Shown: positions 1 to 64,000 of the stretch, in pieces
How the letters are laid out: each line of letters begins with the position of its first letter
Numbering within the stretch: position 1 is the first letter of the stretch
The notes under the pieces: generated by a model
The model's input: the letters and a program-made list of their open reading frames with translations, nothing else
What the model was told of the DNA's origin: nothing
Databases searched by the model: none
Assembly (NCBI RefSeq): GCF_037081715.1
Contig: NZ_JAZDDH010000001.1
Span: 744,001-808,000, forward strand
DNA: 64,000 nt
Source: Halalkalicoccus sp. CG83
GTDB taxonomy: Archaea; Halobacteriota; Halobacteria; Halobacteriales; Halalkalicoccaceae
Reading direction: 5' to 3'
Program-made: the position numbers and the translations under genes

Positions 1-2
1 TC

Positions 3-905
3 TTTTCGTCTGACCAGTTTACTAATGCGTTTCGGGGGCTGATGGCCCGTCTGATTCTTGGCGTCGGGGCTGACCAGACGCAGGTCCGCGGAGCATCCCT
101 TGAAGAAGTCGGACGATCACTTACTGAGATCGGGTTGCGAATTGGTGGCCGGTATCTTCTCTTTGGGGGACTTGTTCTTATCGGGGTGGTATATGCCTAT
201 CAACGGCGGGATATCCTGACGATTGGCGTTGCACTAAGTATGGTTCCACTCACTCTGATGATCGCTGTCTTTGCCATAGCGGGCCGGGTGAATCAGTATA
301 CGCGTTATATGGGTTTTGTTGCTCTCGTTGCCACGCTCATCGGTGCGGTAGGTGCCATCTACCTGTTATCCGAGATTTCGCTTAGTCGAGAGCGTCTCGT
401 TCGAGTTAGTCTCGCGGCGTTATTTTGTACCATTTTATTACTTTCTCTACCAGTAGCTTACCCTTCACCGTATATTCAGCAAGCTGGTGGACACGTTACA
501 GAGTCTCAGTATGCCGGATACACGAGTGCGTTTGAGTATAGTGATCGCTCTTATCCATTTATTCAAGTCAGAACACCAGTTGAACGCGTCGTTGATGCCG
601 AATATGGTCAGGCAGACCGTGAACCTATCCAGTACGATCGATCGATTGAGGGTACACCAACAGTACCAGATAACTTCAATGACCAGGAATTACACACTGC
701 TTACGATGGGAACCGGTATCTCCTTGTTGCTGATTCCGATTATGCTCGGGAGATATCCTTACACAAGGAGTTGAGATGGACCGAAGACGACTTTGAGTAT
801 CTCAATAGATCCCCTCATATTGATCGCGTTAGGGACTCTGGCGGTGCAGAGTTATATATTGTGAGAGCAGAGAACCCAGATCCATCTGATGAAGGGAGGG
901 GATAG
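3..905 (+). CDS. Multispanning membrane protein, C-terminal part (gene starts left of window)
   Basis: The reading frame is open at the left edge, so the true start is outside the window and the ATG at 42 is probably internal. After base 42 there are about four hydrophobic segments in the first 140 residues, then a polar domain of about 150 residues rich in Tyr, Asp and Arg. The same plan, membrane bundle then polar tail, is seen in the complete protein at 25553-27256, and both lie beside an alkaline-phosphatase-superfamily gene. No catalytic motif is visible in this part. Membrane proteins of this size in glycan loci are often lipid-linked-sugar glycosyltransferases or polymerases, but that is inference. 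It ends 10 bp from the end of the convergent gene at 915. Confidence 0.75.
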   Translation, partial: FSSDQFTNAFRGLMARLILGVGADQTQVRGASLEEVGRSLTEIGLRIGGRYLLFGGLVLIGVVYAYQRRDILTIGVALSMVPLTLMIAVFAIAGRVNQYTRYMGFVALVATLIGAVGAIYLLSEISLSRERLVRVSLAALFCTILLLSLPVAYPSPYIQQAGGHVTESQYAGYTSAFEYSDRSYPFIQVRTPVERVVDAEYGQADREPIQYDRSIEGTPTVPDNFNDQELHTAYDGNRYLLVADSDYAREISLHKELRWTEDDFEYLNRSPHIDRVRDSGGAELYIVRAENPDPSDEGRG

Positions 906-914
906 TGGTGTGAT

Positions 915-2288
915 CTATAAGTAACCAAGATCTCGAAGTCGCTGCTCTTGCTCGGCACCAAATTCGGCGGCACCGGTTGAACCGACGGGTTGACCGTTCT
1001 CCTCCATCCATGATCTAACCAGTGACTTCAGTGATTCGGCTGCTTCTGGCTGGTCATCAACGATATTTTCGTCGGGTAGGTTGAACAGTTTAGCTTGCCC
1101 CCCACTCTGCTGATAACGCCAGTCCTCGGTCCAGAGATCCGTTACGATGCCTTGAGGATAACGATTGACGTCAAACGCAGAATTGTGACTCAGCAATGCT
1201 TCTAGCTTCTTTTCTGCTCGCTCAGGTCCGTGTTGCGTGACCGCAAACGTGCGCTCGTCCTCTCGGATGTCGGATCCTATCGGAATTGTAGCATCAATTT
1301 CGAGATCGGCACAGAGCATTGCCATTGCGTCGGCGTGCTGGATCAAACCGTCCCCACGTAGATCTTTGATTCCGTTGATAACCATTGGAATGTTTGCGAT
1401 AGCTGAGTTTCCAGCGAGCATATGTGCCAAGAGGCCATCCTCACCAAAAGCTTCGCCATGGTCAGATGTGATTATGATGATAGGATCTTGAAGCTGGCTC
1501 TGTGCGTACTCGACCAGATCTCCAACTAACTGATCGACATAGGCGAGTGTAGCGTCATACATGGCGAGTAGCGCGTCCCACTCATCCTCTGAATAGGGAA
1601 GACCAGCCGCAATATCTTCATGAATATTGGAAGACATTGATAGCGCCATTCTGAGTGCATCTTTGGTTGAAAATTCAATCTCGTCAATATATGTTTCTCG
1701 CCACGCTACAGGTGGCGAGTAGGCATGATGGGTATCGCCGTGATGGACGTACAGGAATAGTGATTCGTCATTACGTGCGGCATCCTTGATGTGACCCTTT
1801 GCGATTTGATTCTCGAGATAGCCTAGACAGTGCTTCGCTCCATCAGCGGTCAATCCGCCTGTATGTTGACGATAGTTAATGCCCCATCGTGACAAATCAG
1901 CAAGAGATACCTCGTTCAGAAGTGTCTCACGCGCTAAGTAGTGGAAATCATCAAATCCACGAGCAAGTCCTGTTTCCACGCTCAGCTGTGGGTTCGGTGA
2001 GACACAGGCCGTTCGATAGCCTGCTTTCTGAAACGTCTCTGGAATAGTGGTGATCGCCTCCGGTAAGGATGCGTCGTTCGACCAGGTACGATGGGCACTT
2101 GAGGCGTGACCTGTTAGAATTGATGCACTTGAGGCACGAGTCCAAATATCGTGTGAATAACACCGATCAAATGACGCCCCCTTAGCGGCGAGGTCAGCTA
2201 TGTTTGGCGTTGTGTCGCGATCATGGCCGCCCATTGACGTTCGATCTTGGCGAACGCTTTCAAGTGTGATCCAGAGAACATCCTGCAT
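915..2288 (-). CDS. Sulfatase-like alkaline-phosphatase-superfamily enzyme without the formylglycine Cys
   Basis: The 457-residue protein has the sulfatase fold signature: an N-terminal hydrophobic strand with acidic metal ligands, the active-site loop ending in LTGH near residue 58, and a metal-binding DHG motif in the C-terminal half (TSDHGEAFGEDG). Aligned to the sulfatase core C-x-P-S-R, the nucleophile position is Thr50 (IWTRASS), so formylglycine cannot form. Thr-type members of this superfamily act on phosphate esters, for example phosphodiesterases and phosphoglycerol transferases. The protein ends with LRDLGYL, an ending shared in form with the genes at 2416, 12852 and 23889. No signal peptide is seen, so the active site is probably cytoplasmic unless it is exported by another route. 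The start is the first in-frame ATG and directly precedes the core strand. Confidence 0.85.
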   Translation of the reverse strand: MQDVLWITLESVRQDRTSMGGHDRDTTPNIADLAAKGASFDRCYSHDIWTRASSASILTGHASSAHRTWSNDASLPEAITTIPETFQKAGYRTACVSPNPQLSVETGLARGFDDFHYLARETLLNEVSLADLSRWGINYRQHTGGLTADGAKHCLGYLENQIAKGHIKDAARNDESLFLYVHHGDTHHAYSPPVAWRETYIDEIEFSTKDALRMALSMSSNIHEDIAAGLPYSEDEWDALLAMYDATLAYVDQLVGDLVEYAQSQLQDPIIIITSDHGEAFGEDGLLAHMLAGNSAIANIPMVINGIKDLRGDGLIQHADAMAMLCADLEIDATIPIGSDIREDERTFAVTQHGPERAEKKLEALLSHNSAFDVNRYPQGIVTDLWTEDWRYQQSGGQAKLFNLPDENIVDDQPEAAESLKSLVRSWMEENGQPVGSTGAAEFGAEQEQRLRDLGYL

Positions 2289-2415
2289 TTAGGGAAATTA
2301 TAATCGCTACGTGACTTAGTTTTTTCTATTTAGGAAAAGCACATATTAAACGAATCGAACAATGAGCTAATTCAGAAAGAAATAAATCGATTCACGACAG
2401 CTGTATCGTATCTAA

Positions 2416-4029
2416 ATGGACCAGATGCCAACGCTTGTTATCGGTCTTGATGGGGTGGATTTTCGGTACCTGAACCAGTTCGATCTTCCGAATATCGAAG
2501 AAGTTAGGAACGACGGGGTAGCGGCTCCTCTCCAATCTACGCATCCAACGTGGACCGGTAGTGCATGGCCGTCCATGTACACCGGTGTCGATCCGAGCTA
2601 CCATGGTGTGTATGATTTCTTTGATTACTCTAACACCTATCCTGACGAAGCCGATGTCATTACACGCAGTAATGTCAGGGCACCCGCGATCTGGAACTAT
2701 CTCACGGAACTCGGCCGCCGTAGTATCGTTCTTAACGTTCCTATTACTCATCCACCAGATGAGATAAATGGTATTCTCATCCCGGGATATCTAGCTCCGG
2801 CCGATTCTGATGGCTATCCTTCGAACATCCGCGAAGAACTCTCCAACGAACTCGGCGAATCGTATGATATCTACTCGGAATTCGAAGCTAGCGACGACTC
2901 CGAGAAGAAGATCGACGGCTACGAATCCCTGATCAGAAAACGGGGCACTGCAGCCGCTCATCTTCTCCGAACCAGAGAGTGGGACTTCGGCTTCATTCAG
3001 GTACAGAAGACGGACGCCGTATTCCACAACTCCGTATCAGTTACGGATTTCAGACGCATTTACGAAGCCGCTGACGAGTTCGTCGGCAAGGTGATCGATG
3101 CGTGCGATGAAAAGCCAAACGTGATACTCTGCTCGGATCATGGTATCGGGCCTGTAACGGGCAAACAGGTTTATGTCAACGAACTGCTCCGGCGGGAAGG
3201 ATACGTCGAACCGTCTTCAAGTCCCACTGTTAATGATCTAAATAGTATCAAAACAAATGAGAGTGGTACCCCGGAAACAGACGGTTCCACCGGTGCTGCT
3301 GAACCACTTGCACGGGTCATGCAGTCTATGGGAATTACTCCAGGAAGAGTCTATCAACTGGCGCAGCGGTTCGGGCTGGGAGATCAGTTGAAACGCGTCG
3401 TTCCCGATAGCGTTCAGGACGCCGCACAACAAGGTGTTGACTGGCGATCATCCCGTGCCTACTGTCGCCGCCCATCTGAACAAGGTATACGAATTAATCT
3501 CGAGGGGAGGGATCCTCAGGGGGTTGTACCTCAGAGCCAGTACGAGACTATCCGTAACGATATCATCGACGTCTTGTCTGGACTTACCACGACTGACGAT
3601 GAACCCGTTTTTGAGTTCGTCTGTCGTCGTGAAGAACTGTATGAAGGCCCCTATGCGGAAGACGCCTGTGACATCTTATTCCGAACGAAAGAAATGAACC
3701 ATCAGGTATCAGAGACGCTCTTAGGTGAGACGATGCTTTCTGCAGACACCTTTGATCACAAGCCAACGGGAGTTTTCATTGCATCGGGACCTGATCTGAA
3801 AACGGATTGGAAAAGTGACGGCCTCGCCTTGACCGACGTCGCACCGCTCGTTTTCTCCCTTCTCAGGGAGCCGATTCCGAATCGGATGACTGGGACGGTT
3901 CCCAATCAGTTAACTAAAACGCAGATCACTCACGATTCCTATCCAGATGTAGCGGTCGGATCAGACGACTCATACGAACAAGACCAGGATGAAGTTACGG
4001 AGCGGCTGAGCGACCTCGGTTATCTCTAA
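2416..4029 (+). CDS. Type I phosphodiesterase/nucleotide pyrophosphatase-like enzyme (alkaline-phosphatase superfamily)
   Basis: The 537-residue protein opens with VIGLDGVDF, a metal-binding strand typical of type I phosphodiesterases. A probable Thr nucleophile lies at position 47 (HPTWTGSAWPSMYTG), and a second metal motif CSDHGIGP follows near residue 240. These motifs support hydrolysis or transfer at a phosphodiester rather than a sulfate ester; the true substrate is unknown. It ends with LSDLGYL, like the neighbouring sulfatase-like protein. The stop codon is only 5 bp before the flippase gene at 4035, so the two are probably co-transcribed and the enzyme may modify a lipid-linked glycan or its phosphate. 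The ATG has no clear ribosome site, in keeping with leaderless haloarchaeal mRNAs. Confidence 0.85.
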   Translation: MDQMPTLVIGLDGVDFRYLNQFDLPNIEEVRNDGVAAPLQSTHPTWTGSAWPSMYTGVDPSYHGVYDFFDYSNTYPDEADVITRSNVRAPAIWNYLTELGRRSIVLNVPITHPPDEINGILIPGYLAPADSDGYPSNIREELSNELGESYDIYSEFEASDDSEKKIDGYESLIRKRGTAAAHLLRTREWDFGFIQVQKTDAVFHNSVSVTDFRRIYEAADEFVGKVIDACDEKPNVILCSDHGIGPVTGKQVYVNELLRREGYVEPSSSPTVNDLNSIKTNESGTPETDGSTGAAEPLARVMQSMGITPGRVYQLAQRFGLGDQLKRVVPDSVQDAAQQGVDWRSSRAYCRRPSEQGIRINLEGRDPQGVVPQSQYETIRNDIIDVLSGLTTTDDEPVFEFVCRREELYEGPYAEDACDILFRTKEMNHQVSETLLGETMLSADTFDHKPTGVFIASGPDLKTDWKSDGLALTDVAPLVFSLLREPIPNRMTGTVPNQLTKTQITHDSYPDVAVGSDDSYEQDQDEVTERLSDLGYL

Positions 4030-4034
4030 ATCTC

Positions 4035-5579
4035 ATGGGTGCATCTTCGGACGACCTTTCAAAATTGTTATCGAGCGCGGTGCTCGTCTTCGCAGGGGCA
4101 ATCATCAGCTCGATAGCGACGTTAGCCGAGCGGGTTGCTGTCGGACGCCTGCTCTCACCCAGCGCGTATGGCGAGTTTAGCATCGCCTTGGCAGTATTCA
4201 CACTGGGCTCAACTATTGGTGCTGCCGGTCTCCAGCAGGGTGTTCCACGGTTTATGGCTCGATTTACCGATTCTAGTGATATCAGAGGAGCATGGCTCAC
4301 CGGTGTCTGTATTTCACTTATGATGTCTCTGGCCATTGCTGGCATTCTCATACTTGGATCACCTGTTCTCATCCCGCGGCTTTTCGAAACGACGGATGCA
4401 GAGCCGATGTTCTACATGTTCGTCCTCGCGATACCTCTCTACGTCATGTTCGCTATTGGCGTCGCTGCAGTCCGGGGGATGGAAAATACCCGATACAAGG
4501 TCTTGACCGAGGATCTTGGGTATCCACTTATCAGAATCGGTCTGATCGTACTCTTCTTGTTATCAGGAATCTCCTTGTTCGGAACTGGGGTCGCATACGT
4601 AGTCGCATTGGCTGCAATGGCCTTTCTCGTTTATTTTTATCTGAATCGTTTGTTTTCTCTCAGGGGAGAGTTTCACCTACATATACGAGAAATGGCGATG
4701 TTTTCATTTCCGCTGATCGTCTCAACTATTATGACGATATTACTAACCCGAACGGATACGCTGATGCTGGGCTACTTTCGAACGTCGGCTGAAACCGGAA
4801 TTTACAACGCAGCGTATCCGCTTGCGAATTCACTAACGGTTATTCTGAGTGCGTTCGGTTATATGTATCTTCCAGTCGCATCACGTGTAGACAAAGACGA
4901 CGATGGCTCCGTTGAGGACGTATACTCCATAACGACGAAGTGGATTTTCATGGCTGCTTTTCCTGCCTTTGTGATTCTTCTTGTATTTCCTAGTCAAATT
5001 ATCTCAATCATCTTTGGAAGCGAATATGGTGCCGGTGGTGCTGCACTTTCTGTATTAGCCCTTGGATTCTTCACAAATGCGGCAGTTGGACGGAATCGGG
5101 AGACGCTGTCCGCTCTTGGAGCAACGAACTTCATTCTCATTTCCAACCTCGTTGCGTTCTCTGTCAATATTTGCTTGAATCTAATTCTGATTCCTCGCTA
5201 TGGGTTTATCGGCGCGGCAGTAGCATCGGCTGTATCCTTCATTGCTCTCAATGTAGTCGTCTACCTGTTTTTGTTGCATAAATTCGACATCACGCCATTC
5301 AGCTATCACTCAACACGTGTATTTATTTCGTTACCTGTCATCTTCATACCTTCTGGATTTCTAATGAAATATATACTGCCGACCTCGGTCTTGAGCATGG
5401 TCCTGACCGGTGTCCTCATTGGTGTTCTTTCTATAATGACTGTAGCCCTTATCGGTGGGTTTGAATCGGGAGATATAGCTCTAATAGATATCATTGAAGA
5501 AAAGATGGGTGTCGAAATACCGTTTTTACGTAATTATATTCCGGACGAGGATTCTACAACGCGGAAGGAGCAGGATTAA
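4035..5579 (+). CDS. Oligosaccharide flippase, Wzx/MATE-like
   Basis: The 514-residue protein is very hydrophobic, with about 12-14 predicted membrane segments and the N-terminal pattern of polysaccharide flippases (a first helix, then ERVAVGRLLSPSAYGEFSIA). Such proteins move lipid-linked oligosaccharides from the cytoplasmic to the outer face of the membrane; AglR of Haloferax is an archaeal example. It follows the phosphodiesterase gene by 5 bp, which suggests one operon. A second flippase of similar length is encoded at 21959-23485, so the locus may serve two different glycans or include a replaced copy. The C-terminal 40 residues are charged and cytoplasmic. The family assignment is firm; the substrate is not known. 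Confidence 0.9.
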   Translation: MGASSDDLSKLLSSAVLVFAGAIISSIATLAERVAVGRLLSPSAYGEFSIALAVFTLGSTIGAAGLQQGVPRFMARFTDSSDIRGAWLTGVCISLMMSLAIAGILILGSPVLIPRLFETTDAEPMFYMFVLAIPLYVMFAIGVAAVRGMENTRYKVLTEDLGYPLIRIGLIVLFLLSGISLFGTGVAYVVALAAMAFLVYFYLNRLFSLRGEFHLHIREMAMFSFPLIVSTIMTILLTRTDTLMLGYFRTSAETGIYNAAYPLANSLTVILSAFGYMYLPVASRVDKDDDGSVEDVYSITTKWIFMAAFPAFVILLVFPSQIISIIFGSEYGAGGAALSVLALGFFTNAAVGRNRETLSALGATNFILISNLVAFSVNICLNLILIPRYGFIGAAVASAVSFIALNVVVYLFLLHKFDITPFSYHSTRVFISLPVIFIPSGFLMKYILPTSVLSMVLTGVLIGVLSIMTVALIGGFESGDIALIDIIEEKMGVEIPFLRNYIPDEDSTTRKEQD

Positions 5580-5631
5580 CGACTATATCTGTGTGCTCGT
5601 CTCGATCTTTCATAGTTATCCATCTCGCTAA

Positions 5632-6024
5632 TCAGGCCCTGCACTCTCTTTCGAACCCAGTGCGAAGAGAATCTCGTTGGCCGCGCTGAAGACCGTTCGA
5701 CATTTCTTGAAATTGACATACTCGATGCCGAACTCGGCGTAACGGGCGGCGAACCCCTGGTAGAGTCGTCTCGTGGTGAAGCATCCTGCCCGTCCCTGGC
5801 GGTCCGTACACCAAGATCGCCGACGGGAGATAGCCCTCCTCCCGTGAGGATCGTCGCCAGTGCCCACTCCTGGTCGGGTCGGGTCGAGGAACGATCTTGT
5901 GGGGCTTGACCAGCGGATCGAACGCGCTCTTGTCGGCGAACACCGAGTCATTCGTCACCAGTTCGTCGAAAAGCTCGTCGTAATCTACATCACCGTTGTC
6001 GAAACGCCTTCCGGTCGGGTTCAC
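5632..6024 (-). pseudogene. orc1/cdc6 N-terminal fragment, frameshifted
   Basis: The minus strand encodes DELFDELVTNDSVFADKSA and, further on, YGPPGTG, which match the N-terminus and Walker A of the intact Orc1 at 40731-41933. After the Walker motif the match shifts to another frame (TTRRLYQGFAARYAEFG, then FSAANEI), and it ends before Walker B. About 110 of 400 residues remain, so the ATPase core is broken. It lies upstream-to-downstream in the same order as at 47125-48018: a vapC relic, then orc1. Replication initiator function is lost; it marks an old plasmid or integrated-element insertion behind the flippase gene. Confidence 0.85.
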
Positions 6025-6271
6025 AGTTATCGGCGAATTTGCTTCCCTGTGATCGTGTCTGAGACCTGTCTACGGACGTTCGGAACGACCCCCGCGCTTG
6101 ATCGAGCGGTTAGTCGTGAATCCAACGGACGTACTTGGTCATCAGCGCCGGTTAACGGGAGCTGACGCGTGTGTCGCGTCTTCGATATTACGAGGCTGGC
6201 GCGCAGACCGTAGATTTCTCTATCATCAAACTTCTGCCGCAATACTATCGTCTGTCTACGGATGCTCTCTC

Positions 6272-6545
6272 TCAGAACGCGTTCCAGTCGATGACCTGGA
6301 CATCGCCGATTCGTTCGAAGTGATCGACGTTCGCGGTGAGAACGGCGAGCCGTTCGGTACGAGCGATCGCACCGATATAGACGTCGTGGAGGTCGTGTAA
6401 CGACTCGCCCCGATCCTGCAGCCCAGTGGTGATCTCGGCCGCAGTGATCGCCGTCGATTGGTCGATCAGGACAACCGCGAACCGGGAGAACAGGCGTTCG
6501 AGGTCCTTGATTCCGTCTCAAGGGTCGTCGCTGTCGATCTCGTAT
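6272..6545 (-). pseudogene. vapC (PIN-domain toxin) relic
   Basis: The minus strand reads as the second half of a PIN-domain toxin, including ITAAEITTGLQDRGESLHD, DVYIGAIA and a C-terminus VQVIDWNAF. The last motif nearly equals the end of the vapC relic at 47623 (VQVVDWNAF). An in-frame TGA lies near 6515 and no start codon with a complete N-terminal Asp strand is found. The gene is therefore dead. It sits upstream of the orc1 relic at 5632-6024, as in the two other vapC-orc1 modules of this window. Confidence 0.75.
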
Positions 6546-6616
6546 CGCTTGTTGAATATAATATTTGATATACACGAAAATATATGTAGTAGGGGGTTGT
6601 TACAACACTTGCATCA

Positions 6617-7336
6617 ATGCAAAAAGATCAAGCGAAAAATGTAAACGAGAGTGGCGTATCGAACCGACGGCAGTTTTTGAGGGCAACGGGTATCGGTCTC
6701 GGGAGTGTAGCGCTCCCCAGTGTCCTATCTACATCAGCTCGTGCCGAACACCGATACGAGATCACGCTCGGGGAGAATCGGCGACTTCTACACGCGAACT
6801 TTGGACGAAGTCTGAGAAACGTCGATGATGGAATGACATTAGCTGATGGCTTCGCAAACACTAACACGATCGATAATCAGGCAGAAGCATTAGTGGAGGT
6901 AGCATCTGGGGTTGGAGTTGTACGTTACATAGCAGACATTGGTATCCATTTCGTCCCACGGGGAGATGGCCCAATGGCTGCCGAGTTTAGCACGGCTGGA
7001 AGCTTATCAGGAATTCTCGAATCCCCACTCTTGGCAGATACTCGTGTTGCACTCTTTCTCCGCGTACGCAACCGCAACGCCAGCGAAGATGTATCAACCG
7101 CGATGTTTCAGCAGGTTATCGGCAGTGGAGTGCTTGAATCTGAAGAGATTGATACCGATTTCACTGGGGCCATTGATTACGACCTACAACCGGATGATAA
7201 TCATATTGCATGGATACGACTAGTTGCACGGATCGAAACCGAGGATTTGGATTTAGGCTTTCTGCCTGTTTCTGATTTTGGCTCGTCTGGAAGAGACGCA
7301 GTCTTCAGCCATATCGACGTTTCTTTTCCAGACTGA
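6617..7336 (+). CDS. Tat-exported protein of unknown function
   Basis: The 239-residue protein has a twin-arginine signal (NRRQFLRATGIGLGS, Arg17-Arg18) followed by a hydrophobic stretch and a likely Ala-x-Ala cleavage near residue 43, so it should be exported folded. The mature part contains the phrases LFLRVRNRNASED and HIAWIRLVARIE and looks mainly beta-stranded; no enzyme motif or lipobox is visible. It may be a cell-wall or extracellular protein linked to the surface glycan locus. A shorter protein with a similar type of signal begins at 7686. The upstream region is AT-rich, and the ATG at 6617 is the only start that keeps the Tat signal intact. Confidence 0.7.
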   Translation: MQKDQAKNVNESGVSNRRQFLRATGIGLGSVALPSVLSTSARAEHRYEITLGENRRLLHANFGRSLRNVDDGMTLADGFANTNTIDNQAEALVEVASGVGVVRYIADIGIHFVPRGDGPMAAEFSTAGSLSGILESPLLADTRVALFLRVRNRNASEDVSTAMFQQVIGSGVLESEEIDTDFTGAIDYDLQPDDNHIAWIRLVARIETEDLDLGFLPVSDFGSSGRDAVFSHIDVSFPD

Positions 7337-7685
7337 AACAGCGACGGCTCCACCTCGGTGAATCCGAACTATGTTTACTCGCGGCGAATATCTGCCCTCC
7401 TATACAGATGTATCCAGAGTAGTCCCATGGAGGTAGTTGTTTTCGAGTCCGAGGCGATCACACCGTCATAAATAAACCAAATCAGAGAGATCTATGAATG
7501 GCTCGAATGAGAGGCTAATTGATGATTGTCGCTTGAATCGATAGTATACATAAGTATATGTTCTCAGAGCGCTTTATATAAGGTGACTACAGTAACAGTC
7601 GTGTTTAGATCGTTGTTGGACAGTTAACGACAAATCGCAGCAACGATCTATATCGGTAATAATGATGAGTTTATAAGATCTCGCA
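7337..7685. other. Intergenic stretch with a candidate promoter
   Basis: No gene is seen. A TATA-like box TTTATATA at 7573-7580 lies about 105 bp before the ATG at 7686, and a second AT-rich box at 7670-7677 is probably too close to serve it. Confidence 0.4.
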
Positions 7686-7922
7686 ATGAAGGTTGATCGA
7701 AAGGACCCAGAGCAAGAAATAGCCGCTGCTGTCGCACCCAGCCAAGGAGTGAAACGCCGATCGTTCCTCAAAACCTGTGGTAGCTGTAGTGGAGCACTCG
7801 CTCTCGGCCTCGGAGCCACTCCCGGTGTCGCGAGCGCGACCAACCACATCGTTTATTTCGGCCAGAACAAGCGCTTCGACCGGTTCAACTACTCGTTCGA
7901 AGATCGGCGACTGATTCGTTGA
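7686..7922 (+). pseudogene. Truncated Tat-signal protein
   Basis: This 78-residue reading frame has a convincing twin-arginine signal (KRRSFLKTCGSC, Arg24-Arg25), a hydrophobic core and an ATPGVASA cleavage region, but only about 28 residues follow it. The frame then runs straight into relics read from the other strand. The most likely reading is that a larger exported protein was cut by an insertion or deletion near 7922. It could instead be a genuinely tiny exported peptide, which I consider less likely. Confidence 0.5.
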
Positions 7923-8282
7923 GATACGATTCGCAAGTTCGATCTCCCGTTGATCGTCGATCATGTCGGCAACGACCTCGAAGACGGTAGGTCCCTCGGG
8001 ATGGAACGCCAGCCACGTTTCGGGATCGACGTTGAGGATCTCGGTTGCGCACCGCTGAGAGGCATGGTAGTCAGTGTAGAGTTCGGCGAACGACTCCCGT
8101 ATTTCATCGGCCCGCTCGCACGTCCGGTCGAGCTCCTCGTCCGACGGCTCCTCATTCCGTTCGCGATTGACCATCCAGGTATAGCGCTGCTGTTGCTGTG
8201 TGAGTTCGTAGTGAAAATATCTCGTATGGCGTTCATAGACTAGTTGAGCGACCTGTCGGGCCAGCTGCACTCGGCCGGTGAA
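7923..8282 (-). pseudogene. Degenerate hypothetical gene, C-terminal half missing
   Basis: The minus strand encodes a plausible protein (DYTATNHAFTGRVQLARQVA, then YFHYELTQQQQRYTWMV, then EEPSDEELDRTCERADEIR) without a clear start. Near 7922 the frame runs on into the antisense of the truncated Tat gene, so the real C-terminus is lost. Further upstream the match jumps frame (GEQDKQRITRLVKT) toward the relic at 8382-8744. I do not recognise the family. The sequence is helical and charged, with probable coiled coils. It may have formed one unit with the next relic. Confidence 0.5.
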
Positions 8283-8381
8283 CGCGTGATTGGTCGCCGT
8301 GTAGTCGTATCAGGGATAGGTCTGGTCTTGACGAGGCGGGTGATCCGCTGCTTGTCCTGCTCGCCTATGCCCCAGCAGGAG

Positions 8382-8744
8382 CTAGAGCCGCTGTTCGGGA
8401 TTGAGATCACGGAGAATGTCGTCGCTTAGCTCGTTTATCTCGTTCTTGAGACGATGTTTGCTCATCGGTGTCCCTCTTGGTCTTCCAGGGGGTGGCTTCC
8501 TGTAACAGCTCCAGGTCCTCTTCATCTCGCCGATATCGGTGTCCTTCTGGAGCTTTCGATACTGCCCGCTGAGGGTAGCAAGCGTTCGGTACCACTTAAT
8601 CAACATAGGCTTGTCCTCGGAGATCGCGACCTCGCGTTTTTTCGTCTGGCTACAAACGTTGTGACTGGCATCCGCAATGATCGAGAGGACTTCTTCCCGG
8701 TCGGGTTCCGATTTCTCTGGATCGTGTGATGGCGGCGATGACAT
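8382..8744 (-). pseudogene. Degenerate small charged hypothetical gene
   Basis: From the ATG at 8744 the minus strand reads MSSPPSHDPEKSEPDREEV, then SEDKPMLIKWYRTLATLSGQ and RKLQKDTDIGEM. After that the sensible sequence moves to another frame (EDLELLQEATPWKT) and back (RLKNEINELSDDILRDLN). Two frameshifts within 120 residues mark it as decayed. The original product was small, acidic and probably coiled-coil. I do not know its function. Together with 7923-8282 it suggests remains of a viral or plasmid-type gene block. Confidence 0.5.
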
Positions 8745-8789
8745 AAGAGGATCGTGGCAGTGGATCGCTCGGTGTCGATCATCCACCAT

Positions 8790-9119
8790 CGTTTGTTATG
8801 GATATGCATAAGGAGCTAATGTTGTATTTGTTCGTCTGAACGATGTGACCGATCAGCTGCTCATTCCGTGTTTGCTGGTCATCTAGATCACTTTTTCACC
8901 GATTGTGATAAGCCTTGTATACAATTCCAGGCAGAGTGTTCGATCCGATGACGATAGCAGTAGTGGGATGGACGGTGAGAACACTGACAGCACAGACCGT
9001 ACGGTACCTCACCGAGCAACGTTGCGCAATTCACCGGTGCCCGAATCACACAATGTAAAACAATTTTCATATCGGGTAGACCGATCTGTTTTTATCATCT
9101 CGTTCAATAACTGATAGCA
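8790..9119. other. Intergenic stretch upstream of the DUF1616 gene
   Basis: No gene is seen. A T-rich TATA-like box at about 9090-9097 precedes the start at 9120 by some 25 bp, as expected for a leaderless transcript. Confidence 0.35.
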
Positions 9120-10205
9120 ATGGGTCGAGGACGGACGTTCTGGTTACTGCTTCCCGAGTCGGTCCGGCGACTTCCATTCGACCTCGCTGCGATACTCGTG
9201 CTGACCGTCCTGACGATCCTCGTTGCGACCGTCCCTGGTATTCGTGAGACGCCGCTTCGAATCGGTTTCGGATTGCTCTTCGTGTTGTTCTGTCCCGGCT
9301 ACGCACTCGTCGCCGCGCTGTTTCCCGAGGCGTCCACGCTGAGTGATGCTCCTCAAGAGTCGTCGGTCGATGATTCGGGGATCGACGGAATCGAGCGAGC
9401 CGCGCTGTCGTTCGGACTGAGCATCGCGATCGTGCCGCTCATCGGCCTCCTTTTGAACTTCACCCCTTGGGGGATCCGACTGGGTCCGATCCTCCTTTCG
9501 GTCGGCGGGTTCACGATCGTCGCATCGACCGTCGCAGCCGTCCGTCGGTGGTCGTTACCCGCTGAGGAGCGATTTACCGTTCCCTACCGGAACTGGCTCG
9601 CGACGACGAGGTCGGAGCTCTTCCAGCCCGAAACGAGGACTGACATGGTGCTGAACGTCCTTCTCGTCTGTGCGCTGTTGCTCGCGATGAGCAGTGTCGC
9701 GTACGCCGTTGCCGTTCCCCAAGAGGGTGAATCGTTCTCGGAGTTCTACCTCCTGACCGAGAACGCCGAGGGCGAACTCGTCGCCGATGACTACCCGACG
9801 GAGTTCGTCGCGGGTGAGTCCCAACCCCTGATCGTCGGGATCGAAAATCAGGAACATGAGACGACCGACTACACCGTCATCGTCCAACTCCAGGAGGTCG
9901 AACGGACTGCAAGCGAGGGCAACGAGACTAATGCCAACGCTACCAATGAGACTGGCGCGAATGTTACCGTCCGCAACCGCGAGCGCCTCGATACCTTCCG
10001 GACACAGCTCGAGCACGACGAGACGTGGCACCACGAACATCAGGTAACGCCCGAAACGACCGGCGAGGACCTGCGCTTGATGTACCTGCTGTACGTCGAT
10101 GACGTTCCGGAAAACCCGATGGAGGACAATGCGTACCGGACCGTCCATCTCTGGATCACGGTTGAGGACGCTGAGGCGAGTAGTGCGAATGAAACGAGTG
10201 AATAA
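9120..10205 (+). CDS. DUF1616 membrane protein
   Basis: The 361-residue protein matches the DUF1616 pattern known from haloarchaea: paired N-terminal helices separated by a short turn, then GLLFVLFCPGYALVAALFP, two more helices, and a fifth helix near residue 185. A hydrophilic extracellular domain of about 150 residues follows, rich in Asn-x-Thr sequons such as ETNANATNETGANVT. The outer domain resembles a beta-sandwich, so a surface role is likely. Its biochemical function is unknown. The gene is followed at 28 bp by the O-antigen-polymerase-like gene, and the two are probably one operon. GC-rich codon use contrasts with the AT-rich relics upstream. Confidence 0.85.
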   Translation: MGRGRTFWLLLPESVRRLPFDLAAILVLTVLTILVATVPGIRETPLRIGFGLLFVLFCPGYALVAALFPEASTLSDAPQESSVDDSGIDGIERAALSFGLSIAIVPLIGLLLNFTPWGIRLGPILLSVGGFTIVASTVAAVRRWSLPAEERFTVPYRNWLATTRSELFQPETRTDMVLNVLLVCALLLAMSSVAYAVAVPQEGESFSEFYLLTENAEGELVADDYPTEFVAGESQPLIVGIENQEHETTDYTVIVQLQEVERTASEGNETNANATNETGANVTVRNRERLDTFRTQLEHDETWHHEHQVTPETTGEDLRLMYLLYVDDVPENPMEDNAYRTVHLWITVEDAEASSANETSE

Positions 10206-10232
10206 GATGGTTCGTACAACTGGTTATCCCGA

Positions 10233-11378
10233 ATGGTAGATAGACCACAATGGGTTCGCCCGATGATCGCCCTGCTTTGCGTTCTGGGAAGCATCTGTGT
10301 TACCGTCTGGTTTCTTCCCTCGCAGACTGGGTACGTGATTTCGGGGTCGATGTTGGTAGTGGCGCTCGGATACGGCGTTCTGGTTGGTGTTCCCGTCCGA
10401 ACGGATCGCGTGTTTCTCGGACTGTTCGGGCTGTACTGGCTCCTGCTTGCCGGAAACTACCTCGTGACGAGGACCGAGCCTCTGTTGTTGTACGTCCTCG
10501 TCACGCCGATCGCCGTCGGCGCAACCGTTGTCGTTCTCCCCGAGTTCATCGAGGACGACCGAATGCTCTTTACGAAGCTTATCGTCGTGCTTAGCGTCGT
10601 TCTCACGATCATTGGGGTGGCGATGCTGGCGATGGAAACCCGAACCGAGCAGGAGCTATTCACCTACGTGGGTGATTCCGTTCTTGGTTACGAGGGGTAC
10701 CGAATCATCTCCCTGTTCGACTACTGGAACACGTATGGGTTCATGATGATGGTCGGGTTTCTGAGTACGCTGTACGTCTACCTAGAGGAACGTAGGCCGG
10801 TATGGGCTCTTTGTCTCGTCGTTGTATTCGTTGGGCTCGTACTGAGTGACGGTGATGCCTCATACGTCGGTGTTGGAGCGGGGGGGCTCGTATTAGTTGC
10901 TGGTTACAGTTTGTATGCTCTGGCCGGGTTCTTGATCCTTGGAGCGTTCGGCGCGGGGGCGATGCTCTGGACGGGACAGCTCCAAACCCTGCTAGAATCC
11001 GGACTGACGGGCCGAGTATTGCTTTGGGAAGCATCGATTCGCCGTCTGCAGGACGACCCATATGTCGGCATTGGGTTCAAGGATAATGCTGCAGAGATCT
11101 ACCCGTACAGTGACTGGCCGAATCCCGCGGGCACGCACAACTCCTACATCCACATTCTGCTAAATACTGGTGTCATCGCTGGGACCGTCTATCTCCTCGC
11201 ACTCGGATACGGAGCACTTCGGTCGTTCTGGATCGTCTCTTCAACGTGGGATCTGTACGTAGTAGGGACGTTAACGGCCATTCTCGTCCATATGTGCTTT
11301 GAGTCGGTAACGTTGGGTGGGTTGAGTATGACTTCGGTGTTTCTCGGTCTCTATCTCGGTCTTGGACTGCGTAACTAA
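10233..11378 (+). CDS. O-antigen ligase/polymerase-like membrane protein
   Basis: The 381-residue protein has about ten membrane helices. A large loop in the C-terminal third carries GRVLLWEASIRRLQDDP and GTHNSYIHILLNTGVI, the hallmark of the O-antigen ligase/Wzy family (a conserved His-Asn in the outer loop). Members join or polymerise undecaprenyl- or dolichol-linked glycans on the outer face of the membrane. Together with the flippases at 4035 and 21959 this gives a Wzx/Wzy-like set for a surface polymer. The sugar it handles cannot be told. Another membrane glycosylation enzyme is a less likely alternative, because the His-Asn loop fits well. Confidence 0.85.
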   Translation: MVDRPQWVRPMIALLCVLGSICVTVWFLPSQTGYVISGSMLVVALGYGVLVGVPVRTDRVFLGLFGLYWLLLAGNYLVTRTEPLLLYVLVTPIAVGATVVVLPEFIEDDRMLFTKLIVVLSVVLTIIGVAMLAMETRTEQELFTYVGDSVLGYEGYRIISLFDYWNTYGFMMMVGFLSTLYVYLEERRPVWALCLVVVFVGLVLSDGDASYVGVGAGGLVLVAGYSLYALAGFLILGAFGAGAMLWTGQLQTLLESGLTGRVLLWEASIRRLQDDPYVGIGFKDNAAEIYPYSDWPNPAGTHNSYIHILLNTGVIAGTVYLLALGYGALRSFWIVSSTWDLYVVGTLTAILVHMCFESVTLGGLSMTSVFLGLYLGLGLRN

Positions 11379-11618
11379 GTTAAACAAATCGTCTTGGAAC
11401 TTAGTAAATCGAGTGAAATTGCATAATTACATACCTATCACATACATGTTTATACGAAAATACTTTCGTGCTAGTTCGTCTCTGGAGGTCTATGGAGGAG
11501 ATGAGCATGGGGGGAGGTATTAGAAATTCTAGATTGGGGGCAAAGAGATCAGTTCGATTACTAACGGAATCACTACCGAACGAATCCCTCTGAAATATAG
11601 CACCATTCTAATCAATTA

Positions 11619-12839
11619 ATGCCGAGTAATAATCAACCGAGACAACGAGCCGTACCTGATCAATTACCCGTCGAACAGGCGTCTGCCGATGAACTCCTCG
11701 TAGGGGCGAACAGTGCTATTACCCCACAGTTGAGCATCGTAATGCCGACGCTCAACGAAGAAGAAGGAATCAGCAAGTGTATTGATCGGATCCGGACCTC
11801 GATTGAGCGATTAGGTCTTCCAGCTGAGATCATCGTCAGCGACAGCTCGACCGATCGTACTTCCGAGATTGCGGAGGAAATGGGGGCGATCGTCGTCACG
11901 CCCGACCAGCCGGGCTACGGGTACGCGTACCGGTACGCCTTCGAGCGCACCCGCGGGGAGTACATCGTGATCGGGGACGCCGACACGACCTACGACTTCG
12001 AGGATATTCCACGCTTGTTCGAAAAACTCGAGGAGGAGGACGCTGATCTGGTTATGGGAAGCCGGCTCGGCGGCGAGATCAAGCCTGGCGCCATGCCTCC
12101 CTTACACCAATACCTCGGCAATCCACTACTCACGAAATTCTTGAATGTCTTCTACGACGCCGGCGTTAGCGACGCCCACAGCGGCTTTCGAATCATTCGG
12201 CGCGACTCGTTGGAGGCGCTCAATCTGAAGACAGATGGTATGGAATTCGCGAGCGAGATGATCATGGAGGCCGGGGCGAAGGACATGAAGATCGTTGAGG
12301 TTCCGATCACGTATCATGAACGCGAGGGTGAGGCGAATCTTGAGAGCTTCAAAGACGGATGGCGCCACGTCCGGTTCATGCTCGTGAACGCGCCGGGATA
12401 TCTGTTTTCTGTACCAGGGCTTGTTTTGAGTGTGTGTGGTCTTATGATAATGGGGATCACAACTATTGGAGTTTCTATCTCAGGTATCACTCCCGGTGTT
12501 CACTCCATGATTGCTGGTAGTCTATTAACGATCGTCGGGTATCAGGTGATCACTCTCGGTGTGTTCGCCACAGTTACCAGCGATCCTATTCAGAAACCGA
12601 CTGATCCAATAACAACATGGGCGCTTGAAAACATCGGCCTGGAGCGGGGAGCAGCAGTCGGAATCGGTATTTTCGCCATTGGCGCAATCACTGCCATCTA
12701 TCTAATCAGTGAATGGATCCTCTCCGGATTTACTGAATTGCCTTTTACCCCTCTGTCACTTGCTGCGTTTACTGCGATCGTTATTGGACTCCAAACTACC
12801 TTTTCTTCCTTTTTCTTGAGTATGGTTAATAGTGATTAA
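11619..12839 (+). CDS. GT2 glycosyltransferase, polyprenyl-phosphate sugar synthase type
   Basis: The 406-residue protein has an N-terminal GT-A domain with LSIVMPTLNEEEGI near residue 40, the acidic metal motif GDADTTYDF near 125, and DAHSGFRIIRRD. Four C-terminal membrane helices follow from about residue 265. This architecture is that of dolichol-phosphate glucosyl/mannosyltransferases such as the AglJ/AglD group: the domain transfers a sugar from a nucleotide donor to a lipid phosphate at the inner membrane face. It probably starts or charges lipid carriers for the glycan made here. The GC-rich start and AT-rich end of the gene differ visibly, which hints at a recombined C-terminus. Confidence 0.88.
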   Translation: MPSNNQPRQRAVPDQLPVEQASADELLVGANSAITPQLSIVMPTLNEEEGISKCIDRIRTSIERLGLPAEIIVSDSSTDRTSEIAEEMGAIVVTPDQPGYGYAYRYAFERTRGEYIVIGDADTTYDFEDIPRLFEKLEEEDADLVMGSRLGGEIKPGAMPPLHQYLGNPLLTKFLNVFYDAGVSDAHSGFRIIRRDSLEALNLKTDGMEFASEMIMEAGAKDMKIVEVPITYHEREGEANLESFKDGWRHVRFMLVNAPGYLFSVPGLVLSVCGLMIMGITTIGVSISGITPGVHSMIAGSLLTIVGYQVITLGVFATVTSDPIQKPTDPITTWALENIGLERGAAVGIGIFAIGAITAIYLISEWILSGFTELPFTPLSLAAFTAIVIGLQTTFSSFFLSMVNSD

Positions 12840-12851
12840 AGGATCAAGAAC

Positions 12852-14297
12852 TCAAAGGTATCCTAAATCTTCCAATCGTTGTTGTGTACCTCCAGATATG
12901 TCTACATCTCCGGATTCTTGATTCTGCTCGAATGACGCTAACCAATTATCCAGTGTGACCGCATATTCCTCGTATATATCCTTCTTCTCCTCATAGATAT
13001 CTGTTTGTTCTTTAGGATCGGTTCTGATATCATACAATTCGGACAATCCGTCAGACCCTCTGATTATTTTGTAATTCTGTGTCCGTAAAGCGCGGAGTCG
13101 CCGGTCATATGCATAGACTCGCTCTGGTACATGATCCATCTGTTCTTCTAAGGACTCTATGCTCGGTTGAGGTCCCATATACTCCGCAACTATCTGATCT
13201 CTCCTTTCATCATTATCTGGATGAAGAGAAATACTCTGCTCACTTTTAACCTCCTTCCCTACGAGATCTACAATCGTATTATATATGTCGTGTATTTGAA
13301 CGAGATCTTCAATCGTTTTGCCCTTCTGGAATGGTCCTCCACAAATCATCAAGGGTACATGGAGTAGACTATCATATAACGAATATTGATGATCCATCAG
13401 ATTATGATGGCCAATATTCTCGCCGTGATCGCCAACCAATATAAATATCGTCTTCTCCCACTCATTCTCTTCTTGCAGATTCTGTTTCAACTCTAGGAGT
13501 TTACTATCTAAGTAAGAGATCTCTCCTCGATATAGCCCTCTAAGTGCTTCAAAATCACGCTCGGTCATTTCGAGATTCCCTGTCACATATTCCCAGGGGC
13601 GCTGTGGTACAGCCATTGCATCCTCATAGGAGATAGTGTCGGGCAGATACTTCTCTGCATATTTCTGTGGTGGTTGATAGTCTAAATGCGGTTCAAGATA
13701 ATTTATAAACATGAAGAATGGGTTTGTGTTATCTCTATTTTCTAAATAGTTTCTAATGAGAGCATTTGTTCTATCCGCTCCATAGTCATTTCTCCGGTAC
13801 AAATACTGCCCGTACAGTGCGTTTACGATATTTTTGTGTATCTCTCCGTTAATCAGTCCGTTTAGTGCTCCTTTTATCTGGTCAATCCCATTTTTTGTTA
13901 AGGCTATCTCTCCAAAATCCGTATTAGTTTTCAAATATTGCCATACTTTAATAAACTCATCAAATCCCTGATCGAATCCAAACTCATCTGTTATCCAAGC
14001 ATTGTTCGTTACTCCTACTGTACTATATCCTGATTCTTGTAGTATTTCCGCAATTGTCTTGTAGCTGTCACCGAGATATTTATGCTCTGCATGAGCACCG
14101 TGCTTTGACGGATACCGCCCTGTGAACAGTGAACCATGTGATGGAAGCGTCCAGGGAGCCGGGGCGAACGCGTTTGTATACTTTTGCCCATTTTCCTCAA
14201 GAAACGAAAAGAACGTCCTGTTTTCATGCTGGGTTACGAAGTGGACATCATCAGCACGAGCAGTATCCATTACACATAAGATGATGTTATTTCCCAT
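12852..14297 (-). CDS. Sulfatase-like enzyme with Thr nucleophile
   Basis: Counting from the ATG at 14297, which puts MGNNIILCVMDTARAD at the N-terminus, the protein has 481 residues; an upstream ATG at 14324 adds nine unlikely residues. The core loop APAPWTLPSHGSLFTG puts Thr50 where sulfatases have the formylglycine Cys, and His54 in place of the Arg. A metal motif LVGDHGENIGHHNLMDHQ lies in the second half. It is a close relative of the protein at 23889-25331 and also ends with LEDLGYL. It should act on phosphate or phosphoglycerol groups more likely than on sulfate, by family rule. The gene is AT-rich and convergent with the GT2 gene 13 bp away. Confidence 0.85.
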   Translation of the reverse strand: MGNNIILCVMDTARADDVHFVTQHENRTFFSFLEENGQKYTNAFAPAPWTLPSHGSLFTGRYPSKHGAHAEHKYLGDSYKTIAEILQESGYSTVGVTNNAWITDEFGFDQGFDEFIKVWQYLKTNTDFGEIALTKNGIDQIKGALNGLINGEIHKNIVNALYGQYLYRRNDYGADRTNALIRNYLENRDNTNPFFMFINYLEPHLDYQPPQKYAEKYLPDTISYEDAMAVPQRPWEYVTGNLEMTERDFEALRGLYRGEISYLDSKLLELKQNLQEENEWEKTIFILVGDHGENIGHHNLMDHQYSLYDSLLHVPLMICGGPFQKGKTIEDLVQIHDIYNTIVDLVGKEVKSEQSISLHPDNDERRDQIVAEYMGPQPSIESLEEQMDHVPERVYAYDRRLRALRTQNYKIIRGSDGLSELYDIRTDPKEQTDIYEEKKDIYEEYAVTLDNWLASFEQNQESGDVDISGGTQQRLEDLGYL

Positions 14298-14646
14298 ACT
14301 CTCACTACCAGTTATAGACATCAACGAAGCACCTAATGATATAACTGGCGGTAAGATGTAAGACTGACTATCTATTGAATGTAATTCCAGAAAGAAAAAA
14401 TCACCAGATATTCAGTTCTATATAAAATATCCCAAAATTTACGGAAGGAGTAACGATTCAGAATACGACGCTCAGAGACGCCTGATTCGACAAAATACTT
14501 ATTGCAACCACCACTATACGAAGAATATAGTGAATAGACAACATATAAAACCTCGGACTGAAGTAATTATCTCATGAAACTTTCAATTTTGATTACGGTT
14601 ACGGTGATGTCGATTATATGATCTGTAGCGCTTGGTCGATTAATAA
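14298..14646. other. AT-rich divergent intergenic region
   Basis: No gene is seen between the divergent sulfatase-like and GT4 genes. The stretch is AT-rich with several TATA-like runs and should hold both promoters; I cannot choose one box with confidence. Confidence 0.35.
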
Positions 14647-15792
14647 ATGAGCGTTGATCACGTCTTCCTGTGCAGCGACTACCTTCAACCGTCCGGGGGT
14701 GGTGTCGAGACTGTCGTAGAGAATCTCGCGCGGGGCTATGCGGAGCGCGGGATCGAGGTCACTGTCTTTTCACTCATGGACGATACGACGCCGTTGCTGG
14801 CCAACGCTCCCAGTATTGACGTCTATCGGTCAAACACTCTCTCAATGACCGAGACGTTCGGAGTGCAGGCGCAGCTTTCGCCACGCGCCGTGGTCGACCT
14901 CGCAAGACTGATTCGCTCAGCGGATCCTGATATTGTTCACCTTCATAATCGATACTTCTTCACGACCGTATTAGGCGCACTGCTGAAGAGTGTTCGAGTG
15001 ACCAAGGCGCCACTTGTCGTGACGTGTCATCTTGGGAAGATGGATTCGATGGGTGGTACCGGCGGATTGGCTGCTCGCCTGTACGATCGGACAATTGCCC
15101 GTGGCGTGTTGGGTGCTGCCGACGCTTGTATCGGTGTGAGCAACGCCGTTGCGAAACACGCACTTTCGATGGGTGCACCAAAGGGGGCGACGTACTCGGT
15201 CCCCAATGCCGTCGATACGGAGATGTTCATGCCAAGTAATGGATTGGATTCCAGTCGTCGAATTCTCTTTGTTGGCCGACTGATCGAGAATAAAGGACCA
15301 GTCAGATTGCTGAATGCGATGCCAGCCATTCTTGCAGACCACCCTGATGCCGAGGCTTGGTTCGTGGGTGAAGGGCCGCTTCGCGAGCATCTCGAACATT
15401 GCGCGCGTGAATCCGGTGTTGACCACGCCGTTCGATTTCTCGGTCGCGTGGAATCAGTCAATGAAATAATGCAGCAGACGGATGTATTTTGTCGCCCCTC
15501 TACAACCGAGGGAATGCCCCTTACCGTACTTGAAGCGATGGCTTGCGGACTGCCACCGGTCGTAACATCCGTGGGGGGCGTCTCAGAAATAGTCGATAAC
15601 GGTGAGACTGGCATTCTCTTGACTAATGGATGCCCTAACGACATTTCTCAGGCTATCTCGGAATTATTCGCGAAACCCGAGCAGCTGGCTGTAATGGGGC
15701 GATCGGCCCGCAAACAGGTTGCTAATAGCCATACATGGGAGCAACGAACGAAGGCAGTGTTAGACATCTATGACTCTGTTGTTCACAGGTAG
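14647..15792 (+). CDS. GT4-family glycosyltransferase
   Basis: The 381-residue protein has the two Rossmann halves of GT-B enzymes. The N-terminal half contains SGGGVETVVENLARGYAERG (acceptor-side glycine loop) and the C-terminal half RRILFVGRLIENKGP, VGEGPLREHLE and the donor-binding EGMPLTVLEAMACGLP with the conserved Glu pair. It should move a sugar from a nucleotide donor onto a growing lipid-linked glycan in the cytoplasm. It has no membrane helix. The gene is flanked by noncoding AT-rich DNA and is not in an operon with its neighbours. The donor sugar is unknown. Confidence 0.9.
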   Translation: MSVDHVFLCSDYLQPSGGGVETVVENLARGYAERGIEVTVFSLMDDTTPLLANAPSIDVYRSNTLSMTETFGVQAQLSPRAVVDLARLIRSADPDIVHLHNRYFFTTVLGALLKSVRVTKAPLVVTCHLGKMDSMGGTGGLAARLYDRTIARGVLGAADACIGVSNAVAKHALSMGAPKGATYSVPNAVDTEMFMPSNGLDSSRRILFVGRLIENKGPVRLLNAMPAILADHPDAEAWFVGEGPLREHLEHCARESGVDHAVRFLGRVESVNEIMQQTDVFCRPSTTEGMPLTVLEAMACGLPPVVTSVGGVSEIVDNGETGILLTNGCPNDISQAISELFAKPEQLAVMGRSARKQVANSHTWEQRTKAVLDIYDSVVHR

Positions 15793-16077
15793 GCGATGAT
15801 CGTGCGTTTATTGACTCCTATCGGATAAATTAATGGATATTCCTTCGTCTCTTGTAGAAAGAGAGTCTGGTGTTGAACGTGGTAAAATAGTCAATAAAGA
15901 TGATATAGATGATAAGACGGTGGAATTATAGAAACAGCTTGTAAATTAGCTCGGTTCATGCCACAATTATGCCATCTGAATCCTTCTGTTCACTATAACT
16001 AACGATGATATGACAGATGCAAGTATACCTCGAAGGATCTGCTTCGAGTAGACTGAGTCAGTACACTTGATGACAGC

Positions 16078-16368
16078 TTCTGGCCGGAGAATGAACTGAC
16101 CTTCGACGACGGGGCACCGTTTAACGAGAGCGTTGTGTCCGGCGAATCGATCGCGGTCGCCGGGCTGGTCATTTCCTTCGGCAACAACCACGCGAACGCG
16201 CTGGCGAGAGCATGGCTATCAGCGAAGGGGCAGAGGTCCTACCCTTAGATCCCTCCGAACACTAGATGGAAATGGTTGAACAGCTGCAGGTATCCCTGAC
16301 TTCGATGCCGAAGTCAGATTGGTTGTACAGTTTGAAGAGTTGATCCGTGACATCTATCAGTACTCCCG
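16078..16368 (+). pseudogene. Unidentified decayed gene fragment
   Basis: The plus strand reads plausibly as WPENELTFDDGAPFNESVV, then SGESIAVAGLVISFGNNHAN, then after a frame change DFDAEVRLVVQFEELIRDI to a stop at about 16366. There is no start codon, and the sense breaks between the blocks. I do not recognise the family. The stretch 15793-16077 before it shows nothing coding. Confidence 0.4.
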
Positions 16369-16400
16369 ATAGAATGATAACATCTGATGAACGTTCTGCT

Positions 16401-17162
16401 CTACAGCCCGCGGAGGTCTGGATGGTTTTCATCCTCAACCTCGCCCGTGAACACAGCGTCCCGATACGCCTGCCAGTCAGCGTGTCGAACGACGATGCGG
16501 ACGGGGATCTCGTCCAATTCTATGATCCGCGCACAGAAAAATCGATGACGCCCATCCAGAAAGATGACCTCCCCGTCACGCCCGATTGCCACGCGTACCT
16601 CGTCGATCCCGACGGGAAGGCCACCAATATTCTCGATTCGCCCATTCTGGTCAGCTAATTCACGTTGCGAGCGATAGCCGTGTTCCTGCAAATCGGTATA
16701 GAGTTGATCCGTTTTCTCTAAACTGCGCTCAAACTCGTTGAGGTCGGTATAACCCCAGATCCCGCGATACTCGTCTTCGTTGATCCGTTCCTCTGCAATG
16801 GCGTACGCTTCCGTATCCTCCCAGTCGATGCCGTGATCGAAATGCTGTACGAACGATCTATATCCGTAATATTCCTCAAGGTCCTCGGTATTGCGATCCC
16901 AGTTACCGCCCTTCACGTAGCACCCAAATAGCGGCTGGTTACCATGTGTGATGAGCGAGTCGATCCGCTGAGGGTCAACCCAGGTAGGCTCTAGCGGATC
17001 GGGGACAGCAGAATACTCCCGATACTGCCACCACGCCGTCGTCACAACGAACACCCACATACAGCGTTCATAGACGCTTCGGATTGCCCGATTGATGAGT
17101 GGGTTCGACTTAAGAAGCCGAAAGCCGAGATTCTCGACGGGCGTGGGAATGGTTGGGGCCAT
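16401..17162 (-). CDS. ParB/Srx-like fold protein of haloarchaeal glycan loci
   Basis: The 253-residue soluble protein ends in GIDEVRVAIGRDGEVIFLDG, then RHRFFCARIIELDEIPVRIV, which resembles the nucleotide-binding core of ParB/sulfiredoxin-like domains (an xDGRHR motif followed by an aliphatic strand). The N-terminal half has many Trp and Tyr residues. Proteins of this type are common in haloarchaeal polysaccharide clusters, but no reaction is established to my knowledge. It is transcribed alone, with an AT-rich upstream region. The start MAPTIPTPVENLG is the first ATG in frame. Confidence 0.7.
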   Translation of the reverse strand: MAPTIPTPVENLGFRLLKSNPLINRAIRSVYERCMWVFVVTTAWWQYREYSAVPDPLEPTWVDPQRIDSLITHGNQPLFGCYVKGGNWDRNTEDLEEYYGYRSFVQHFDHGIDWEDTEAYAIAEERINEDEYRGIWGYTDLNEFERSLEKTDQLYTDLQEHGYRSQRELADQNGRIENIGGLPVGIDEVRVAIGRDGEVIFLDGRHRFFCARIIELDEIPVRIVVRHADWQAYRDAVFTGEVEDENHPDLRGL

Positions 17163-17455
17163 AGGATTATTTATTCTCCTTGAGATTGATGATCGTATCT
17201 GACATTCTCCAAATACAATCTACCATCCTCTCCAAATGCTTGCCGTTGGTGTTGACGATATAAATAACAATACTGATAACTCTGATGTCGATCATGCCTT
17301 TAAGACTCTATCCCATTCCACAGAAGACAAGATCCGTCAAACAGTTTTCGATCCGTCGGATCTTGCGTATTATTACAACCTAAAACCTCATAGATGGCTG
17401 ACCATGGGTTAATAAAAAAATTGAATTCTGTGTAGAAAATATGATGACTTCTCAT
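17163..17455. other. AT-rich intergenic DNA
   Basis: Nothing coding is seen. An 8-bp inverted pair AAGATCCG/CGGATCTT stands 20 bp apart near 17320-17360; it could be a terminator or chance. Confidence 0.3.
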
Positions 17456-17860
17456 CTGCCCTGTCTAGTTCAGGGTGTTTGAAGAGTGATCAGGCCTATG
17501 AGATCTATCCGTGGAACTCACAAACCTACTCAGAGAAACGTTAGACTTGAATTGTGAAGAGATTTGGAGAACGAGTATCCGGCAGGACGTTCGGAGTACA
17601 TTTCCATTGATAGGGCTCTCATTTCGAGAAGCCGTCGCAGTGTTTGATTTACTTGGTCTTGACCGCTCTTACGGGATGATTTAGCGCTGATGCACACGCT
17701 TTCAAAATCCCAAAGCAATCCGCTGATGGTAGAGCCATCGCAGGTCACGGTTAACTAAAAACAAATCAAGGTTAACGGCGACAAAAGTGGCTTAATGCAG
17801 CGAAATCAAATCCTGTTTAATATACTTCAGTTCGGGGATAGCAGTAGTAGTCGACAAAGT
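17456..17860 (+). mobile_element. Decayed IS6-like (ISH-type) transposase remnant
   Basis: A terminal motif CCTGTCTAGTTCAGGG at about 17461 resembles the end GGCACTGTCTAGTTCAG at 44210. Inward, the plus strand reads REAVAVFDLLGLDRSYG and, after stops, LMVEPSQVTVN, a stop, then KQIKVNGDK, which match the DDE transposases of the IS6-like haloarchaeal group (first Asp region VDEKQIKV). Several stops and frame changes show it is dead. The 3' part and the second end cannot be placed. Confidence 0.55.
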
Positions 17861-18198
17861 CATCTCTTGAATCGTTAGCCATCCTAGAACAGCAATACCT
17901 GGAATTTGTGACTCAGTATCGAACTGGGGTCGTGGCAGGAGACTGTCTTATCCATATCCGGATCGCAGGGCCAAATTCATTAGAATTATTTATTTTAGTT
18001 CATAGATTGCTTGTGAGAGATCATCAACAGCACCAGATGTGTTTACCCAATACGATAAACGGTACTGGCGATAAAGATGTAGGATAGACTATCTCTACAA
18101 TGCAAATCCGAAAAGAAGAACACAGATTACCGGGTATCTATTTCTATGCATAAGGTTCCTCGAATGCAGATTTATAATAGCAGTAGGAACCAATATAA
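17861..18198. other. Intergenic DNA upstream of a GT4 gene
   Basis: No gene is seen. The last 60 bp are very AT-rich and include TTTATAATAG at about 18171-18180, a candidate TATA box about 20 bp before the start at 18199. Confidence 0.4.
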
Positions 18199-19344
18199 AT
18201 GAAGATACTCCGACTCTCTCAGGAGATTTACCCTGATGTGACTGGCGGTGGTGCCTACCATGCTCATGCTCTGAGCCGAGATCAAGCTGATATGGGACAT
18301 GACGTTACCGTTGTTACTTTTTCTTCTGAGATAGAAGATACAGTAAAATCCACTAGAGATGGATATACTCTTATTAAGTCACCGACTGTGTTTAGTGTAT
18401 TCGGAAATGAAATATCTATTGATTCAATAAATCATGTCTCTAATCAGAAGGAATACGATGTCGTCCACACTCATGCTCATTTTTACTTCTTAAGTAATTT
18501 AGCAGCAGTATACCGTCATTTCAGAAACACTCCCTTAGCTATTACGAACCATTCCTTGATTTCTCAGAGCGTTTCACCGCTCATTGCAAAATTTCATCTC
18601 TATACGGTAGGTAAGTTCACATTCTCTTCATCGGATATGGTATTTTGCTATACAAAAGAAGAAGAACAGCGTCTACGTTCCCTTGGGTTAAAGAATGAAA
18701 TAAAAATCATTGCTAATGGTATTGATACAGCGAAGTTTAATCCGGATGGTGATAGATCAGGTTTGATTAAGAGGGATGAAGACATTTCACTATTGTTCGT
18801 CGGAAGACTGAACGAGGGAAAACGTCCCACGGATGCAGTACGTGCGCTTCGAAATATTCGCAACCGATCTAATCTCAATTGTACCCTTTATATCTGTGGT
18901 GATGGTCCCCTTCGTGATCAACTCTTACAAACCGTAGCTGACTATGGGTTAGAAGACTCTGTAACGTATCTCGGAATTAGAGATTATGATGAAATGCCAT
19001 CCATACTGCGTAGTGCGGATTTATTGATCTTACCGAGTAGATCTGAAGGGGTCCCCCGCACTGTTCTTGAATCGCTTGCATCTGAAACTCCAGTTATCGC
19101 CAGTGATCTAGATCAAATTTCGGAGCTAGTTGAGGCCGGCGGCACTACAGTTGCCACCGGTGATATTGATGGATATACGAACGCTATTCTCTCGTTGGCT
19201 AATAATGATACGCTACGAGATGAACTTGGAAAGAAGGGACGGGAAGTAATTCGTGACCAAGGTTATACTTGGGAATCGACTGTTCGAGCTACTACTGCTG
19301 CTTTACAGTCTCTTGCTGAACCTTCTATCAACGATAGACGATGA
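18199..19344 (+). CDS. GT4-family glycosyltransferase
   Basis: The 381-residue protein begins MKILRLSQEIYPDVTGGGAY, the glycine loop of the GT-B N-terminal domain, and later has DVVHTHAHFYF, SLLFVGRLNEGKRP and SRSEGVPRTVLESLASETP, the donor-binding signature with two Glu residues. It should extend a lipid-linked glycan in the cytoplasm. It differs from the GT4 at 14647 in sequence and in AT-rich codon use, so it probably came from another source. It is convergent with the GT4 gene at 19353, with 8 bp between them. Confidence 0.9.
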   Translation: MKILRLSQEIYPDVTGGGAYHAHALSRDQADMGHDVTVVTFSSEIEDTVKSTRDGYTLIKSPTVFSVFGNEISIDSINHVSNQKEYDVVHTHAHFYFLSNLAAVYRHFRNTPLAITNHSLISQSVSPLIAKFHLYTVGKFTFSSSDMVFCYTKEEEQRLRSLGLKNEIKIIANGIDTAKFNPDGDRSGLIKRDEDISLLFVGRLNEGKRPTDAVRALRNIRNRSNLNCTLYICGDGPLRDQLLQTVADYGLEDSVTYLGIRDYDEMPSILRSADLLILPSRSEGVPRTVLESLASETPVIASDLDQISELVEAGGTTVATGDIDGYTNAILSLANNDTLRDELGKKGREVIRDQGYTWESTVRATTAALQSLAEPSINDRR

Positions 19345-19352
19345 CCTTCAGA

Positions 19353-20492
19353 TTATTTCGTCATTGTTGATCCCGCAACTCTTGTAAGGATCTTTTCTAC
19401 CCTGTCTGCTGCTTCCGTCCAGGAATGCTTCTCTGCCCAGGTCCTACCGTTAGTCCCCATTTTTTGGATATCGTCTGGTGAATCCAGAAGTATTGAGATC
19501 GATCTGGAAAATTCACTGATATCTGACGCATCTGAAAGGATACCGGTTTCGTTATGACGGATCGACTCCTGCAAACCGCCAATGTCTGCACCTACCGCAG
19601 GGGTTCCACAGGCGTTTGCCTCAATAACTACCATTCCCCATCCTTCTACTCGACTTGGCACTACTAGTAGCCATGCGTCTTCTAAGAGTGCAATTTTCTT
19701 TTCTTCTGAAACAAAGCCGTGAAATACGGCCGATTGTGTATTATTACAGTACTGTTTTACAACGTCACTTTTATCGCCTTCTCGTCCAGCAATATTTAGC
19801 TGAACCTGCTCATTGCGTAGTTGTTCTACCGTTTCATGTATTGCTGGTAGTCGGTCTGCTCCTTTGTACCCGTCTAAGCCGCCTAGATAGAGCAATTTTG
19901 GCTCGCTACTAGTATTTTGAAGCGGTTTGTAATCGAACTTATCAATATTTATCCCATTTCTAACTATTTCTATATTTGAGGGATCATGACCATAGGCTCT
20001 CAGTACTTCGGCAGTGCTATTACTTACACAGATCGTTGTAGAACCTTTTTCGAGGTATATTCCAATCCTATACGCTAAATATCCCAAATAGTTGAAGGGA
20101 AATGAGTGGGTCTCAAAGATAGAATCTAGAGCAATATGATGATATATTGCTACCGTTGGATGCGGAGTGAGAAGCAGCCAAGGCAACGGTGAATGACTGT
20201 AGTAAACCACATCTACGTTTCTTGTGAACTGATAATAGTGAAAATAGGCGGTTACCACAAAATACGCTAGTAGTGTATCTAGCGGTTGCGGAAGTGAAAA
20301 GCCGGACCCAATTCGACGCATCTGCATTCCATCAACAGTTGTTTCCTTCTTGCAACCAGGATATCCACTGGTGAGTACTGTGATATTGTGGCCACGACCA
20401 GCAAGACGAGAAAATAGCTCATACATATTTTTCTCTGCACCACCTGATCGCGGGTGCTCCCAGCCACGCTTATTTAGTACTAAGACATCCAT
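19353..20492 (-). CDS. GT4-family glycosyltransferase
   Basis: I start at the ATG at 20492 (MDVLVLNKRGWEHPRSGGAE), which lies 1 bp after the stop of the upstream gene and suggests translational coupling; an ATG eight codons earlier would overlap it. The GT-B signatures are present: SGGAEKNMYELFSRLAGRGH, KLLYLGGLDGYKGADRLP and SRVEGWGMVVIEANACGTP. It is probably one step of a two-enzyme sugar addition with the gene at 20494. The gene is AT-rich. Donor and acceptor are unknown. Confidence 0.9.
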   Translation of the reverse strand: MDVLVLNKRGWEHPRSGGAEKNMYELFSRLAGRGHNITVLTSGYPGCKKETTVDGMQMRRIGSGFSLPQPLDTLLAYFVVTAYFHYYQFTRNVDVVYYSHSPLPWLLLTPHPTVAIYHHIALDSIFETHSFPFNYLGYLAYRIGIYLEKGSTTICVSNSTAEVLRAYGHDPSNIEIVRNGINIDKFDYKPLQNTSSEPKLLYLGGLDGYKGADRLPAIHETVEQLRNEQVQLNIAGREGDKSDVVKQYCNNTQSAVFHGFVSEEKKIALLEDAWLLVVPSRVEGWGMVVIEANACGTPAVGADIGGLQESIRHNETGILSDASDISEFSRSISILLDSPDDIQKMGTNGRTWAEKHSWTEAADRVEKILTRVAGSTMTK

Positions 20493-20493
20493 A

Positions 20494-21651
20494 TCAAATT
20501 CTCCGTAAGCTCTCATATATACTGATATATTGTTTAGAAATACGATCAGTAGTATACTCTTTTACTTTTTCTTGGCCTGCTTCGCTCATTGTATGAAGTG
20601 TTTGTGGATTAGATATTGTTGACTCGATCGTCTGAGCCAACGCTGCATCGGAAAACGGATCATAAAATTTCGCTATTCCATCAAGTACACTTCTCGAGCT
20701 CGGATTCCGAGAGCAAATTATTGGTGTTCCAGATGCCATCGCTTCTAACCAGGTCCGGGAAAACGGCTCTGTGTAGGTAGACGTATGAATGAGTAATCCA
20801 GCTGATTTATAAACTTCTGGTAAAGCGTCATACGGACAGTACTCTAAACTTACTCCTTCTAATCCCACTTCCTTGATTAACTTCTTAAGATCCTTTTTCA
20901 TTGGCCCATCCCCGTACATCTCTAAGCTCCATTCATTTTTCAATTCCGGGGGAAGGTGAGAATACGCGCGTATCACCCTATCTGGTGACTTAGTGTCTCT
21001 GAACCGTCCTATAAAAACAATCTTTTTTTCGTTTTTTGGTTCTACATCAAACTTATTGTCTAGAATATTTCCTACTACCGACATTTTTCTAGCATCATAT
21101 CCACTTCTTTCTACTACTTTTTTCATACCCTCTGTCTGAACTGTATAATGGTCTGCTTGCTTAGCTAATGGCTTTCCTACGATCTCGACTCCTAATCTGG
21201 TGAGACCTTTCCATCCTCTTAATCGGGCATATCGAAGTGCCGTGTACAAATTGTATTCTGGTAACCCCTCCCGAAGATGCTGTTCGGGATTGATGTTTAC
21301 CCACATGTAGTTATTGAATGTTGCCAGCACTGGTGACTCTGCTCGGAGAACACAAGCGGGAAGATGCCGGACATTGTATACATGAACGATATCATATTTA
21401 GACATGTTGGGCAAGTGAGTATGAGTTCCTACATTTTCTGCGAGTGCCTTAGGGATTGGATAGGCATCGCCACCCGGAAGCTGATATACTTGATTATCTT
21501 GATTAGTTATTGACCGTTTATTGCCTGTTACAGCAAAGACATCTGTTTCTATTCCTTGCTTTCGAATAGAATTAACGATTAATTTACTACTCCGTCCAGC
21601 TCCACCGGGGCTCACCGGTGGATATCCAGACGTAATAAATGCTACTCTCAT
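20494..21651 (-). CDS. GT4-family glycosyltransferase
   Basis: The 385-residue protein starts MRVAFITSGYPPVSPGGAGR, the N-terminal GT-B glycine loop. It carries EKKIVFIGRFRDTKSPDRVI and YTEPFSRTWLEAMASGTPII, in which the usual EG..L.E motif is changed to EPFSRTWLEA but keeps the second Glu. It probably works with the coupled downstream gene at 19353. Basic residues are frequent compared with the GC-rich genes of the window, another sign of foreign origin. It is cytoplasmic, with no membrane helix. Confidence 0.9.
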   Translation of the reverse strand: MRVAFITSGYPPVSPGGAGRSSKLIVNSIRKQGIETDVFAVTGNKRSITNQDNQVYQLPGGDAYPIPKALAENVGTHTHLPNMSKYDIVHVYNVRHLPACVLRAESPVLATFNNYMWVNINPEQHLREGLPEYNLYTALRYARLRGWKGLTRLGVEIVGKPLAKQADHYTVQTEGMKKVVERSGYDARKMSVVGNILDNKFDVEPKNEKKIVFIGRFRDTKSPDRVIRAYSHLPPELKNEWSLEMYGDGPMKKDLKKLIKEVGLEGVSLEYCPYDALPEVYKSAGLLIHTSTYTEPFSRTWLEAMASGTPIICSRNPSSRSVLDGIAKFYDPFSDAALAQTIESTISNPQTLHTMSEAGQEKVKEYTTDRISKQYISIYESLRRI

Positions 21652-21958
21652 TTATTTGAATGTTCGGGGATTCTGTTATTCATATCCAGTATTTCTAGCT
21701 GGTCTTGAGTCATTATAGATGTGGTTGTGTCTGTTATTTTGCCTTCTCGCGTATCAGGGTACGCGGAAAGGAGACGGGCCGTTGTTTCTTCGCTTTCCCA
21801 CAAAATCCGCCACCCTCTCTATTTACCTTCGATGTTAATATCATGTTACTCTTCGAAACTGGTAGCATAGTTTAAACTTGAAACTAGGACTTAATCAGAC
21901 TATTGTTCTCCGTTCACAACCCTCACTCTTCTGAATGTACCGTTGGTGAGTTGGATGA
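21652..21958. other. Intergenic DNA
   Basis: Nothing coding is seen between the GT4 and flippase genes, both on the minus strand. The part nearest 21652 is AT-rich and may hold the promoter of the GT4 pair. Confidence 0.35.
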
Positions 21959-23485
21959 TTAAAGCCCGTATTTGACCAACCGCTTTAGCAGTTTGAGGTC
22001 CTTTCCGATCTTGGATTCTACGTCTTCAAGAAGAGCGAGATCTGCAGGCTCCACACTGTGCGTGAGAATCAAAACAATCGGCTGAATCAGAGTGAAACAG
22101 ATCCCGAGGACAGCTAATCCGATGAGGCTGAGTGCAGGGGTAATCAGGACTGAAGCAAGCATCCCTAATAGGAGAACTGTAGCGACATACTTCACAATAT
22201 TTAATGAGAAAGGTGTTGCGCCTACAAGTCGGTAAATGCAGATCAGTTCAGCAGTATTATAGACAATGTAACCTGTAACCGTCGCTAAAGCTGCCCCAGT
22301 AATTCCATACACTGGTATGAGAAGAATATTAAGAGTGAAGTTCGCAAGCATCCCAAGAATTGCTGCATATAGTTCAATTCGAGGCCGGTTGATTGCCTTC
22401 ACCATATCACCGTCTAGTCCACTTAGAGCACGCGACAAAAGACCTAAAACTAGAATACTCAATACCGGTGCTGCAGGGAGATATTCTCTGCCAAAGAATA
22501 CCCGGACTATATCAGTTGAAAAGAACCCAAAGACAATAAGCGGGGGGAGAGTGATTATAAGGACCCACTTCGTCGAAACCGTAAACAACTCATCGAGTTC
22601 AGTTATATTCCTGTCTGCGTAATGTTCTGTGGCTAACGGAAGAAAGAGGAATGTAAATGAACCAAGTGCGAACGTTGCCACCTGTTTAAGGGGTTGCACG
22701 GATCGATAGAAACCAACACTTTCTGACTCTAGAAAATACCCAATCATGAGGATATCAAGATTGCTCAATAGTAAGAAGACACTCGACCCGACTGCAAGAG
22801 GCCATGAAAACGACCACAATTTGCGAAGCGTTTCGGCGTCAGGAAGTGCAGTTACAAGTTGTTGAGTTTCTACGCTTTTCTTGATGAAGTATAGTGCTAC
22901 AAGCGTTGAGATCAGTGGATAACCGATCCAATATACTACTGGCCCGTAATAGGTTTCGCCAAGCAGTATGAATCCCCCTAGGCATATAATTGCGGTTAAT
23001 CTACCAGAGAACTCATTAGAAATCACCACAGGAAGAGTTCGTTGTTGTCCTCGAAGCGTCCCTTTGGAAACTTGCCACAGGGGATACACAAACAGATATG
23101 GGAGAAACAGCAATAGTGTCGTCGAGAGATGATCCTCTCCCATGATACTGCTTAGTTGCCATCGCAAGAGATAGATACCGAGGATACTAACGATACTTGA
23201 GACAAGAAGAATACTATATCCTGTCCAGACAATTCGAATACGCTGTGTACTAGAAGACGTCGCAGAGAACTGTCTAGTCACCCCCTCATGAATCCCAACG
23301 AGGGTAAGTGTTGCGAGCGAAGACACCACTGTGTAAGCGAGTGCGAGCTGTCCGTAGACCGAGGGCTCTAATGAACGAACGATTATAACCTCTCCAACAA
23401 AACCCAGTCCTCTCCCAAATATCGTTGCGAGGAGAATAAGTAGCGCACTTCCAGCTAACTTTGAGAGAGCAGATTGATCACTCAT
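21959..23485 (-). CDS. Oligosaccharide flippase, Wzx/MATE-like (second copy)
   Basis: The 508-residue protein has about 14 membrane helices and the flippase pattern RGLGFVGEVIIVRSLEPSVY near the N-terminus, with a repeated two-bundle layout. The C-terminus ends with a charged LLEDVESKIGKDLKLLKRL, comparable to the tail of the flippase at 4035. It should flip a lipid-linked oligosaccharide to the outer face. The two flippases are related but clearly different in sequence, so they may serve separate polymers. The GT4 genes lie downstream on the same strand, about 300 bp away. Confidence 0.9.
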   Translation of the reverse strand: MSDQSALSKLAGSALLILLATIFGRGLGFVGEVIIVRSLEPSVYGQLALAYTVVSSLATLTLVGIHEGVTRQFSATSSSTQRIRIVWTGYSILLVSSIVSILGIYLLRWQLSSIMGEDHLSTTLLLFLPYLFVYPLWQVSKGTLRGQQRTLPVVISNEFSGRLTAIICLGGFILLGETYYGPVVYWIGYPLISTLVALYFIKKSVETQQLVTALPDAETLRKLWSFSWPLAVGSSVFLLLSNLDILMIGYFLESESVGFYRSVQPLKQVATFALGSFTFLFLPLATEHYADRNITELDELFTVSTKWVLIITLPPLIVFGFFSTDIVRVFFGREYLPAAPVLSILVLGLLSRALSGLDGDMVKAINRPRIELYAAILGMLANFTLNILLIPVYGITGAALATVTGYIVYNTAELICIYRLVGATPFSLNIVKYVATVLLLGMLASVLITPALSLIGLAVLGICFTLIQPIVLILTHSVEPADLALLEDVESKIGKDLKLLKRLVKYGL

Positions 23486-23888
23486 CCTATAGCCCTCATG
23501 GAATGGAATTGACCAAGCAATATAAACGTCTCACAATAAGTTGCCCCTTAAGAGGGGAAATATTGGTAATAATTGAAAGAGATAAATAAAGTGTAGATTT
23601 TGGGTAGAAGGTGCGAACCAAACGGAACTGTAGATAACTGTTCGTTGCTTCTTTGTGAAGTACGAAAAGGAAGAGCCGGAGTAGCCTGTTGCTCCACTGA
23701 AAGCAGCGGTGCCACTAGTCAACGGATGTATGGTCTTTCTGTGCACCGCGCGTACTCAGAGGGTAATGAGCATGTTCACAGATGAATCTCAGGGTAGTAT
23801 CGAAAAATAACGATCATGACAGGGTTCCGCTCGCTCATCGATACTCTAGACCCTTGTTTAGACTACCCTGAATGATTTGCGGATGAGA
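23486..23888. other. Intergenic DNA between flippase and sulfatase-like genes
   Basis: No gene is seen. A run of Ala/Ser-type codons read in either direction does not form a protein-like sequence. It presumably holds the flippase promoter near 23500-23560. Confidence 0.3.
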
Positions 23889-25331
23889 TCAGATGTAGCC
23901 CAAATCTGCAAGTCTCTGTTGGGTCCTCTCGTCAGCTAGTATCTCCCCGGTTTCCTGTTGTGAAATTGGCACGTCACGTTCCTCTAATTCGTCTCGAAGT
24001 ACCTCGACTTGATCCGGATATTCATTGCTACACTCGTCGATCTCTTGAGAATCCTGAGAGAGGTTATAGAGCTCAACACTGCCGTCAGAGGCTTCAATGA
24101 GTTTCCATTCAGTAGTCTGAATTGCTCGGTAGGTTCTATCGAGAGGGCGATCAGATTGAATTTCAGCCCCAACACGCTTGCGAAGGGAGTCGATTGAGGG
24201 TTGAGGTGCGAGATATTCTGAAATCGCAACTTCCCGGTCGCTATCGATAAGGCTGTTTCGCGAGATTCCGGCGTGATCAGGCGGCTCAATGCCGGCGATA
24301 TCTAAAATAGTCGGAAAGAGGTCTCTCGTGGAGACGAGATCCAGGACAGGGTCCGTATCAAACTCTGAACCAGATATAATGAGTGGTACTTGTACAAGTG
24401 TCTGGTAGAGACAGTATTGATGGTCCATTAAACCATAGTCGCCAATATTCTCCCCATGGTCGGCGACAACGATGATTGTCGTTTCATCCCGGATGCTCTG
24501 TGATTCGAGCTCATCAATGAGGGCACCGATCTGCTCGTCCACGAATACAAGGGTCGCTTTGTAGAGCGCTCTGAGTGCGTCAAACTCTCGATCGGAATAT
24601 TTGACATCACCCGCGATATATCGCCATGGTTCTTGTTTAATACTCATCGCCTCGTCGTAGTGGATATCGGACGGCAAGAACTGCTCTGTGAGGTGCTCTG
24701 GTGGGCGATACTCCAAATGAGGTTCTAAATAACTCAGGAAATAAAAGAAGGGTTTGTCGTCTGTTCCGTGCTGTCGAATCCAGGCCCGCGTGCGGCGGGT
24801 CGTGTTGGGTCCCCCCTTGTGTTGTTTTCGAAGCTGATACTTGCTATATATCCCGTTGACAAGTGTCGGGAATGCTGTCTTCATACCAACACTTTCGGCG
24901 AACTTCTCAACCCTTTCGCGGAATGAGCCGGCTTTTACAGTGGATGAGAGATCCGCCCCACTCCATAGCCGATCATATTTCATCGAAAACTGTTCAAATC
25001 CTCTCTCAAAACCAAAGTGAGGACTGATCCAGATATTGCCCGATAGTGCTGCTGTTCGATATCCGCCATCACGAAGTAATTCAGCTATAGTCGGAGTAGT
25101 AGGATCGAATCGTTTATTGCCAGCATGAGCACCATGGTCACTTGCCAGACGGCCAGTAAAGATATTCGCGTGTGAGGGTAATGACCACGGACTTGGGCTA
25201 ATTGCCCGCTTATATTGACATCCCGAACCAATTAATGATTGAACATTAGGGAGGTGCCCAGAATCAAGCAACTGATAGAAAATATCGGCCCGAGCGGTAT
25301 CGGCCACGATGAGTAGAATATTATCTGCCAT
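23889..25331 (-). CDS. Sulfatase-like enzyme with Ser at the nucleophile position
   Basis: The 480-residue protein starts MADNILLIVADTARADIF. The loop SPSPWSLPSHANIFTG places Ser50 at the sulfatase Cys position and His54 in place of the Arg. The metal motif VVADHGENIGDYGLMDHQ is intact, and the protein ends LADLGYI. A Ser-type sulfatase motif (S-x-P-x-R) would need a radical-SAM maturase, but here the Arg is missing, so phosphate-ester chemistry is more likely. It is a paralogue of the gene at 12852-14297, with matching blocks such as PPEHLTEQFLP versus PPQKYAEKYLP. It is divergent from the membrane protein at 25553. Confidence 0.85.
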   Translation of the reverse strand: MADNILLIVADTARADIFYQLLDSGHLPNVQSLIGSGCQYKRAISPSPWSLPSHANIFTGRLASDHGAHAGNKRFDPTTPTIAELLRDGGYRTAALSGNIWISPHFGFERGFEQFSMKYDRLWSGADLSSTVKAGSFRERVEKFAESVGMKTAFPTLVNGIYSKYQLRKQHKGGPNTTRRTRAWIRQHGTDDKPFFYFLSYLEPHLEYRPPEHLTEQFLPSDIHYDEAMSIKQEPWRYIAGDVKYSDREFDALRALYKATLVFVDEQIGALIDELESQSIRDETTIIVVADHGENIGDYGLMDHQYCLYQTLVQVPLIISGSEFDTDPVLDLVSTRDLFPTILDIAGIEPPDHAGISRNSLIDSDREVAISEYLAPQPSIDSLRKRVGAEIQSDRPLDRTYRAIQTTEWKLIEASDGSVELYNLSQDSQEIDECSNEYPDQVEVLRDELEERDVPISQQETGEILADERTQQRLADLGYI

Positions 25332-25552
25332 ACCACAGCAATGGTTTGGGGTGTGAAAACAATTACGCTGACATCATCTACTTGTGGCTCAGTTCGGAAG
25401 ACCCGTTCGGAACCGGCATTGACATCTCATCACAGTATCTTCGGGTTGGTACATGCTGAGGATATTGAGAGTAACACCAGTCATGATCTCACTGGCAATA
25501 ATATAGCGTAGAGTGTCGTAATCTTGATATTGGTCGCTGAGAACAAGTAATT

Positions 25553-27256
25553 ATGCGTGTTGGGAAGATATGTGCGATTATTCTTTGTGTGTTATTCTCG
25601 GGGGGAGTCCTTGGGTATCATCAGACCGGGACATTCTGGCCTGCGCTTCCGATCTTTGGCGCTGTTGGTGCAGTGGCGATTCTGTTCGCTGTCGTTCATC
25701 AGAGAGGTCCGACAGTGGTAACCACATTAGGTTTGGTGATCGGGCTCGGAGCCGCCTATCGTGTCGGGCACTTCAGTCTTGCACCTAGCCTGATCAGCAT
25801 TGATCCACAGGCACAGGCCGTCCAGGTCCAATGGATTGTTGAAACTGCAACGATTGACAACATGCCGAATGGATTTTACTCAGTAGCTGCCCTATTTAAC
25901 ATCCTTACCGCAACAGCAGCGATTCTCATGGATCTGAGGGCGGACCATGCTCTTGTTGTCTATCCCCTCCTCGTTAGTATTACGGTGCCGATGCTTGCTA
26001 TTGCTATCGGGTGGCGATCCTATACAGACGTCTCCGCAGAATCGGTCAAGGTTATGGCCCTGCTTACGGCAGTTGGGGCAGCCTCGCTCCATTTTGGGAT
26101 GGCCCCGATCACACAAGTCATTTCGCTTCCCTTGCTTGGTATCAGTGTCTGGTCGTTACTCTGTTACCTTCGTACAGATGATTTCCGCTTCTTTGTCACG
26201 CTTGGTGGGTGTGTCCTTGCGCTAACGTTTGCTCATAAATTACCAGTCTTCGTCCTCACACTCATCTTGGCGACAGCTACTGTCGGATCATATGTACTGC
26301 GCGTTAGTAACATTTACCAACGTCGCATCCGCCGACTTACTGCCTTGGTTGGAGCCACACTGGCTGTCCAATGGGCAGTACTTACTGCCTTTGCCGGAAA
26401 GGTTGTCGGACTCGGGGGCGGGTTAATTGTATCAATACTAAGGGGAGAGTTTGGACTGGAATCATCAACAGAGTCATCCCACGCCGTTTCGGCAGTTGAT
26501 TCCACAGTAGTTAGCGTTATTCATAATCTCCACCTACTATTATTCGTTGCCGCAGCACTCGCTGGAGTTGCATTGCTCATTCGTGAGATTCGGCAGCAGA
26601 CTCTCCCTGGGATGGCGGTATTGCTGTCAGCCGTTTTAGTTCTTGGTTGGTTGACAGGTATGGGAGCTATGACACCACTGGTCGGAGGAAGTAGCCGACC
26701 GTTATTATATGGGGAGTTGTACTTCGCTATTGGCATTGCGCTATGGCTTGGTCGATATCTCCACCAATCCAGTCAAACGAATTCGCTGGGATGGCGAAGT
26801 GTTGCGGCGCTCGGGATTCTCGTGGTTGTGGTTGTCGCACAGTTCGGTGCGGTTACAGCGAACCCTGATTATCCCGATACTCCTCGGATGTACCTCAATA
26901 ACGAAGAAATCGCAACTCAGGAGTTTGAGAGAGCGTATATCAACGAGCCAGTATCCGCCGACCGATATTATGCTGATTTCGTTGCTGACCCCCGCGTTCC
27001 AGTGGAAAATGACAATCGTATTGCGATGGAGACAGTCGCCCAACCGTGGCATCCAGGCGTCCTTGAGGAGGAGTTGGGTAATGCAACGCTGATTGATAAG
27101 GAGCCGCCATATGTCACCTACCGAGATATTGAGGTCTACCGGCTACAGGGCGGAAGTTGGGCCATCCTTACCTGGGATCCACAAGAGGCACTTGAGGCAA
27201 ATTACCACCAAGTATACGATAGTGGTGAAACTGAGACATATAGACACGAGAATTAA
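25553..27256 (+). CDS. Large multispanning membrane protein of the glycan locus
   Basis: The 567-residue protein has about 12-13 hydrophobic segments up to residue 440, then an outer polar domain of about 125 residues with NEEIATQEFERAYINEP. No GT-C style DxD or ExD motif is clear in the first loop. The overall plan resembles haloarchaeal membrane proteins annotated as putative glycosyltransferases or polymerases and also the partial protein at 3-905. I do not assign a reaction. The gene is GC-richer than the GT4 genes next to it. The start ATG at 25553 leads into a hydrophobic first helix. Confidence 0.7.
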   Translation: MRVGKICAIILCVLFSGGVLGYHQTGTFWPALPIFGAVGAVAILFAVVHQRGPTVVTTLGLVIGLGAAYRVGHFSLAPSLISIDPQAQAVQVQWIVETATIDNMPNGFYSVAALFNILTATAAILMDLRADHALVVYPLLVSITVPMLAIAIGWRSYTDVSAESVKVMALLTAVGAASLHFGMAPITQVISLPLLGISVWSLLCYLRTDDFRFFVTLGGCVLALTFAHKLPVFVLTLILATATVGSYVLRVSNIYQRRIRRLTALVGATLAVQWAVLTAFAGKVVGLGGGLIVSILRGEFGLESSTESSHAVSAVDSTVVSVIHNLHLLLFVAAALAGVALLIREIRQQTLPGMAVLLSAVLVLGWLTGMGAMTPLVGGSSRPLLYGELYFAIGIALWLGRYLHQSSQTNSLGWRSVAALGILVVVVVAQFGAVTANPDYPDTPRMYLNNEEIATQEFERAYINEPVSADRYYADFVADPRVPVENDNRIAMETVAQPWHPGVLEEELGNATLIDKEPPYVTYRDIEVYRLQGGSWAILTWDPQEALEANYHQVYDSGETETYRHEN

Positions 27257-27336
27257 TGGCGTATGATATAACTGTATTCTGGGACGATACCGTAAACGAG
27301 GTTCATCAGGAAGACTCTGACGTCTAGGTCAAATGA

Positions 27337-27550
27337 CTGCTCGTGGACACGGCCAGCATGGATTTCGTCAGACGACCGGAGGAGTTCGATGTCATCGTCG
27401 CCTTAAACCTCGTGAGATTCTCACTGATCTCGGCGCAGGTATTGGGAGACATATGGTCTCGCTCCATCATCAAACATTGACTCGACTCAAACCTACTCAT
27501 CAATGCTTGAACTGGTACACGGGAGTGTCTTCGCCATTATAGGAAAGGGG
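27337..27550 (+). pseudogene. Isopropylmalate/tartrate dehydrogenase-family fragment
   Basis: The plus strand in three successive frames reads LVDTASMDFVRRPEEFDVIV, then EILTDLGAGI, then GLAPSSNIDSTQTYSSMLE and LVHGSVFAIIGKG. This is the C-terminal half of the LeuB/TtuC-type beta-decarboxylating dehydrogenases, including the Asp-rich metal region and the GLAPSxNI and VHGS motifs. Two frameshifts and the missing N-terminus show a dead fragment. No related intact gene is in the window. Confidence 0.7.
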
Positions 27551-27790
27551 TGTCGTCGGCGAACTAGGCGACACGTTCGCGTACTCGCCTTCTGCCCTTC
27601 GGCTCCACCGTAATCCTGATGACCGAGAAGAATCGCATTCCGCCCATTGACATGTCGTAGTGAGCGGCGAAGTACTCTGCGTAGCGTTCCTAGGCGAGCT
27701 TTGAGTCCTCGTACATTGTGTTTGAGGACAGTGTGGCGAGGTGAAGATGACGTCTACATCGATCAGGAGATCGGTCTTCAGATCCATCTA
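27545..27790 (-). pseudogene. NAD-dependent sugar epimerase relic with internal deletion
   Basis: The minus strand reads DVDVIF, then HLATLSSNTMYEDSKLA, a TAG, then ERYAEYFAAHYDMSMGGMRF, and in a third frame GYGGAEGQK. These are blocks of extended short-chain NAD-dependent epimerases, with Y-x-x-x-K in MYEDSKLA. The step from HLATLSS to MYEDSK skips about 70 residues found in the family, so there is an internal deletion as well as frameshifts. A second relic of the same family lies at 30225-30680. Confidence 0.7.
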
Positions 27791-28056
27791 CTAATGTTAA
27801 AAATTAGGTGATGCGCGTATCCTTTGCCGCAGTTGCATAATTTGGAGCTTGATAATCCTGTCTACGCCATTCTCTGGTTAGCCATTAACACGTTGCTGGT
27901 GCGTTTTTAACGTAGAGTGCCATATCGCTGATGGAGGAAGTATCCTCTAATCTCGTATTACGAATTATCGCTGGTTTATGGTCTTTGCTGTCCTCAACTT
28001 TGATGATATCAGATAGATCTTCATCTTCTATTCGTCTCCTATTCTATTGATCAACA
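27791..28056. other. Intergenic DNA
   Basis: Nothing coding is recognised between the epimerase relic and the nucleotidyltransferase gene. Confidence 0.3.
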
Positions 28057-28755
28057 CTAATCAGAAAACATCTTCTGTGCCTGTTCCAAGTGTTCAGGCT
28101 TATTTATTTCAAATCTTTTATTCTCATCGACGAACACTGGACGAGATGGCAATTGTTCGAAAATAACTGGAAACCAGTAGTCCAGGTTGCCTTTCAGAAT
28201 CTCTATTGCGTCAGCTATATGTGCTTCATTCAGTATGAATACTCCTATTTCTTGATGGCCTTCAATCGCCCCGTATTTATCAATTACACCATTATCGTTG
28301 ATTTGTACTGCGGTCATCTCATCTTGGAGACCCTCTACAATCCCCACTGAATTTGCCCCTATCCCTTTATGCGATCCCAAGAATTTATTAACAATCTGAT
28401 CGATAGTGGACTGAGTGAATATAACATCACCACAAATCAACATTATATCGTCATGACTTCCTTGCAGCGCCTTCATCGCAGTGTAAGCATTCTCATGATT
28501 CTCCCAATCATCGATTACTATGAACTCGACATTCGCAGTTAGTTGTGAGGGTATATTGAACGTATCTTTTGGATTAGTGCCGTCTGTAAAGCCGTGTCCA
28601 ATTGCAATAGTAATCTTGTCACAATATAAGTCAATTTTTGATAGTTGATGCTGATAAATAGTCTCTTCACCTATCTCTAAGAAAAGCTTCGGCCTATTTG
28701 AGGTCTTATCCCCCATCCTACTTCCTTCGCCTGCTCCTAAGATGATAGCTTCCAT
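28057..28755 (-). CDS. NTP transferase, LicC/MobA-like nucleotidyltransferase
   Basis: From the ATG at 28755 the protein has 232 residues and begins MEAIILGAGEGSRMGDKTSN, the G-x-G-x-R-M loop of nucleotidyltransferases, with RPKLFLEIGEETI next. MLICGDVIFTQ carries the metal-binding Asp. This family loads phosphosugars or phospho-alcohols onto CTP, UTP or similar nucleotides. It stands head to head, 196 bp apart, with a CDP-glycerol glycerophosphotransferase-like gene, so I infer that it makes the CDP-activated donor. The identity of the alcohol, glycerol or another, is not shown by the sequence. The gene is AT-rich. Confidence 0.8.
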   Translation of the reverse strand: MEAIILGAGEGSRMGDKTSNRPKLFLEIGEETIYQHQLSKIDLYCDKITIAIGHGFTDGTNPKDTFNIPSQLTANVEFIVIDDWENHENAYTAMKALQGSHDDIMLICGDVIFTQSTIDQIVNKFLGSHKGIGANSVGIVEGLQDEMTAVQINDNGVIDKYGAIEGHQEIGVFILNEAHIADAIEILKGNLDYWFPVIFEQLPSRPVFVDENKRFEINKPEHLEQAQKMFSD

Positions 28756-28951
28756 ATAATTTCCGAAGTCCATAGCAAGATATATAACTAACGGAATTTT
28801 GAGCTCGTTAAACTCATTTATTTATCCCTGCTTTAGTAATATTTTCTATGACTATATGTCTAACATCTGCTTTATAGAACATCCCATAATATGTGAAGAA
28901 TATTTCAGTTTCAGAAAAACATATATCATAGAAATTGAAAATTGTGAGTAG

Positions 28952-30148
28952 ATGGAGACGAAATTACTAGCCGACTTAAAAAAGTTAATAGAGAAAGTTT
29001 CGATCTACGATCCCTTCATCGTTTTATTATCATTTATTTCTCCAAGAATACCACATCTTTGGACCTTTGAATCAGCTAAAGGTGAACGATTTGATGGGAA
29101 CAGCAAATATCTGTATCTACACTGTGAAAATAAAGAGAACATACGCAATATCTGGATTTCTTCAACCGACTCTATTGTAGCAAGACTGCGTGAACGCGGC
29201 TTTGAGGCCTATAATGCTAGTAGTCTAAAGGGGAGATATTATCTACTACGATCCGGCGCTTCTTTTAGCACTCATGGGCCAAACTTTTGGAGATATCTCT
29301 TCCGATCAAATTTAGTATTTCTACACCATGGGATACCATTAAAAACAATGAATGAGGATGACCCAGACGAATCATCTTCTCTTATTCATAGATATGGTGA
29401 TCTAGTCTGGCGCAGGTTATTTCTAACAACAAGCATGGGAAAACCGTTCGAATTATTTAAAAGTGCATTTCGGCTTACCAAGTCTCATGCAATAGTCGGT
29501 CGCTATCCGAGAACAGATCCGTTTTTTAAAACTGTCAATGGCCAAGATATAGAAATCAACTCCGAATTTTTACAAGAAGTGAAAGAAGTCCACCAGTCGA
29601 AAAAAACGATTTTCTACACGCCTACATTTCGAAAGAATCGGAAAGGAGAGATCAATGCTGTAGATCACTTTTTGGAAAATCGTAGCCTTCAAGAACTCAA
29701 TGACGGTTTGAGTGAGTCTGATGCTCATCTTTATATCTCGCTCCATCCAATGAGAGCTACTCAATCTGTCTCAGATTCATACAGTAATATTTCGACTCTT
29801 AAAACTGGGGGTGATATATACCCATATTTACGATTTTGCGATTTAATGATCACTGATTATTCTTCAATATTTTATGATTATCTACTTCTGAACAGGCCAA
29901 TCGTCTTTTTCGCCCCGGACGCTGAAGAGTATGAAGAAACACATGGAATGTACTTTGATTATCATCAGCATGTTCCCGGTCCTGTGGTTGAAACCATTCC
30001 TGCACTCATCGCGGAGATCACCAAGAAAAGAGTGGCAGATGAATATCAAGATATCCGAGAAGAGATGAGAGAAGAATATTATACAAATAGTGAACTAATA
30101 CCCTCGGAAGAAACTTATCAGAGTATAAGAAACAAGCTTGACATATGA
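28952..30148 (+). CDS. CDP-glycerol glycerophosphotransferase family protein (TagF-like)
   Basis: The 398-residue protein carries the family hallmarks: NLVFLHHGIPLKTMN with the catalytic-type His-Gly, TIFYTPTFRKNRKGE, YISLHPMRA and LMITDYSSIFYDYLLLNRPI. In bacteria this family builds the poly(glycerol- or ribitol-phosphate) chain of teichoic acids from CDP-alcohols. A gene of this type in a haloarchaeal glycan locus suggests a surface polymer with phosphodiester links. There is no membrane helix; such enzymes bind the inner membrane face. Codon use is strongly AT-rich, much more so than the flanking genes, which points to lateral transfer together with the divergent nucleotidyltransferase gene. 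Confidence 0.88.
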   Translation: METKLLADLKKLIEKVSIYDPFIVLLSFISPRIPHLWTFESAKGERFDGNSKYLYLHCENKENIRNIWISSTDSIVARLRERGFEAYNASSLKGRYYLLRSGASFSTHGPNFWRYLFRSNLVFLHHGIPLKTMNEDDPDESSSLIHRYGDLVWRRLFLTTSMGKPFELFKSAFRLTKSHAIVGRYPRTDPFFKTVNGQDIEINSEFLQEVKEVHQSKKTIFYTPTFRKNRKGEINAVDHFLENRSLQELNDGLSESDAHLYISLHPMRATQSVSDSYSNISTLKTGGDIYPYLRFCDLMITDYSSIFYDYLLLNRPIVFFAPDAEEYEETHGMYFDYHQHVPGPVVETIPALIAEITKKRVADEYQDIREEMREEYYTNSELIPSEETYQSIRNKLDI

Positions 30149-30224
30149 ACTTAAGATCACTAAAGCTGTCCGTATTCTAATAAATTTAAAAAAAAAATAC
30201 CTTTCTCGAAATCGATTTTCTGGT

Positions 30225-30680
30225 TCCCTGCCGGCCGGCTTGTTGATCTTCGAGTAGTCCACACAGGTGTTGTGGACGTATACCGACTCAGGAATTAGGT
30301 TATCGATGTAGTCAGGGGAGATAGCAGAAGTTGAGGAAAAACCACGGTATCGCAACTACCGTTGCACGGCTGCTCAACCGTGTTGACGAACCCCTCGACG
30401 GTGACGCGTGCGCCTTTCGTAGGATCGCCCTCGTGTATCGCGTACGAGGATAGTGTGACAAGGTGAAAGACGACGTTACATCGGTGGCAGGTCACTCCTG
30501 AGAACATTTTTTGTGAATTTAACTCCAGTATTCAGATTCTCTGCTATTCCAAGATAGTCATCAGCGATGACATGACTTCGTTATCCTCCACGGGGTGATT
30601 GGCGAAATTGGAGCCGATAAACCGGCACCACCCGTGACGAGAACACCTTTCCCATTCCTACAGACTCAATGTTTAAGACC
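30225..30680 (-). pseudogene. NAD-dependent epimerase relic, N-terminal part
   Basis: The minus strand reads GVLVTGGAGFIGSNFANHPV, the NAD-binding G-x-x-G-x-x-G strand, then a stop, then CNVVFHLVTLSSYAIHEGDP and TKGARVTVEGFVNTVEQ, then in another frame STSAISPDYID. It is the first half of a sugar-nucleotide epimerase or dehydratase, broken by frameshifts and cut before the Tyr-x-x-x-Lys motif. The middle and later part of a related gene lies at 27545-27790, so the AT-rich gene pair at 28057-30148 is bracketed by relics of one family on the same strand. Confidence 0.75.
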
Positions 30681-30770
30681 GAGAAAGAATACTGCAAACC
30701 TAATGATTTATTAAAATAATTATAATTACAAGATTCTATATAGCTATGGAGCGAATTCAGATACGAATCC

Positions 30771-32135
30771 ATGAGGAATGAAAGCGCAACAACTGAGTGG
30801 GATGCCATCAAACGCCGTGGGATACTCGGTGGGATCGCCGGAGGGTTCATTACAATAGTCGGCAGTACCCCAGGAAAGGCACATGACAAAGACGATCACG
30901 ACGGCGGCCCGCCACATCGAATCGAGATCGTAGACGACCCATACGAGGAAATCGACTGGGACGGCGTCGAATATCACAAGAGCGAGTTCCACAATCACAG
31001 TCACCGGTTCCGTGATTCGTCGCGCGATCACGACGGGCCGTCGGCCGTCGCCGAACTATACCAAGGCTCAGGGACGGACCGCGATAACGGCAACACGCTT
31101 CCCGACGGCGAGGAATACACGATCTTTGCCACTGCGGATAAGGGGTATGACCCAATGGCATGGCCGTGGACCGACTACGAATCGATCGACTACTCTGACG
31201 CGCCGGGCGGGTACCGGGATCCAATTAATCTCGACCCTGCGTCAATGGGTGTTGTCTCGTTCCCTGGCGCAGAAATAGCCGGTAGCGACGAACACGTCTC
31301 ATCTATTTTTAGCACGTTCTCTCATGGAAGAGGCTATCAGGCGACGAGACATGAAAAGATCGAAGACGTTATTGAGAACGAAACGGGTGACCATGTCCCG
31401 TCGGAGAACGGCGGTATCGTGGTCATGGGCCATCCGTTCCGGTATTATGACGACCCGGACGCGGACTGGGATCGATACGTACCGGACTTCGATCGGTGGT
31501 CGAACGAGGATGGATTAGTCGGATTAGAAGTACTCAATAAGGAGAGCTCTCCCTCCCGTGGCGGGAACCTTCAGGACATTACGTTATGGGATAACCTCCT
31601 CTCGCATTACGCCCCCGAACGGCCAATGTGGGCGACTGGCGTCGATGACCCGGGCCTTTACGGATTCAATGTCGGTGATTATGTCGACACGCGGTGGACA
31701 ACGATCCTCTTGAATAGTGGGGAGTTCGATCTGTCGGACCAACACGGGACGCGTATCTCGGCAGCGGATGCATTTATCAATGGCCAATTATTCGCCCACG
31801 AACGCCCGCCGTGGGACGCGGATTCGGAGGATCCACCCACAGTTCCACACGTAATATCGATCGACATCAACCACAACGCGGGGATGATCACGATCGCCGC
31901 AGAGCACGCTGACACGATTGAATGGGTGAGTGAGGGCGACGTGGTGGAGACGGGGTCGAGGATAAAGCTCCGGGAGGCACATGAACCGTACGTTCGGGCG
32001 CAACTGTCCAATGACGCCGGTGGGTTGACTCTCACGCAACCCTGGTCACTTGTGGCCAACCATCCACGGCAGAGCGGACAGGGGCGTGGCCGAGGAGGCG
32101 GACAGGAACGTGGTAAGGGAAACCGACAGGATTAG
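30771..32135 (+). CDS. Tat-exported PHP-domain-like metallophosphoesterase
   Basis: The 454-residue protein starts with a Tat-type signal (IKRRGILGGIAGGFITIVGS, Arg15-Arg16). The mature part has EFHNHSHRF (His74, His76, His78), MGHPFRYYDDPDADWDRYV and ATGVDDPG, the metal-binding His-x-His and later His/Asp ligands of PHP phosphoesterases. The C-terminus is a Gly/Arg-rich tail from about residue 435. An exported PHP enzyme would remove phosphate from extracellular substrates, possibly the phosphate-bearing glycan made nearby; that link is inference. The gene is GC-rich and starts 90 bp after the epimerase relic. The ATG at 30771 keeps the Tat signal complete. Confidence 0.75.
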   Translation: MRNESATTEWDAIKRRGILGGIAGGFITIVGSTPGKAHDKDDHDGGPPHRIEIVDDPYEEIDWDGVEYHKSEFHNHSHRFRDSSRDHDGPSAVAELYQGSGTDRDNGNTLPDGEEYTIFATADKGYDPMAWPWTDYESIDYSDAPGGYRDPINLDPASMGVVSFPGAEIAGSDEHVSSIFSTFSHGRGYQATRHEKIEDVIENETGDHVPSENGGIVVMGHPFRYYDDPDADWDRYVPDFDRWSNEDGLVGLEVLNKESSPSRGGNLQDITLWDNLLSHYAPERPMWATGVDDPGLYGFNVGDYVDTRWTTILLNSGEFDLSDQHGTRISAADAFINGQLFAHERPPWDADSEDPPTVPHVISIDINHNAGMITIAAEHADTIEWVSEGDVVETGSRIKLREAHEPYVRAQLSNDAGGLTLTQPWSLVANHPRQSGQGRGRGGGQERGKGNRQD

Positions 32136-32318
32136 CGGCTTCAGCCATCTCCACCCATCACTGTTCTTTGTACCGGGCTTGCTGAAGACGACACCACCTT
32201 GTAATTTGGTTCCATAGTCAGAACCTTCCGATTCTCAAACCGTGGTTTTGTCGAAGTGGAACTCGAAAATAGCGTGGGCGATTTGTTCATAGCTGTGTTT
32301 GACGGCTCATAAATGACC
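32136..32318. other. Intergenic DNA
   Basis: No gene is recognised between the PHP-like gene and the first copy of the duplicated cassette. Confidence 0.3.
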
Positions 32319-32485
32319 ATTCGTCGAAGAGAACATCGTAGCGTGCTATGGATAGCCGTCTGAACGGGGTCCAGTTTCCGTTCTCGGTCTAGGTGGATTA
32401 TGGGCTCCTAATTTTTGGAGTCAACATCGCTTTCGATCGCACTAGTGAAATGGCAGCCCGTAGAGTGGTACGGGACAGGGCTATG
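32319..32485 (+). pseudogene. Decayed copy of the 3' end of the gene at 38358
   Basis: Translated on the plus strand it gives ENIVACYG, a stop, then PSERGPVSVLGLGGLWAP, nearly the same as the intact sequence at 38510-38680, but with stops and a frameshift. The 5' part of the gene is absent here. Confidence 0.75.
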
Positions 32486-32668
32486 GGGTAACTCATTCGG
32501 TTGTAGGTAGCAGCTGGCTATTCTCTATTTTCACTACAGCCGAACAGTGACCATCTCTGATCCGTACGCTCCCATTGTTGTTCAGTACGCTGAATAAACC
32601 CACCAAACTCCTTCCTGGGAGTCAATTTCTGGCTCTCAGACCGCCTTCTCATGAACTTTCAAGTTAAT

Positions 32669-32902
32669 CTACGCGACGGTCTTTGAAATCCATTCCTCAC
32701 CTTTATCCGAAATTTCATACAATCCCGTTTCTTTGTGGTGGTAGCGCACTAAATTATAGACCCGTAGCCATTTCAGACGTTCTCCAATATAATTCTCGTG
32801 TTTGTCGATCTGATCAGCTAATGATCCTCTCGTTTCTCGCCCTTTAGCGAGCAGCGTAAGGATTTCTCTGTCAGTATCGTTAAGATCGGAAGGGGTATTC
32901 AT
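32669..32902 (-). CDS. PhiH1-repressor-like winged-helix protein (cassette copy 1)
   Basis: The 77-residue protein has a winged-helix DNA-binding fold: DTDREILTLLAKGRETRGSL, a recognition helix around HENYIGERLKWLRVYNL, and a wing VRYHHKETGLYEISDKGEEW. It resembles the repressor family first known from halophage PhiH1. It is transcribed away from the zinc-finger operon. An 8-bp inverted repeat at 32974-32994 between them is a good operator candidate, so it probably represses both directions. The copy at 38859-39092 differs at only a few residues, for example Asp for Asn at residue 2. Confidence 0.85.
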   Translation of the reverse strand: MNTPSDLNDTDREILTLLAKGRETRGSLADQIDKHENYIGERLKWLRVYNLVRYHHKETGLYEISDKGEEWISKTVA

Positions 32903-32973
32903 TTAGCCATTATTCAACTGCGTCTGGTTTCATCCTTGTGTACTCTATCTACTTACTAGGACACACTTAATAG

Positions 32974-32994
32974 AAGTGTTCGAAAGGAACACTT
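32974..32994. promoter_or_regulatory. Candidate operator palindrome (copy 1)
   Basis: AAGTGTTC and GAACACTT form a perfect 8-bp inverted repeat with a 5-bp spacer. It lies 13 bp upstream of the TATA box at 33007-33013 and also within the upstream region of the repressor gene. Copy 2 keeps the arms (AGTGTTC/GAACACT at 39165-39183) but has a different spacer, as expected of a dimer-binding site. Confidence 0.6.
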
Positions 32995-33006
32995 GTACCA
33001 CAAAGT

Positions 33007-33013
33007 TTTATAG
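33007..33013 (+). promoter_or_regulatory. TATA box of the zinc-finger operon (copy 1)
   Basis: TTTATAG follows an A/C-rich element and stands about 25 bp before the start of the leader structure at 33039. The same box occurs at 39197-39203 in copy 2. Confidence 0.55.
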
Positions 33014-33038
33014 AGCATCCCTCCTACTATGAGCTGTA

Positions 33039-33096
33039 AAGCGCGGTATCGCCAGTAAGTAGAACTGGCCCGGTGGTGTCACACCGGACCGCGCTT
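33039..33096 (+). ncRNA. Structured mRNA leader folding as a three-way junction (copy 1)
   Basis: Three perfect stems nest without conflict. P1 pairs AAGCGCGGT (33039-33047) with ACCGCGCTT (33088-33096). P2 pairs GCCAGT (33051-33056) with ACTGGC (33064-33069). P3 pairs CCGGTG (33070-33075) with CACCGG (33082-33087). Only three junction bases (ATC) are unpaired. A ribosome site (AGGAG, 33104-33108) and the ATG at 33115 follow. All 58 bases are identical in copy 2 although the genes downstream have diverged. It may control translation or bind one of the encoded zinc-finger proteins; a DNA-level role is not excluded. Confidence 0.65.
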
Positions 33097-33114
33097 CCCC
33101 GATCAGGAGAAGCA

Positions 33115-33321
33115 ATGAGTCCTAGCAACCCACCATCAAAAAACAGTATCGCTCCAGCAGCCACTGTCGCGCAGCACATCAGTGGTCCCCACTGGGAGCT
33201 GCCGACGATTCCGAACGCGACCACGTACTGGCGGTGTACGTCCTGCCGGCGCGAATCAATCCGTGAGCGGGATCTCTATCAGGAGCGCTTCCACGCACCC
33301 GACTGCGAGGTGCGCCGATAA
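33115..33321 (+). CDS. Small zinc-finger protein (cassette gene 1, copy 1)
   Basis: I start at the ATG at 33115, seven bases after a clear AGGAG ribosome site; the frame is open farther upstream but would cross the leader structure. The 68-residue product has a flexible Ser/Pro-rich N-terminus and the C-terminal TTYWRCTSCRRES and ERFHAPDCEVRR, a C-x2-C...H-x3-C zinc-binding pattern. It is likely a nucleic-acid- or protein-binding adaptor. Its TAA overlaps the ATG of the next gene by one base (TAATG), so translation is coupled. No homologue with known function comes to mind. Confidence 0.75.
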   Translation: MSPSNPPSKNSIAPAATVAQHISGPHWELPTIPNATTYWRCTSCRRESIRERDLYQERFHAPDCEVRR

Positions 33322-33653
33322 TGCTGGTCACCGCACCCGTCGAACAACTGCTCACTGGCTTCCAACTCGCCGAAACCCGCTGTAGCTTTTGCAAGACCGC
33401 CCTCCAAGAGGGTGACACGGTCAGTGCCTACGCGGTTCAATACGCCGGTGACGAGTCGTGGTCCGTCCCACGCCTGTACTGCCGTACGTGTCGATCGACA
33501 ATCGAAGACCCGACGCTCGGCGCGACTGAGCTACTAGCCGAGGGCCGACTCGGGTTGACGATGGATGCCACGACTCAGCGGACGTCGCTGACGCTGCTCG
33601 GCATCGAACGCGTCGCTCAAAGCGCCCCGGAGGATGGTCGTGCCACGCTCTAA
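33321..33653 (+). CDS. Small zinc-ribbon protein (cassette gene 2, copy 1)
   Basis: The 110-residue product has two Cys pairs, RCSFCKTALQEGD and LYCRTCRST, about 30 residues apart, typical of a zinc ribbon. It continues with GATELLAEGRLGLTMD and a helical tail LTLLGIERVAQ. The gene starts inside the TAATG of the preceding gene and overlaps the next gene at its end. Function is unknown. Its metal site, small size and tight coupling suggest a subunit of a nucleic-acid-binding complex with its neighbours. Copy 2 at 39511-39843 keeps all four Cys residues. Confidence 0.8.
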   Translation: MLVTAPVEQLLTGFQLAETRCSFCKTALQEGDTVSAYAVQYAGDESWSVPRLYCRTCRSTIEDPTLGATELLAEGRLGLTMDATTQRTSLTLLGIERVAQSAPEDGRATL

Positions 33654-34260
33654 CGAATCGATCGCGGACGAGGCGACCGACGTCCGGCTCGACCGACTGG
33701 AGCGCGAGATGGTCCGCGAGGGATCGATCGAGATGGCCGCCGTCCGTCGCCTGCTTCATGGGCTGAGCGACGCCCCCACCGATGCCGATCCAGTCGCGAA
33801 GGTCGATGCGATCGTTGAGCGCATCGACACCCTCGAGACCGAGGTCCAACGCCTTGAGGCCCAACTCCGCGCTCAGCGCAACCAACAAAAGGGCACCAAG
33901 AAGGAACGCGCGAAACGTCGCGCGCGCAACGAGGTGCTCCGCCAAATTGATCGCGGGACGAACCCGATGGGCGGCGGATCAGTCGACGTCCCGACGGTGA
34001 TCACCATGGGCCACGGCCTTGGCGTTGAGTTCACCCACAAAACCATTGGCGACGCGTTCCGAGCACTTGCGACCGAGTGGGACTGCTTCGAGCTGCAGGA
34101 CGGCAGCGGCACCAAGGAGGGCGCGAACAAACGCCTGGTCGCGACCGGCGACGATGTCCCGGAGGCCCTCTGGCAGCTCTACGAAGCCGAGACCGGCGAG
34201 GAAGCAACCAGAGAGAACGCTTTCGCCGAAAGTAGCGACCGACCGAACAGGGGCGCCTGA
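33640..34260 (+). CDS. Coiled-coil/winged-helix-like protein (cassette gene 3, copy 1)
   Basis: The GTG at 33640 is conserved in copy 2 (39830), so I prefer it to the ATG two codons earlier. The product of about 206 residues starts with DVRLDRLEREMVREGSIEM, followed by a long coiled coil (VDAIVERIDTLETEVQRLEA, QLRAQRNQQKGTKKERAKRR) and a C-terminal domain with VPTVITMGHGLGVEFTHKTI and a KRLVA end that looks like a winged helix. It may bind DNA as a dimer. The overlap of 14 bp with the zinc-ribbon gene shows one operon. I do not recognise the family; replication or partition of a plasmid is one possibility. Confidence 0.8.
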   Translation: MPRSNESIADEATDVRLDRLEREMVREGSIEMAAVRRLLHGLSDAPTDADPVAKVDAIVERIDTLETEVQRLEAQLRAQRNQQKGTKKERAKRRARNEVLRQIDRGTNPMGGGSVDVPTVITMGHGLGVEFTHKTIGDAFRALATEWDCFELQDGSGTKEGANKRLVATGDDVPEALWQLYEAETGEEATRENAFAESSDRPNRGA

Positions 34261-34261
34261 G

Positions 34262-34339
34262 ATGGCCGTCTTCCAGCCCGTCGTCCCGCCGCCACCACTC
34301 TCGTCCGCTTCTCATCGCTACCGCACCAGTAGTAACTAA
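34262..34339 (+). CDS. Tiny Pro-rich reading frame (copy 1)
   Basis: One base after the TGA of the coiled-coil gene an ATG opens a 25-codon frame starting MAVFQPVVPPPP. Copy 2 has MAPFQPVVPPPLH, 13 codons, at the same place. Conservation of the first 10-11 residues and the stop-start spacing make a translated microprotein possible, but its length and end differ between copies. It is too short for a firm call. Confidence 0.4.
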   Translation: MAVFQPVVPPPPLSSASHRYRTSSN

Positions 34340-34351
34340 TCTCGCGGTAGC

Positions 34352-34406
34352 GGTGGGTCTCCCGCCTCGCACCGCATCGCATGCCGGATGCGAGGCGGAA
34401 CCCACC
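34352..34406 (+). terminator. Conserved long hairpin closing the cassette (copy 1)
   Basis: GGTGGGT (34352-34358) pairs with ACCCACC (34400-34406), and CCGCCTCGCA (34362-34371) with TGCGAGGCGG (34389-34398). Copy 2 has a comparable hairpin at 40546-40600 with altered bases that still pair. It is a possible terminator or processing site; no T-run follows directly. Confidence 0.5.
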
Positions 34407-34534
34407 CCGAGTCTCGCTACTTTCGACGACAGTATGTCCGATCGAACGATGTACGGTCTCATTTCCATTCGATACGGCCCGTATTGATCGCCCCTCCCAG
34501 AGGGTTTTTGATTGCCGCCGAACGAGTGTGATAC

Positions 34535-34678
34535 ATGAGCCTCACGGCCGATGATTTCGAACGATACTCTCAAGAAGACGACGACGAAGAACCGCTGGGC
34601 GACGCACTGGCAGCTCTCGCGTTAAACGTCGATGTCGACGCCGTCGATGAGGTTCGTGAGCTACGCGAGCGTACATGA
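34535..34678 (+). CDS. VapB-like antitoxin
   Basis: The 47-residue acidic protein (MSLTADDFERYSQEDDDEEP then LGDALAALALNVDVDAVDEV) ends in ATGA, where its TGA overlaps the ATG of the PIN-domain toxin gene. Position, size and acidity fit an antitoxin that binds the toxin with its C-terminal helix. No ribbon-helix-helix or AbrB motif is obvious. A near-identical 54-bp piece of this gene occurs at 54293-54352, next to other toxin-antitoxin relics. Confidence 0.7.
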   Translation: MSLTADDFERYSQEDDDEEPLGDALAALALNVDVDAVDEVRELRERT

Positions 34679-35064
34679 AGGCGTTTTTCGATACGAACGT
34701 TCTCGTTGCCGCCGTCGTCTCTGATGAACAACGATCGACCACTGCCGTTCGTCTACTAAACGAGATCGATGAGGGACATACGTCGATATTAAACGTAATG
34801 GAGCTCCGTAGCGTTCTCTCGAAAAAGAAGGCGTTCGAACGCGAGCGGATCGATCGAATCGAGGATCGTATCGCTCGTAAAACCACCGTAACGTTTCCTG
34901 ATGCCTCCGATATCGTAGCTGCGAATCAGTTGCAATCGGAGACGCTACTATATCCGATGGATGCGCTAATTCTCACATCCGCGGAATCAATTGACTCCCC
35001 GCTCGTCTCGTTCGATGCTGAATTGGTCGAACATGGCGCTATCGAGCCTGAAGAACTCCTCTGA
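34675..35064 (+). CDS. VapC-type PIN-domain toxin
   Basis: The 129-residue protein begins MKAFFDTNVLVAAVVSDEQR with the first catalytic Asp. It has ILNVMELRSVLSKKK with the Glu, LLYPMDALILTSAE with the third Asp and SPLVSFDAELVEH with the fourth. PIN domains of this type are Mg-dependent RNases that cleave tRNA or rRNA when the antitoxin is lost. It overlaps the antitoxin gene by 4 bp (ATGA). All four acidic positions are present, so it should be active. Confidence 0.85.
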   Translation: MKAFFDTNVLVAAVVSDEQRSTTAVRLLNEIDEGHTSILNVMELRSVLSKKKAFERERIDRIEDRIARKTTVTFPDASDIVAANQLQSETLLYPMDALILTSAESIDSPLVSFDAELVEHGAIEPEELL

Positions 35065-35456
35065 GGGACGTGGCGATAGTCCCCTGTCTCAAACAAGCTT
35101 CGTACCAGATCCTCGATCCGCTACGGTGCCAGCAACCGATGCCATCCCTTACGACGCCCGTGCGATCGTCCGTTCTCAGGTATCGACCAACGCTGCATAC
35201 CGCTGCTTCACCAACTGATCGAGTGTCGTCTGGTCCTCACCCATGACGCCGGCTGTTCGACCTGGGCTCAACGGCACCGAAGAATCCTAATCCTGAGTGC
35301 CCCATCCACTGGTCCGTTGAACGATTGCAGTCTGAACTCGTTGTCGTGTGAGATACGCGCTCTGTATGCAGCATGGACGCTGAGACCTATCACTCAGCTG
35401 CGGGTGGATCACGTGACGCTGAGTTCACAGAACGCTTACCTAAATTCAGGCGCTAA
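35065..35456. other. Noncoding stretch before the TnpB element
   Basis: No gene is recognised. A short minus-strand phrase MGEDQTTLDQLVKQRYAALV ends in a stop and could be a small relic. Confidence 0.3.
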
Positions 35457-35574
35457 GGCCCCTTCCTCAACGACCGAGCGAAGCGAGGTCGTAGGGAGGG
35501 GATACAGCGTTCACGAGACGCGAAGCGTCTCGTTAGCCAATCAGAACGCTTTGCGTTCTGATGACGCCGTCATC
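35457..35574. repeat. Hairpin cluster upstream of the DUF2080-TnpB pair
   Basis: A long hairpin (CCCCTTCCT...AGGGAGGGG with inner CGACC/GGTCG) at about 35458-35504 is followed by three short perfect hairpins, each with a 3-base loop: CGAGACGC-GAA-GCGTCTCG (35514-35532), CAGAACGC-TTT-GCGTTCTG (35542-35560) and GATGAC-GCC-GTCATC (35560-35574). They may belong to the element's left end. Confidence 0.65.
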
Positions 35575-35656
35575 GTCTGTCTTTCGTGCGATACTGCCGG
35601 CCCGCAGGCCCACGCCACCGGTATGCTTAACTATATGCAAACTATATACTCTGGTA

Positions 35657-35812
35657 ATGGATCGGTACGAAACCGACGACGCCAAAGAAGTCCTCGACCG
35701 AACCGTGAAACCGTTCGGGAGCGGTGGTGCTCACATCACTGTTCCGAAGCGGTGGATCGGTGCCGAGGTCAAAGTCGTCCGTGTTTCCGATCCCGATCCA
35801 TCCGACGAGTAG
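35657..35812 (+). CDS. DUF2080 transposon-encoded small protein
   Basis: The 51-residue product (VKPFGSGGAHITVPKRWIGA then EVKVVRVSDP) is the DUF2080 type that accompanies IS1341-like TnpB genes in haloarchaea. Its beta-rich fold resembles AbrB-like swapped-hairpin DNA-binding domains, so it may bind the element's own DNA; that is inference. It ends 3 bp before tnpB. The start is the only ATG before the conserved block and follows an AT-rich promoter region (AACTATATACTC). Confidence 0.85.
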   Translation: MDRYETDDAKEVLDRTVKPFGSGGAHITVPKRWIGAEVKVVRVSDPDPSDE

Positions 35813-35815
35813 GCC

Positions 35816-37093
35816 ATGCGCTACAACTACAGGTGTCGGCTCAAACCGACCGACGAACTCCACGAACGGTTAGCGTGGACTGTCGATACCTGCCGGCAGG
35901 TCTACAACCACTTCCTTCACCGACTCAACCGAGTAGACGGAACCTCCGCCTACTCCGAACAGTCACTCCTCCCCGACCTCAAACGCGAGTGGGACGATCT
36001 GAAGGACGTTCACTCGAAAGTGCTGCAGAAAGTCGTTCAGCGGTTGTACGACAACCTCTCGACGCTGAAGGGGCGGAAAGAGAACGGCTACCGCGTCGGC
36101 GAACTGAAGTGGAAGGCCCCGCAGGAATATCATTCGATTAAGTACAGTCAAACCGGCTTCAAGCTCAACAACACGAGCGGTCGGCCTGTACTCTCTCTTT
36201 CCACGATCGGCGACGTTCCGATGGTCTACCACCGCGAGGTCCCCGACGACGCTACGATCAAGGAGGTCGTCGTCAAGCAGGAGCCTACGGGCGAGTGGTT
36301 CGCCGTCCTCGGACTCGAAACCGAGAACGACACACCGCCGAAGCCCGAGAACCCCGAGCAGTGCGTCGGCATCGACGTAGGGATTCTCAAGTACGCCCAC
36401 GACAGCGACGGAACCGACGTCGAAGGTCCCGGCCTCTCGTACGAACGCGAGCGGTTGGAACGCGCACAACGCGACCTCTCGCGGAAGCAACACGGTTCGG
36501 CGAACTACCGCAAGCAACAGCGGGTCGTCGCCCAACGCCACGCCGACTTGAAGCGGAAGCGTCGGGACTTCCTCCACAAGCTCTCGAACTACTACGCTCG
36601 GGAATACGACCTCGTTGCTGTCGAGGACCTCGACGCGAAAGGGTTGATGGAACTCCCGTCGAACTCCCGCAACCGAGCATCCGCCGCGTGGGGGACGTCC
36701 CTTCGGATGCTCGAATACAAGTGCGAACGCGAGGGCACGCACTACGTTCCGGTCGATCCGCGCGGGACGACGAAGGAATGTTCCAACTGTGGCGTCGAAA
36801 CCGAGAAGCCGCTGTGGGTCCGCGAACACTCGTGCCCCTCGTGCGGGTTCGAAGCGGACAGGGACCTCAACGCGGCGTACAACATCCTTTCTCGCGGACT
36901 CACAGAAGTAGGGGTGGTTCACCCCGATTTAATGTGGTTCGAGAGAGCGGAGCTCTCTCGTCATCACGAAAGACGCGTAGCGTCTTTCGAACGACCTGCG
37001 GAGACTGCGCTCCCTACGGGAACCGATTCGGTTCCTGCAAAGCGCGTCTTGGAAACAGGAAGTCGTTCGAAAGGCGCAGAGCGCCTTTCGTGA
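35816..37093 (+). CDS. tnpB: TnpB RNA-guided nuclease of an IS200/IS605 (IS1341-type) element
   Basis: The 425-residue protein has the RuvC triad Asp187 (CVGIDVGILKYA), Glu270 (LVAVEDLDAKG) and Asp350 (DRDLNAAYN), and a zinc ribbon with Cys322, Cys325, Cys340 and Cys343. All key residues are intact. TnpB proteins are guide-RNA-directed DNA nucleases that help their element persist; the guide (omega) RNA comes from the 3' end of the gene and the right end. There is no tnpA, so the element is not self-mobile. The C-terminal 45 residues run through a block of hairpins (36940-37090), and the repeated phrases FERAE and FERPAE suggest an in-frame insertion there. Confidence 0.92.
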   Translation: MRYNYRCRLKPTDELHERLAWTVDTCRQVYNHFLHRLNRVDGTSAYSEQSLLPDLKREWDDLKDVHSKVLQKVVQRLYDNLSTLKGRKENGYRVGELKWKAPQEYHSIKYSQTGFKLNNTSGRPVLSLSTIGDVPMVYHREVPDDATIKEVVVKQEPTGEWFAVLGLETENDTPPKPENPEQCVGIDVGILKYAHDSDGTDVEGPGLSYERERLERAQRDLSRKQHGSANYRKQQRVVAQRHADLKRKRRDFLHKLSNYYAREYDLVAVEDLDAKGLMELPSNSRNRASAAWGTSLRMLEYKCEREGTHYVPVDPRGTTKECSNCGVETEKPLWVREHSCPSCGFEADRDLNAAYNILSRGLTEVGVVHPDLMWFERAELSRHHERRVASFERPAETALPTGTDSVPAKRVLETGSRSKGAERLS

Positions 37094-37117
37094 TCACGAG
37101 AGACCTTCGGTCTCTCG
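36940..37117. repeat. Array of five short perfect hairpins with 3-base loops
   Basis: The hairpins are 36940-36960 (9-bp stem, loop GGA), 36967-36989 (10-bp, loop GTA), 37019-37035 (7-bp, loop ATT), 37068-37090 (10-bp, loop AGA) and 37097-37117 (9-bp, loop TTC). Each has a different stem sequence but the same form. Four lie inside the end of tnpB and one after it. Confidence 0.85.
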
Positions 37118-37120
37118 GAC

Positions 37121-37170
37121 GACCCCGTCCTCAGCGAGGCCGCAAGGCCGAGCAGGGCGGGGTAGTTCAC
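37121..37170 (+). mobile_element. Right end and putative omega-RNA 3' hairpin of the TnpB element
   Basis: CCCCGTCCT pairs with AGGGCGGGG around an inner GGCCGCAAGGCC hairpin, ending in GTAGTTCAC. The same block without a full tnpB occurs at 50737-50784 and 59955-60012. By analogy with known TnpB elements the bases after TTCAC would be the guide. Confidence 0.7.
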
Positions 37171-37196
37171 TTTTCTACCCGCCTACATTCAATGTA

Positions 37197-37502
37197 ATGG
37201 ACAGAACGTCGACCGACACTGATCCACGATCATTCGGATCGCGTGTCCGCGAGCGACTCGGGTCCATTAGCCCGGTTTCCCTGGCGATGCTGGGCTTTCT
37301 CAGGTTCCTCGGGAACACGTTCACCCGGCTGGAGGTTCTCCAGGTGTTCCACCTGTTCTGGCTGTTCGCGCTGTGGCCAGTGGTCTCTCTGCTGATCGGC
37401 GCCGTCAAGCAGTCGATCGGCTACGAGGGGGACGACCCAGGCCCGCGTGACGGACTGCAGACCGTGTTCTCGTCGTTCTTCCCGAGTTCGATCGACCGGT
37501 AG
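37197..37502 (+). CDS. Small hypothetical membrane protein
   Basis: The 101-residue protein has a polar N-terminus, an amphipathic stretch FLRFLGNTFTRLEVLQVF and one strong hydrophobic segment WLFALWPVVSLLIGAVKQ, so it is probably membrane-attached. I do not recognise the family. It begins 26 bp after the right end of the TnpB element and is convergent with the VapBC pair downstream. GC-rich codon use fits the host. Confidence 0.55.
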   Translation: MDRTSTDTDPRSFGSRVRERLGSISPVSLAMLGFLRFLGNTFTRLEVLQVFHLFWLFALWPVVSLLIGAVKQSIGYEGDDPGPRDGLQTVFSSFFPSSIDR

Positions 37503-37577
37503 TCCTCTCTCGGTTCGGTTTCTCGGTTCGGTTCGGTTCGTTTTCGGCCGAGGACCGGTCGGATCGTTCCTCCCGAA

Positions 37578-37973
37578 CTAGTCGTACGCCTCGACGGCCA
37601 ACCCGTCGACGCGCTCGAAGTCGCCGTCGCGAGTGACGATCGTTCCGCCAGCCTCGCGGACGATGCCCGCGATCAGCATGTCCACGGCGTTGATCGGCGC
37701 GCCCCGATCGAGCAGCTCGGCCTCGATCAGCGCCGCCTCCCGAACCGCCGCCGTGGTCACGGGGAGTGCCTCGAACCAGTCGAGCGCCGAGGCCGTCCTC
37801 GCGACGCCATCCTGGCGGTCGGCCTGCGCGCCGTATCGCAGCATCTCCCACAGGACGGGCGTCGGAACGTACCATGTCCCGTCGTACCCCTCGATCACCG
37901 CGGCCGCTCGCTCGTGACCGGCGCTGTCGGAGCGCAGGTAATCGCTTAGGAGGCTACTGTCCAAACAGTTCAT
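37578..37973 (-). CDS. vapC: VapC-type PIN-domain toxin
   Basis: From the ATG at 37973 the product has 131 residues and starts MNCLDSSLLSDYLRSDSAGH with the first catalytic Asp. It has VPTPVLWEMLRYG with the Glu, INAVDMLIAGIVREAGG with the third Asp and IVTRDGDFERVDGL with the last acidic residues. It should be a Mg-dependent RNase toxin. The start overlaps the antitoxin gene by 20 bp. The frame is open farther upstream, but that part reads as antisense of the antitoxin. Confidence 0.88.
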   Translation of the reverse strand: MNCLDSSLLSDYLRSDSAGHERAAAVIEGYDGTWYVPTPVLWEMLRYGAQADRQDGVARTASALDWFEALPVTTAAVREAALIEAELLDRGAPINAVDMLIAGIVREAGGTIVTRDGDFERVDGLAVEAYD

Positions 37974-38187
37974 CGTGATGCTCGTCGATCTCCTCGCCCA
38001 GTCGCGCGTGGCGTTCGTCGTGATCGATGCCGGCGTCGGTCCCGTCGAACAGTCCGCGGGCCTTCGAGGGGTCGGCACGTGCTGCCGTGAGGCGGGTAAC
38101 GACATCGCTGAAGCTCTCGTCCTCGCGTTTGTGTGATTTGAGGCGCTCGTAGGCATCCTCCGTGATTGTGAGCGTCTTTGTCACCAT
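37954..38187 (-). CDS. vapB: VapB-type antitoxin (DUF217-like)
   Basis: The 77-residue protein starts MVTKTLTITEDAYERLKSHK with the ribbon-helix-helix-like N-terminus of archaeal VapB antitoxins (REDESFSDVVTRL), followed by a toxin-binding acidic tail GIDHDERHARLGEEIDEHHD. It overlaps vapC by 20 bp. A perfect 7-bp inverted repeat TACACGT/ACGTGTA at 38187-38206 covers its start, which fits self-repression by the VapBC complex. Confidence 0.88.
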   Translation of the reverse strand: MVTKTLTITEDAYERLKSHKREDESFSDVVTRLTAARADPSKARGLFDGTDAGIDHDERHARLGEEIDEHHDELFGQ

Positions 38188-38206
38188 ACACGTAAACGTA
38201 CGTGTA
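38187..38206. promoter_or_regulatory. Candidate VapBC operator
   Basis: TACACGT and ACGTGTA form a 7-bp inverted repeat with a 6-bp spacer at the 5' end of vapB, in the place where VapBC complexes bind to repress their own promoter. Confidence 0.5.
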
Positions 38207-38357
38207 TACGTAACTTAAGCGTGGCGGGGATTGGTTTCGGCGTAGCGTCTCAGTTCGTCTGCTACTGACGCTGGCGAAGTGTGCGCGAGACGACGCTCGA
38301 GGCCTCCCCTATCGGTTGCGACTCTCTGATACGGGATCGGTCCTCGCCAATGAACGG

Positions 38358-38681
38358 ATGGACTTCTATGAGTACGACGAAACCCATCTAATACTCAAAC
38401 ACTACAGATATGTGCCTGAAAACGATGAACAAAACGCCTCGAGAAGAGAAAAACTGAACGCTCTCATTAGCGTCGCCAAGTACAGACCGAAGCTCACACT
38501 TGGAATATTCGTCGAAGAGGACATCGTAGCGTGTCATGGATGGCCGTCTGAACGGGGTCCAGTTTCCGTTCTCGGTCTAGGTGAATTATGGGCTTCTAGA
38601 TTTTTAGAGCCAACATCGCTTTCGATCGCACTAGTGAAATGGCAGTCCGTAGAGTGGTACGGGACAGGACTAGGGGGGTAG
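38358..38681 (+). CDS. Hypothetical protein whose 3' half is duplicated with the cassette
   Basis: From the ATG at 38358 the product has 107 residues (MDFYEYDETHLILKHYRYVP at the start; SERGPVSVLGLGELWASRFL near the end). It looks folded, with mixed strands and helices, but I do not know the family. The frame is open for 14 codons upstream without a good start, so it may be truncated at the 5' end. The last 58 codons belong to the duplicated cassette; the copy at 32319-32485 is decayed. AT content is higher than in the VapBC genes upstream. Confidence 0.45.
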   Translation: MDFYEYDETHLILKHYRYVPENDEQNASRREKLNALISVAKYRPKLTLGIFVEEDIVACHGWPSERGPVSVLGLGELWASRFLEPTSLSIALVKWQSVEWYGTGLGG

Positions 38682-38858
38682 CTCATTCGGTTGTAGGTAG
38701 CAGCTGGTATTCCCTATTTTCACTACAGCCGAACAGTGACCAGCTATGATCCTTACGCTCCCCAATGTTGCTCAGTACGCTGAACAAACCCACCAAATTC
38801 CTTCCTGGCAGTTGATTTTCGGCTCTCAGACCGCCTTCTCATGAACTTTCAAGTTAAT

Positions 38859-39092
38859 CTACGCGACGGTCTTTGAAATCCATTCCTCACCTTTATCCGA
38901 AATTTCATACAATCCCGTTTCTTTGTGGTGGTAACGCACTAAATCATAGACTCGTAGCCATTTCAGACGTTCTCCAATATAATTCTCGTGTTTGTCGATC
39001 TGATCAGCTAATGATCCTCTCGTTTCTCGCCCTTTAGCGAGCAGCGTAAGGATTTCTCTGTCAGTATCGTTAAGATCTGAGGGGGTATCCAT
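38859..39092 (-). CDS. PhiH1-repressor-like winged-helix protein (cassette copy 2)
   Basis: The 77 residues differ from copy 1 at only two visible places (Asp2 for Asn, and RVYDLVRY for RVYNLVRY). Such close identity in a gene whose cassette partners have diverged more suggests that both repressors recognise the same operator and could cross-regulate. The winged-helix layout is the same: recognition helix near ENYIGERLKWL and wing around HHKETGLYEI. It is transcribed divergently from the zinc-finger operon. Confidence 0.85.
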   Translation of the reverse strand: MDTPSDLNDTDREILTLLAKGRETRGSLADQIDKHENYIGERLKWLRVYDLVRYHHKETGLYEISDKGEEWISKTVA

Positions 39093-39164
39093 TTAGCGAA
39101 TATTCAACTGCGTCTGATTTCATCCTTGTGTACTCCATCTACTTACTAAAACACCCTTAATAGC

Positions 39165-39183
39165 AGTGTTCTATAGGAACACT
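39165..39183. promoter_or_regulatory. Candidate operator palindrome (copy 2)
   Basis: AGTGTTC and GAACACT form a perfect 7-bp inverted repeat with spacer TATAG, at the same place relative to the TATA box (39197-39203) as the palindrome in copy 1. The spacer differs between copies while the arms are kept. Confidence 0.6.
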
Positions 39184-39228
39184 TGCACCACAAAGTTTTA
39201 TAGAGCACCCCTCTTACTATGAGCTGCA

Positions 39229-39286
39229 AAGCGCGGTATCGCCAGTAAGTAGAACTGGCCCGGTGGTGTCACACCGGACCGCGCTT
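39229..39286 (+). ncRNA. Structured three-way-junction leader (copy 2)
   Basis: The 58 bases are identical to 33039-33096 in copy 1 and form the same three stems. The base change nearest to it (GAGCTGC versus GAGCTGT) lies outside the structure. The ribosome site AGGAG and the ATG at 39305 follow at the same distance. Confidence 0.65.
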
Positions 39287-39304
39287 CCCCGATCAGGAGA
39301 AGCA

Positions 39305-39511
39305 ATGAGTCCTAGCAACCCACCATCAAAAAATAGTATCGCTCCAGCAACCACTGTTGGGCAGTATATCAGCGGCCCGTACTGGGAGCCGCCGACGATC
39401 CCGAACGCGACCACCTACTGGCGATGTAGGTCCTGTAATCGTGAATCAACCCGGAAACAGGATCTCCACCGGAAGCGGTTCCATGCGCCCGACTGCGAGG
39501 TGCGCCGCTAA
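39305..39511 (+). CDS. Small zinc-finger protein (cassette gene 1, copy 2)
   Basis: The 68-residue product keeps the Ser/Pro-rich N-terminus MSPSNPPSKNSIAP and the Cys/His pattern YWRCRSCNRES...RFHAPDCEVRR of copy 1, while the linker between the Cys pair and the His is changed at many places (STRKQDLHRK versus SIRERDLYQE). The metal ligands are therefore under selection and the linker is free. The TAATG overlap with the next gene is also kept. Confidence 0.75.
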   Translation: MSPSNPPSKNSIAPATTVGQYISGPYWEPPTIPNATTYWRCRSCNRESTRKQDLHRKRFHAPDCEVRR

Positions 39512-39843
39512 TGCTGGTTACCGCGCCCGCCGAACAGCTCTTGACCGGCTTTCAACTCGTGGAAACGCGCTGCAGCTACTGTAAGAGCACCCTCCAAGAG
39601 AGTGATCGCGTCAGCGCCTACGCAGTTCGGTACGCCGGCGACGAGTCGTGGTGCGTCCCCCGCCTGTACTGTCGAACGTGTCGATCGACAATCGGGGAGC
39701 CGACGCTCGGTGCGACCGAACTATTGGTCGAGGGTCGCCTCGGCTGGACGATGGATGCGGCGATTCAGCGGACGTCGCTGACGCTGCTCGGCATCGAACG
39801 CGTTATTCAGAGCGAACCGGAGGACGGCCGTGCCACGCTCTGA
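39511..39843 (+). CDS. Small zinc-ribbon protein (cassette gene 2, copy 2)
   Basis: The 110-residue product matches copy 1 in length and keeps both Cys pairs (RCSYCKSTLQESD and LYCRTCRST). Changes such as QYAGDESWS to RYAGDESWC add a fifth Cys here. The reading frame overlaps the next gene by 14 bp. Conservation of length, Cys residues and overlaps in two diverged copies argues that the protein is made and works with its neighbours. The function is unknown. Confidence 0.8.
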   Translation: MLVTAPAEQLLTGFQLVETRCSYCKSTLQESDRVSAYAVRYAGDESWCVPRLYCRTCRSTIGEPTLGATELLVEGRLGWTMDAAIQRTSLTLLGIERVIQSEPEDGRATL

Positions 39844-40453
39844 GGGATCGACTGCGGACGGATCAACTGACGCCCGCCTCGACCGACTGGAGCGCGAGAT
39901 GGTCCGCGAGGGATCGATCGAGATGGCCGCCGTCCGCCGGCTCCTCCACGGCCTGAGCGACACCACGGCCGACGCCGATCCAGTCGCAAAGGTCGACGCG
40001 ATCGTCGAGCGCATCGAGACACTCGAGACCGAGGTCCAACGCCTTGAGGCACAGCTACGCGCTCAGCGTAACCAACAGAAGGGCACGAAAAAGGAACGCG
40101 CGAAACGCCTCGCACGCAACGAAGTGCTCCGTCAGATCGATCGCGAGACGAACCCGATTGGCGAGGGCGGTGCCGTGGACGTCCCGACGGTGATCACAAT
40201 GGGGTACGGACTGGGCGTCGACTTTACCCACAAGACCGTCGGTGACGCGTTCCGGACACTCACCACCGAGTGGGACTGCTTCGAGCTGCAGGACGGTAGT
40301 GGTACGAAGGAGGGCCCGAACAAACGGCTGGTCGCCTCTGATGATGCGATCCCCAAAGCCCTCTGGGAATGCTACCGAGCTGACACCGCCAAGACAGCAA
40401 CCCCTGAGACCACTGTCGGCGAAAGTAGCGACGACACGAACGAGGTGTGCTGA
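39830..40453 (+). CDS. Coiled-coil/winged-helix-like protein (cassette gene 3, copy 2)
   Basis: The gene starts with GTG inside the end of the zinc-ribbon gene. The 207-residue product keeps the N-terminal RLDRLEREMVREGSIEMAAV, the coiled coil ETLETEVQRLEAQLRAQRNQ and the C-terminal VPTVITMGYGLGVDFTHKTV and WDCFELQDGSGTKEG. The last 35 residues differ most from copy 1. It is probably a DNA-associated dimer, by its basic coiled coil and wing-like end. It stands about 280 bp from the convergent orc1/cdc6 gene, which may hint at a replication-related element. Confidence 0.8.
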   Translation: MPRSEGSTADGSTDARLDRLEREMVREGSIEMAAVRRLLHGLSDTTADADPVAKVDAIVERIETLETEVQRLEAQLRAQRNQQKGTKKERAKRLARNEVLRQIDRETNPIGEGGAVDVPTVITMGYGLGVDFTHKTVGDAFRTLTTEWDCFELQDGSGTKEGPNKRLVASDDAIPKALWECYRADTAKTATPETTVGESSDDTNEVC

Positions 40454-40454
40454 G

Positions 40455-40496
40455 ATGGCCCCGTTCCAGCCCGTCGTTCCACCGCCCTTGCACTAG
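40455..40496 (+). CDS. Tiny Pro-rich reading frame (copy 2)
   Basis: An ATG one base after the TGA of the coiled-coil gene opens 13 codons, MAPFQPVVPPPLH. The first residues match the 25-codon frame at 34262. It may be a leader-like microprotein or chance; only the conserved start supports it. Confidence 0.35.
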   Translation: MAPFQPVVPPPLH

Positions 40497-40545
40497 TCCA
40501 CTACTAGCCGTGTCCTATTGCCTGTAATTAACATCTCGGTAGTAG

Positions 40546-40600
40546 TGGGTCTACCGCCTTGCACCGCTTCGCATGGACGGTGCGAGGCGGGACGGACCCA
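40546..40600 (+). terminator. Conserved long hairpin closing the cassette (copy 2)
   Basis: TGGGT (40546-40550) pairs with ACCCA (40596-40600), and CCGCCTTGCACCG (40554-40566) with CGGTGCGAGGCGG (40578-40590) with one T-G wobble. The paired bases differ from copy 1 but still pair, so the structure rather than the sequence is kept. Confidence 0.5.
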
Positions 40601-40730
40601 GTTTCTCGCTACTTTCGACGAAAGTAGCTCTGGAAGCTCCAAGTTCACAGGAGAATCGCCAGTAAAACATCGCCACTGGTACGAGTCGGCTACCGCGACT
40701 GTTCCTCTCCTGTTTGGTTCGAACAGGGAG

Positions 40731-41933
40731 TTAGGAAAGGTCGGGATGGTTCTCCCTGATTTCTCCGGCGAGCTGGGGATCAAACGTCGTTTTGTGTTGC
40801 TTCACTCGCCCCTCGCGCCCTCGTGATTCGATCCAGGTTTCGAGCAATCCCATCGTTTCGAGATCTGTAACGACGCCTTGAATTGCCCGCTTTCCTAATG
40901 GTGGGTTTAAGATAATCCCCCTTTCCATCGACTCACGTATCTGCTCTGTAGTTACAGGTTGGACGATCTCACCGGTTTGTTTATCTGTCCAACTGGTGGC
41001 TGCTACTAAGACCCCTACATGATTTAACGGTAGCTGAGTTAGCTTCTCCATGATTGCGTTCTGTTCTGTCGCTTCAAGACTATCATCAATGCACTCTCTT
41101 GTCACGGTCGCTAATTCACGTTGATTTGCTATTTCTCCTGCATTACGAAATAGGGTCAGACCTTTGCGTGCATCGCCCCAGCGAGTTGCAGCCTGTCTTG
41201 TTCCATGCTTTGCTGCTCCTGGTGTGACGGATTCGTCGGCAAATGCACGCACTAGACGTGGAATGAGAATGTCGGCTAACTCATGGAATCCATATGGACC
41301 GAAAAACACCTCTTCAGTACTCATCGCACTTTCGACCCTGCTGTCGAGGCGGAGATCCACCTCGATGAGTCGGTTGCTGATCAGCCACACGGAGAGATCG
41401 ATCCCGCGTTTAAGCTTCCCCTCGCCGCGCAGTAGTCGGTAGAGAAACTCGTTTGGATCGTAGTTCGTGTCGTGCTGGAGCTGGTCGATCTCGTCGAGGA
41501 TCAGGACCGTATACTGCGGGTACGCCTCCAGCGCGATCCAGATCCCCTCGAAGACGCCGTCCAGTCCTTCATACGACTTCTTCCGGTCGCCGGTTAGTTC
41601 GAGATAGATCTCGTTGGCCGCGCTGAAGATCGTTCGACACTCCTTGAGATTCACGTACTCAACAGCAAGATCCTCGGTCCGAGCGGCGAACTCCTCAGCG
41701 ACTCGTCGCGTCGTCAGGGTCTTTCCCGTTCCGGGCGGTCCGTGGATCGAGACGGTCGGCGGGAGATAGCCCTCGTGGATACCGTTGAGGATCGTCGCGA
41801 GTTCGCGCTCCTGTTCATCACGGGCGATGATCTCGTCCGGTTCGGCTAACGGATCGAGCGCGCCTTTGTCGGCGAAGACGCTGTCAGCAGGGGCCGTCTC
41901 GTCGAAGAGATCGTCGTACTTGTCTGATCCCAT
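40731..41933 (-). CDS. orc1: Orc1/Cdc6 replication initiator
   Basis: From the ATG at 41933 the product has 400 residues, the normal length for an archaeal Orc1/Cdc6. Walker A is GPPGTGKT (65-72) and Walker B LILDEID (144-150). Arg-rich sensor regions and the C-terminal winged helix (AIQGVVTDLETMGLLETWIE) that binds origin repeats are all present. It should load the replicative helicase at a plasmid-type or secondary origin. No clear origin repeats are seen beside it. The frame is open for 26 codons upstream, but that part reads through an insertion-element end at 41944-41992. Truncated copies lie at 5632-6024 and 47125-47586. Confidence 0.92.
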   Translation of the reverse strand: MGSDKYDDLFDETAPADSVFADKGALDPLAEPDEIIARDEQERELATILNGIHEGYLPPTVSIHGPPGTGKTLTTRRVAEEFAARTEDLAVEYVNLKECRTIFSAANEIYLELTGDRKKSYEGLDGVFEGIWIALEAYPQYTVLILDEIDQLQHDTNYDPNEFLYRLLRGEGKLKRGIDLSVWLISNRLIEVDLRLDSRVESAMSTEEVFFGPYGFHELADILIPRLVRAFADESVTPGAAKHGTRQAATRWGDARKGLTLFRNAGEIANQRELATVTRECIDDSLEATEQNAIMEKLTQLPLNHVGVLVAATSWTDKQTGEIVQPVTTEQIRESMERGIILNPPLGKRAIQGVVTDLETMGLLETWIESRGREGRVKQHKTTFDPQLAGEIRENHPDLS

Positions 41934-41943
41934 TTTTAAACAG

Positions 41944-41992
41944 CGAGCGAATCCCGTCCTGAGGCCGAAGGCCGAAGGGCGGGCGGGAATCG
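41944..41992 (+). mobile_element. Solo TnpB-type right-end hairpin upstream of orc1
   Basis: CCCGTCCT...AGGGCGGG encloses the inner hairpin GGCCGAAGGCC, the same fold as the right end at 37121-37170, though without GTAGTTCAC. It lies only about 10 bp before the orc1 start and may have replaced the native promoter. Confidence 0.45.
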
Positions 41993-42201
41993 CGTAAGTC
42001 CCTCTACGCAAACAGCGTTATTCTGCATTGCTGGATTCCCCACGTTCGTTGTCAATACACTCTCTGACGAGGCTTGACAGGTTACTGTGATTCTCTCGCA
42101 TTCACTCCTCCTGTTCTTTCGTGATTGTGACGTTTCTTCGCTCCACAACCTATTGTCTGGGGTTCAATATAATTAAGCGTGAATGATGTGTAGCGTGTGG
42201 T

Positions 42202-42605
42202 ATGGCAGAGACGGTGACGAAGACGCTTGAAGCAACCTTAGCCTCACCGACACGGGGTAAGGAGCTTCATCTTCGTCGCCTTCTCGCCACCTACCGCGAG
42301 GCGTTGTACGACGCGTTCGATGCACGGGCAACAACGATGTCGGCGGTTAACGACGTTGTGACGCCCTACGACCTGCCGTATCAGGATTGCCGGTCGCGTT
42401 GACCCGTGGGGAGAGAGCGTTCCTTGGAAACCGGAACGCGATGACTCACCACAGGACAGGTGCGGTAGTGACACCGCCACAGTCCACCGAGAGACGAGTG
42501 CGAACCCCGCACAGATGACGCTTTCGGCGTATTCGGACTGAAACCTACGGCCTCGATAGCAGGCCGGAATTCCCTTGAAAGGGAAGCCCCGCCGAAACGG
42601 CGGGG
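42202..42605 (+). mobile_element. Internally deleted IS1341-type TnpB element (about 0.4 kb)
   Basis: It starts with the TnpB N-terminus MAETVTKTLEATLASPTRGK and ends that part at DVVTPYDLPYQ. It then jumps, in another frame, to a TnpB C-terminal tail (DPWGESVPWKPERDDSPQDR, then AQMTLSAYSD). The right end TTGAAAGGGAAGCCCCGCCG plus its complement follows, stopping at about 42605. The RuvC and zinc parts are gone, but the region that yields the guide RNA in intact elements is kept. The right end joins vapC sequence. Confidence 0.75.
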
Positions 42606-42830
42606 AGGAATGTCATCGTTGTATAGTTCGCCGTGTAGCCGCCCAGCGCGCTGTGCGATCCGTTCGTCGATCGGAACGACCTCTTTCGACAGAACGACGC
42701 TAATGATGTTCTGCTGTTCTTTCTCGGGGTTCGGCGAACGCGGAACCCCCGCAAAGAGTTCAGCGACAGTGATTGATGAAACGCGCTGGTAGACATGGTC
42801 CGAATCAAGCTGGCTTGCAGCGAGTGCTTA
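42606..42830 (-). pseudogene. vapC fragment cut by the TnpB-derived element
   Basis: The minus strand reads DSDHVYQRVSSITVAELFAG, then PEKEQQNIISVVLSKEVVPI and DERIAQRAGRLHGELYND, a PIN domain middle with the conserved Glu. The N-terminal Asp strand is missing, and the C-terminus is lost at the element end. The part from 42610 to 42740 is nearly identical to 47755-47880. Confidence 0.8.
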
Positions 42831-43021
42831 TCAGCGAACAGTGGTTCATTCGCGGTTAGTCATTGGAGAGATCAATGCATCATGACTCGCTGCCTTTGAT
42901 CACAGGGGTTCAACTGGATTTCGAAGCCACTCTAGCCGACCACAGCCGTGATTCCGGTCTCTTCTGGCGCATTAATTCTTATACCATAACATGTTTAACA
43001 AGACGAGACGATCCCCTATTC
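42831..43021 (+). promoter_or_regulatory. Upstream region of the aglF-like gene
   Basis: A TATA-like box TTCTTATACC at about 42976-42985 precedes the ATG at 43022 by about 40 bp. No ribosome site is obvious. Confidence 0.4.
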
Positions 43022-43759
43022 ATGAAAGCCGTCATACTGGCTGCCGGCAAGGGAACCCGGCTACGACCCCTAACGGAGGACAAGCCCAAGGCGATGGTCG
43101 AGGTCGACGAGACACCGCTTATCGAGCACTGCTTCGAGCAGCTCGCTGATCTGGGCGCCGAGGAGTTCGTCGTCGTCGTCGGCTACATGAAGGAGCACAT
43201 CATCGAGCACTTCGGCGACAGCTATGAGGGGATCCCGATCACGTACGCCCATCAGCGCGAACAGAAGGGGTTGGCCCACGCGCTGTTGACCGTCGAGGAT
43301 CACATCGACGAGGAGTTCATGCTGATGCTCGGCGACAACGTCTTCAACGCGAACCTTGAGGACGTCGCTCAGCGCCAGCAGGAAGAGCGCACGGACGCCG
43401 CGTTCCTCGTCGAGGAAGTGCCCTGGGAGGAGGCCTCCCGCTACGGCGTTTGTGACACTAACAGCCTCGGCGAGGTCACCGAGGTCGTTGAGAAACCCGA
43501 GGATCCGCCGACGAACCTCGTGATGACCGGATTCTACACGTTCAGCCCGGAAATATTCCACGCCTGTCACCTCGTCCAGCCCTCGAACCGCGGCGAGTAC
43601 GAGATCAGCGAGGCGATCGACCTGCTGATCCGCTCGGGCCGAACGATCGACGCGATCGGGCTCGACGGATGGCGCATTGACGTCGGCTACCCCGAGGACC
43701 GCGACGAGGCCGAACGCCGTCTCCAGGACGCGAGCGAAGTGGAAGCCGAAGCGGACTGA
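43022..43759 (+). CDS. aglF: Sugar-1-phosphate nucleotidyltransferase, AglF-like
   Basis: From the ATG at 43022 the product has 245 residues and begins MKAVILAAGKGTRLRPLTED with the G-x-G-T-R-x-R loop and the catalytic Lys in KPKAMVEVDETP. It has YAHQREQKGLAHALLTVEDH, MLGDNVF with the metal Asp and EYEISEAIDLL. The whole sequence strongly resembles Haloferax AglF, a glucose-1-phosphate uridylyl/thymidylyltransferase of the protein N-glycosylation pathway that makes the donor for glucuronate addition. An ATG 53 codons upstream gives an unlike-family extension and is rejected. It stands alone among mobile debris yet serves the glycan locus at 1-32 kb. Confidence 0.85.
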   Translation: MKAVILAAGKGTRLRPLTEDKPKAMVEVDETPLIEHCFEQLADLGAEEFVVVVGYMKEHIIEHFGDSYEGIPITYAHQREQKGLAHALLTVEDHIDEEFMLMLGDNVFNANLEDVAQRQQEERTDAAFLVEEVPWEEASRYGVCDTNSLGEVTEVVEKPEDPPTNLVMTGFYTFSPEIFHACHLVQPSNRGEYEISEAIDLLIRSGRTIDAIGLDGWRIDVGYPEDRDEAERRLQDASEVEAEAD

Positions 43760-44084
43760 AGGACTGTCCTCGAAGCGGTTAAACTCCATTCTGCTCGATT
43801 TGGCTTCCTCTCCCGCCGGTTCAATGCCTATACGCTCACCCTTGTGGGTGCCACGACGCATGTATCTGATCAGGACAATCTCACCTCTGTGATCCGGTTG
43901 TAGTCGATACCGTCCACGTCTGGAAACGTCGTCCGGAACGCCTGCATCTATGACTTCTAGCCCTCCTAGCTGTGAATCTCCTCGGACTGATACGTCACGT
44001 GGAGCACGTGGTCGTTGAGGTAGTGTTCGTCAACAAAGGAGAGATCACCCGTCACGATCGCACACCGGCTGTCGACAGTTAAGA
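43760..44084. other. Debris without a recognised gene
   Basis: The minus strand holds short protein-like phrases (DLSFVDEHYLNDHVLHVTYQ, then AFRTTFPDVDGIDYN) broken by stops. I cannot name the family. Confidence 0.35.
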
Positions 44085-44203
44085 ACGCTGATCGGATCTA
44101 CACCGTGGAAGCGGGGCGGATTACAGAGGTTGGACAGCACAATGAACTCGTTCAGGAAGGCGCGAAATATTCCGAATTGTATGGTATTCAGGTGAAACGA
44201 TAA
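44085..44203 (+). pseudogene. ABC exporter ATPase, C-terminal scrap
   Basis: The plus strand reads ADRIYTVEAGRITEVGQHNE and LVQEGAKYSELYGIQVKR then a stop, the standard end of MsbA-like ABC exporters after the H-loop. Everything upstream is missing. Confidence 0.75.
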
Positions 44204-44209
44204 TAAAAT

Positions 44210-44310
44210 CGGCACTGTCTAGTTCAGCACCTCCTCGGCAGGCGTTTGACCATCTAGCGCTTGATTTGGTCGATCGTGATTGTAATGGTGTCTGAACCTT
44301 GCTCGCCGTG
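44210..44310 (-). mobile_element. IS6-like transposase C-terminal scrap with terminal repeat
   Basis: The minus strand reads FRHHYNHDRPNQALDGQTPA and EEVLN then a stop, the usual end of haloarchaeal IS6-like DDE transposases. The plus-strand end GGCACTGTCTAGTTCAG at 44210 is its terminal inverted repeat. The rest of the element is absent. Confidence 0.7.
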
Positions 44311-44358
44311 GCATCAGCAAAATGAGGGTTAAGCGCGGTGTTTAATTACCAGCCGTTA

Positions 44359-45246
44359 TCAGTCTCGTCTCCCTCTCGCCGCTCGTTTGTTCCCGAACGG
44401 TGGGCCACCTGAGAGGCCGTCAAGGCCGGCGGTCGCGAGTACTGTGAAGATCAGCTCTTCACGCGAGAGCTTGCCGAAATTCGCCGGAAGGATTTGGCCA
44501 CGGATCGCCTCGGTTTGGAACTGAAGCGTATGGACGTTGTTTTGGTACTCGCGGGGGGTCGCAAACAAATCCTCGATGAACGCGTCGAGGTCTTCGTCCG
44601 AGTCCACATCGTCCGCCTCGTCGTCGATAGGCACTTCGGGATCATCATCAGTGATCCGGACGTTAGAGAATGTATCTTCGACGGTCACAGGCGAGTCACG
44701 CGGACTACCTTCACCGTTGCCGTCAAGCTGCGTGTCAAACCGTGCGAGAAACACGAATGGGCGGTTATCAGACTCGCCAGACGCGGCGTGGTGGATGTGA
44801 CTTTAGGTGATGTTCGAGAGGTTGTTGGCGTCGTTGACAGTCAGCCGATAGCGCATATCACCCTCACTAATCCGTTTGAAGGTGCTGAGACCGTTCTCGC
44901 CAGGTGTTGGTTTGTCGTTGTTCTGCTGGGCGGCAAGCACCGTCAGTGGGGCGAACAGGTCAGCTTGGTTAATGCGTCGCTTTGCATCGTTTGGAATTGA
45001 AGCAATAAGCTGGCCACGATTCTTGTCGGTGAGTTGTGCAGGTTCCACGCTGCCGTCCGGCGACCAGCCGTCGTCGGGGAAATCCTGGTCTTGGCTGTCG
45101 TCGTTGCTGAACGGCGGGTCAGCGGCCGCCGTGCCGGAAATCCCAGTCATCGCGGCGAATGCGCCTATGGATTTAAGTGTCCAACGGCGGCTAATCGGAG
45201 ACGGATCAGTACTATCGGCCGGTTCGGGATGGGTATCGTCTGTCAT
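44359..45246 (-). pseudogene. Tat-exported protein gene with one in-frame stop
   Basis: The first part, 147 codons from 45246, has a Tat signal (SRRWTLKSIGAFAAMTGISG, Arg20-Arg21) and a mature chain ending ANNLSNIT. After a single TAA (44803-44805) the same frame continues without change as SHIHHAASGESDNRPFVFLA, then an acidic stretch DDEADDVDSDEDLDAFIEDL and an end GGPPFGNKRAARGRRD. One nonsense change would explain this. The mature protein of about 250 residues has no motif I recognise. The truncated first half may still be exported. Reading through TAA is not expected. Confidence 0.65.
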
Positions 45247-45925
<679 letters not shown>

Positions 45926-47074
45926 CTACCGTCGATCAGGCCGATACTCCTTGTAGGCATGATCCTCTCTGAACGTCTCAGCTGCCTCTAAGAAGCGCTC
46001 GTGGCCGGAGAGATCGTACAGCAGTTCCAACTGGTTGATGTGTGTACTATGGTAGTGGACGTTTCCTCGATACCCGCGGCTCAGGGCGTACCAGCTGATT
46101 TCACCGGGTTCACGGAAATCATCGATGTGATCCTCGACAGTAGTGAGTGCCGCCTGCAGGACGTCCGCGCTCTTCTGACCGCCGACATGAAGCCAGTAGT
46201 CGTACAATCCGAACAGTCCGACGACAAATCCGTTGAGCACGTGATTTGGTGGCTCAGTTGGATACTCCTCAATCCAAAAGTAGCCCATCTCCTCGTCTGA
46301 GAGTTCGGTAGGGGTCTCAGTGACGACCGTCGTCCAAATATCGTCCTCGCCGGTGGTACGCCGGACGTTCGTGAAGCTCTGGAATACCCGATCCGCGAGC
46401 TCGCGGTAGTGCTCGCTGCCGGTCACCTCGTAGAGATGTGCGTAAGCAGTGAGCGCGGTCCCCTGGGACATCCCACCGAACCATGGCGAGTATAATGGCT
46501 GCTCACCGCCGGGACTCGACCAATCGAACGTGTATGGAAAATAGAGCGCGCCGTCCTGCTCGGTGGCGATATCGACGAGCGCCGCAGAGATCGAGTCAGC
46601 CTTCTCGAGGTAGCGCTCGTCGCCATCACTCTCGCGGTAGCAATGAATCAGCCGCATCATCGTCCGTGTCGTTCGTAGCGGATGGTGACCCTCATCGTCC
46701 TCCACTTCCATCAATGTGACCGTGTTCATCTGAAGATCAGGGATTTCCTCGTCGACAGCAGCGGCGTTGGGATATTCGCAGTATGGCGGGAGGATTCGCT
46801 CCTCGCCGTACTGAGGCCACCCTTCGAACGGGAGCTCTACTAAATCGTACTGGTTCCTATGGACGGGAATGCCGCTTATTTCTACCCGATCGGAGTCTAC
46901 ATTCTGGGTCCGATTGTTCTCCGTGTCGTTGGTTTCGTTCTCCATCTCCGCTTCGTTGGTCTCCTCGGTCTCTCCGGAGGACGCTTGCTCACCAGAACAG
47001 CCCCCTAAAAGCAGAAGTCCTCCGAGACCGAGTGAACGGAGAGCCTTGCGCCGTGTTGAACCGCTTTTCTCCAT
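45926..47074 (-). CDS. Tat lipoprotein with D-glucuronyl C5-epimerase-like C-terminal domain
   Basis: The 382-residue protein has a Tat-type signal (STRRKALRSLGLGG, Arg8-Arg9) and a lipobox LGGC with Cys26, so it should be lipid-anchored outside the cell. An acidic linker rich in Glu, Asn and Thr follows. The C-terminal 280 residues have the alpha/alpha-barrel pattern of the GLCE C-terminal domain: GALYFPYTFDWSSPGG, NHVLNGFVVGLFGLYDYW and WYALSRGYRGNVHYHSTHIN. This domain epimerises D-glucuronate to L-iduronate in heparan-type chains. Haloarchaeal glycans contain uronic acids, so a surface uronyl epimerase is plausible. The link to this locus is inference. Confidence 0.8.
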   Translation of the reverse strand: MEKSGSTRRKALRSLGLGGLLLLGGCSGEQASSGETEETNEAEMENETNDTENNRTQNVDSDRVEISGIPVHRNQYDLVELPFEGWPQYGEERILPPYCEYPNAAAVDEEIPDLQMNTVTLMEVEDDEGHHPLRTTRTMMRLIHCYRESDGDERYLEKADSISAALVDIATEQDGALYFPYTFDWSSPGGEQPLYSPWFGGMSQGTALTAYAHLYEVTGSEHYRELADRVFQSFTNVRRTTGEDDIWTTVVTETPTELSDEEMGYFWIEEYPTEPPNHVLNGFVVGLFGLYDYWLHVGGQKSADVLQAALTTVEDHIDDFREPGEISWYALSRGYRGNVHYHSTHINQLELLYDLSGHERFLEAAETFREDHAYKEYRPDRR

Positions 47075-47124
47075 ATAGTATACAATATATCAACATGTAT
47101 AGTACTTGGTCTGATTGGCACTGT

Positions 47125-47586
47125 CTAGGCAAAGAGTGAGCAGTTCGTGGAGTCGGTTATTATGCACACCCAAGAACCACGTACAGTCTCCTTGGAGTCC
47201 TCATCGCTTGAGTGCTGAGGCGAGGAGAGCACTGCGAGCGCCCGCAGAGCGCTCGCAGTGCAACTTCCTTCGACAGGTATCTCGCTTCGAGAGACAGCTG
47301 CCGTTCTGTTCACGTACGCGACGGCGACGTCTGCGTGCCGGGACGCGAACTCATGACACACCCGCCGCGTCGTCAGCGTCTTTCCCGTCCCTGGTGGCCC
47401 GTGGATCGACACCGTCGGCGGGAGATCTCCTTCGTTGACGCCGTTGAGGATCGTCGCGAGTTCGCGCTCCTGTTTATCACGGGCGATGATTTCGTCGGGC
47501 TCGGCTAACGGGTCGAGCGCACCCTTGTCGGCAAAGACGCTGTCACTGGGGACCGTCTCGTCGAAGAGACCGTCGTACTTGCTCAT
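47125..47586 (-). pseudogene. orc1/cdc6 N-terminal fragment
   Basis: From the ATG at 47586 the minus strand reads as Orc1 (DETVPSDSVFADKGALDPLA, then Walker A GPPGTGKTLTTRRVCHEFAS) up to VAVAYVN at about 47310. It then goes into unrelated sequence to a stop at 47125. Walker B, sensor and winged helix are gone. The IS6-like end GGCACTGTCTAGGC lies at 47115-47128, so the truncation may be linked to an insertion element. The first 95 residues are close to those of the intact Orc1 at 40731-41933. A vapC relic stands upstream. Confidence 0.85.
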
Positions 47587-47622
47587 GGTGGCGGAGGGGT
47601 TGTTTCGTCGCTGCGTCTACTC

Positions 47623-47885
47623 TCAGAACGCGTTCCAGTCGACGACCTGGACGTCGTCGATTCGTTCGAAGTGATCGACGTTGCGCGTCACGACAGGCTC
47701 CTCGAAGTCGATCGACGTCGCCACAATGAGACAGTCGTGCATGTCCACCGGCGTCCCATCGTTGTAGAGCTCGCCGTGTAGCCGCCCAGCGCGCTGTGCG
47801 ATCCGTTCGTCGATCGGGACGACCTCTTTCGACAGAACGACGCCAATGATGTTCTGCTGTTCTTTCTCGAGGATCGGGACGAGCG
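47623..47885 (-). pseudogene. vapC C-terminal half
   Basis: The minus strand reads ILEKEQQNIIGVVLSKEVVP, DERIAQRAGRLHGELYNDGT, PVDMHDCLIVATSIDF and VTRNVDHFERIDDVQVVDWN to the stop, an undamaged second half of a PIN toxin with its two late Asp residues. At about 47885 the sequence changes into the antisense of another vapC start, so the first catalytic Asp is missing. It lies 37 bp upstream of the orc1 relic. Confidence 0.8.
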
Positions 47886-47892
47886 CGTTCGA

Positions 47893-48052
47893 TGACGACC
47901 GCCTTTTTGACACATCAGCACTGGTCAAACGGTACGCCGAGGAACAGGGCACTGAAACAGTCGACGAGCTGATCGACGATGCCGATGCGATCGTTTTCAT
48001 CACCGCACTGTCGGTCACAACCGCCGCGATCCTCCGAGAAGGCTTGTATTAG
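47893..48052 (+). pseudogene. vapC N-terminal piece, opposite strand
   Basis: The plus strand reads FDTSALVKRYAEEQGTETVD, then ELIDDADAIVFITALSVTTA and AILREGLY, then a stop. This is the N-terminal third of a different PIN toxin, with the first catalytic Asp and the start of the Glu helix. It meets the minus-strand vapC half at about 47890, so two broken toxin genes are fused tail to tail. Confidence 0.75.
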
Positions 48053-48861
48053 TTGTCGGTGTTGAGTACTTGGACGGGCGGTAATCGAGAAAGCTCGGTG
48101 TGCTCCGTGAGTTCGGTTGCGGTATCACGGTAGTCAGTGTAGACCTCCTCGGCCCACTCGTAAGCGGCGGGCGCGTCAGTATCGACGTACAGCCGCAAGA
48201 GGCCCATCTCGTCCCCGTAGATCCCGACCCCGATCCGGTCGTCAGCGAGCGTCAGTCCGAAGGGGAGATCGTCATGCGTCCGAATCGTGAGATTCCCGCT
48301 CTCGAAGGCCGTCCGGGCTCGATCGGAGTTCGATGTCAGAAGTTCCTCAACGACCGCCGGCCGAAAGACGACGTCGGTGTGCATGCCGGTGACGATGCGT
48401 TCATAGATCTCGTCTAGGTGCAGCGGGTTGATCGAGGCGGGGTCGAGACCACGCAGCGTCTCGGTTTCGCTTATCAACGACATGAATCGGTTCACCGGCC
48501 GATAGGGGTTACCGGGTTCGGCGATCGTTACGGTTGCGTCGGTGAACGCCGCCACGTCGATCTCGATGCCGTTGGCGCTTGCGGCCTCCAAGACCGGGGC
48601 GAGTTCCCACAGCGTCTCAATGGACGTTCCGAACGCTGTGACTTCCGCAATGCTCACCTCGCCTAGGGACGTGAGCACGAATTTACCGTCGGCGCGCTCG
48701 ATCAGGCCGTACTCCCTGAGTGCTCTCGTGAATCGATGGACGGTGGATTTTGAGACGTTCAGATGCTGCTCTAACTCCCGTCGGTCCGCCGCACCCTCTT
48801 CTTGCAGTACCTGCAGGACCGGAGCACGCCTGATGAGTTCGATAAGCCGCTCAGTATCCAT
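48049..48861 (-). CDS. Haloarchaeal HTH transcription regulator
   Basis: The 270-residue protein starts with a winged-helix domain (RRELEQHLNVSKSTVHRFTR as the helix-turn-helix, then ALREYGLIERADGKFVLTSL as wing). A ligand-binding-type domain of about 190 residues follows, ending in LLRLYVDTDAPAAYEWAEEV. This plan is shared with the protein at 57609-58442 and is common in haloarchaea, where such proteins are annotated as IclR/DUF1724-like regulators. Target genes are not visible. It is transcribed alone, and its stop overlaps the end of the vapC scrap by 4 bp. Confidence 0.8.
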   Translation of the reverse strand: MDTERLIELIRRAPVLQVLQEEGAADRRELEQHLNVSKSTVHRFTRALREYGLIERADGKFVLTSLGEVSIAEVTAFGTSIETLWELAPVLEAASANGIEIDVAAFTDATVTIAEPGNPYRPVNRFMSLISETETLRGLDPASINPLHLDEIYERIVTGMHTDVVFRPAVVEELLTSNSDRARTAFESGNLTIRTHDDLPFGLTLADDRIGVGIYGDEMGLLRLYVDTDAPAAYEWAEEVYTDYRDTATELTEHTELSRLPPVQVLNTDN

Positions 48862-49175
48862 CCTCAGTGCTACATTCTACCATACGCGTATTAAACGTAT
48901 CTTACAGGTACACTGACTCAACAGCTCCCGTGCCTGTTACGATCGATGGTATAAGCGTTTGAGAGGAGTGGCCACTCGCATACCATCCACTACTGTGTGG
49001 ATCGATCCTCAGCAGGAACCACCATCCCACGACCTGAGACGGTGTCACGGCCTGAACCAATCCCGCTCGGTAACTATAATCTGGTTCCATTCCTTCTGAT
49101 AGGTGCTGACGGATGACACGACCTCGTTCGTGGGACGAATGAGCAACCAACGGCAACAGACAGGAGAAGGAACTA
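48862..49175. other. Intergenic DNA with a ribosome site
   Basis: No gene is seen. The end carries a clear ribosome site (AGGAGAAGGAAC, ending 3 bp before the ATG at 49176), unlike the leaderless genes elsewhere. Confidence 0.45.
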
Positions 49176-49607
49176 ATGGCAAGCACGACACATGAAATCG
49201 ACGACGAACCAGCGGTTGCGACCGTAGAGAGCGAATCCGGATTGGACGAGAACGTCGCAGGAGCGCTCTCATACCTATTCGGCTTTGTGACGGGGCTGAT
49301 TTTCTTCCTGATCGAGAAAGAAAACGACTTCGTGCGGTTCCACGCCGCCCAGAGCATGGCCTTCTCGGGCGTGGTCTTCGTCGCGTACATTGCGTTGAGC
49401 ATCGTCGGAACGGTCATGACGACGGTGCTGTTCTCCAGTACGAGCACCTTCTTCGTCGGGAGCATCGTCTCGATGGTGCTCGGGCTGGTCTGGCTGGTTC
49501 TCGCGCTCGGCGGATTCGCCATCTGGATCTACCTCATGATCAAAGCGTACCAGGGCAAGACCCCACGGATCCCCGTTGCCGCAGGCATCGCCGACAAATT
49601 GATGTAA
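49176..49607 (+). CDS. DUF4870 membrane protein
   Basis: The 143-residue protein has the DUF4870 pattern: a short acidic N-terminus, a first helix ALSYLFGFVTGLIFFLIEKE, then DFVRFHAAQSMAFSGVVFVA and two more helices with a conserved end KAYQGKTPRIPVAAGIADKL. It is probably an inner-membrane protein with four helices. The function of the family is not established. A good ribosome site supports the start. The GC-rich composition fits the host core. No operon partner is evident. Confidence 0.88.
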   Translation: MASTTHEIDDEPAVATVESESGLDENVAGALSYLFGFVTGLIFFLIEKENDFVRFHAAQSMAFSGVVFVAYIALSIVGTVMTTVLFSSTSTFFVGSIVSMVLGLVWLVLALGGFAIWIYLMIKAYQGKTPRIPVAAGIADKLM

Positions 49608-49851
49608 GCACGATAGGAGCGCGGACGACCATCTACGCGGAAACCACGCCCGGGTTGTCGATTCCAGTGGATGGGCTGGTGGAGGTGACGTTCGCCGAAT
49701 TCGGCGCACGTGAACCAACTCCGTCCGATCAAACCGGCATTGACTGGTTCGAGACATCGTTTCTCGGAGGCTCTCGGATAGAGCGCATCTACCAGTCTGA
49801 CGGGCTACGACGAGTAACAACGAACAGACAGACGACACGAACTACGACATC

Positions 49852-50685
49852 ATGCACCAATCACATGGCGGTGGACGACTGAACAGACGCGTCATCACGA
49901 CACTGATACTGGCCTTTGCCGTTGTTCTCGCGGGGTGTACCGGGATCGGCGGCCTCGGCGGGAACGACGACACGGCCGACGCCACGACCGCGACAGCTGA
50001 AAACAGGGGCGATGACAGCGGGTCCGATGACTCGAACGGAGACTCGTCCGATGGGGGTGTCGACACTGACGCCAGCAACGGCAACGGCGGTGACGCCAGC
50101 GCCGGGGATGGAGCCGGCTCGACGAACGACGCGGTGTCTCAGACAGACGACAACTGGTTTAATATGAGTGAGCCAGGCTACTATGAGTTCGACCTTGCGG
50201 GGATGGACAAGGAAACCGGCGAGCAGGTCACCGGGCGGCTGGTGTACGACGTTGAGGCTGCTGGCGGCGACGAACTGACCGCAAGCGTGGACTACGAGTT
50301 CGGCAGCGAGCAGTTCCACTCGACGACTACTGGACCCGCCGACGAGTTCTCCGCCCAACTGTTTCTCAACGAAGCGTACACACCCATCGCCACTCTCCAG
50401 GGTGTCTCCCTGATGTACCTCTTCGAGATGGGCTTTACCGACCCAGCCGTCGGCAACTACAAGCAGAGCAGCACCGACGACGGAACACAGATCACGGAGG
50501 TCACTGAAAAGCGGAGCTACGCGGGTCTCGAGTGCTTCTTCGTCGAAACGACGCTCGACGGCGCCCTCACCCAGAAGGCCTGTATCCGCGGCTCTGAGGG
50601 TGGTATCGCTCCCTACGCAGCTACCTACACCGATGAAGGCGAACTCGAACTCGAAGTCGAACTCGTTGAGTTCCAGACGAGATAG
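49852..50685 (+). CDS. Secreted acidic lipoprotein of unknown function
   Basis: The 277-residue protein has a hydrophobic signal with lipobox LAGC (Cys29). A low-complexity acidic Gly/Asp/Asn linker runs to about residue 95 and typically tethers a domain above the membrane. The folded domain that follows looks mostly beta-stranded (YYEFDLAGMDKETGEQVTGR, VSLMYLFEMGF, LECFFVETTLDG). No enzyme motif is visible. Similar lipoproteins are common in haloarchaea. The start is supported by the complete signal peptide. Confidence 0.75.
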   Translation: MHQSHGGGRLNRRVITTLILAFAVVLAGCTGIGGLGGNDDTADATTATAENRGDDSGSDDSNGDSSDGGVDTDASNGNGGDASAGDGAGSTNDAVSQTDDNWFNMSEPGYYEFDLAGMDKETGEQVTGRLVYDVEAAGGDELTASVDYEFGSEQFHSTTTGPADEFSAQLFLNEAYTPIATLQGVSLMYLFEMGFTDPAVGNYKQSSTDDGTQITEVTEKRSYAGLECFFVETTLDGALTQKACIRGSEGGIAPYAATYTDEGELELEVELVEFQTR

Positions 50686-50736
50686 GGCCGGAGGCAGACC
50701 GGTGCCGATGAGCCCGGACCACCGCCTCGATACTCC

Positions 50737-50784
50737 TTCCCGCCCTCTGCGAGGCCGTAAGCCGAGCAGAGCGGGGTAGTTCAC
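50737..50784 (+). mobile_element. Solo TnpB-type right end
   Basis: CCCGCCCTCTGCGAGGCC...GAGCAGAGCGGGGTAGTTCAC has the stem-loop and the GTAGTTCAC end of the intact element at 37121-37170. No tnpB sequence is attached. It follows the lipoprotein gene by 50 bp and could also act as its terminator. Confidence 0.6.
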
Positions 50785-50843
50785 TTGCCGGGTGAGTTGA
50801 AGACGAGCCTTTCCCGAGCTACCACCGACGCAGGTTCTGTCTA

Positions 50844-51428
50844 CTATCGGTGCTTGTCGACGAACGCGCGGATCTTCTCGAGAGCGTCAGGGCCGATCCC
50901 CGGGATCGACCGCAACACCTCGTCGCTCGCGGCGTCGACGTCCGCAACGGTCACGATTCCCTTCTGTCGAAGGTGGCTGGCCGTTTTCGGGCCGATTCCC
51001 GGAATCTCCTCGAACGCGACCTCGATCTCCGGCTCCTGTTCCTGCTTCTGCTCGTCGGCGCGGTCCGGCTCGTCGACCGCTGTATCCTCCAGAAGGTCGA
51101 GCGCCTCCCGCAGTGCGTCGGCCTTGTGGCGTGCCTTTCGGCCGTCCTGGTCGTCGTACTCGGCGAGACGAGCACGGAGCTGTTCGTATTGGCCGCCGTC
51201 GATGTGGAGGTCGGCCGTGGGGCGGGCCTGATAGCGCGTCCCTAGCTCCGTCTCGAACGTCCTGCGGGGGATCAGCGTCGTCGCGTCCGTCTCGTCGCGG
51301 ATGAGAACGATCCGTGCGTCGGCGTAGATCACCTGTCGAAGGTCGCCGGTTCGCTGGTCGGCGACGACCAATCCGATCTGTACGTCGGTCCTGGTAGTTT
51401 TCGATGGAACGAAGTCCGTGTTTGCCAT
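50844..51428 (-). CDS. Helix-hairpin-helix protein
   Basis: I start at the ATG at 51428 (MANTDFVPSKTTRTDVQIGL). The 194-residue protein has an N-terminal beta-rich domain, a charged helical middle and two helix-hairpin-helix motifs at the C-terminus (FEEIPGIGPKTASHLRQKGI and LRSIPGIGPDALEKIRAFVD). Such tandem motifs bind DNA without sequence preference and occur in repair and recombination proteins. The N-terminal domain is not one I know. No partner gene is adjacent. Open frame upstream of the chosen start contains no family-like sequence. Confidence 0.75.
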   Translation of the reverse strand: MANTDFVPSKTTRTDVQIGLVVADQRTGDLRQVIYADARIVLIRDETDATTLIPRRTFETELGTRYQARPTADLHIDGGQYEQLRARLAEYDDQDGRKARHKADALREALDLLEDTAVDEPDRADEQKQEQEPEIEVAFEEIPGIGPKTASHLRQKGIVTVADVDAASDEVLRSIPGIGPDALEKIRAFVDKHR

Positions 51429-51942
51429 TGTCGGGGTGGTGAAGTGTGCCTGGTTGTTTCTCCGAATGGCACGACATCCCTCATCTATCTGAAGGACTCT
51501 GAGAGGCATGCATCTGTCGGTTTCACGATGGAGATCGGCTGTAGCGCCAGTTAGTCGCCGCCTCGAGACGATCGCTGGGAAGCGACTCCCATCTGCATCG
51601 TCGTATCCATCAGACATTCCGCGTTCCGATGGTCTGCCGATGCCGACGTATCGGCATCACTTCCCATCTCTCGATTGATGCGGTGAATGGCTTGCTTTAG
51701 GAACTCGATGTCCTCGCGAATGCGCCGCCACCGCATCGCAGCAACACGCCATACTAGTCGTGGATCGTACTCGCTGCTCGTTCCGTTGTTGAGCCTCGTC
51801 TACGCACTCACCTGGGCAGAAGGGTGCCGCGTTCTTCTCCGTTTGGGGCACGGGTCGATTCGGCTCGTCACCGGTAGTCACGACCAGGATCCCGCCTAAA
51901 TTCGTCTAGGCGTTTATTGCGGCTGCGGGGTACGACCTCAGC
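51429..51942. other. Stretch with at most one small gene
   Basis: A minus-strand frame at 51551-51736 (MRWRRIREDIEFLKQAIHRI at the start) could encode a 61-residue helical protein, but there is no supporting context. A minus-strand promoter for the helix-hairpin-helix gene is likely here. Nothing else is seen. Confidence 0.35.
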
Positions 51943-53925
51943 ATGACGAACTGCGAGGCAGACCGGCATGGATTCGGCCGGCTCGCGTTCGTGGGCGTTC
52001 TCGTTGCGATATGGCTGGAGGTGTTTCAGTGGGTCATCACCCGGGTGTTCGTTCTGAACTTCGAAATCGGCGGCCTGAACGCGACCGCACTACTCGTGTT
52101 GCTCTTGATCACCGGATGGACGGTACCCGTCTCGGCCCAGTGGCCCACGGTCTGGACGCCCGGACGGTGGTTCGCGATCGGCATTGGAGGGACCAGTGTG
52201 TCGATCGTGCCGGACCCCATCCTTGCCGCGATCGCGGGGTCGGTTGGAGTGATCGGGGTAACGACCGTGCTTGTGGTTCTGCTAGCGGACCTCCGGGCGA
52301 GGTTCGCGGTCGGTGCCGGACTCGGCGTCGCCCTCTATGCCAGCCTCCGGGCCTGGTTCGATACCGCGCCGCTCTTCGCTACCACTATCGGCCGAGGGAT
52401 ACTGGTCGTCCTGCTAACCGCGGCGATCGGCTGCTGGCTGTTGCTCGTGGCTGCTACCGACGGCCGGGTTCGTCCGTCGTTCGACGGCCCGTTCCCACCG
52501 CTCTCGCCGTTGGGTGTCTTTCTGATCGTCCAAGCGACCTACCTCGGCGCGTTCCACTCGCTATCAACGTGGGCGCTACGGCCGTATGCGATCACTGCAG
52601 GACTGGGGCTCCTCGGTCTCCTCGTCGGAACGTGGCTGGTCGAGCGGTCGAGCCTGCGTGGAGCCGTTCAGACCGCGGGGTTCGAGCGTGTGTGGCTGCG
52701 TCCGTTCACCAGTGTGGATTCAGCGGATCGGTTTGGCGTATTCGACCGCTCATCCGCTGTGGTCTGGAGTTGCCTGTTTATCGCTTCACTCACAGCATTG
52801 CTGTGGCTCGATACGTGGGGGATGCCGTTCGTCTTCCTCGCGCAGGTAAGCGCGGTCGTCCTGCTGGCGATCGGAAGTCAACCCGACACGCGGTCGTCAC
52901 TGGGGGCGGGTACTGAACTCGCCGTCGCACAGCTCGGTGCGCTCCAGCTCGCGTTCCTGTACGTCAGCGCGGTGAACTGGCCGTTCATGCCGTCACCAGT
53001 GGACGGTCTCACTCGCGGCCTGACCGCCGAGTTCCTGTTGGCACTCGGCACGCTGCTGCCGATCTCGGTGCTGATCGTTGTCCCGTTCCCGGCGCGATCC
53101 GTTCCTGCCCACGCTCGTGACCGCCGCACTCTCCTCTCGATGGTGGGGCTGGGAGTTCTCGGTCTCACGGGGCTCGGCGCCCCGGGTCGCTCGGTTCCGG
53201 CGGATGAACGCGAGGCACCGCCGATCAGGGTGCTGACCTACAACGTCCATCGCTACTTCTCCGGAGGCGATGCCGGCGAGTACAACCTCGAACCACTGGT
53301 GGCGTTGCTTCGGGAGGCCAACGCTCACGTCATTGGCCTCCAGGAAACCGAGGGCACCCGCATCACCTCAGGCAACGTCAACGGCGTTCGGTGGCTGGCC
53401 CGCCGGCTCGGCTATCACTACGCCTACGGAGTCCCGACCCGCGCTGGCGGATATGGCGTTTCGCTTCTGTCGGTCTGGCCGATCGAGAATACGCGGGTGG
53501 TTCAACTGCCGACCCACGACTCCCCGCCACGATGGGTGTTGGTTGCCGACCTGCGAACGCCGTTTGGTGAACTCCCAGTGGCCGTGACCCACTTCCAACT
53601 CGGAAAGCCGGGCGACAAGCGAGCCGAATCCACGGAGCTGCTCATCGATGAACTCGGCGATGTCGACCGCGCGGTCATCATGGGTGATTTCAATTTCAAA
53701 CCTACTGAACCCATGTACGAGACGATGACGTCGGCGTTTACTGATGCCTGGATGGCGGCCGGTCACGGGCGCGACGAAGGACCGACCTACAGTGCCTCCG
53801 ACCCACAACGGCGCATCGACTACATATGGCTCCAGGGGGACTGGACGGTCAACGAGGCGGAGCGGCTCGGCTCGCCTCAGGTGTCCGACCACCTCGCCGT
53901 ATTTGCGGCCGCGACGCCCGACTAA
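51943..53925 (+). CDS. Membrane protein fused to an endonuclease/exonuclease/phosphatase domain
   Basis: The 660-residue protein has about ten membrane helices in the first 410 residues, then an EEP-superfamily domain: IRVLTYNVHRYFSGGDAGEY with the catalytic Asn, VIGLQETEGTR with the metal Glu, VAVTHFQLG with the His, VIMGDFNFKPTEP with the Asp-x-Asn and IDYIWLQG, VSDHLAVFA with the final Asp-His. All key residues are present. The plan recalls the eukaryotic CWH43/PGAP2-interacting protein, which remodels lipid anchors. The EEP domain would sit outside and might act on a lipid or glycan phosphodiester; the substrate is inferred only. Confidence 0.85.
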   Translation: MTNCEADRHGFGRLAFVGVLVAIWLEVFQWVITRVFVLNFEIGGLNATALLVLLLITGWTVPVSAQWPTVWTPGRWFAIGIGGTSVSIVPDPILAAIAGSVGVIGVTTVLVVLLADLRARFAVGAGLGVALYASLRAWFDTAPLFATTIGRGILVVLLTAAIGCWLLLVAATDGRVRPSFDGPFPPLSPLGVFLIVQATYLGAFHSLSTWALRPYAITAGLGLLGLLVGTWLVERSSLRGAVQTAGFERVWLRPFTSVDSADRFGVFDRSSAVVWSCLFIASLTALLWLDTWGMPFVFLAQVSAVVLLAIGSQPDTRSSLGAGTELAVAQLGALQLAFLYVSAVNWPFMPSPVDGLTRGLTAEFLLALGTLLPISVLIVVPFPARSVPAHARDRRTLLSMVGLGVLGLTGLGAPGRSVPADEREAPPIRVLTYNVHRYFSGGDAGEYNLEPLVALLREANAHVIGLQETEGTRITSGNVNGVRWLARRLGYHYAYGVPTRAGGYGVSLLSVWPIENTRVVQLPTHDSPPRWVLVADLRTPFGELPVAVTHFQLGKPGDKRAESTELLIDELGDVDRAVIMGDFNFKPTEPMYETMTSAFTDAWMAAGHGRDEGPTYSASDPQRRIDYIWLQGDWTVNEAERLGSPQVSDHLAVFAAATPD

Positions 53926-54292
53926 CGGTGGCGCTCAACGCCGCGCCCCCTCCACACCCTCGACATTTTAACGCCAGCGAAAACACGCTTCATCGACACT
54001 CTTCGGCGCCCTCGGCGGGATACCTACGGGCGAATCGATTACGCTACCGACCGCAGCAGCGCCTTAGCCTGCTCGTCTCGGCGATCCCAGAAGAGGCCAT
54101 CGAGCGGGTTCTCTCGCCACGTTAGGTGAACGGCCGAGGGGCAGCGGCCGCCCGAGTGATGTCAGAATCGGCGTTTCGGGAACTCGACGGCGACGCCGCC
54201 GCTGTGGACCTCGTAGGTGACGTCGCTCGGCCGCTTCACTTTGATCTGCATCCGTGCTCGCATCACACCCACCTATCCTTGAAGCCGTCCGG
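53926..54292. other. Gene-poor stretch with a small minus-strand scrap
   Basis: At about 54160-54265 the minus strand reads MQIKVKRPSDVTYEVHSGGV and AVEFPKRRF, then a stop. This could be a 29-codon protein or the end of a lost gene. No other coding signal is seen. Confidence 0.35.
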
Positions 54293-54352
54293 GACGACGA
54301 CGAGGAACCGCTGGGCGACGCACTGGCAGCTCTCGCGCTAAACGTCGATCGG
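54293..54352 (+). pseudogene. Scrap of the VapB-like antitoxin gene at 34535
   Basis: The plus strand encodes DDEEPLGDALAALALNVD, identical in protein to the middle of the antitoxin at 34535-34678 and nearly identical in DNA. Both ends are lost. It meets the start of the partner gene of the next relic (MSPENAPID, minus strand) at a shared CGTCGAT. Confidence 0.75.
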
Positions 54353-54368
54353 CGCGTTCTCGGGGCTC

Positions 54369-54824
54369 ATGATTCCTCGTTCGCGTGTTGGTAGGTTGGA
54401 TGGACGTCCTCGAGGAGTTCTTCGACGATTTCCCAGAGGATCAGCGAGGGGACCTCGTGTCGAACGTGATGCCTCGGCGGTCCTCGTCATCGGTGACCAG
54501 GTACTGGAAATGCGCTCGCCCGAGATCGGAATGGTCCTCGTCCTGGTGCCAGCCAGCGTGAAAACCCGTGTTCGGATCAGTGGAGTTGATCCGGAACCAA
54601 TCGTGGGGATTCTGTCGATACCACTTGACAGTCAGTTCCGGGGAGTCAGGGCCTGTTGGCGGATCAAGACGGGCCGGATCGAAACGCAGCCGCAGCTGCC
54701 GGGCCTCAATATCGTCGGGAACGTACTCGACGGCCGTGATCTGTGGAACACGGTCGAGGACGTCCCGCTTCAGTTGCGCATAGAGATTCGCGTTCGGATC
54801 ACCACCAGGATGCGGGATCGACAC
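54369..54824 (-). pseudogene. TumE-like toxin gene with one frameshift
   Basis: From the ATG at 54824 the minus strand reads VPQITAVEYVPDDIEARQLR, then TGFHAGWHQDEDHSDLGRAH and GITFDT. A single frameshift near 54440 leads on to EVPSLILWEIVEELLEDVHP and a stop at about 54370. The length of about 150 residues and the HxDEDHxxLG block fit haloarchaeal DUF6516/TumE-type toxins, though I assign this family with caution. An ATGA overlap starts its expected partner (MSPENAPID), which breaks off after ten codons. The pair is dead. Confidence 0.55.
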
Positions 54825-54974
54825 CGCGGACCTCCCGGAGGCGGTGATGGGAGACCGCGCGCGAACTCATAGCGGAGATGGAGTGACGATCGAGGACGCG
54901 ATCGAACGACGATCCAAAACCAACCGACGGCCGGAGGGCCTATTCCGGCATGAACGTGGTGTCCAACCCACCGT

Positions 54975-55964
54975 TCAGGGTGGCGAGCCGTACTGGTATC
55001 GCAACACTTCCTCGCCGTTGCCGTCGAGGACGATGATCACGTCACCGTCCTCGTGCCAGTTTCGTGTGTCGTAGCCCCAGTGGACAGTATCTTCCGTGTC
55101 TTGGCCCGGTCCGGTGACGATCCGAACGCTCTCGCCTGCCTCAAGGACGAACCCATCGGGGAACGTAACCGGATCCACCCCCCGAGTGTCGACCGCGCCA
55201 CCCTCGCGGTCACGAACGGTCCAGTCGGACATATCAAGCGCCGTCTCACCGGTGTTCGTGAGTTCGATGAACTCCTCGTCGGGCTCGAGGGACGAATCGA
55301 CGGCCATGTCTGTTACCTCGAGTTGTCCCTCGGCTTCAGCCGCGGAATCGACCACGGCCGCTTCGGTCTCGTTGGCTTGAGCTGGGTCGTCCGTGCCAGT
55401 CTCGTTGTCCGTGAGTGGCTCGTCCGTCCCAGTTTCGTTGGCTTGCGTTGGTTCGGTCGTCTCGGTCTCGTCGACATCGTCGTCGGTCGACATCAGGTCG
55501 ACATCGGTACCCGGTATCTGACCACCCCCAACGACGAGCGCGGCGGCGACGATCATTACGATGCCGAGTACCACCAGCACGGGATACACGTACGACGTCT
55601 CGTCGTCGGTCTCGCTTCCGCGAGTGCTATCAGGGGAAGGGCCGGACATCTCCTGGGAGATACTCCGTTCCTGTTGCTCGCTCGGATCTGCACGAGGGTC
55701 AGCATCCCTACCGGTTGGTTGATCGCTCTCGCCGAGCTCTTCAGCCGCCTGGAGAAATTCGTCGAGCGGCACGTCGGCGGCGTCCATGGAGGACGGATCC
55801 GGACTGAACTGCTGGTGATCCGTATACCGGATGACCGCCTCCACGTCCTCGGGCGGAAGATCGGTGCGTTGCCCGACTCGCCGCAGATACTCGGCGACCG
55901 TCTCTCCGGGCTGTTTGTCCACCCCCGATCGGTCTTCGAGATCCGGGATCGAGAACCGCGTCAT
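54975..55964 (-). CDS. Single-pass membrane protein with extracellular lamin-tail domain
   Basis: The 329-residue protein has a soluble acidic N-terminal part, one membrane helix at about residues 127-150 (YVYPVLVVLGIVMIVAAALV), a Thr/Glu/Asn-rich linker with repeats such as NETGTDEP and NETGTDDP, and a C-terminal lamin-tail domain (EFIELTNTGETALDMSDWTV, LEAGESVRIVTGPGQD). Lamin-tail domains in archaea are found on exported nucleases and surface proteins and are thought to mediate binding. The N-terminus DLEDRSGVDKQPGETVAEYL could be an inside interaction domain. No catalytic domain is present. Confidence 0.8.
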   Translation of the reverse strand: MTRFSIPDLEDRSGVDKQPGETVAEYLRRVGQRTDLPPEDVEAVIRYTDHQQFSPDPSSMDAADVPLDEFLQAAEELGESDQPTGRDADPRADPSEQQERSISQEMSGPSPDSTRGSETDDETSYVYPVLVVLGIVMIVAAALVVGGGQIPGTDVDLMSTDDDVDETETTEPTQANETGTDEPLTDNETGTDDPAQANETEAAVVDSAAEAEGQLEVTDMAVDSSLEPDEEFIELTNTGETALDMSDWTVRDREGGAVDTRGVDPVTFPDGFVLEAGESVRIVTGPGQDTEDTVHWGYDTRNWHEDGDVIIVLDGNGEEVLRYQYGSPP

Positions 55965-56298
55965 AGTACCTCCATGAGGGACCGTTGCTTAAGCTCTTTT
56001 CACGAGCATCAGCGGAACGCGAACGAAACGGTGAACGCGGCTACCAAGCAGCAATGCGGCGCATTCGTCCGCCCCCGTCTCTGGTGGGAGCAGTTGCGCG
56101 AACTTGCCATCAAGTCTGTGGTTCAGAACTTGGAATGAAGCCTCGCTAATTCACAGGATGAGTGTAGTCGGCCGTGATTCTGAGAGAAACAGGCTACTGA
56201 ATACAGAGCAGCTATTCAGCAAGATCACTTCGTTTGTTTCGGTTGAATTGCGTTGCATCAGTCGATCATCGACCGTGCTCTCCTATCTCTTCAGAAAC
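55965..56298. other. Intergenic DNA
   Basis: No gene is seen. The region next to 55965 should contain the promoter of the lamin-tail gene; the remainder is nondescript. Confidence 0.3.
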
Positions 56299-56742
56299 TT
56301 ACTTATCAGTATATTCTGAGAGAAGCGCAGCTCGCTCTGTCCGGCCTAATCGGTCATACGCTTTCGCTTCATAGTCGAGCGAGAGCACGGGAATACGATG
56401 TTCCTTGAACTCTACAAACGTGCGATGTGCAGTGATATCGACCGGCGCTTCCCATGTTCCATCGGATCGGCGCTTCTGGACTGCACCAATAACTTCGATA
56501 CGAACGTCATTGAGTTCAAGCAACCCGAAATGAGAGCGGATTGGTTCCGATTCAGAGAACGATACTGGATCGATAACCTGCTTTGCAAACTCCTCTTCAA
56601 TCACATAGGCCCCTTCTTCGGTCGTCTGCACGTCGATATCGTTTGGCGTCAGAGGAACCCCCTGTAACACGAAACTTGTGCTTCCTGTCAGTGCCCATGG
56701 TATAGAGCAGCCATCCAGTGTTATAGAGAGCGTTTCAAGCAC
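56299..56742 (-). CDS. Nucleotidyltransferase-fold protein
   Basis: The 147-residue protein has WALTGSTSFVLQGVPLTPND followed by IDVQTTEEGAYVIEEEF. This is the G-S...D-x-D pattern of small nucleotidyltransferase-fold proteins (the MNT/AbiEii neighbourhood), with one D-x-D-type pair at NDIDV. A third acidic strand is likely at DVRIEVIGAV. Such proteins act in toxin-antitoxin systems or small-molecule nucleotidylation. No partner gene lies beside it. I am unsure of the exact family. Confidence 0.6.
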   Translation of the reverse strand: MLETLSITLDGCSIPWALTGSTSFVLQGVPLTPNDIDVQTTEEGAYVIEEEFAKQVIDPVSFSESEPIRSHFGLLELNDVRIEVIGAVQKRRSDGTWEAPVDITAHRTFVEFKEHRIPVLSLDYEAKAYDRLGRTERAALLSEYTDK

Positions 56743-56808
56743 ATCGAGATACCGGTCTCAAGTGGAGGCATCTTCACTAGGCGATAATAGTGCTTCCGTG
56801 AATCTCGT

Positions 56809-57524
56809 CTATGGGGACGCTTTGAGAGCTGTAATCATCCCGAAAAAGCCACTCGTAGACTCCTCGACGGCAAGCACGGACTGGACCACGACGGCCAGCG
56901 GGTCTTGATTCCACCGACAGCCCGTCTTTTCGTACCGCCTGTCGGCGTGCCAGTCCTGAATCCAGGCGATTGGACCGACGCTACTCCGTCCGTGCTCAAG
57001 GAGAAGGATCTGCCCGTCGGGCCTACAGACTCGCCTCATCTCTTCTAAGGCGACGACCGGGTCGGAGAACACGTCGACATAGACGAGATGACAGTGTCGA
57101 AACTCCCGCTGTCGAAGGTGAGGTCCTGGGCGTCCATTTCTCGAAGCGTCTCTCCGCGCGCGAGTGGCTCGAATCGATCCTCGGCCCGAGCGAGCATTTC
57201 CTGGCTGATGTCGATTCCGACGTACTCTGTCGGCTCAGGGAGGTACTCGAAGTTCGTTCCTGTGCCACAGACGACACCAAGAACGCGACCCGAGGCCTGC
57301 GGGAACAGACGATGACGGTAGCGTGCCGTCAACAGGCGATTGACGGTAGAACTGCCGTCCATCTCGTCGAGGTGATCTGAGACGGCGCATCGTATCTCCG
57401 AGATGGATTTCGATCGGGGTCCGATGCCGATTCCGTCGTTCGTTCTCTCCGGCTGCATGGACTGGGTTTCGCTCATACCTGACCTCATAAGCACTACCGT
57501 GGGGGGAGAGTTGTAGTCACTCAT
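56809..57524 (-). pseudogene. Class I SAM methyltransferase with one frameshift
   Basis: The first part reads VLGVVCGTGTNFEYLPEPTE (SAM-binding motif I) and YVGIDISQEMLARAEDRFEP (motif II), then FDTVISSMSTC. The match then continues in another frame as SDPVVALEEMRRVCRPDGQI and LLLEHGRSSVGPIAWIQDWH to the stop at 56809. A single base loss near 57065 explains the break. Together the parts give about 240 residues, a UbiE-like methyltransferase. Acceptor unknown. A sequencing error would restore the gene, so check the reads. Confidence 0.75.
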
Positions 57525-57608
57525 CGGACTCAGTCACTCCTCGGGGAACGCTTGCACGGCACGGAACGATTGCGGGTCATGAAACGAACTTTCCGGTCGG
57601 GTTGGGGC

Positions 57609-58442
57609 TCAGATATCGAGATCGGGGCTGGGCGTCCAATCGGGGAGGCTCTCGACTTCCTCGGGCGACCTAGCCCCTCCGCGATAGTGCTCGTAGACCT
57701 CCTCGGCCCAGGCGACCGCTTCCGGATCGTCGGTATCGACCAGCACCGCGATGGAACCGGTCTCGTCGTCGTACGCTCGCAGGACTACGTGCGACCGGTC
57801 GTAGATGGTCATACCAAACGGGATTCCGTCGTGGACGTTATACGAGATCGTCGCGTCGATCTCGCCTTCAACCTGCTGTCTGTGGAGATCATCAAACCGC
57901 TCCAGTCGCTCTTCGACCATCTCCCTGGGGACGGTCTGTTCGAGCTGCATGCCTTGTTCGAGGATGATTTCGGCCAACTGTTCGATGTACAGCGGCGGAA
58001 TATACTGATTGTAATCGAGCAGCAAATGTGAATCCGAGTCCTGGAAGATCTGGAACTCGTGACTGATCGGCAGTGTCGGATCGTCCGGTTCGGGACGGGT
58101 GACCCGCGCGTCAGAGAACAATTCGACATCGAACTCGAACTCGGTGTCCTCGAAGGCCTCCGCGAGCGGTCCGAGATGGCACGCCGCACGCATATGTCGG
58201 ACGTACTTGCTGGTCTGTTCGGCGACGAGGTCCCCTTTCGTCGAGAGCGTGTAGCCGTTGTCGGTACGGCGCAACAGCCCGTGATTGTCGAACGTTCGGA
58301 CGATGCGGTGACACGTGGTCTTAGAGATGTCAAGTGTCTCTTGGAGCTCGCGCCGGTGATGCGGGGCCTCGGCCAGCGTAGTCAGGACCGCCCGACGCTC
58401 AACCGCAGTTTCGAGCAGGTCCTCGTCGAATCCCGAGGCCAT
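57609..58442 (-). CDS. Haloarchaeal HTH transcription regulator
   Basis: The 277-residue protein has an N-terminal winged helix (RRELQETLDISKTTCHRIVR, then HGLLRRTDNGYTLSTKGDLV) and a sensor-like C-terminal domain ending in AVLVDTDDPEAVAWAEEVYE. It is a paralogue of the regulator at 48049-48861, with the same domain order and the same last block. No target is evident. The start ATG at 58442 is preceded by an AT-rich stretch (TCATATGATCACAAAGGG on the plus strand). Confidence 0.8.
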   Translation of the reverse strand: MASGFDEDLLETAVERRAVLTTLAEAPHHRRELQETLDISKTTCHRIVRTFDNHGLLRRTDNGYTLSTKGDLVAEQTSKYVRHMRAACHLGPLAEAFEDTEFEFDVELFSDARVTRPEPDDPTLPISHEFQIFQDSDSHLLLDYNQYIPPLYIEQLAEIILEQGMQLEQTVPREMVEERLERFDDLHRQQVEGEIDATISYNVHDGIPFGMTIYDRSHVVLRAYDDETGSIAVLVDTDDPEAVAWAEEVYEHYRGGARSPEEVESLPDWTPSPDLDI

Positions 58443-58581
58443 GCGTGAGTCTTTCTCATATGATCACAAAGGGTTTTTCTTGCCACTGGAAAACCAGAGA
58501 TGAGGGTTAATGGGGGTCAGATAGCGATAATCAGTTTCAGCCACGGAACGGTTTCGGGGCGTGAATACTGGTTCACTGAGT

Positions 58582-58814
58582 GGGTACAAGGAAGCCAGCA
58601 GTCTACACCCGATTGGAGGAACAGGAATGGACCCCGACGAACGCATGCAAGAAACTTGGAGGGAGCGTTGGGGCCGTCCTCTCCCGTCTCGAGGATCGGG
58701 GTCTCGTCCGTGCGGTACTGGGCTATCGGCGACGACGACCGACTGGCCTCGTACGCGGCCCAGACGACCGCCAGTTCGGTCTCCACGACCGACGACTACT
58801 ACGGCCAGGAGTAA
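58582..58814 (+). pseudogene. Winged-helix antitoxin gene, frameshifted
   Basis: The plus strand reads GTRKPAVYTRLEEQEWTPTN, then KLGGSVGAVLSRLEDRGLVR. After a frame change YWAIGDDDRLASYAAQTT continues to a stop at 58814. It resembles the small MarR-like HTH proteins that precede PemK/MazF-like toxins in haloarchaea. The frameshift breaks the wing. Confidence 0.6.
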
Positions 58815-58815
58815 C

Positions 58816-59032
58816 GATGGCATCCGATCAGGGTGCCGTAGTACAGGGGCTGGATCTCTTCGCTGACCACGACCATCGTCCATATGTTAGTCTCAGCGAC
58901 ATTACCCATCTGTTCAATGATGAAGAGGCACCTACGCCGCGGCCACGACGACTCAGCGGGCCGTCGCGATTCCGCTGGTGGACGACAGTGCTCCGATTGC
59001 ATACCGACACACTACTTTATGATCCTCTATTA
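58816..59032 (+). pseudogene. MazF/PemK-like toxin gene, frameshifted
   Basis: From an ATG at 58816 the frame gives VVQGLDLFADHDHRPYVSLS and DITHLFNDEEA. A frame change then gives TYAAATTTQRAVAIPLVDDS and an early stop. These blocks match the start of PemK/MazF-type RNases (RPYxxLS, the TTT strand and the IPL strand). The C-terminal third is missing. With the HTH relic just before it, this was an antitoxin-toxin pair. Confidence 0.65.
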
Positions 59033-59188
59033 TACTCTCTTAAGATACATAGATAATGATTAAGTAAGTTGAACGGTAATTGTGAAATGGATGCTCCAGC
59101 AGAGTCAATGATTAACGAGACTCTGTCAGCATCCAGTCTCTGACAGCAGGTGGGAGGAGGTGCCCAACTCGTTTCCACCCCACGAAAT

Positions 59189-59256
59189 AACCGGGAGGAT
59201 GGATGAGCTCCTTTCCCGGTCTTTCGTTAGTTGGCGTGTACCAGTGTGCCTCTGAC
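59189..59256 (+). repeat. Two-hairpin motif, copy 1
   Basis: ACCGGGAGGA...TCCTTTCCCGGT forms one hairpin, and TGG/CCA in TTGGCGTGTACCAG a short second one. The fixed end TGTGCCTCTGAC follows. A related block stands at 59542-59608. Confidence 0.5.
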
Positions 59257-59541
59257 GGCTGAGTGGGATAGCGACCAGGTCACTACCGCCGTGATAATTA
59301 TCGCTCGGTTTGTAATTGATTCATTTTCTTCATATCTGAAGTGGTATATATCCCCTTTGTTCAACTGGGCTGAGTAAGGCGGATCGATACTGAGTATCAC
59401 CTTTCCAAAAATTACACAGAAGAATCAACTGAAAACTAACACTGAAACCACGACTGATATCATCTGGTAGCAGGTAGCTCTCTACACACACCCGAGCCAC
59501 GATTCTCGACATTGCCGATGTCGCTTCACCGCGTGGATGAG

Positions 59542-59608
59542 TAACCGGAAGGAGGAATGAGCTCCTTTCCCGGTTTTCACTGGCGCGAAGCCAGATGTGC
59601 CTCTGACA
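59542..59608 (+). repeat. Two-hairpin motif, copy 2
   Basis: AACCGGAAGGAG...CTCCTTTCCCGGTT is the first hairpin and CTGGC-GCGAA-GCCAG the second, again followed by TGTGCCTCTGAC. Paired bases differ from copy 1 while pairing is kept. Confidence 0.5.
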
Positions 59609-59954
59609 ATTGGTGGCTGGTCGTAACCACCGTAAGAACGTGTGAGCTATAGGCATGTATATTCGTACCATTAATTATCAAGGTGGTCGGGATACGCCCC
59701 ATCTATTACGGGCTGCGAGGACACCCGAAGTTAGAGGACGCGCTTCCTTGATCGGCGTATTTCCCGTTCGCGGCTAGTCCACGGCGGTGTATTGGCGACC
59801 GATTTGCCATGCTCGAAACACGCCTCTTGGTCGCGACCATCTATCAGAACTATCGAGATACCGCCTGTACTCCCCGTGATCCGTAGCGAGTACGCGTCCA
59901 CGAGCCTCGCGGTTGTGGCCGTTGCTGCCCGCACCCGCATCCAATAAGCGTTAT

Positions 59955-60012
59955 CGAAACAGGAAGCCGGTCCTTAGCGAGACCGCAACGCGAGCAGGGC
60001 GGGGTAGTTCAC
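59955..60012 (+). mobile_element. Solo TnpB-type right end
   Basis: The block GAAACAGGAAGCCGGTCC, then GCGAGCAGGGCGGGGTAGTT and CAC, matches the end of the intact TnpB element (GAAACAGGAAG at 37052, and the end at 37170), but without the hairpin insert between them. No tnpB gene precedes it. Confidence 0.6.
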
Positions 60013-60145
60013 TGAGAAATATTCGGGTCGATCTCATTCGGCTACTCAGCGATCGATACGCAATTCCCGTTGACCAGCGAGTTCATTCCAAATGAGGGCC
60101 AGAAGAATCGCTGATTCTGCCAGCTCCGTGTCCAAACACGCCCCG

Positions 60146-60655
60146 TTATTCCGAACCGAGTGGCTCGTCCTCGAAGAGGCGCTGTGCTCGTCGATAGATC
60201 GGTGCTTCTAGCCAATCACGGGCGTCCGCCATCTCCTCGAGTTTCATCCGTGCCTCACACCGCGTAATGGCCCCGCGGTTGACGAGTGCGTTCACGACGA
60301 TCGACGAAATCGCAGCTCGGACAGCAACCAGCGGTTGGAGTTCGGGAAGCGCCCGCAGATCGTCGGTGAGCAGAAAATCCACGGCTTCGTCTCGGGCAAG
60401 AACTGCACAGCTTCCTTCTCCGATGTCGATTCGCGAGGATTCGAATCTCGGATCGTCCACAGTATGGACGGTTAGGTGTTCGCGGTGTCGCAGAACTCGT
60501 CGTGCGGCGTCCTCTGCTGGATCGTCGTATTCCACGGTTCCTTCGAGCTCCGCGATCACCGTTTCGGTCGTCTGAACGTCGAATTCAGCGAGTACCGGTG
60601 GGAGGAGATCGACAGTGGCCAGAGAAACCAACGCGCTAGTGTCCGCAACGAGCAT
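60146..60655 (-). CDS. PIN-like toxin (DUF3368-like)
   Basis: The 169-residue protein begins MLVADTSALVSLATVDLLPP with the first Asp. ETVIAELEGTVEYDD carries the Glu, RIDIGEGSCAVLARDE a second acidic pair, and VDFLLTDDLRALPEL the late Asp residues. The GEG..A block is typical of the DUF3368 branch of PIN-fold toxins. It starts directly at the stop of the upstream antitoxin gene (TAGATG). It should be an RNase toxin, and its motifs are intact. Confidence 0.8.
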   Translation of the reverse strand: MLVADTSALVSLATVDLLPPVLAEFDVQTTETVIAELEGTVEYDDPAEDAARRVLRHREHLTVHTVDDPRFESSRIDIGEGSCAVLARDEAVDFLLTDDLRALPELQPLVAVRAAISSIVVNALVNRGAITRCEARMKLEEMADARDWLEAPIYRRAQRLFEDEPLGSE

Positions 60656-60955
60656 CTACAGTTCCGCGAGGTCGTCAGCGAGCTCGCCGCCGTGATCGAG
60701 GAGGGTCTTCGAAGCGCGAACGGATTCAGCGTCTTGCCGGCCGATGAACTCCTTCAGGACCTCAAAACCGATTTGATCGTCGAGATAGAGTTCCACGACA
60801 GCCTCCTGGAACGCCTCGTCTTCGATCTCCGCTAAGTATTCTCGGAGCGCCTCCGTGACGAGTTCCGTCAGGTTCTTGTGGGTGATTTTGGCCGCTACGT
60901 CTGCTTTCTCGATGAGCCTCGTTGGAAGTCGGAAATTGACTTTACTCGTTCCCAT
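60656..60955 (-). CDS. Ribbon-helix-helix antitoxin
   Basis: The 99-residue protein starts MGTSKVNFRLPTRLIEKADV, then AAKITHKNLTELVTEALREY, a ribbon-helix-helix DNA-binding domain, followed by an acidic helical tail for toxin binding. Its stop adjoins the start of the PIN-like toxin gene, so the two form an operon. Self-repression is expected by family rule. Upstream is a GC-poor region that may contain the operator. Confidence 0.82.
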   Translation of the reverse strand: MGTSKVNFRLPTRLIEKADVAAKITHKNLTELVTEALREYLAEIEDEAFQEAVVELYLDDQIGFEVLKEFIGRQDAESVRASKTLLDHGGELADDLAEL

Positions 60956-62147
60956 CCCCCGGTCACCTTCGTACGTACACTGTCCTCACGGTTGGATAAG
61001 CATTTCACCGATCCTCCACGGTAGGTGAGTAACTGGCGGGTACTCCGATCAGCGGCGCGAAGCCGATGACGCTAGGTCGGGAACCGTTGTCGAGTACGCA
61101 GGAGACCCGGTAGTCCTCTCGATTACAGGCGGCTCGCTTGTCACCGTCAGTAGACATTACACCTCGAACTAGCGCGACGCTCGGCGTCTTGAGACTGCGA
61201 TCACAGGTCGAGATGGCGCAGTGATCCTCGACTCGTTACGCCCTATCAGTCGGGACGGAACGGAGAATCGATATTGGCGGGAAGAGCCGGTAACGAGCGT
61301 GATCGAGGAGGACGCGCGCTTCTCGAGTCTCCGTTATCGTCAATACGTCGTAGCCGTCGGTGGGCTGTTGAAGAGCAGTCGATCCTCACTCGCTACTCCG
61401 ACCGGACACGCCTCAGAACAATTCCTGCTCGATCAGCTCGTCCACTTCATCCGTCGGTGCGGTGTTGAGACTGCTATCGGTCAGATGCCGTTCCATGTTT
61501 AGCGATCGATTGATCTCCGCTCTGTTTTTCGTTCCTGGACGAGCTCGTCGTCGCGACTCTACACAACCCGAGGAGCTCTCACGAATGACAACAGAACGGA
61601 CGGTCGATCTTCTCGAGGAACGACGATACTGATGAGTTGGCCGTACCGTACAGCGTGTCGGTACGAGACCCTGGAGGTTGTATTCCGTTAGATCTCTATT
61701 TCAGTGAGGGTGTAGGTAGCTTGTAGAGCCAACCGATCCGCGAGAGAGGTGGCGGTCGTGGTTACGGTATCATCTTATTCTGCCACGAAGGCCATCGGAC
61801 CACCCGACCCGGACAACTGACGCCCGAAGCGCCCGTTCGTCCGGCGGTCAATCAACCGCGGCACTCCTCGCAACCATGGCTTGTCCATCTGCCCGGTGAT
61901 AACGCGGCGGCGTGTGCAACGTTAACACTGATACGAGCCAGCCGCATAGGGGGTGATAGCGCGGGCGTGGCCCCGACTGTAGGAGGTCAGATTTCACGCC
62001 CGCCGCGGCTTCTGTACGTCCCCCGGCAGTGATAATGAGCAGCTCCCTCTCACGATCACGCCTCCAGATCCCTGTGAGTAGATGGTTAAGAGGCCCTACC
62101 CTCTGTTCGAGAAACAAACACAAAGTAGTGAGCCAGGTGTATTGATT
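60956..62147. other. Long stretch without a convincing gene
   Basis: Several frames are open (for example 61221-61502 on the plus strand), but none reads like a known or well-folded protein. A minus-strand phrase MERHLTDSSLNTAPTDEVDE followed by LIEQELF and a stop at about 61495-61411 could be a 27-codon scrap. Near 61025-61075 ACTGGCGGG and GGCGCGAAGCC weakly recall the two-hairpin motif at 59542. Confidence 0.4.
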
Positions 62148-62336
62148 ATGACGATCTGCGGATATGTAACCCCATCTGGTCCCTGTGAGCACATAGTCGC
62201 CGACGAGAATGATATCTGTTTCATGCACAGCGGTAACGGGACGCCACTAGGACATGGCGCGCCACCCGGCAATCAAAAATTCCGATTCTGCCATCGCCCG
62301 CGCGTGAGCTGGACGGGTCTAGACCGTGTCAACTGA
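62148..62336 (+). CDS. Small Cys/His protein, possibly truncated phage-type protein
   Basis: From the ATG at 62148 the 62-residue product reads MTICGYVTPSGPCEHIVADE, then CFMHSGNGTPLGHGAPPGNQ. The spaced Cys/His residues suggest a zinc knuckle. The HGAPPGNQ phrase is typical of the N-terminus of phage small-terminase-like and related haloarchaeal proteins that run on for another 100 residues or more. Here the frame leaves the family after NQKFRF, so it is probably a truncated gene. A TATA-like stretch upstream is not clear. Confidence 0.5.
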   Translation: MTICGYVTPSGPCEHIVADENDICFMHSGNGTPLGHGAPPGNQKFRFCHRPRVSWTGLDRVN

Positions 62337-62810
62337 TCTCCCACTCGGATCGGAGAGGCGACGTGAGTCCAGACGTAGACAACAGGGACGCCCTATGACA
62401 ACAGGCACATACGAATATCTTTTACTTGCCAGCGGAGGACCACCGAACTGATTCCAAGAGCGACCGCGAGCAGCCCCCGGCGGGAAGAAATCCAGACCGC
62501 TAGCTGAGACGCGTTATTTGGTAGAAGAGTCTCTTTCTTAGAACTCCTCAATCAATCGGTGTGGCTACTCAGTGCTGAGGCCGGGTTCAGTATGATGGAA
62601 CCACTGGACCGAGTTCGTCGGCATCAACAGCGATCTCGAATACGACTATACGTGGAGCGGCTTTGAGCTGGACGGTGCGAGTGACTGCGCAGTGGCGAAA
62701 GAGTAGAAGAGACGCGGGTGCGGTCATTTACCACACCATGTTCATTCTCTCAGAGAGTTTCTCAGAGAGATACAGAAGTAATATTTAATGGTAGTGATTC
62801 CCGATAGGGT
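62337..62810. other. Stretch with a protein scrap
   Basis: At about 62606-62706 the plus strand reads TEFVGINSDLEYDYTWSGFE, then LDGASDCAVAKE and a stop, without a start. I do not recognise it. The last 60 bp before 62811 are AT-rich (AGTAATATTTAATGG) and should hold the promoter of the lipoprotein gene. Confidence 0.35.
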
Positions 62811-63254
62811 ATGCGACGCAGAACTTTCCTCGCTAGTACTGGGATTGCATCAATTACAGCTCTTGCTGGATGTTCGCTTGACCCGACCGATACCTACGAA
62901 GGCAGCGACGATGGCGATATAGAGGAAAGCAGTGACGATACAGTTCAAAAGGGCGCTGATAACTCAGAAGCCGAGAGCGCTAATGAATCATCTCCTGATG
63001 AGGATGAAGACGCTCCGACCGACAACGATAGTGATGAGGAGAACAATGCAGACAGAGCTGAAGACGAAGACGATGCTTCGAAAAACTCAGACGACGAGCT
63101 CGACCTAATTGAAAACGAAGAGGAGAGTGAGGACCAGAGAAATGCCAGCGATAGTGATGAAGAGAGCAATGCAGACAGACTTGAAGACGGTACTCCGGAA
63201 AGCTCAGATGACGAGCTCGACCTAATTGAAAACGAAGAGGAGAGTGATGACTAG
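62811..63254 (+). CDS. Very acidic lipoprotein with internal repeats
   Basis: The 147-residue protein has a short Arg-rich signal (MRRRTFLASTGIASITALAG) and a lipobox with Cys21. The rest is made of Ser, Asp, Glu and Asn, with the block DDELDLIENEEES present twice and SDEE.NADR.ED twice. It is probably an unstructured, lipid-anchored surface spacer or cation-binding chain. After the stop the repeat pattern seems to run on for a few codons (NTSDSNVASG), so the stop may have shortened a longer protein. Confidence 0.65.
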   Translation: MRRRTFLASTGIASITALAGCSLDPTDTYEGSDDGDIEESSDDTVQKGADNSEAESANESSPDEDEDAPTDNDSDEENNADRAEDEDDASKNSDDELDLIENEEESEDQRNASDSDEESNADRLEDGTPESSDDELDLIENEEESDD

Positions 63255-63372
63255 AGAAATACTAGCGATAGTAATGTGGCAAGCGGTCACGAAAGTGGTA
63301 GTTTATCGGAATCAATCAACATTGAGGTGTAGTCCAAGGGAAAGTGGTTAGGAACCATCAAGTCGGATACGT

Positions 63373-63564
63373 CTACCAAGCACTGTCGACTTCATCTTGG
63401 GGATCGCGAAGCTGGGCTCTCAGACAAGTCGCACATACCCCCCCCCTCTGGTGAATAGATCTTTCCTTGATCCTGGAGTCGTTGTAGCTCTCCGTAATTT
63501 CCTCTCGCGAATAGCCCGCATTCGCAAGCAGTTCGATACCTGCTGAGTTGGAAACTCCACACAT
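63373..63564 (-). CDS. Small hypothetical protein with a Cys pair
   Basis: The 63-residue product (LLANAGYSREEITESYNDSR near the middle, GGVCATCLRAQL near the end) has a C-x2-C pair but no second pair. It may be a small regulator or a scrap. I do not recognise it. It is read toward the lipoprotein gene, with about 120 bp between. Confidence 0.4.
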   Translation of the reverse strand: MCGVSNSAGIELLANAGYSREEITESYNDSRIKERSIHQRGGVCATCLRAQLRDPQDEVDSAW

Positions 63565-63672
63565 TATGAGATTTAGTGTCGTTTCACTTTTAATCAGAAC
63601 TCAAAAACTCGAATTCTTCTCAGAAGAACCTTCATCACTATTGTTTAGTCGATTCTACTTAGAAACACGTCT

Positions 63673-64000
63673 ATGACAGGATCTGTCTATTCCAGCGTCG
63701 ATGAGTTTGACGAGACAACTCGCTCGTTGCTTGAGGACCACCTCTCCGACGACGAGACGGTACTCCTTGGAATCGACTGTACAAGGGACCGATGGTGGAC
63801 TCTCTGGTATGGGAGAGCGCCTTCTCGGAAACTGCTTCTCACTAATCACCGAGTTATCGACGTCAAGTCCGGCAGATTCGATACGCAGTTCATGGCGTTC
63901 CGTCTTGAAGAGATGAATCCCCCGGTCTGTGAATTTCTGCTTCGAGGCAATTATCTCACGCTTCAGGGAAGCGATATCGAACGCCGATACCGGGTCAAAG
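63673..64000 (+). CDS. PH-domain-like protein, N-terminal part (runs off the window)
   Basis: From the ATG at 63673 the frame stays open to the right edge and gives at least 109 residues. DDETVLLGIDCTRDRWWTLW, then RKLLLTNHRVIDVKSGRFDT and YLTLQGSDIERRYRV resemble bacterial PH-like (bPH/YokE-type) domains, in which TNxRVI is a common strand. The function of such domains is binding, often at membranes. The remainder of the gene lies outside the window. Confidence 0.6.
   Translation, partial: MTGSVYSSVDEFDETTRSLLEDHLSDDETVLLGIDCTRDRWWTLWYGRAPSRKLLLTNHRVIDVKSGRFDTQFMAFRLEEMNPPVCEFLLRGNYLTLQGSDIERRYRVK

Follow-up and report, generated by a model that had tools for sequence, protein, structure and literature searches.

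Haloarchaea mostly use leaderless mRNAs. A genome-wide start-site study of Haloferax volcanii found 72% of transcripts to be leaderless and judged control by structured leaders atypical for haloarchaea (PMC4983044), and in archaea the fluoride riboswitch of Thermococcus kodakarensis was, as of PMC8241225, the only riboswitch shown experimentally. Stem-loops in haloarchaeal 5'-UTRs are needed for translational regulation (Brenneis and Soppa, PMC2636863), and the homing endonuclease genes of T4-type phages (I-TevI, segB, mobE) carry hairpins that sequester the ribosome-binding site (reviewed in PMC2988022).

The leader described here lies in a window of 64,000 nt (the whole stretch of Halalkalicoccus sp. 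CG83 DNA that was analysed) and combines a three-way junction of helices P1, P2 and P3 with a hairpin, P4, at the start codon of the gene behind it. From sequence comparison and folding models we consider it probable that this leader is a bistable cis-acting translational RNA switch in which P1 and P4 exclude each other. Judged by analogy, the T4-type endonuclease hairpins are its nearest functional parallel: in both cases mobile-element genes, HNH endonucleases included, have mRNA structure at their start site that can block initiation, which for the leader is a prediction from the position of P4, 0–1 nt before the AUG, also at the HNH gene of virus contig L158. The T4-type hairpins are single and are removed by a late promoter, whereas the haloarchaeal leader has a three-way junction with a competing start-codon hairpin, occurs in archaea before many gene types and is made from its own promoter; its TATA box precedes P1 and no late promoter is apparent inside it. 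With bacterial translational riboswitches it has in common a junction closed by P1, the 3' strand of which is shared with the start-site helix; unlike them, it has no apparent conserved ligand pocket and usually no Shine-Dalgarno sequence. As in the mRNA leaders of ribosomal-protein and phage repressor systems, the structure is compact, near the start and suited to protein binding, but no single encoded protein stands behind it. The 5'-UTRs of Brenneis and Soppa, for their part, act with 3'-UTRs, belong to two studied genes and define no conserved RNA family (PMC2636863).

Rfam 15 gave no family match in positions 32500–41000 of the window, a sub-threshold miRNA match lying elsewhere only, and a scan of seven homologous loci returned tRNA only; identity with a known RNA family was dropped, since no Rfam family matches the leader. 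The literature search found no description of the leader RNA and nothing for the locus tag of the Halobacterium salinarum leader. The guess of a new archaeal leader element, made in the original prediction, agrees with these searches. The features of the first cassette copy are:

32669–32902, minus strand: divergent small winged-helix (wHTH) gene with weak matches to HTH_5 and SdpR-like proteins, probably an autorepressor of the cassette
32971–32997, no strand: inverted repeat TAGAAGTGTTC-n5-GAACACTTGTA, candidate operator, upstream of the TATA box
33006–33012, plus strand: TATA box TTTTATA, from sequence, its position conserved among homologues
33039–33096, plus strand: three-way junction P1–P3, from sequence, folding and covariation
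33039–33047 with 33088–33096, plus strand: P1, 9 bp, AAGCGCGGT with ACCGCGCTT
33051–33056 with 33064–33069, plus strand: P2, 6 bp, GCCAGT with ACTGGC
33070–33075 with 33082–33087, plus strand: P3, 6 bp, CCGGTG with CACCGG
33093–33113, plus strand: P4 hairpin, GCTTCcCC (33093–33100) with GGaGAAGC (33106–33113)
33115–33321, plus strand: gene 1, 68-aa zinc-finger-like protein
33115–33153, plus strand: codons 1–13 of gene 1, with nucleotide-level conservation, probably part of the module
33321–33653, plus strand: gene 2, 110-aa zinc protein
33640–34260, plus strand: gene 3, coiled-coil protein

The three nested stems that had been predicted (9, 6 and 6 bp) are present exactly, and of the junction only ATC (33048–33050) is unpaired, which accounts for the three junction bases counted at that time. 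The 58-nt RNA has a minimum free energy of –34.2 kcal/mol against –17.7 ± 2.5 for dinucleotide shuffles (z = –6.5; 0 of 200 equally good). The picture of three stems was nevertheless incomplete: it missed P4, the helix that abuts the start codon, and the conserved RNA leader is larger, the 58 bases making up only its first half. The tightest constraint is found at the P3 apex, GUG-YURGNR-CAC, with a six-base loop whose second position is U in 65 of 69 sequences. L2, J1/2 and most of L3 are variable, strong constraint being confined to L3 position 2 and the closing pairs of P3, a helix without any G-U pair, which counts against the switch. CTGGAA, the common P3 loop, is replaced in several leaders (L061, L069, L076 and L092) by its reverse complement TTCCAG, as though the tip of the hairpin had flipped.

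The stems are maintained by compensating changes. A sequence-only MAFFT alignment of 17 leaders, not fitted to structure, shows double-sided change in 9 of 21 pairs versus 3.1 ± 1.0 in shuffles (0/500). After 60 loci had been fetched, 78 distinct leaders were aligned, this time with fitting to structure (which applies neither to the 17-leader alignment nor to the protein-fetched loci considered below): 93.6% of stem cells are paired, versus 78.9% in shuffles and at most 47% with slid partners, and 20 of the 21 base pairs, in 211 cells, have undergone double-sided compensatory change, the outcome that a covariance-model check had been proposed to look for. Among 25 sequences thinned to under 65% identity, 19 of 21 pairs still show it, although such controls remove phylogeny incompletely. 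Perfect inverted repeats on mobile replicons might also be a DNA element (a cruciform, or a recombination or replication site), and compensatory changes by themselves would suit single-stranded DNA too. Pair changes in a cruciform or recombination site should show no strand preference, however, and here stem G-U exceeds A-C by 75 to 31, the direction expected for RNA read on the plus strand; the model scores the window at 86.2 bits on that strand versus 15.9 on the other, and the place of the leader between TATA box and AUG is fixed. A DNA element is thus hardly credible, and the compensating changes, the G-U excess and the fixed TATA distance support transcription of the leader as RNA.

In the window the TATA box lies about 27 bp before P1, close to the 25 bp or so given originally. 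In 80 homologues the median start of the TATA-like hexamer is at –34 relative to P1, from which the usual haloarchaeal spacing between TATA box and start would place the expected transcription start a few bases 5' of P1. The leader had been said to end about 8 bp before a ribosome site; this is true of the window copy (GGAG, 33106–33109) but not of the majority of homologues, in which a Shine-Dalgarno sequence is absent.

In front of the AUG nearly all leaders can form P4. The window copy takes GCTT from the 3' strand of P1 and stops 1 nt before the start codon; over the homologues the distance from the end of P4 to the AUG is 0 (38 sequences), 1 (30), 2 (2) or 4 bases (1). Native sequences have 6.7 contiguous P4 pairs, versus 5.65 ± 0.15 with 3' arms swapped among sequences and 3.2 in shuffles, and fewer than 5 contiguous bp are found in about 9% of sequences. 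P4 covaries, as P1 does, with the variants GCTTCTC/GAGAAGC, GCTTCTG/CAGAAGC, GCTTCGTG/CACGAAGC, GCTTCAG/CTGAAGC and GCTTGG/CCAAGC. The strongest evidence for P4, by sequence comparison independent of the RNA model, is provided by loci fetched with the gene-2 protein, in which both helices have new sequences: P4 is TGCTGG/CCAGCA in L137, L143 and L145 and GGGTTC/GAACCC in L153 and L155, each time with a new P1 that shares a strand with it. A further locus of the host genome (L135) has GGCTG/CAGCC ahead of a SWIM gene. Mutual exclusion of P1 and P4 thus persists in distant copies even where the sequence is completely replaced.

Two states were compared, B with P4 forced and A with the 3' arm of P4 kept open. 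The median energy difference between them is 0.6 kcal/mol (mean 1.1, SD 2.8), and the window copy has –37.5 (A) and –37.3 kcal/mol (B); the parameters are those for 1 M NaCl, not for haloarchaeal cytoplasm, so that absolute values are indicative. In 75% of natives state B is better than state A or at most 3 kcal/mol worse, versus 29% when the sequence 3' of P1 is shuffled.

These features suggest how the proposed switch might work. The mRNA, starting a few bases 5' of P1, would carry the leader in its 5' region, and P2, P3 and P1 would fold first behind the RNA polymerase (state A), leaving a single-stranded landing strip ahead of the AUG. The P1 5' sequence recurs right before the AUG (GAAGC), and this repeat could capture the P1 3' strand (GCUUC...) to form P4 flush against the start codon (state B). 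As P4 requires opening of the outer half of P1, the two states would be exclusive while close in energy. Translation would be the controlled step, with mRNA in state A translated and mRNA in state B blocked, and a factor recognising the junction or the P3 apex would set the balance, most likely a trans-acting protein, next an ion or a metabolite. Because the genes change and the leader stays, such a factor is likelier to come in trans, from the host or as a common element protein, than to be the product of the first gene. With the divergent wHTH repressor, the leader would give the mobile-element genes two layers of control. The mutually exclusive structures that define a riboswitch are present at the level of structure and covariation only, not of control itself.

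The leader is widespread. A model built from 17 leaders of the genus and a neighbouring genus found matches across the whole order, and the second covariance model matched 199 of 394 genomes of the host order, in 68 of 95 genera (E ≤ 1e–4, model E-values being rough), many of them with two to eight copies. All 26 matches in a phylum-wide sample of 295 genomes fall inside the host order. Halalkalicoccus matches are among them, and the host genome itself has two more strong copies with changed sequence, plus weaker ones. On Haladaptatus plasmids the DNA match covers the leader only and the genes have none, while pNRC200 and pHS3 of Halobacterium salinarum carry the leader (26.7 bits, E about 1.5e–4) before the gene of a 71-aa protein and facing a wHTH gene. 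On pNRC200 it lies at 219771–219857 of the minus strand, ahead of VNG_RS11530. Haloarcula pNG700 gave no leader match. A first virus scan with a pattern ending in AATG had no match, and further patterns led to virus contigs. On the IMG/VR contigs L157 and L159 the leader precedes tyrosine integrases (that of L157 is Pfam Phage_integrase and 54% identical to the L159 protein), and on L158 it precedes an HNH endonuclease gene. Four more contigs were left out of the count, L160, L161 and L162 for having no model match and L163 for a weak truncated one. An annotated phage collection gave no match by DNA or protein, and a protein search for gene-2 relatives among viral contigs found none.

The genes associated with the leader vary. 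In 83 leader loci, homologues of the wHTH gene are present in 54, typically diverging 150–220 bp upstream of gene 1, and the gene-2 zinc family in 49; DWCDGP or SWIM-type zinc proteins occur in about 35, the window-type first gene follows the leader in 22 and the coiled-coil gene 3 in 8. The remaining leaders stand before genes of SWIM proteins, HNH endonucleases or integrases or before mini-ORFs, some first ORFs having just 17–30 codons. Given this variety, the link with the zinc-finger or coiled-coil protein, put forward as a possibility in the original prediction, is not supported as a general one. Protein family and structure searches with genes 1–3 and the wHTH gene gave no informative function. 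Loci that keep the genes and lack the pairing, named at the outset as an argument against the element, do exist in part: of 20 loci picked for carrying the second gene, 12 have no convincing leader match, and for this reason the leader is a separable module with no fixed partner among the genes.

Conservation does continue past the AUG. In window-type genes the majority codon accounts for 92% at codons 1–13 versus 78% further on, with GC3 of 0.53 versus 0.79, and in 80 loci codons 2–13 follow a common nucleotide pattern, ACTACGAAC ... GAAAAGCGTATC or GAAAACAGTATC, also where the encoded proteins are otherwise unrelated and in the ORFs of just 17–30 codons. Because synonymous variation is reduced in these early codons, the functional module probably extends into the gene. 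Pairing of the leader with them was considered and dropped, the match being short (AAGCG/CGCUU) and restricted to EKR-type starts. In L074, L098, L099 and L112 the leader stands before a 23-codon ORF (MTSNT.SVEKRIDYQ...); this ORF and the next gene share one base, which suggests that their translation is coupled.

Other explanations of the conserved leader have to be weighed against the switch. A cassette protein might bind the junction or the P3 loop and repress its own translation, as would suit the tight constraint at the P3 apex and the small zinc proteins behind most leaders. We consider this autoregulatory arrangement unlikely, if not to be dismissed, as no single downstream protein family accompanies all leaders: the wHTH gene, the commonest neighbour, is missing or was not recognised at 29 of the 83 loci, and a regulator gene in the operon of every member, the mark of an autogenous leader, was not found, no family tested being present in all 83. 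It is also rather improbable that a metabolite or a metal ion is sensed, possibly zinc in view of the many downstream proteins that are zinc-binding by motif. The aptamer-like architecture and the exclusive start-site hairpin would fit such a riboswitch; however, loops and junction are poorly conserved in sequence, unlike those of known aptamers, the highly conserved unpaired nucleotides of a ligand pocket are not seen, and the integrases and HNH endonucleases downstream have no metabolic link. With so few unpaired bases conserved, a classical small-molecule pocket is not apparent.

The near-equality of the two folds would also be expected of an RNA thermometer or salt sensor, in which temperature or salt shifts the balance without any ligand, yet such a device needs neither a conserved three-way junction nor a constrained P3 apex, and we regard it as decidedly improbable. 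Finally, the leader might not switch at all: P1–P3 could protect the 5' end or insulate the mRNA, with P4 a separate element such as a processing site. P4 ends at 0 or 1 base from the AUG in 68 of 71 cases, tighter than simple masking requires, and cleavage before the AUG would yield the preferred leaderless substrate, the form of 72% of coding transcripts in Haloferax volcanii (PMC4983044). Independent elements would have no need to overlap, however, and P1 and P4 use one common strand in every family seen, even where their sequences are fully replaced, so we give a fixed structural leader little weight.

Should the bistable switch be correct, the leader would join the very small number of natural RNA switches in archaea, would reveal how start sites are gated when no Shine-Dalgarno pairing is needed and would identify a control module common to haloarchaeal mobile elements. 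That about half of the genomes sampled in the order carry a conserved RNA, which is also present on a plasmid of H. salinarum, argues against structured leaders being atypical. Whether the leaders form a large class of regulatory RNA in haloarchaea that has not been described before, a portable bistable translation-control module (leader plus first codons) of plasmids, integrated elements and viruses that answers a common trans-acting cue and acts without a Shine-Dalgarno sequence, we consider evenly balanced.

The window contains a second cassette copy:

38859–39092, minus strand: second divergent wHTH gene
39229–39286, plus strand: second three-way junction, identical to the first
39283–39303, plus strand: second P4, offset +6190, identical sequence

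The 58-nt identity reported originally is confirmed and belongs to an even longer run of 106 nt (33038–33143) that covers the remainder of the leader and reaches through codon nine. Further on, the genes have indeed changed at many sites (81–83% identical between the copies). The divergent wHTH gene upstream is likewise 97% identical, however, so the identity of the two leaders is by itself weak evidence. Copy 2 keeps the inverted repeat as AGTGTTC-n5-GAACACT.

Several other features were seen in the window. A second structured region lies at the end of gene 3 (34215–34435 and, in the other copy, 40410–40630; z = –7.0 and –5.9), where CGAAAGTAGCGA pairs with TCGCTACTTTCG about 180 nt further on, around a long GC-rich hairpin; across 7 homologues this outer stem hardly varies, with covariation at only a few pairs. 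Between the cassette copies are an IS605 OrfB/TnpB-type gene (35816–37093, plus strand) and toxin-antitoxin pieces, namely a VapB-type antitoxin (37954–38187, minus strand) next to a possible PIN-type ORF (37578–38156, minus strand) and a separate PIN-domain gene (34675–35064, plus strand). A Cdc6/Orc-type replication initiator gene (40731–42011, minus strand) adjoins the second copy, suggesting an integrated replicon.
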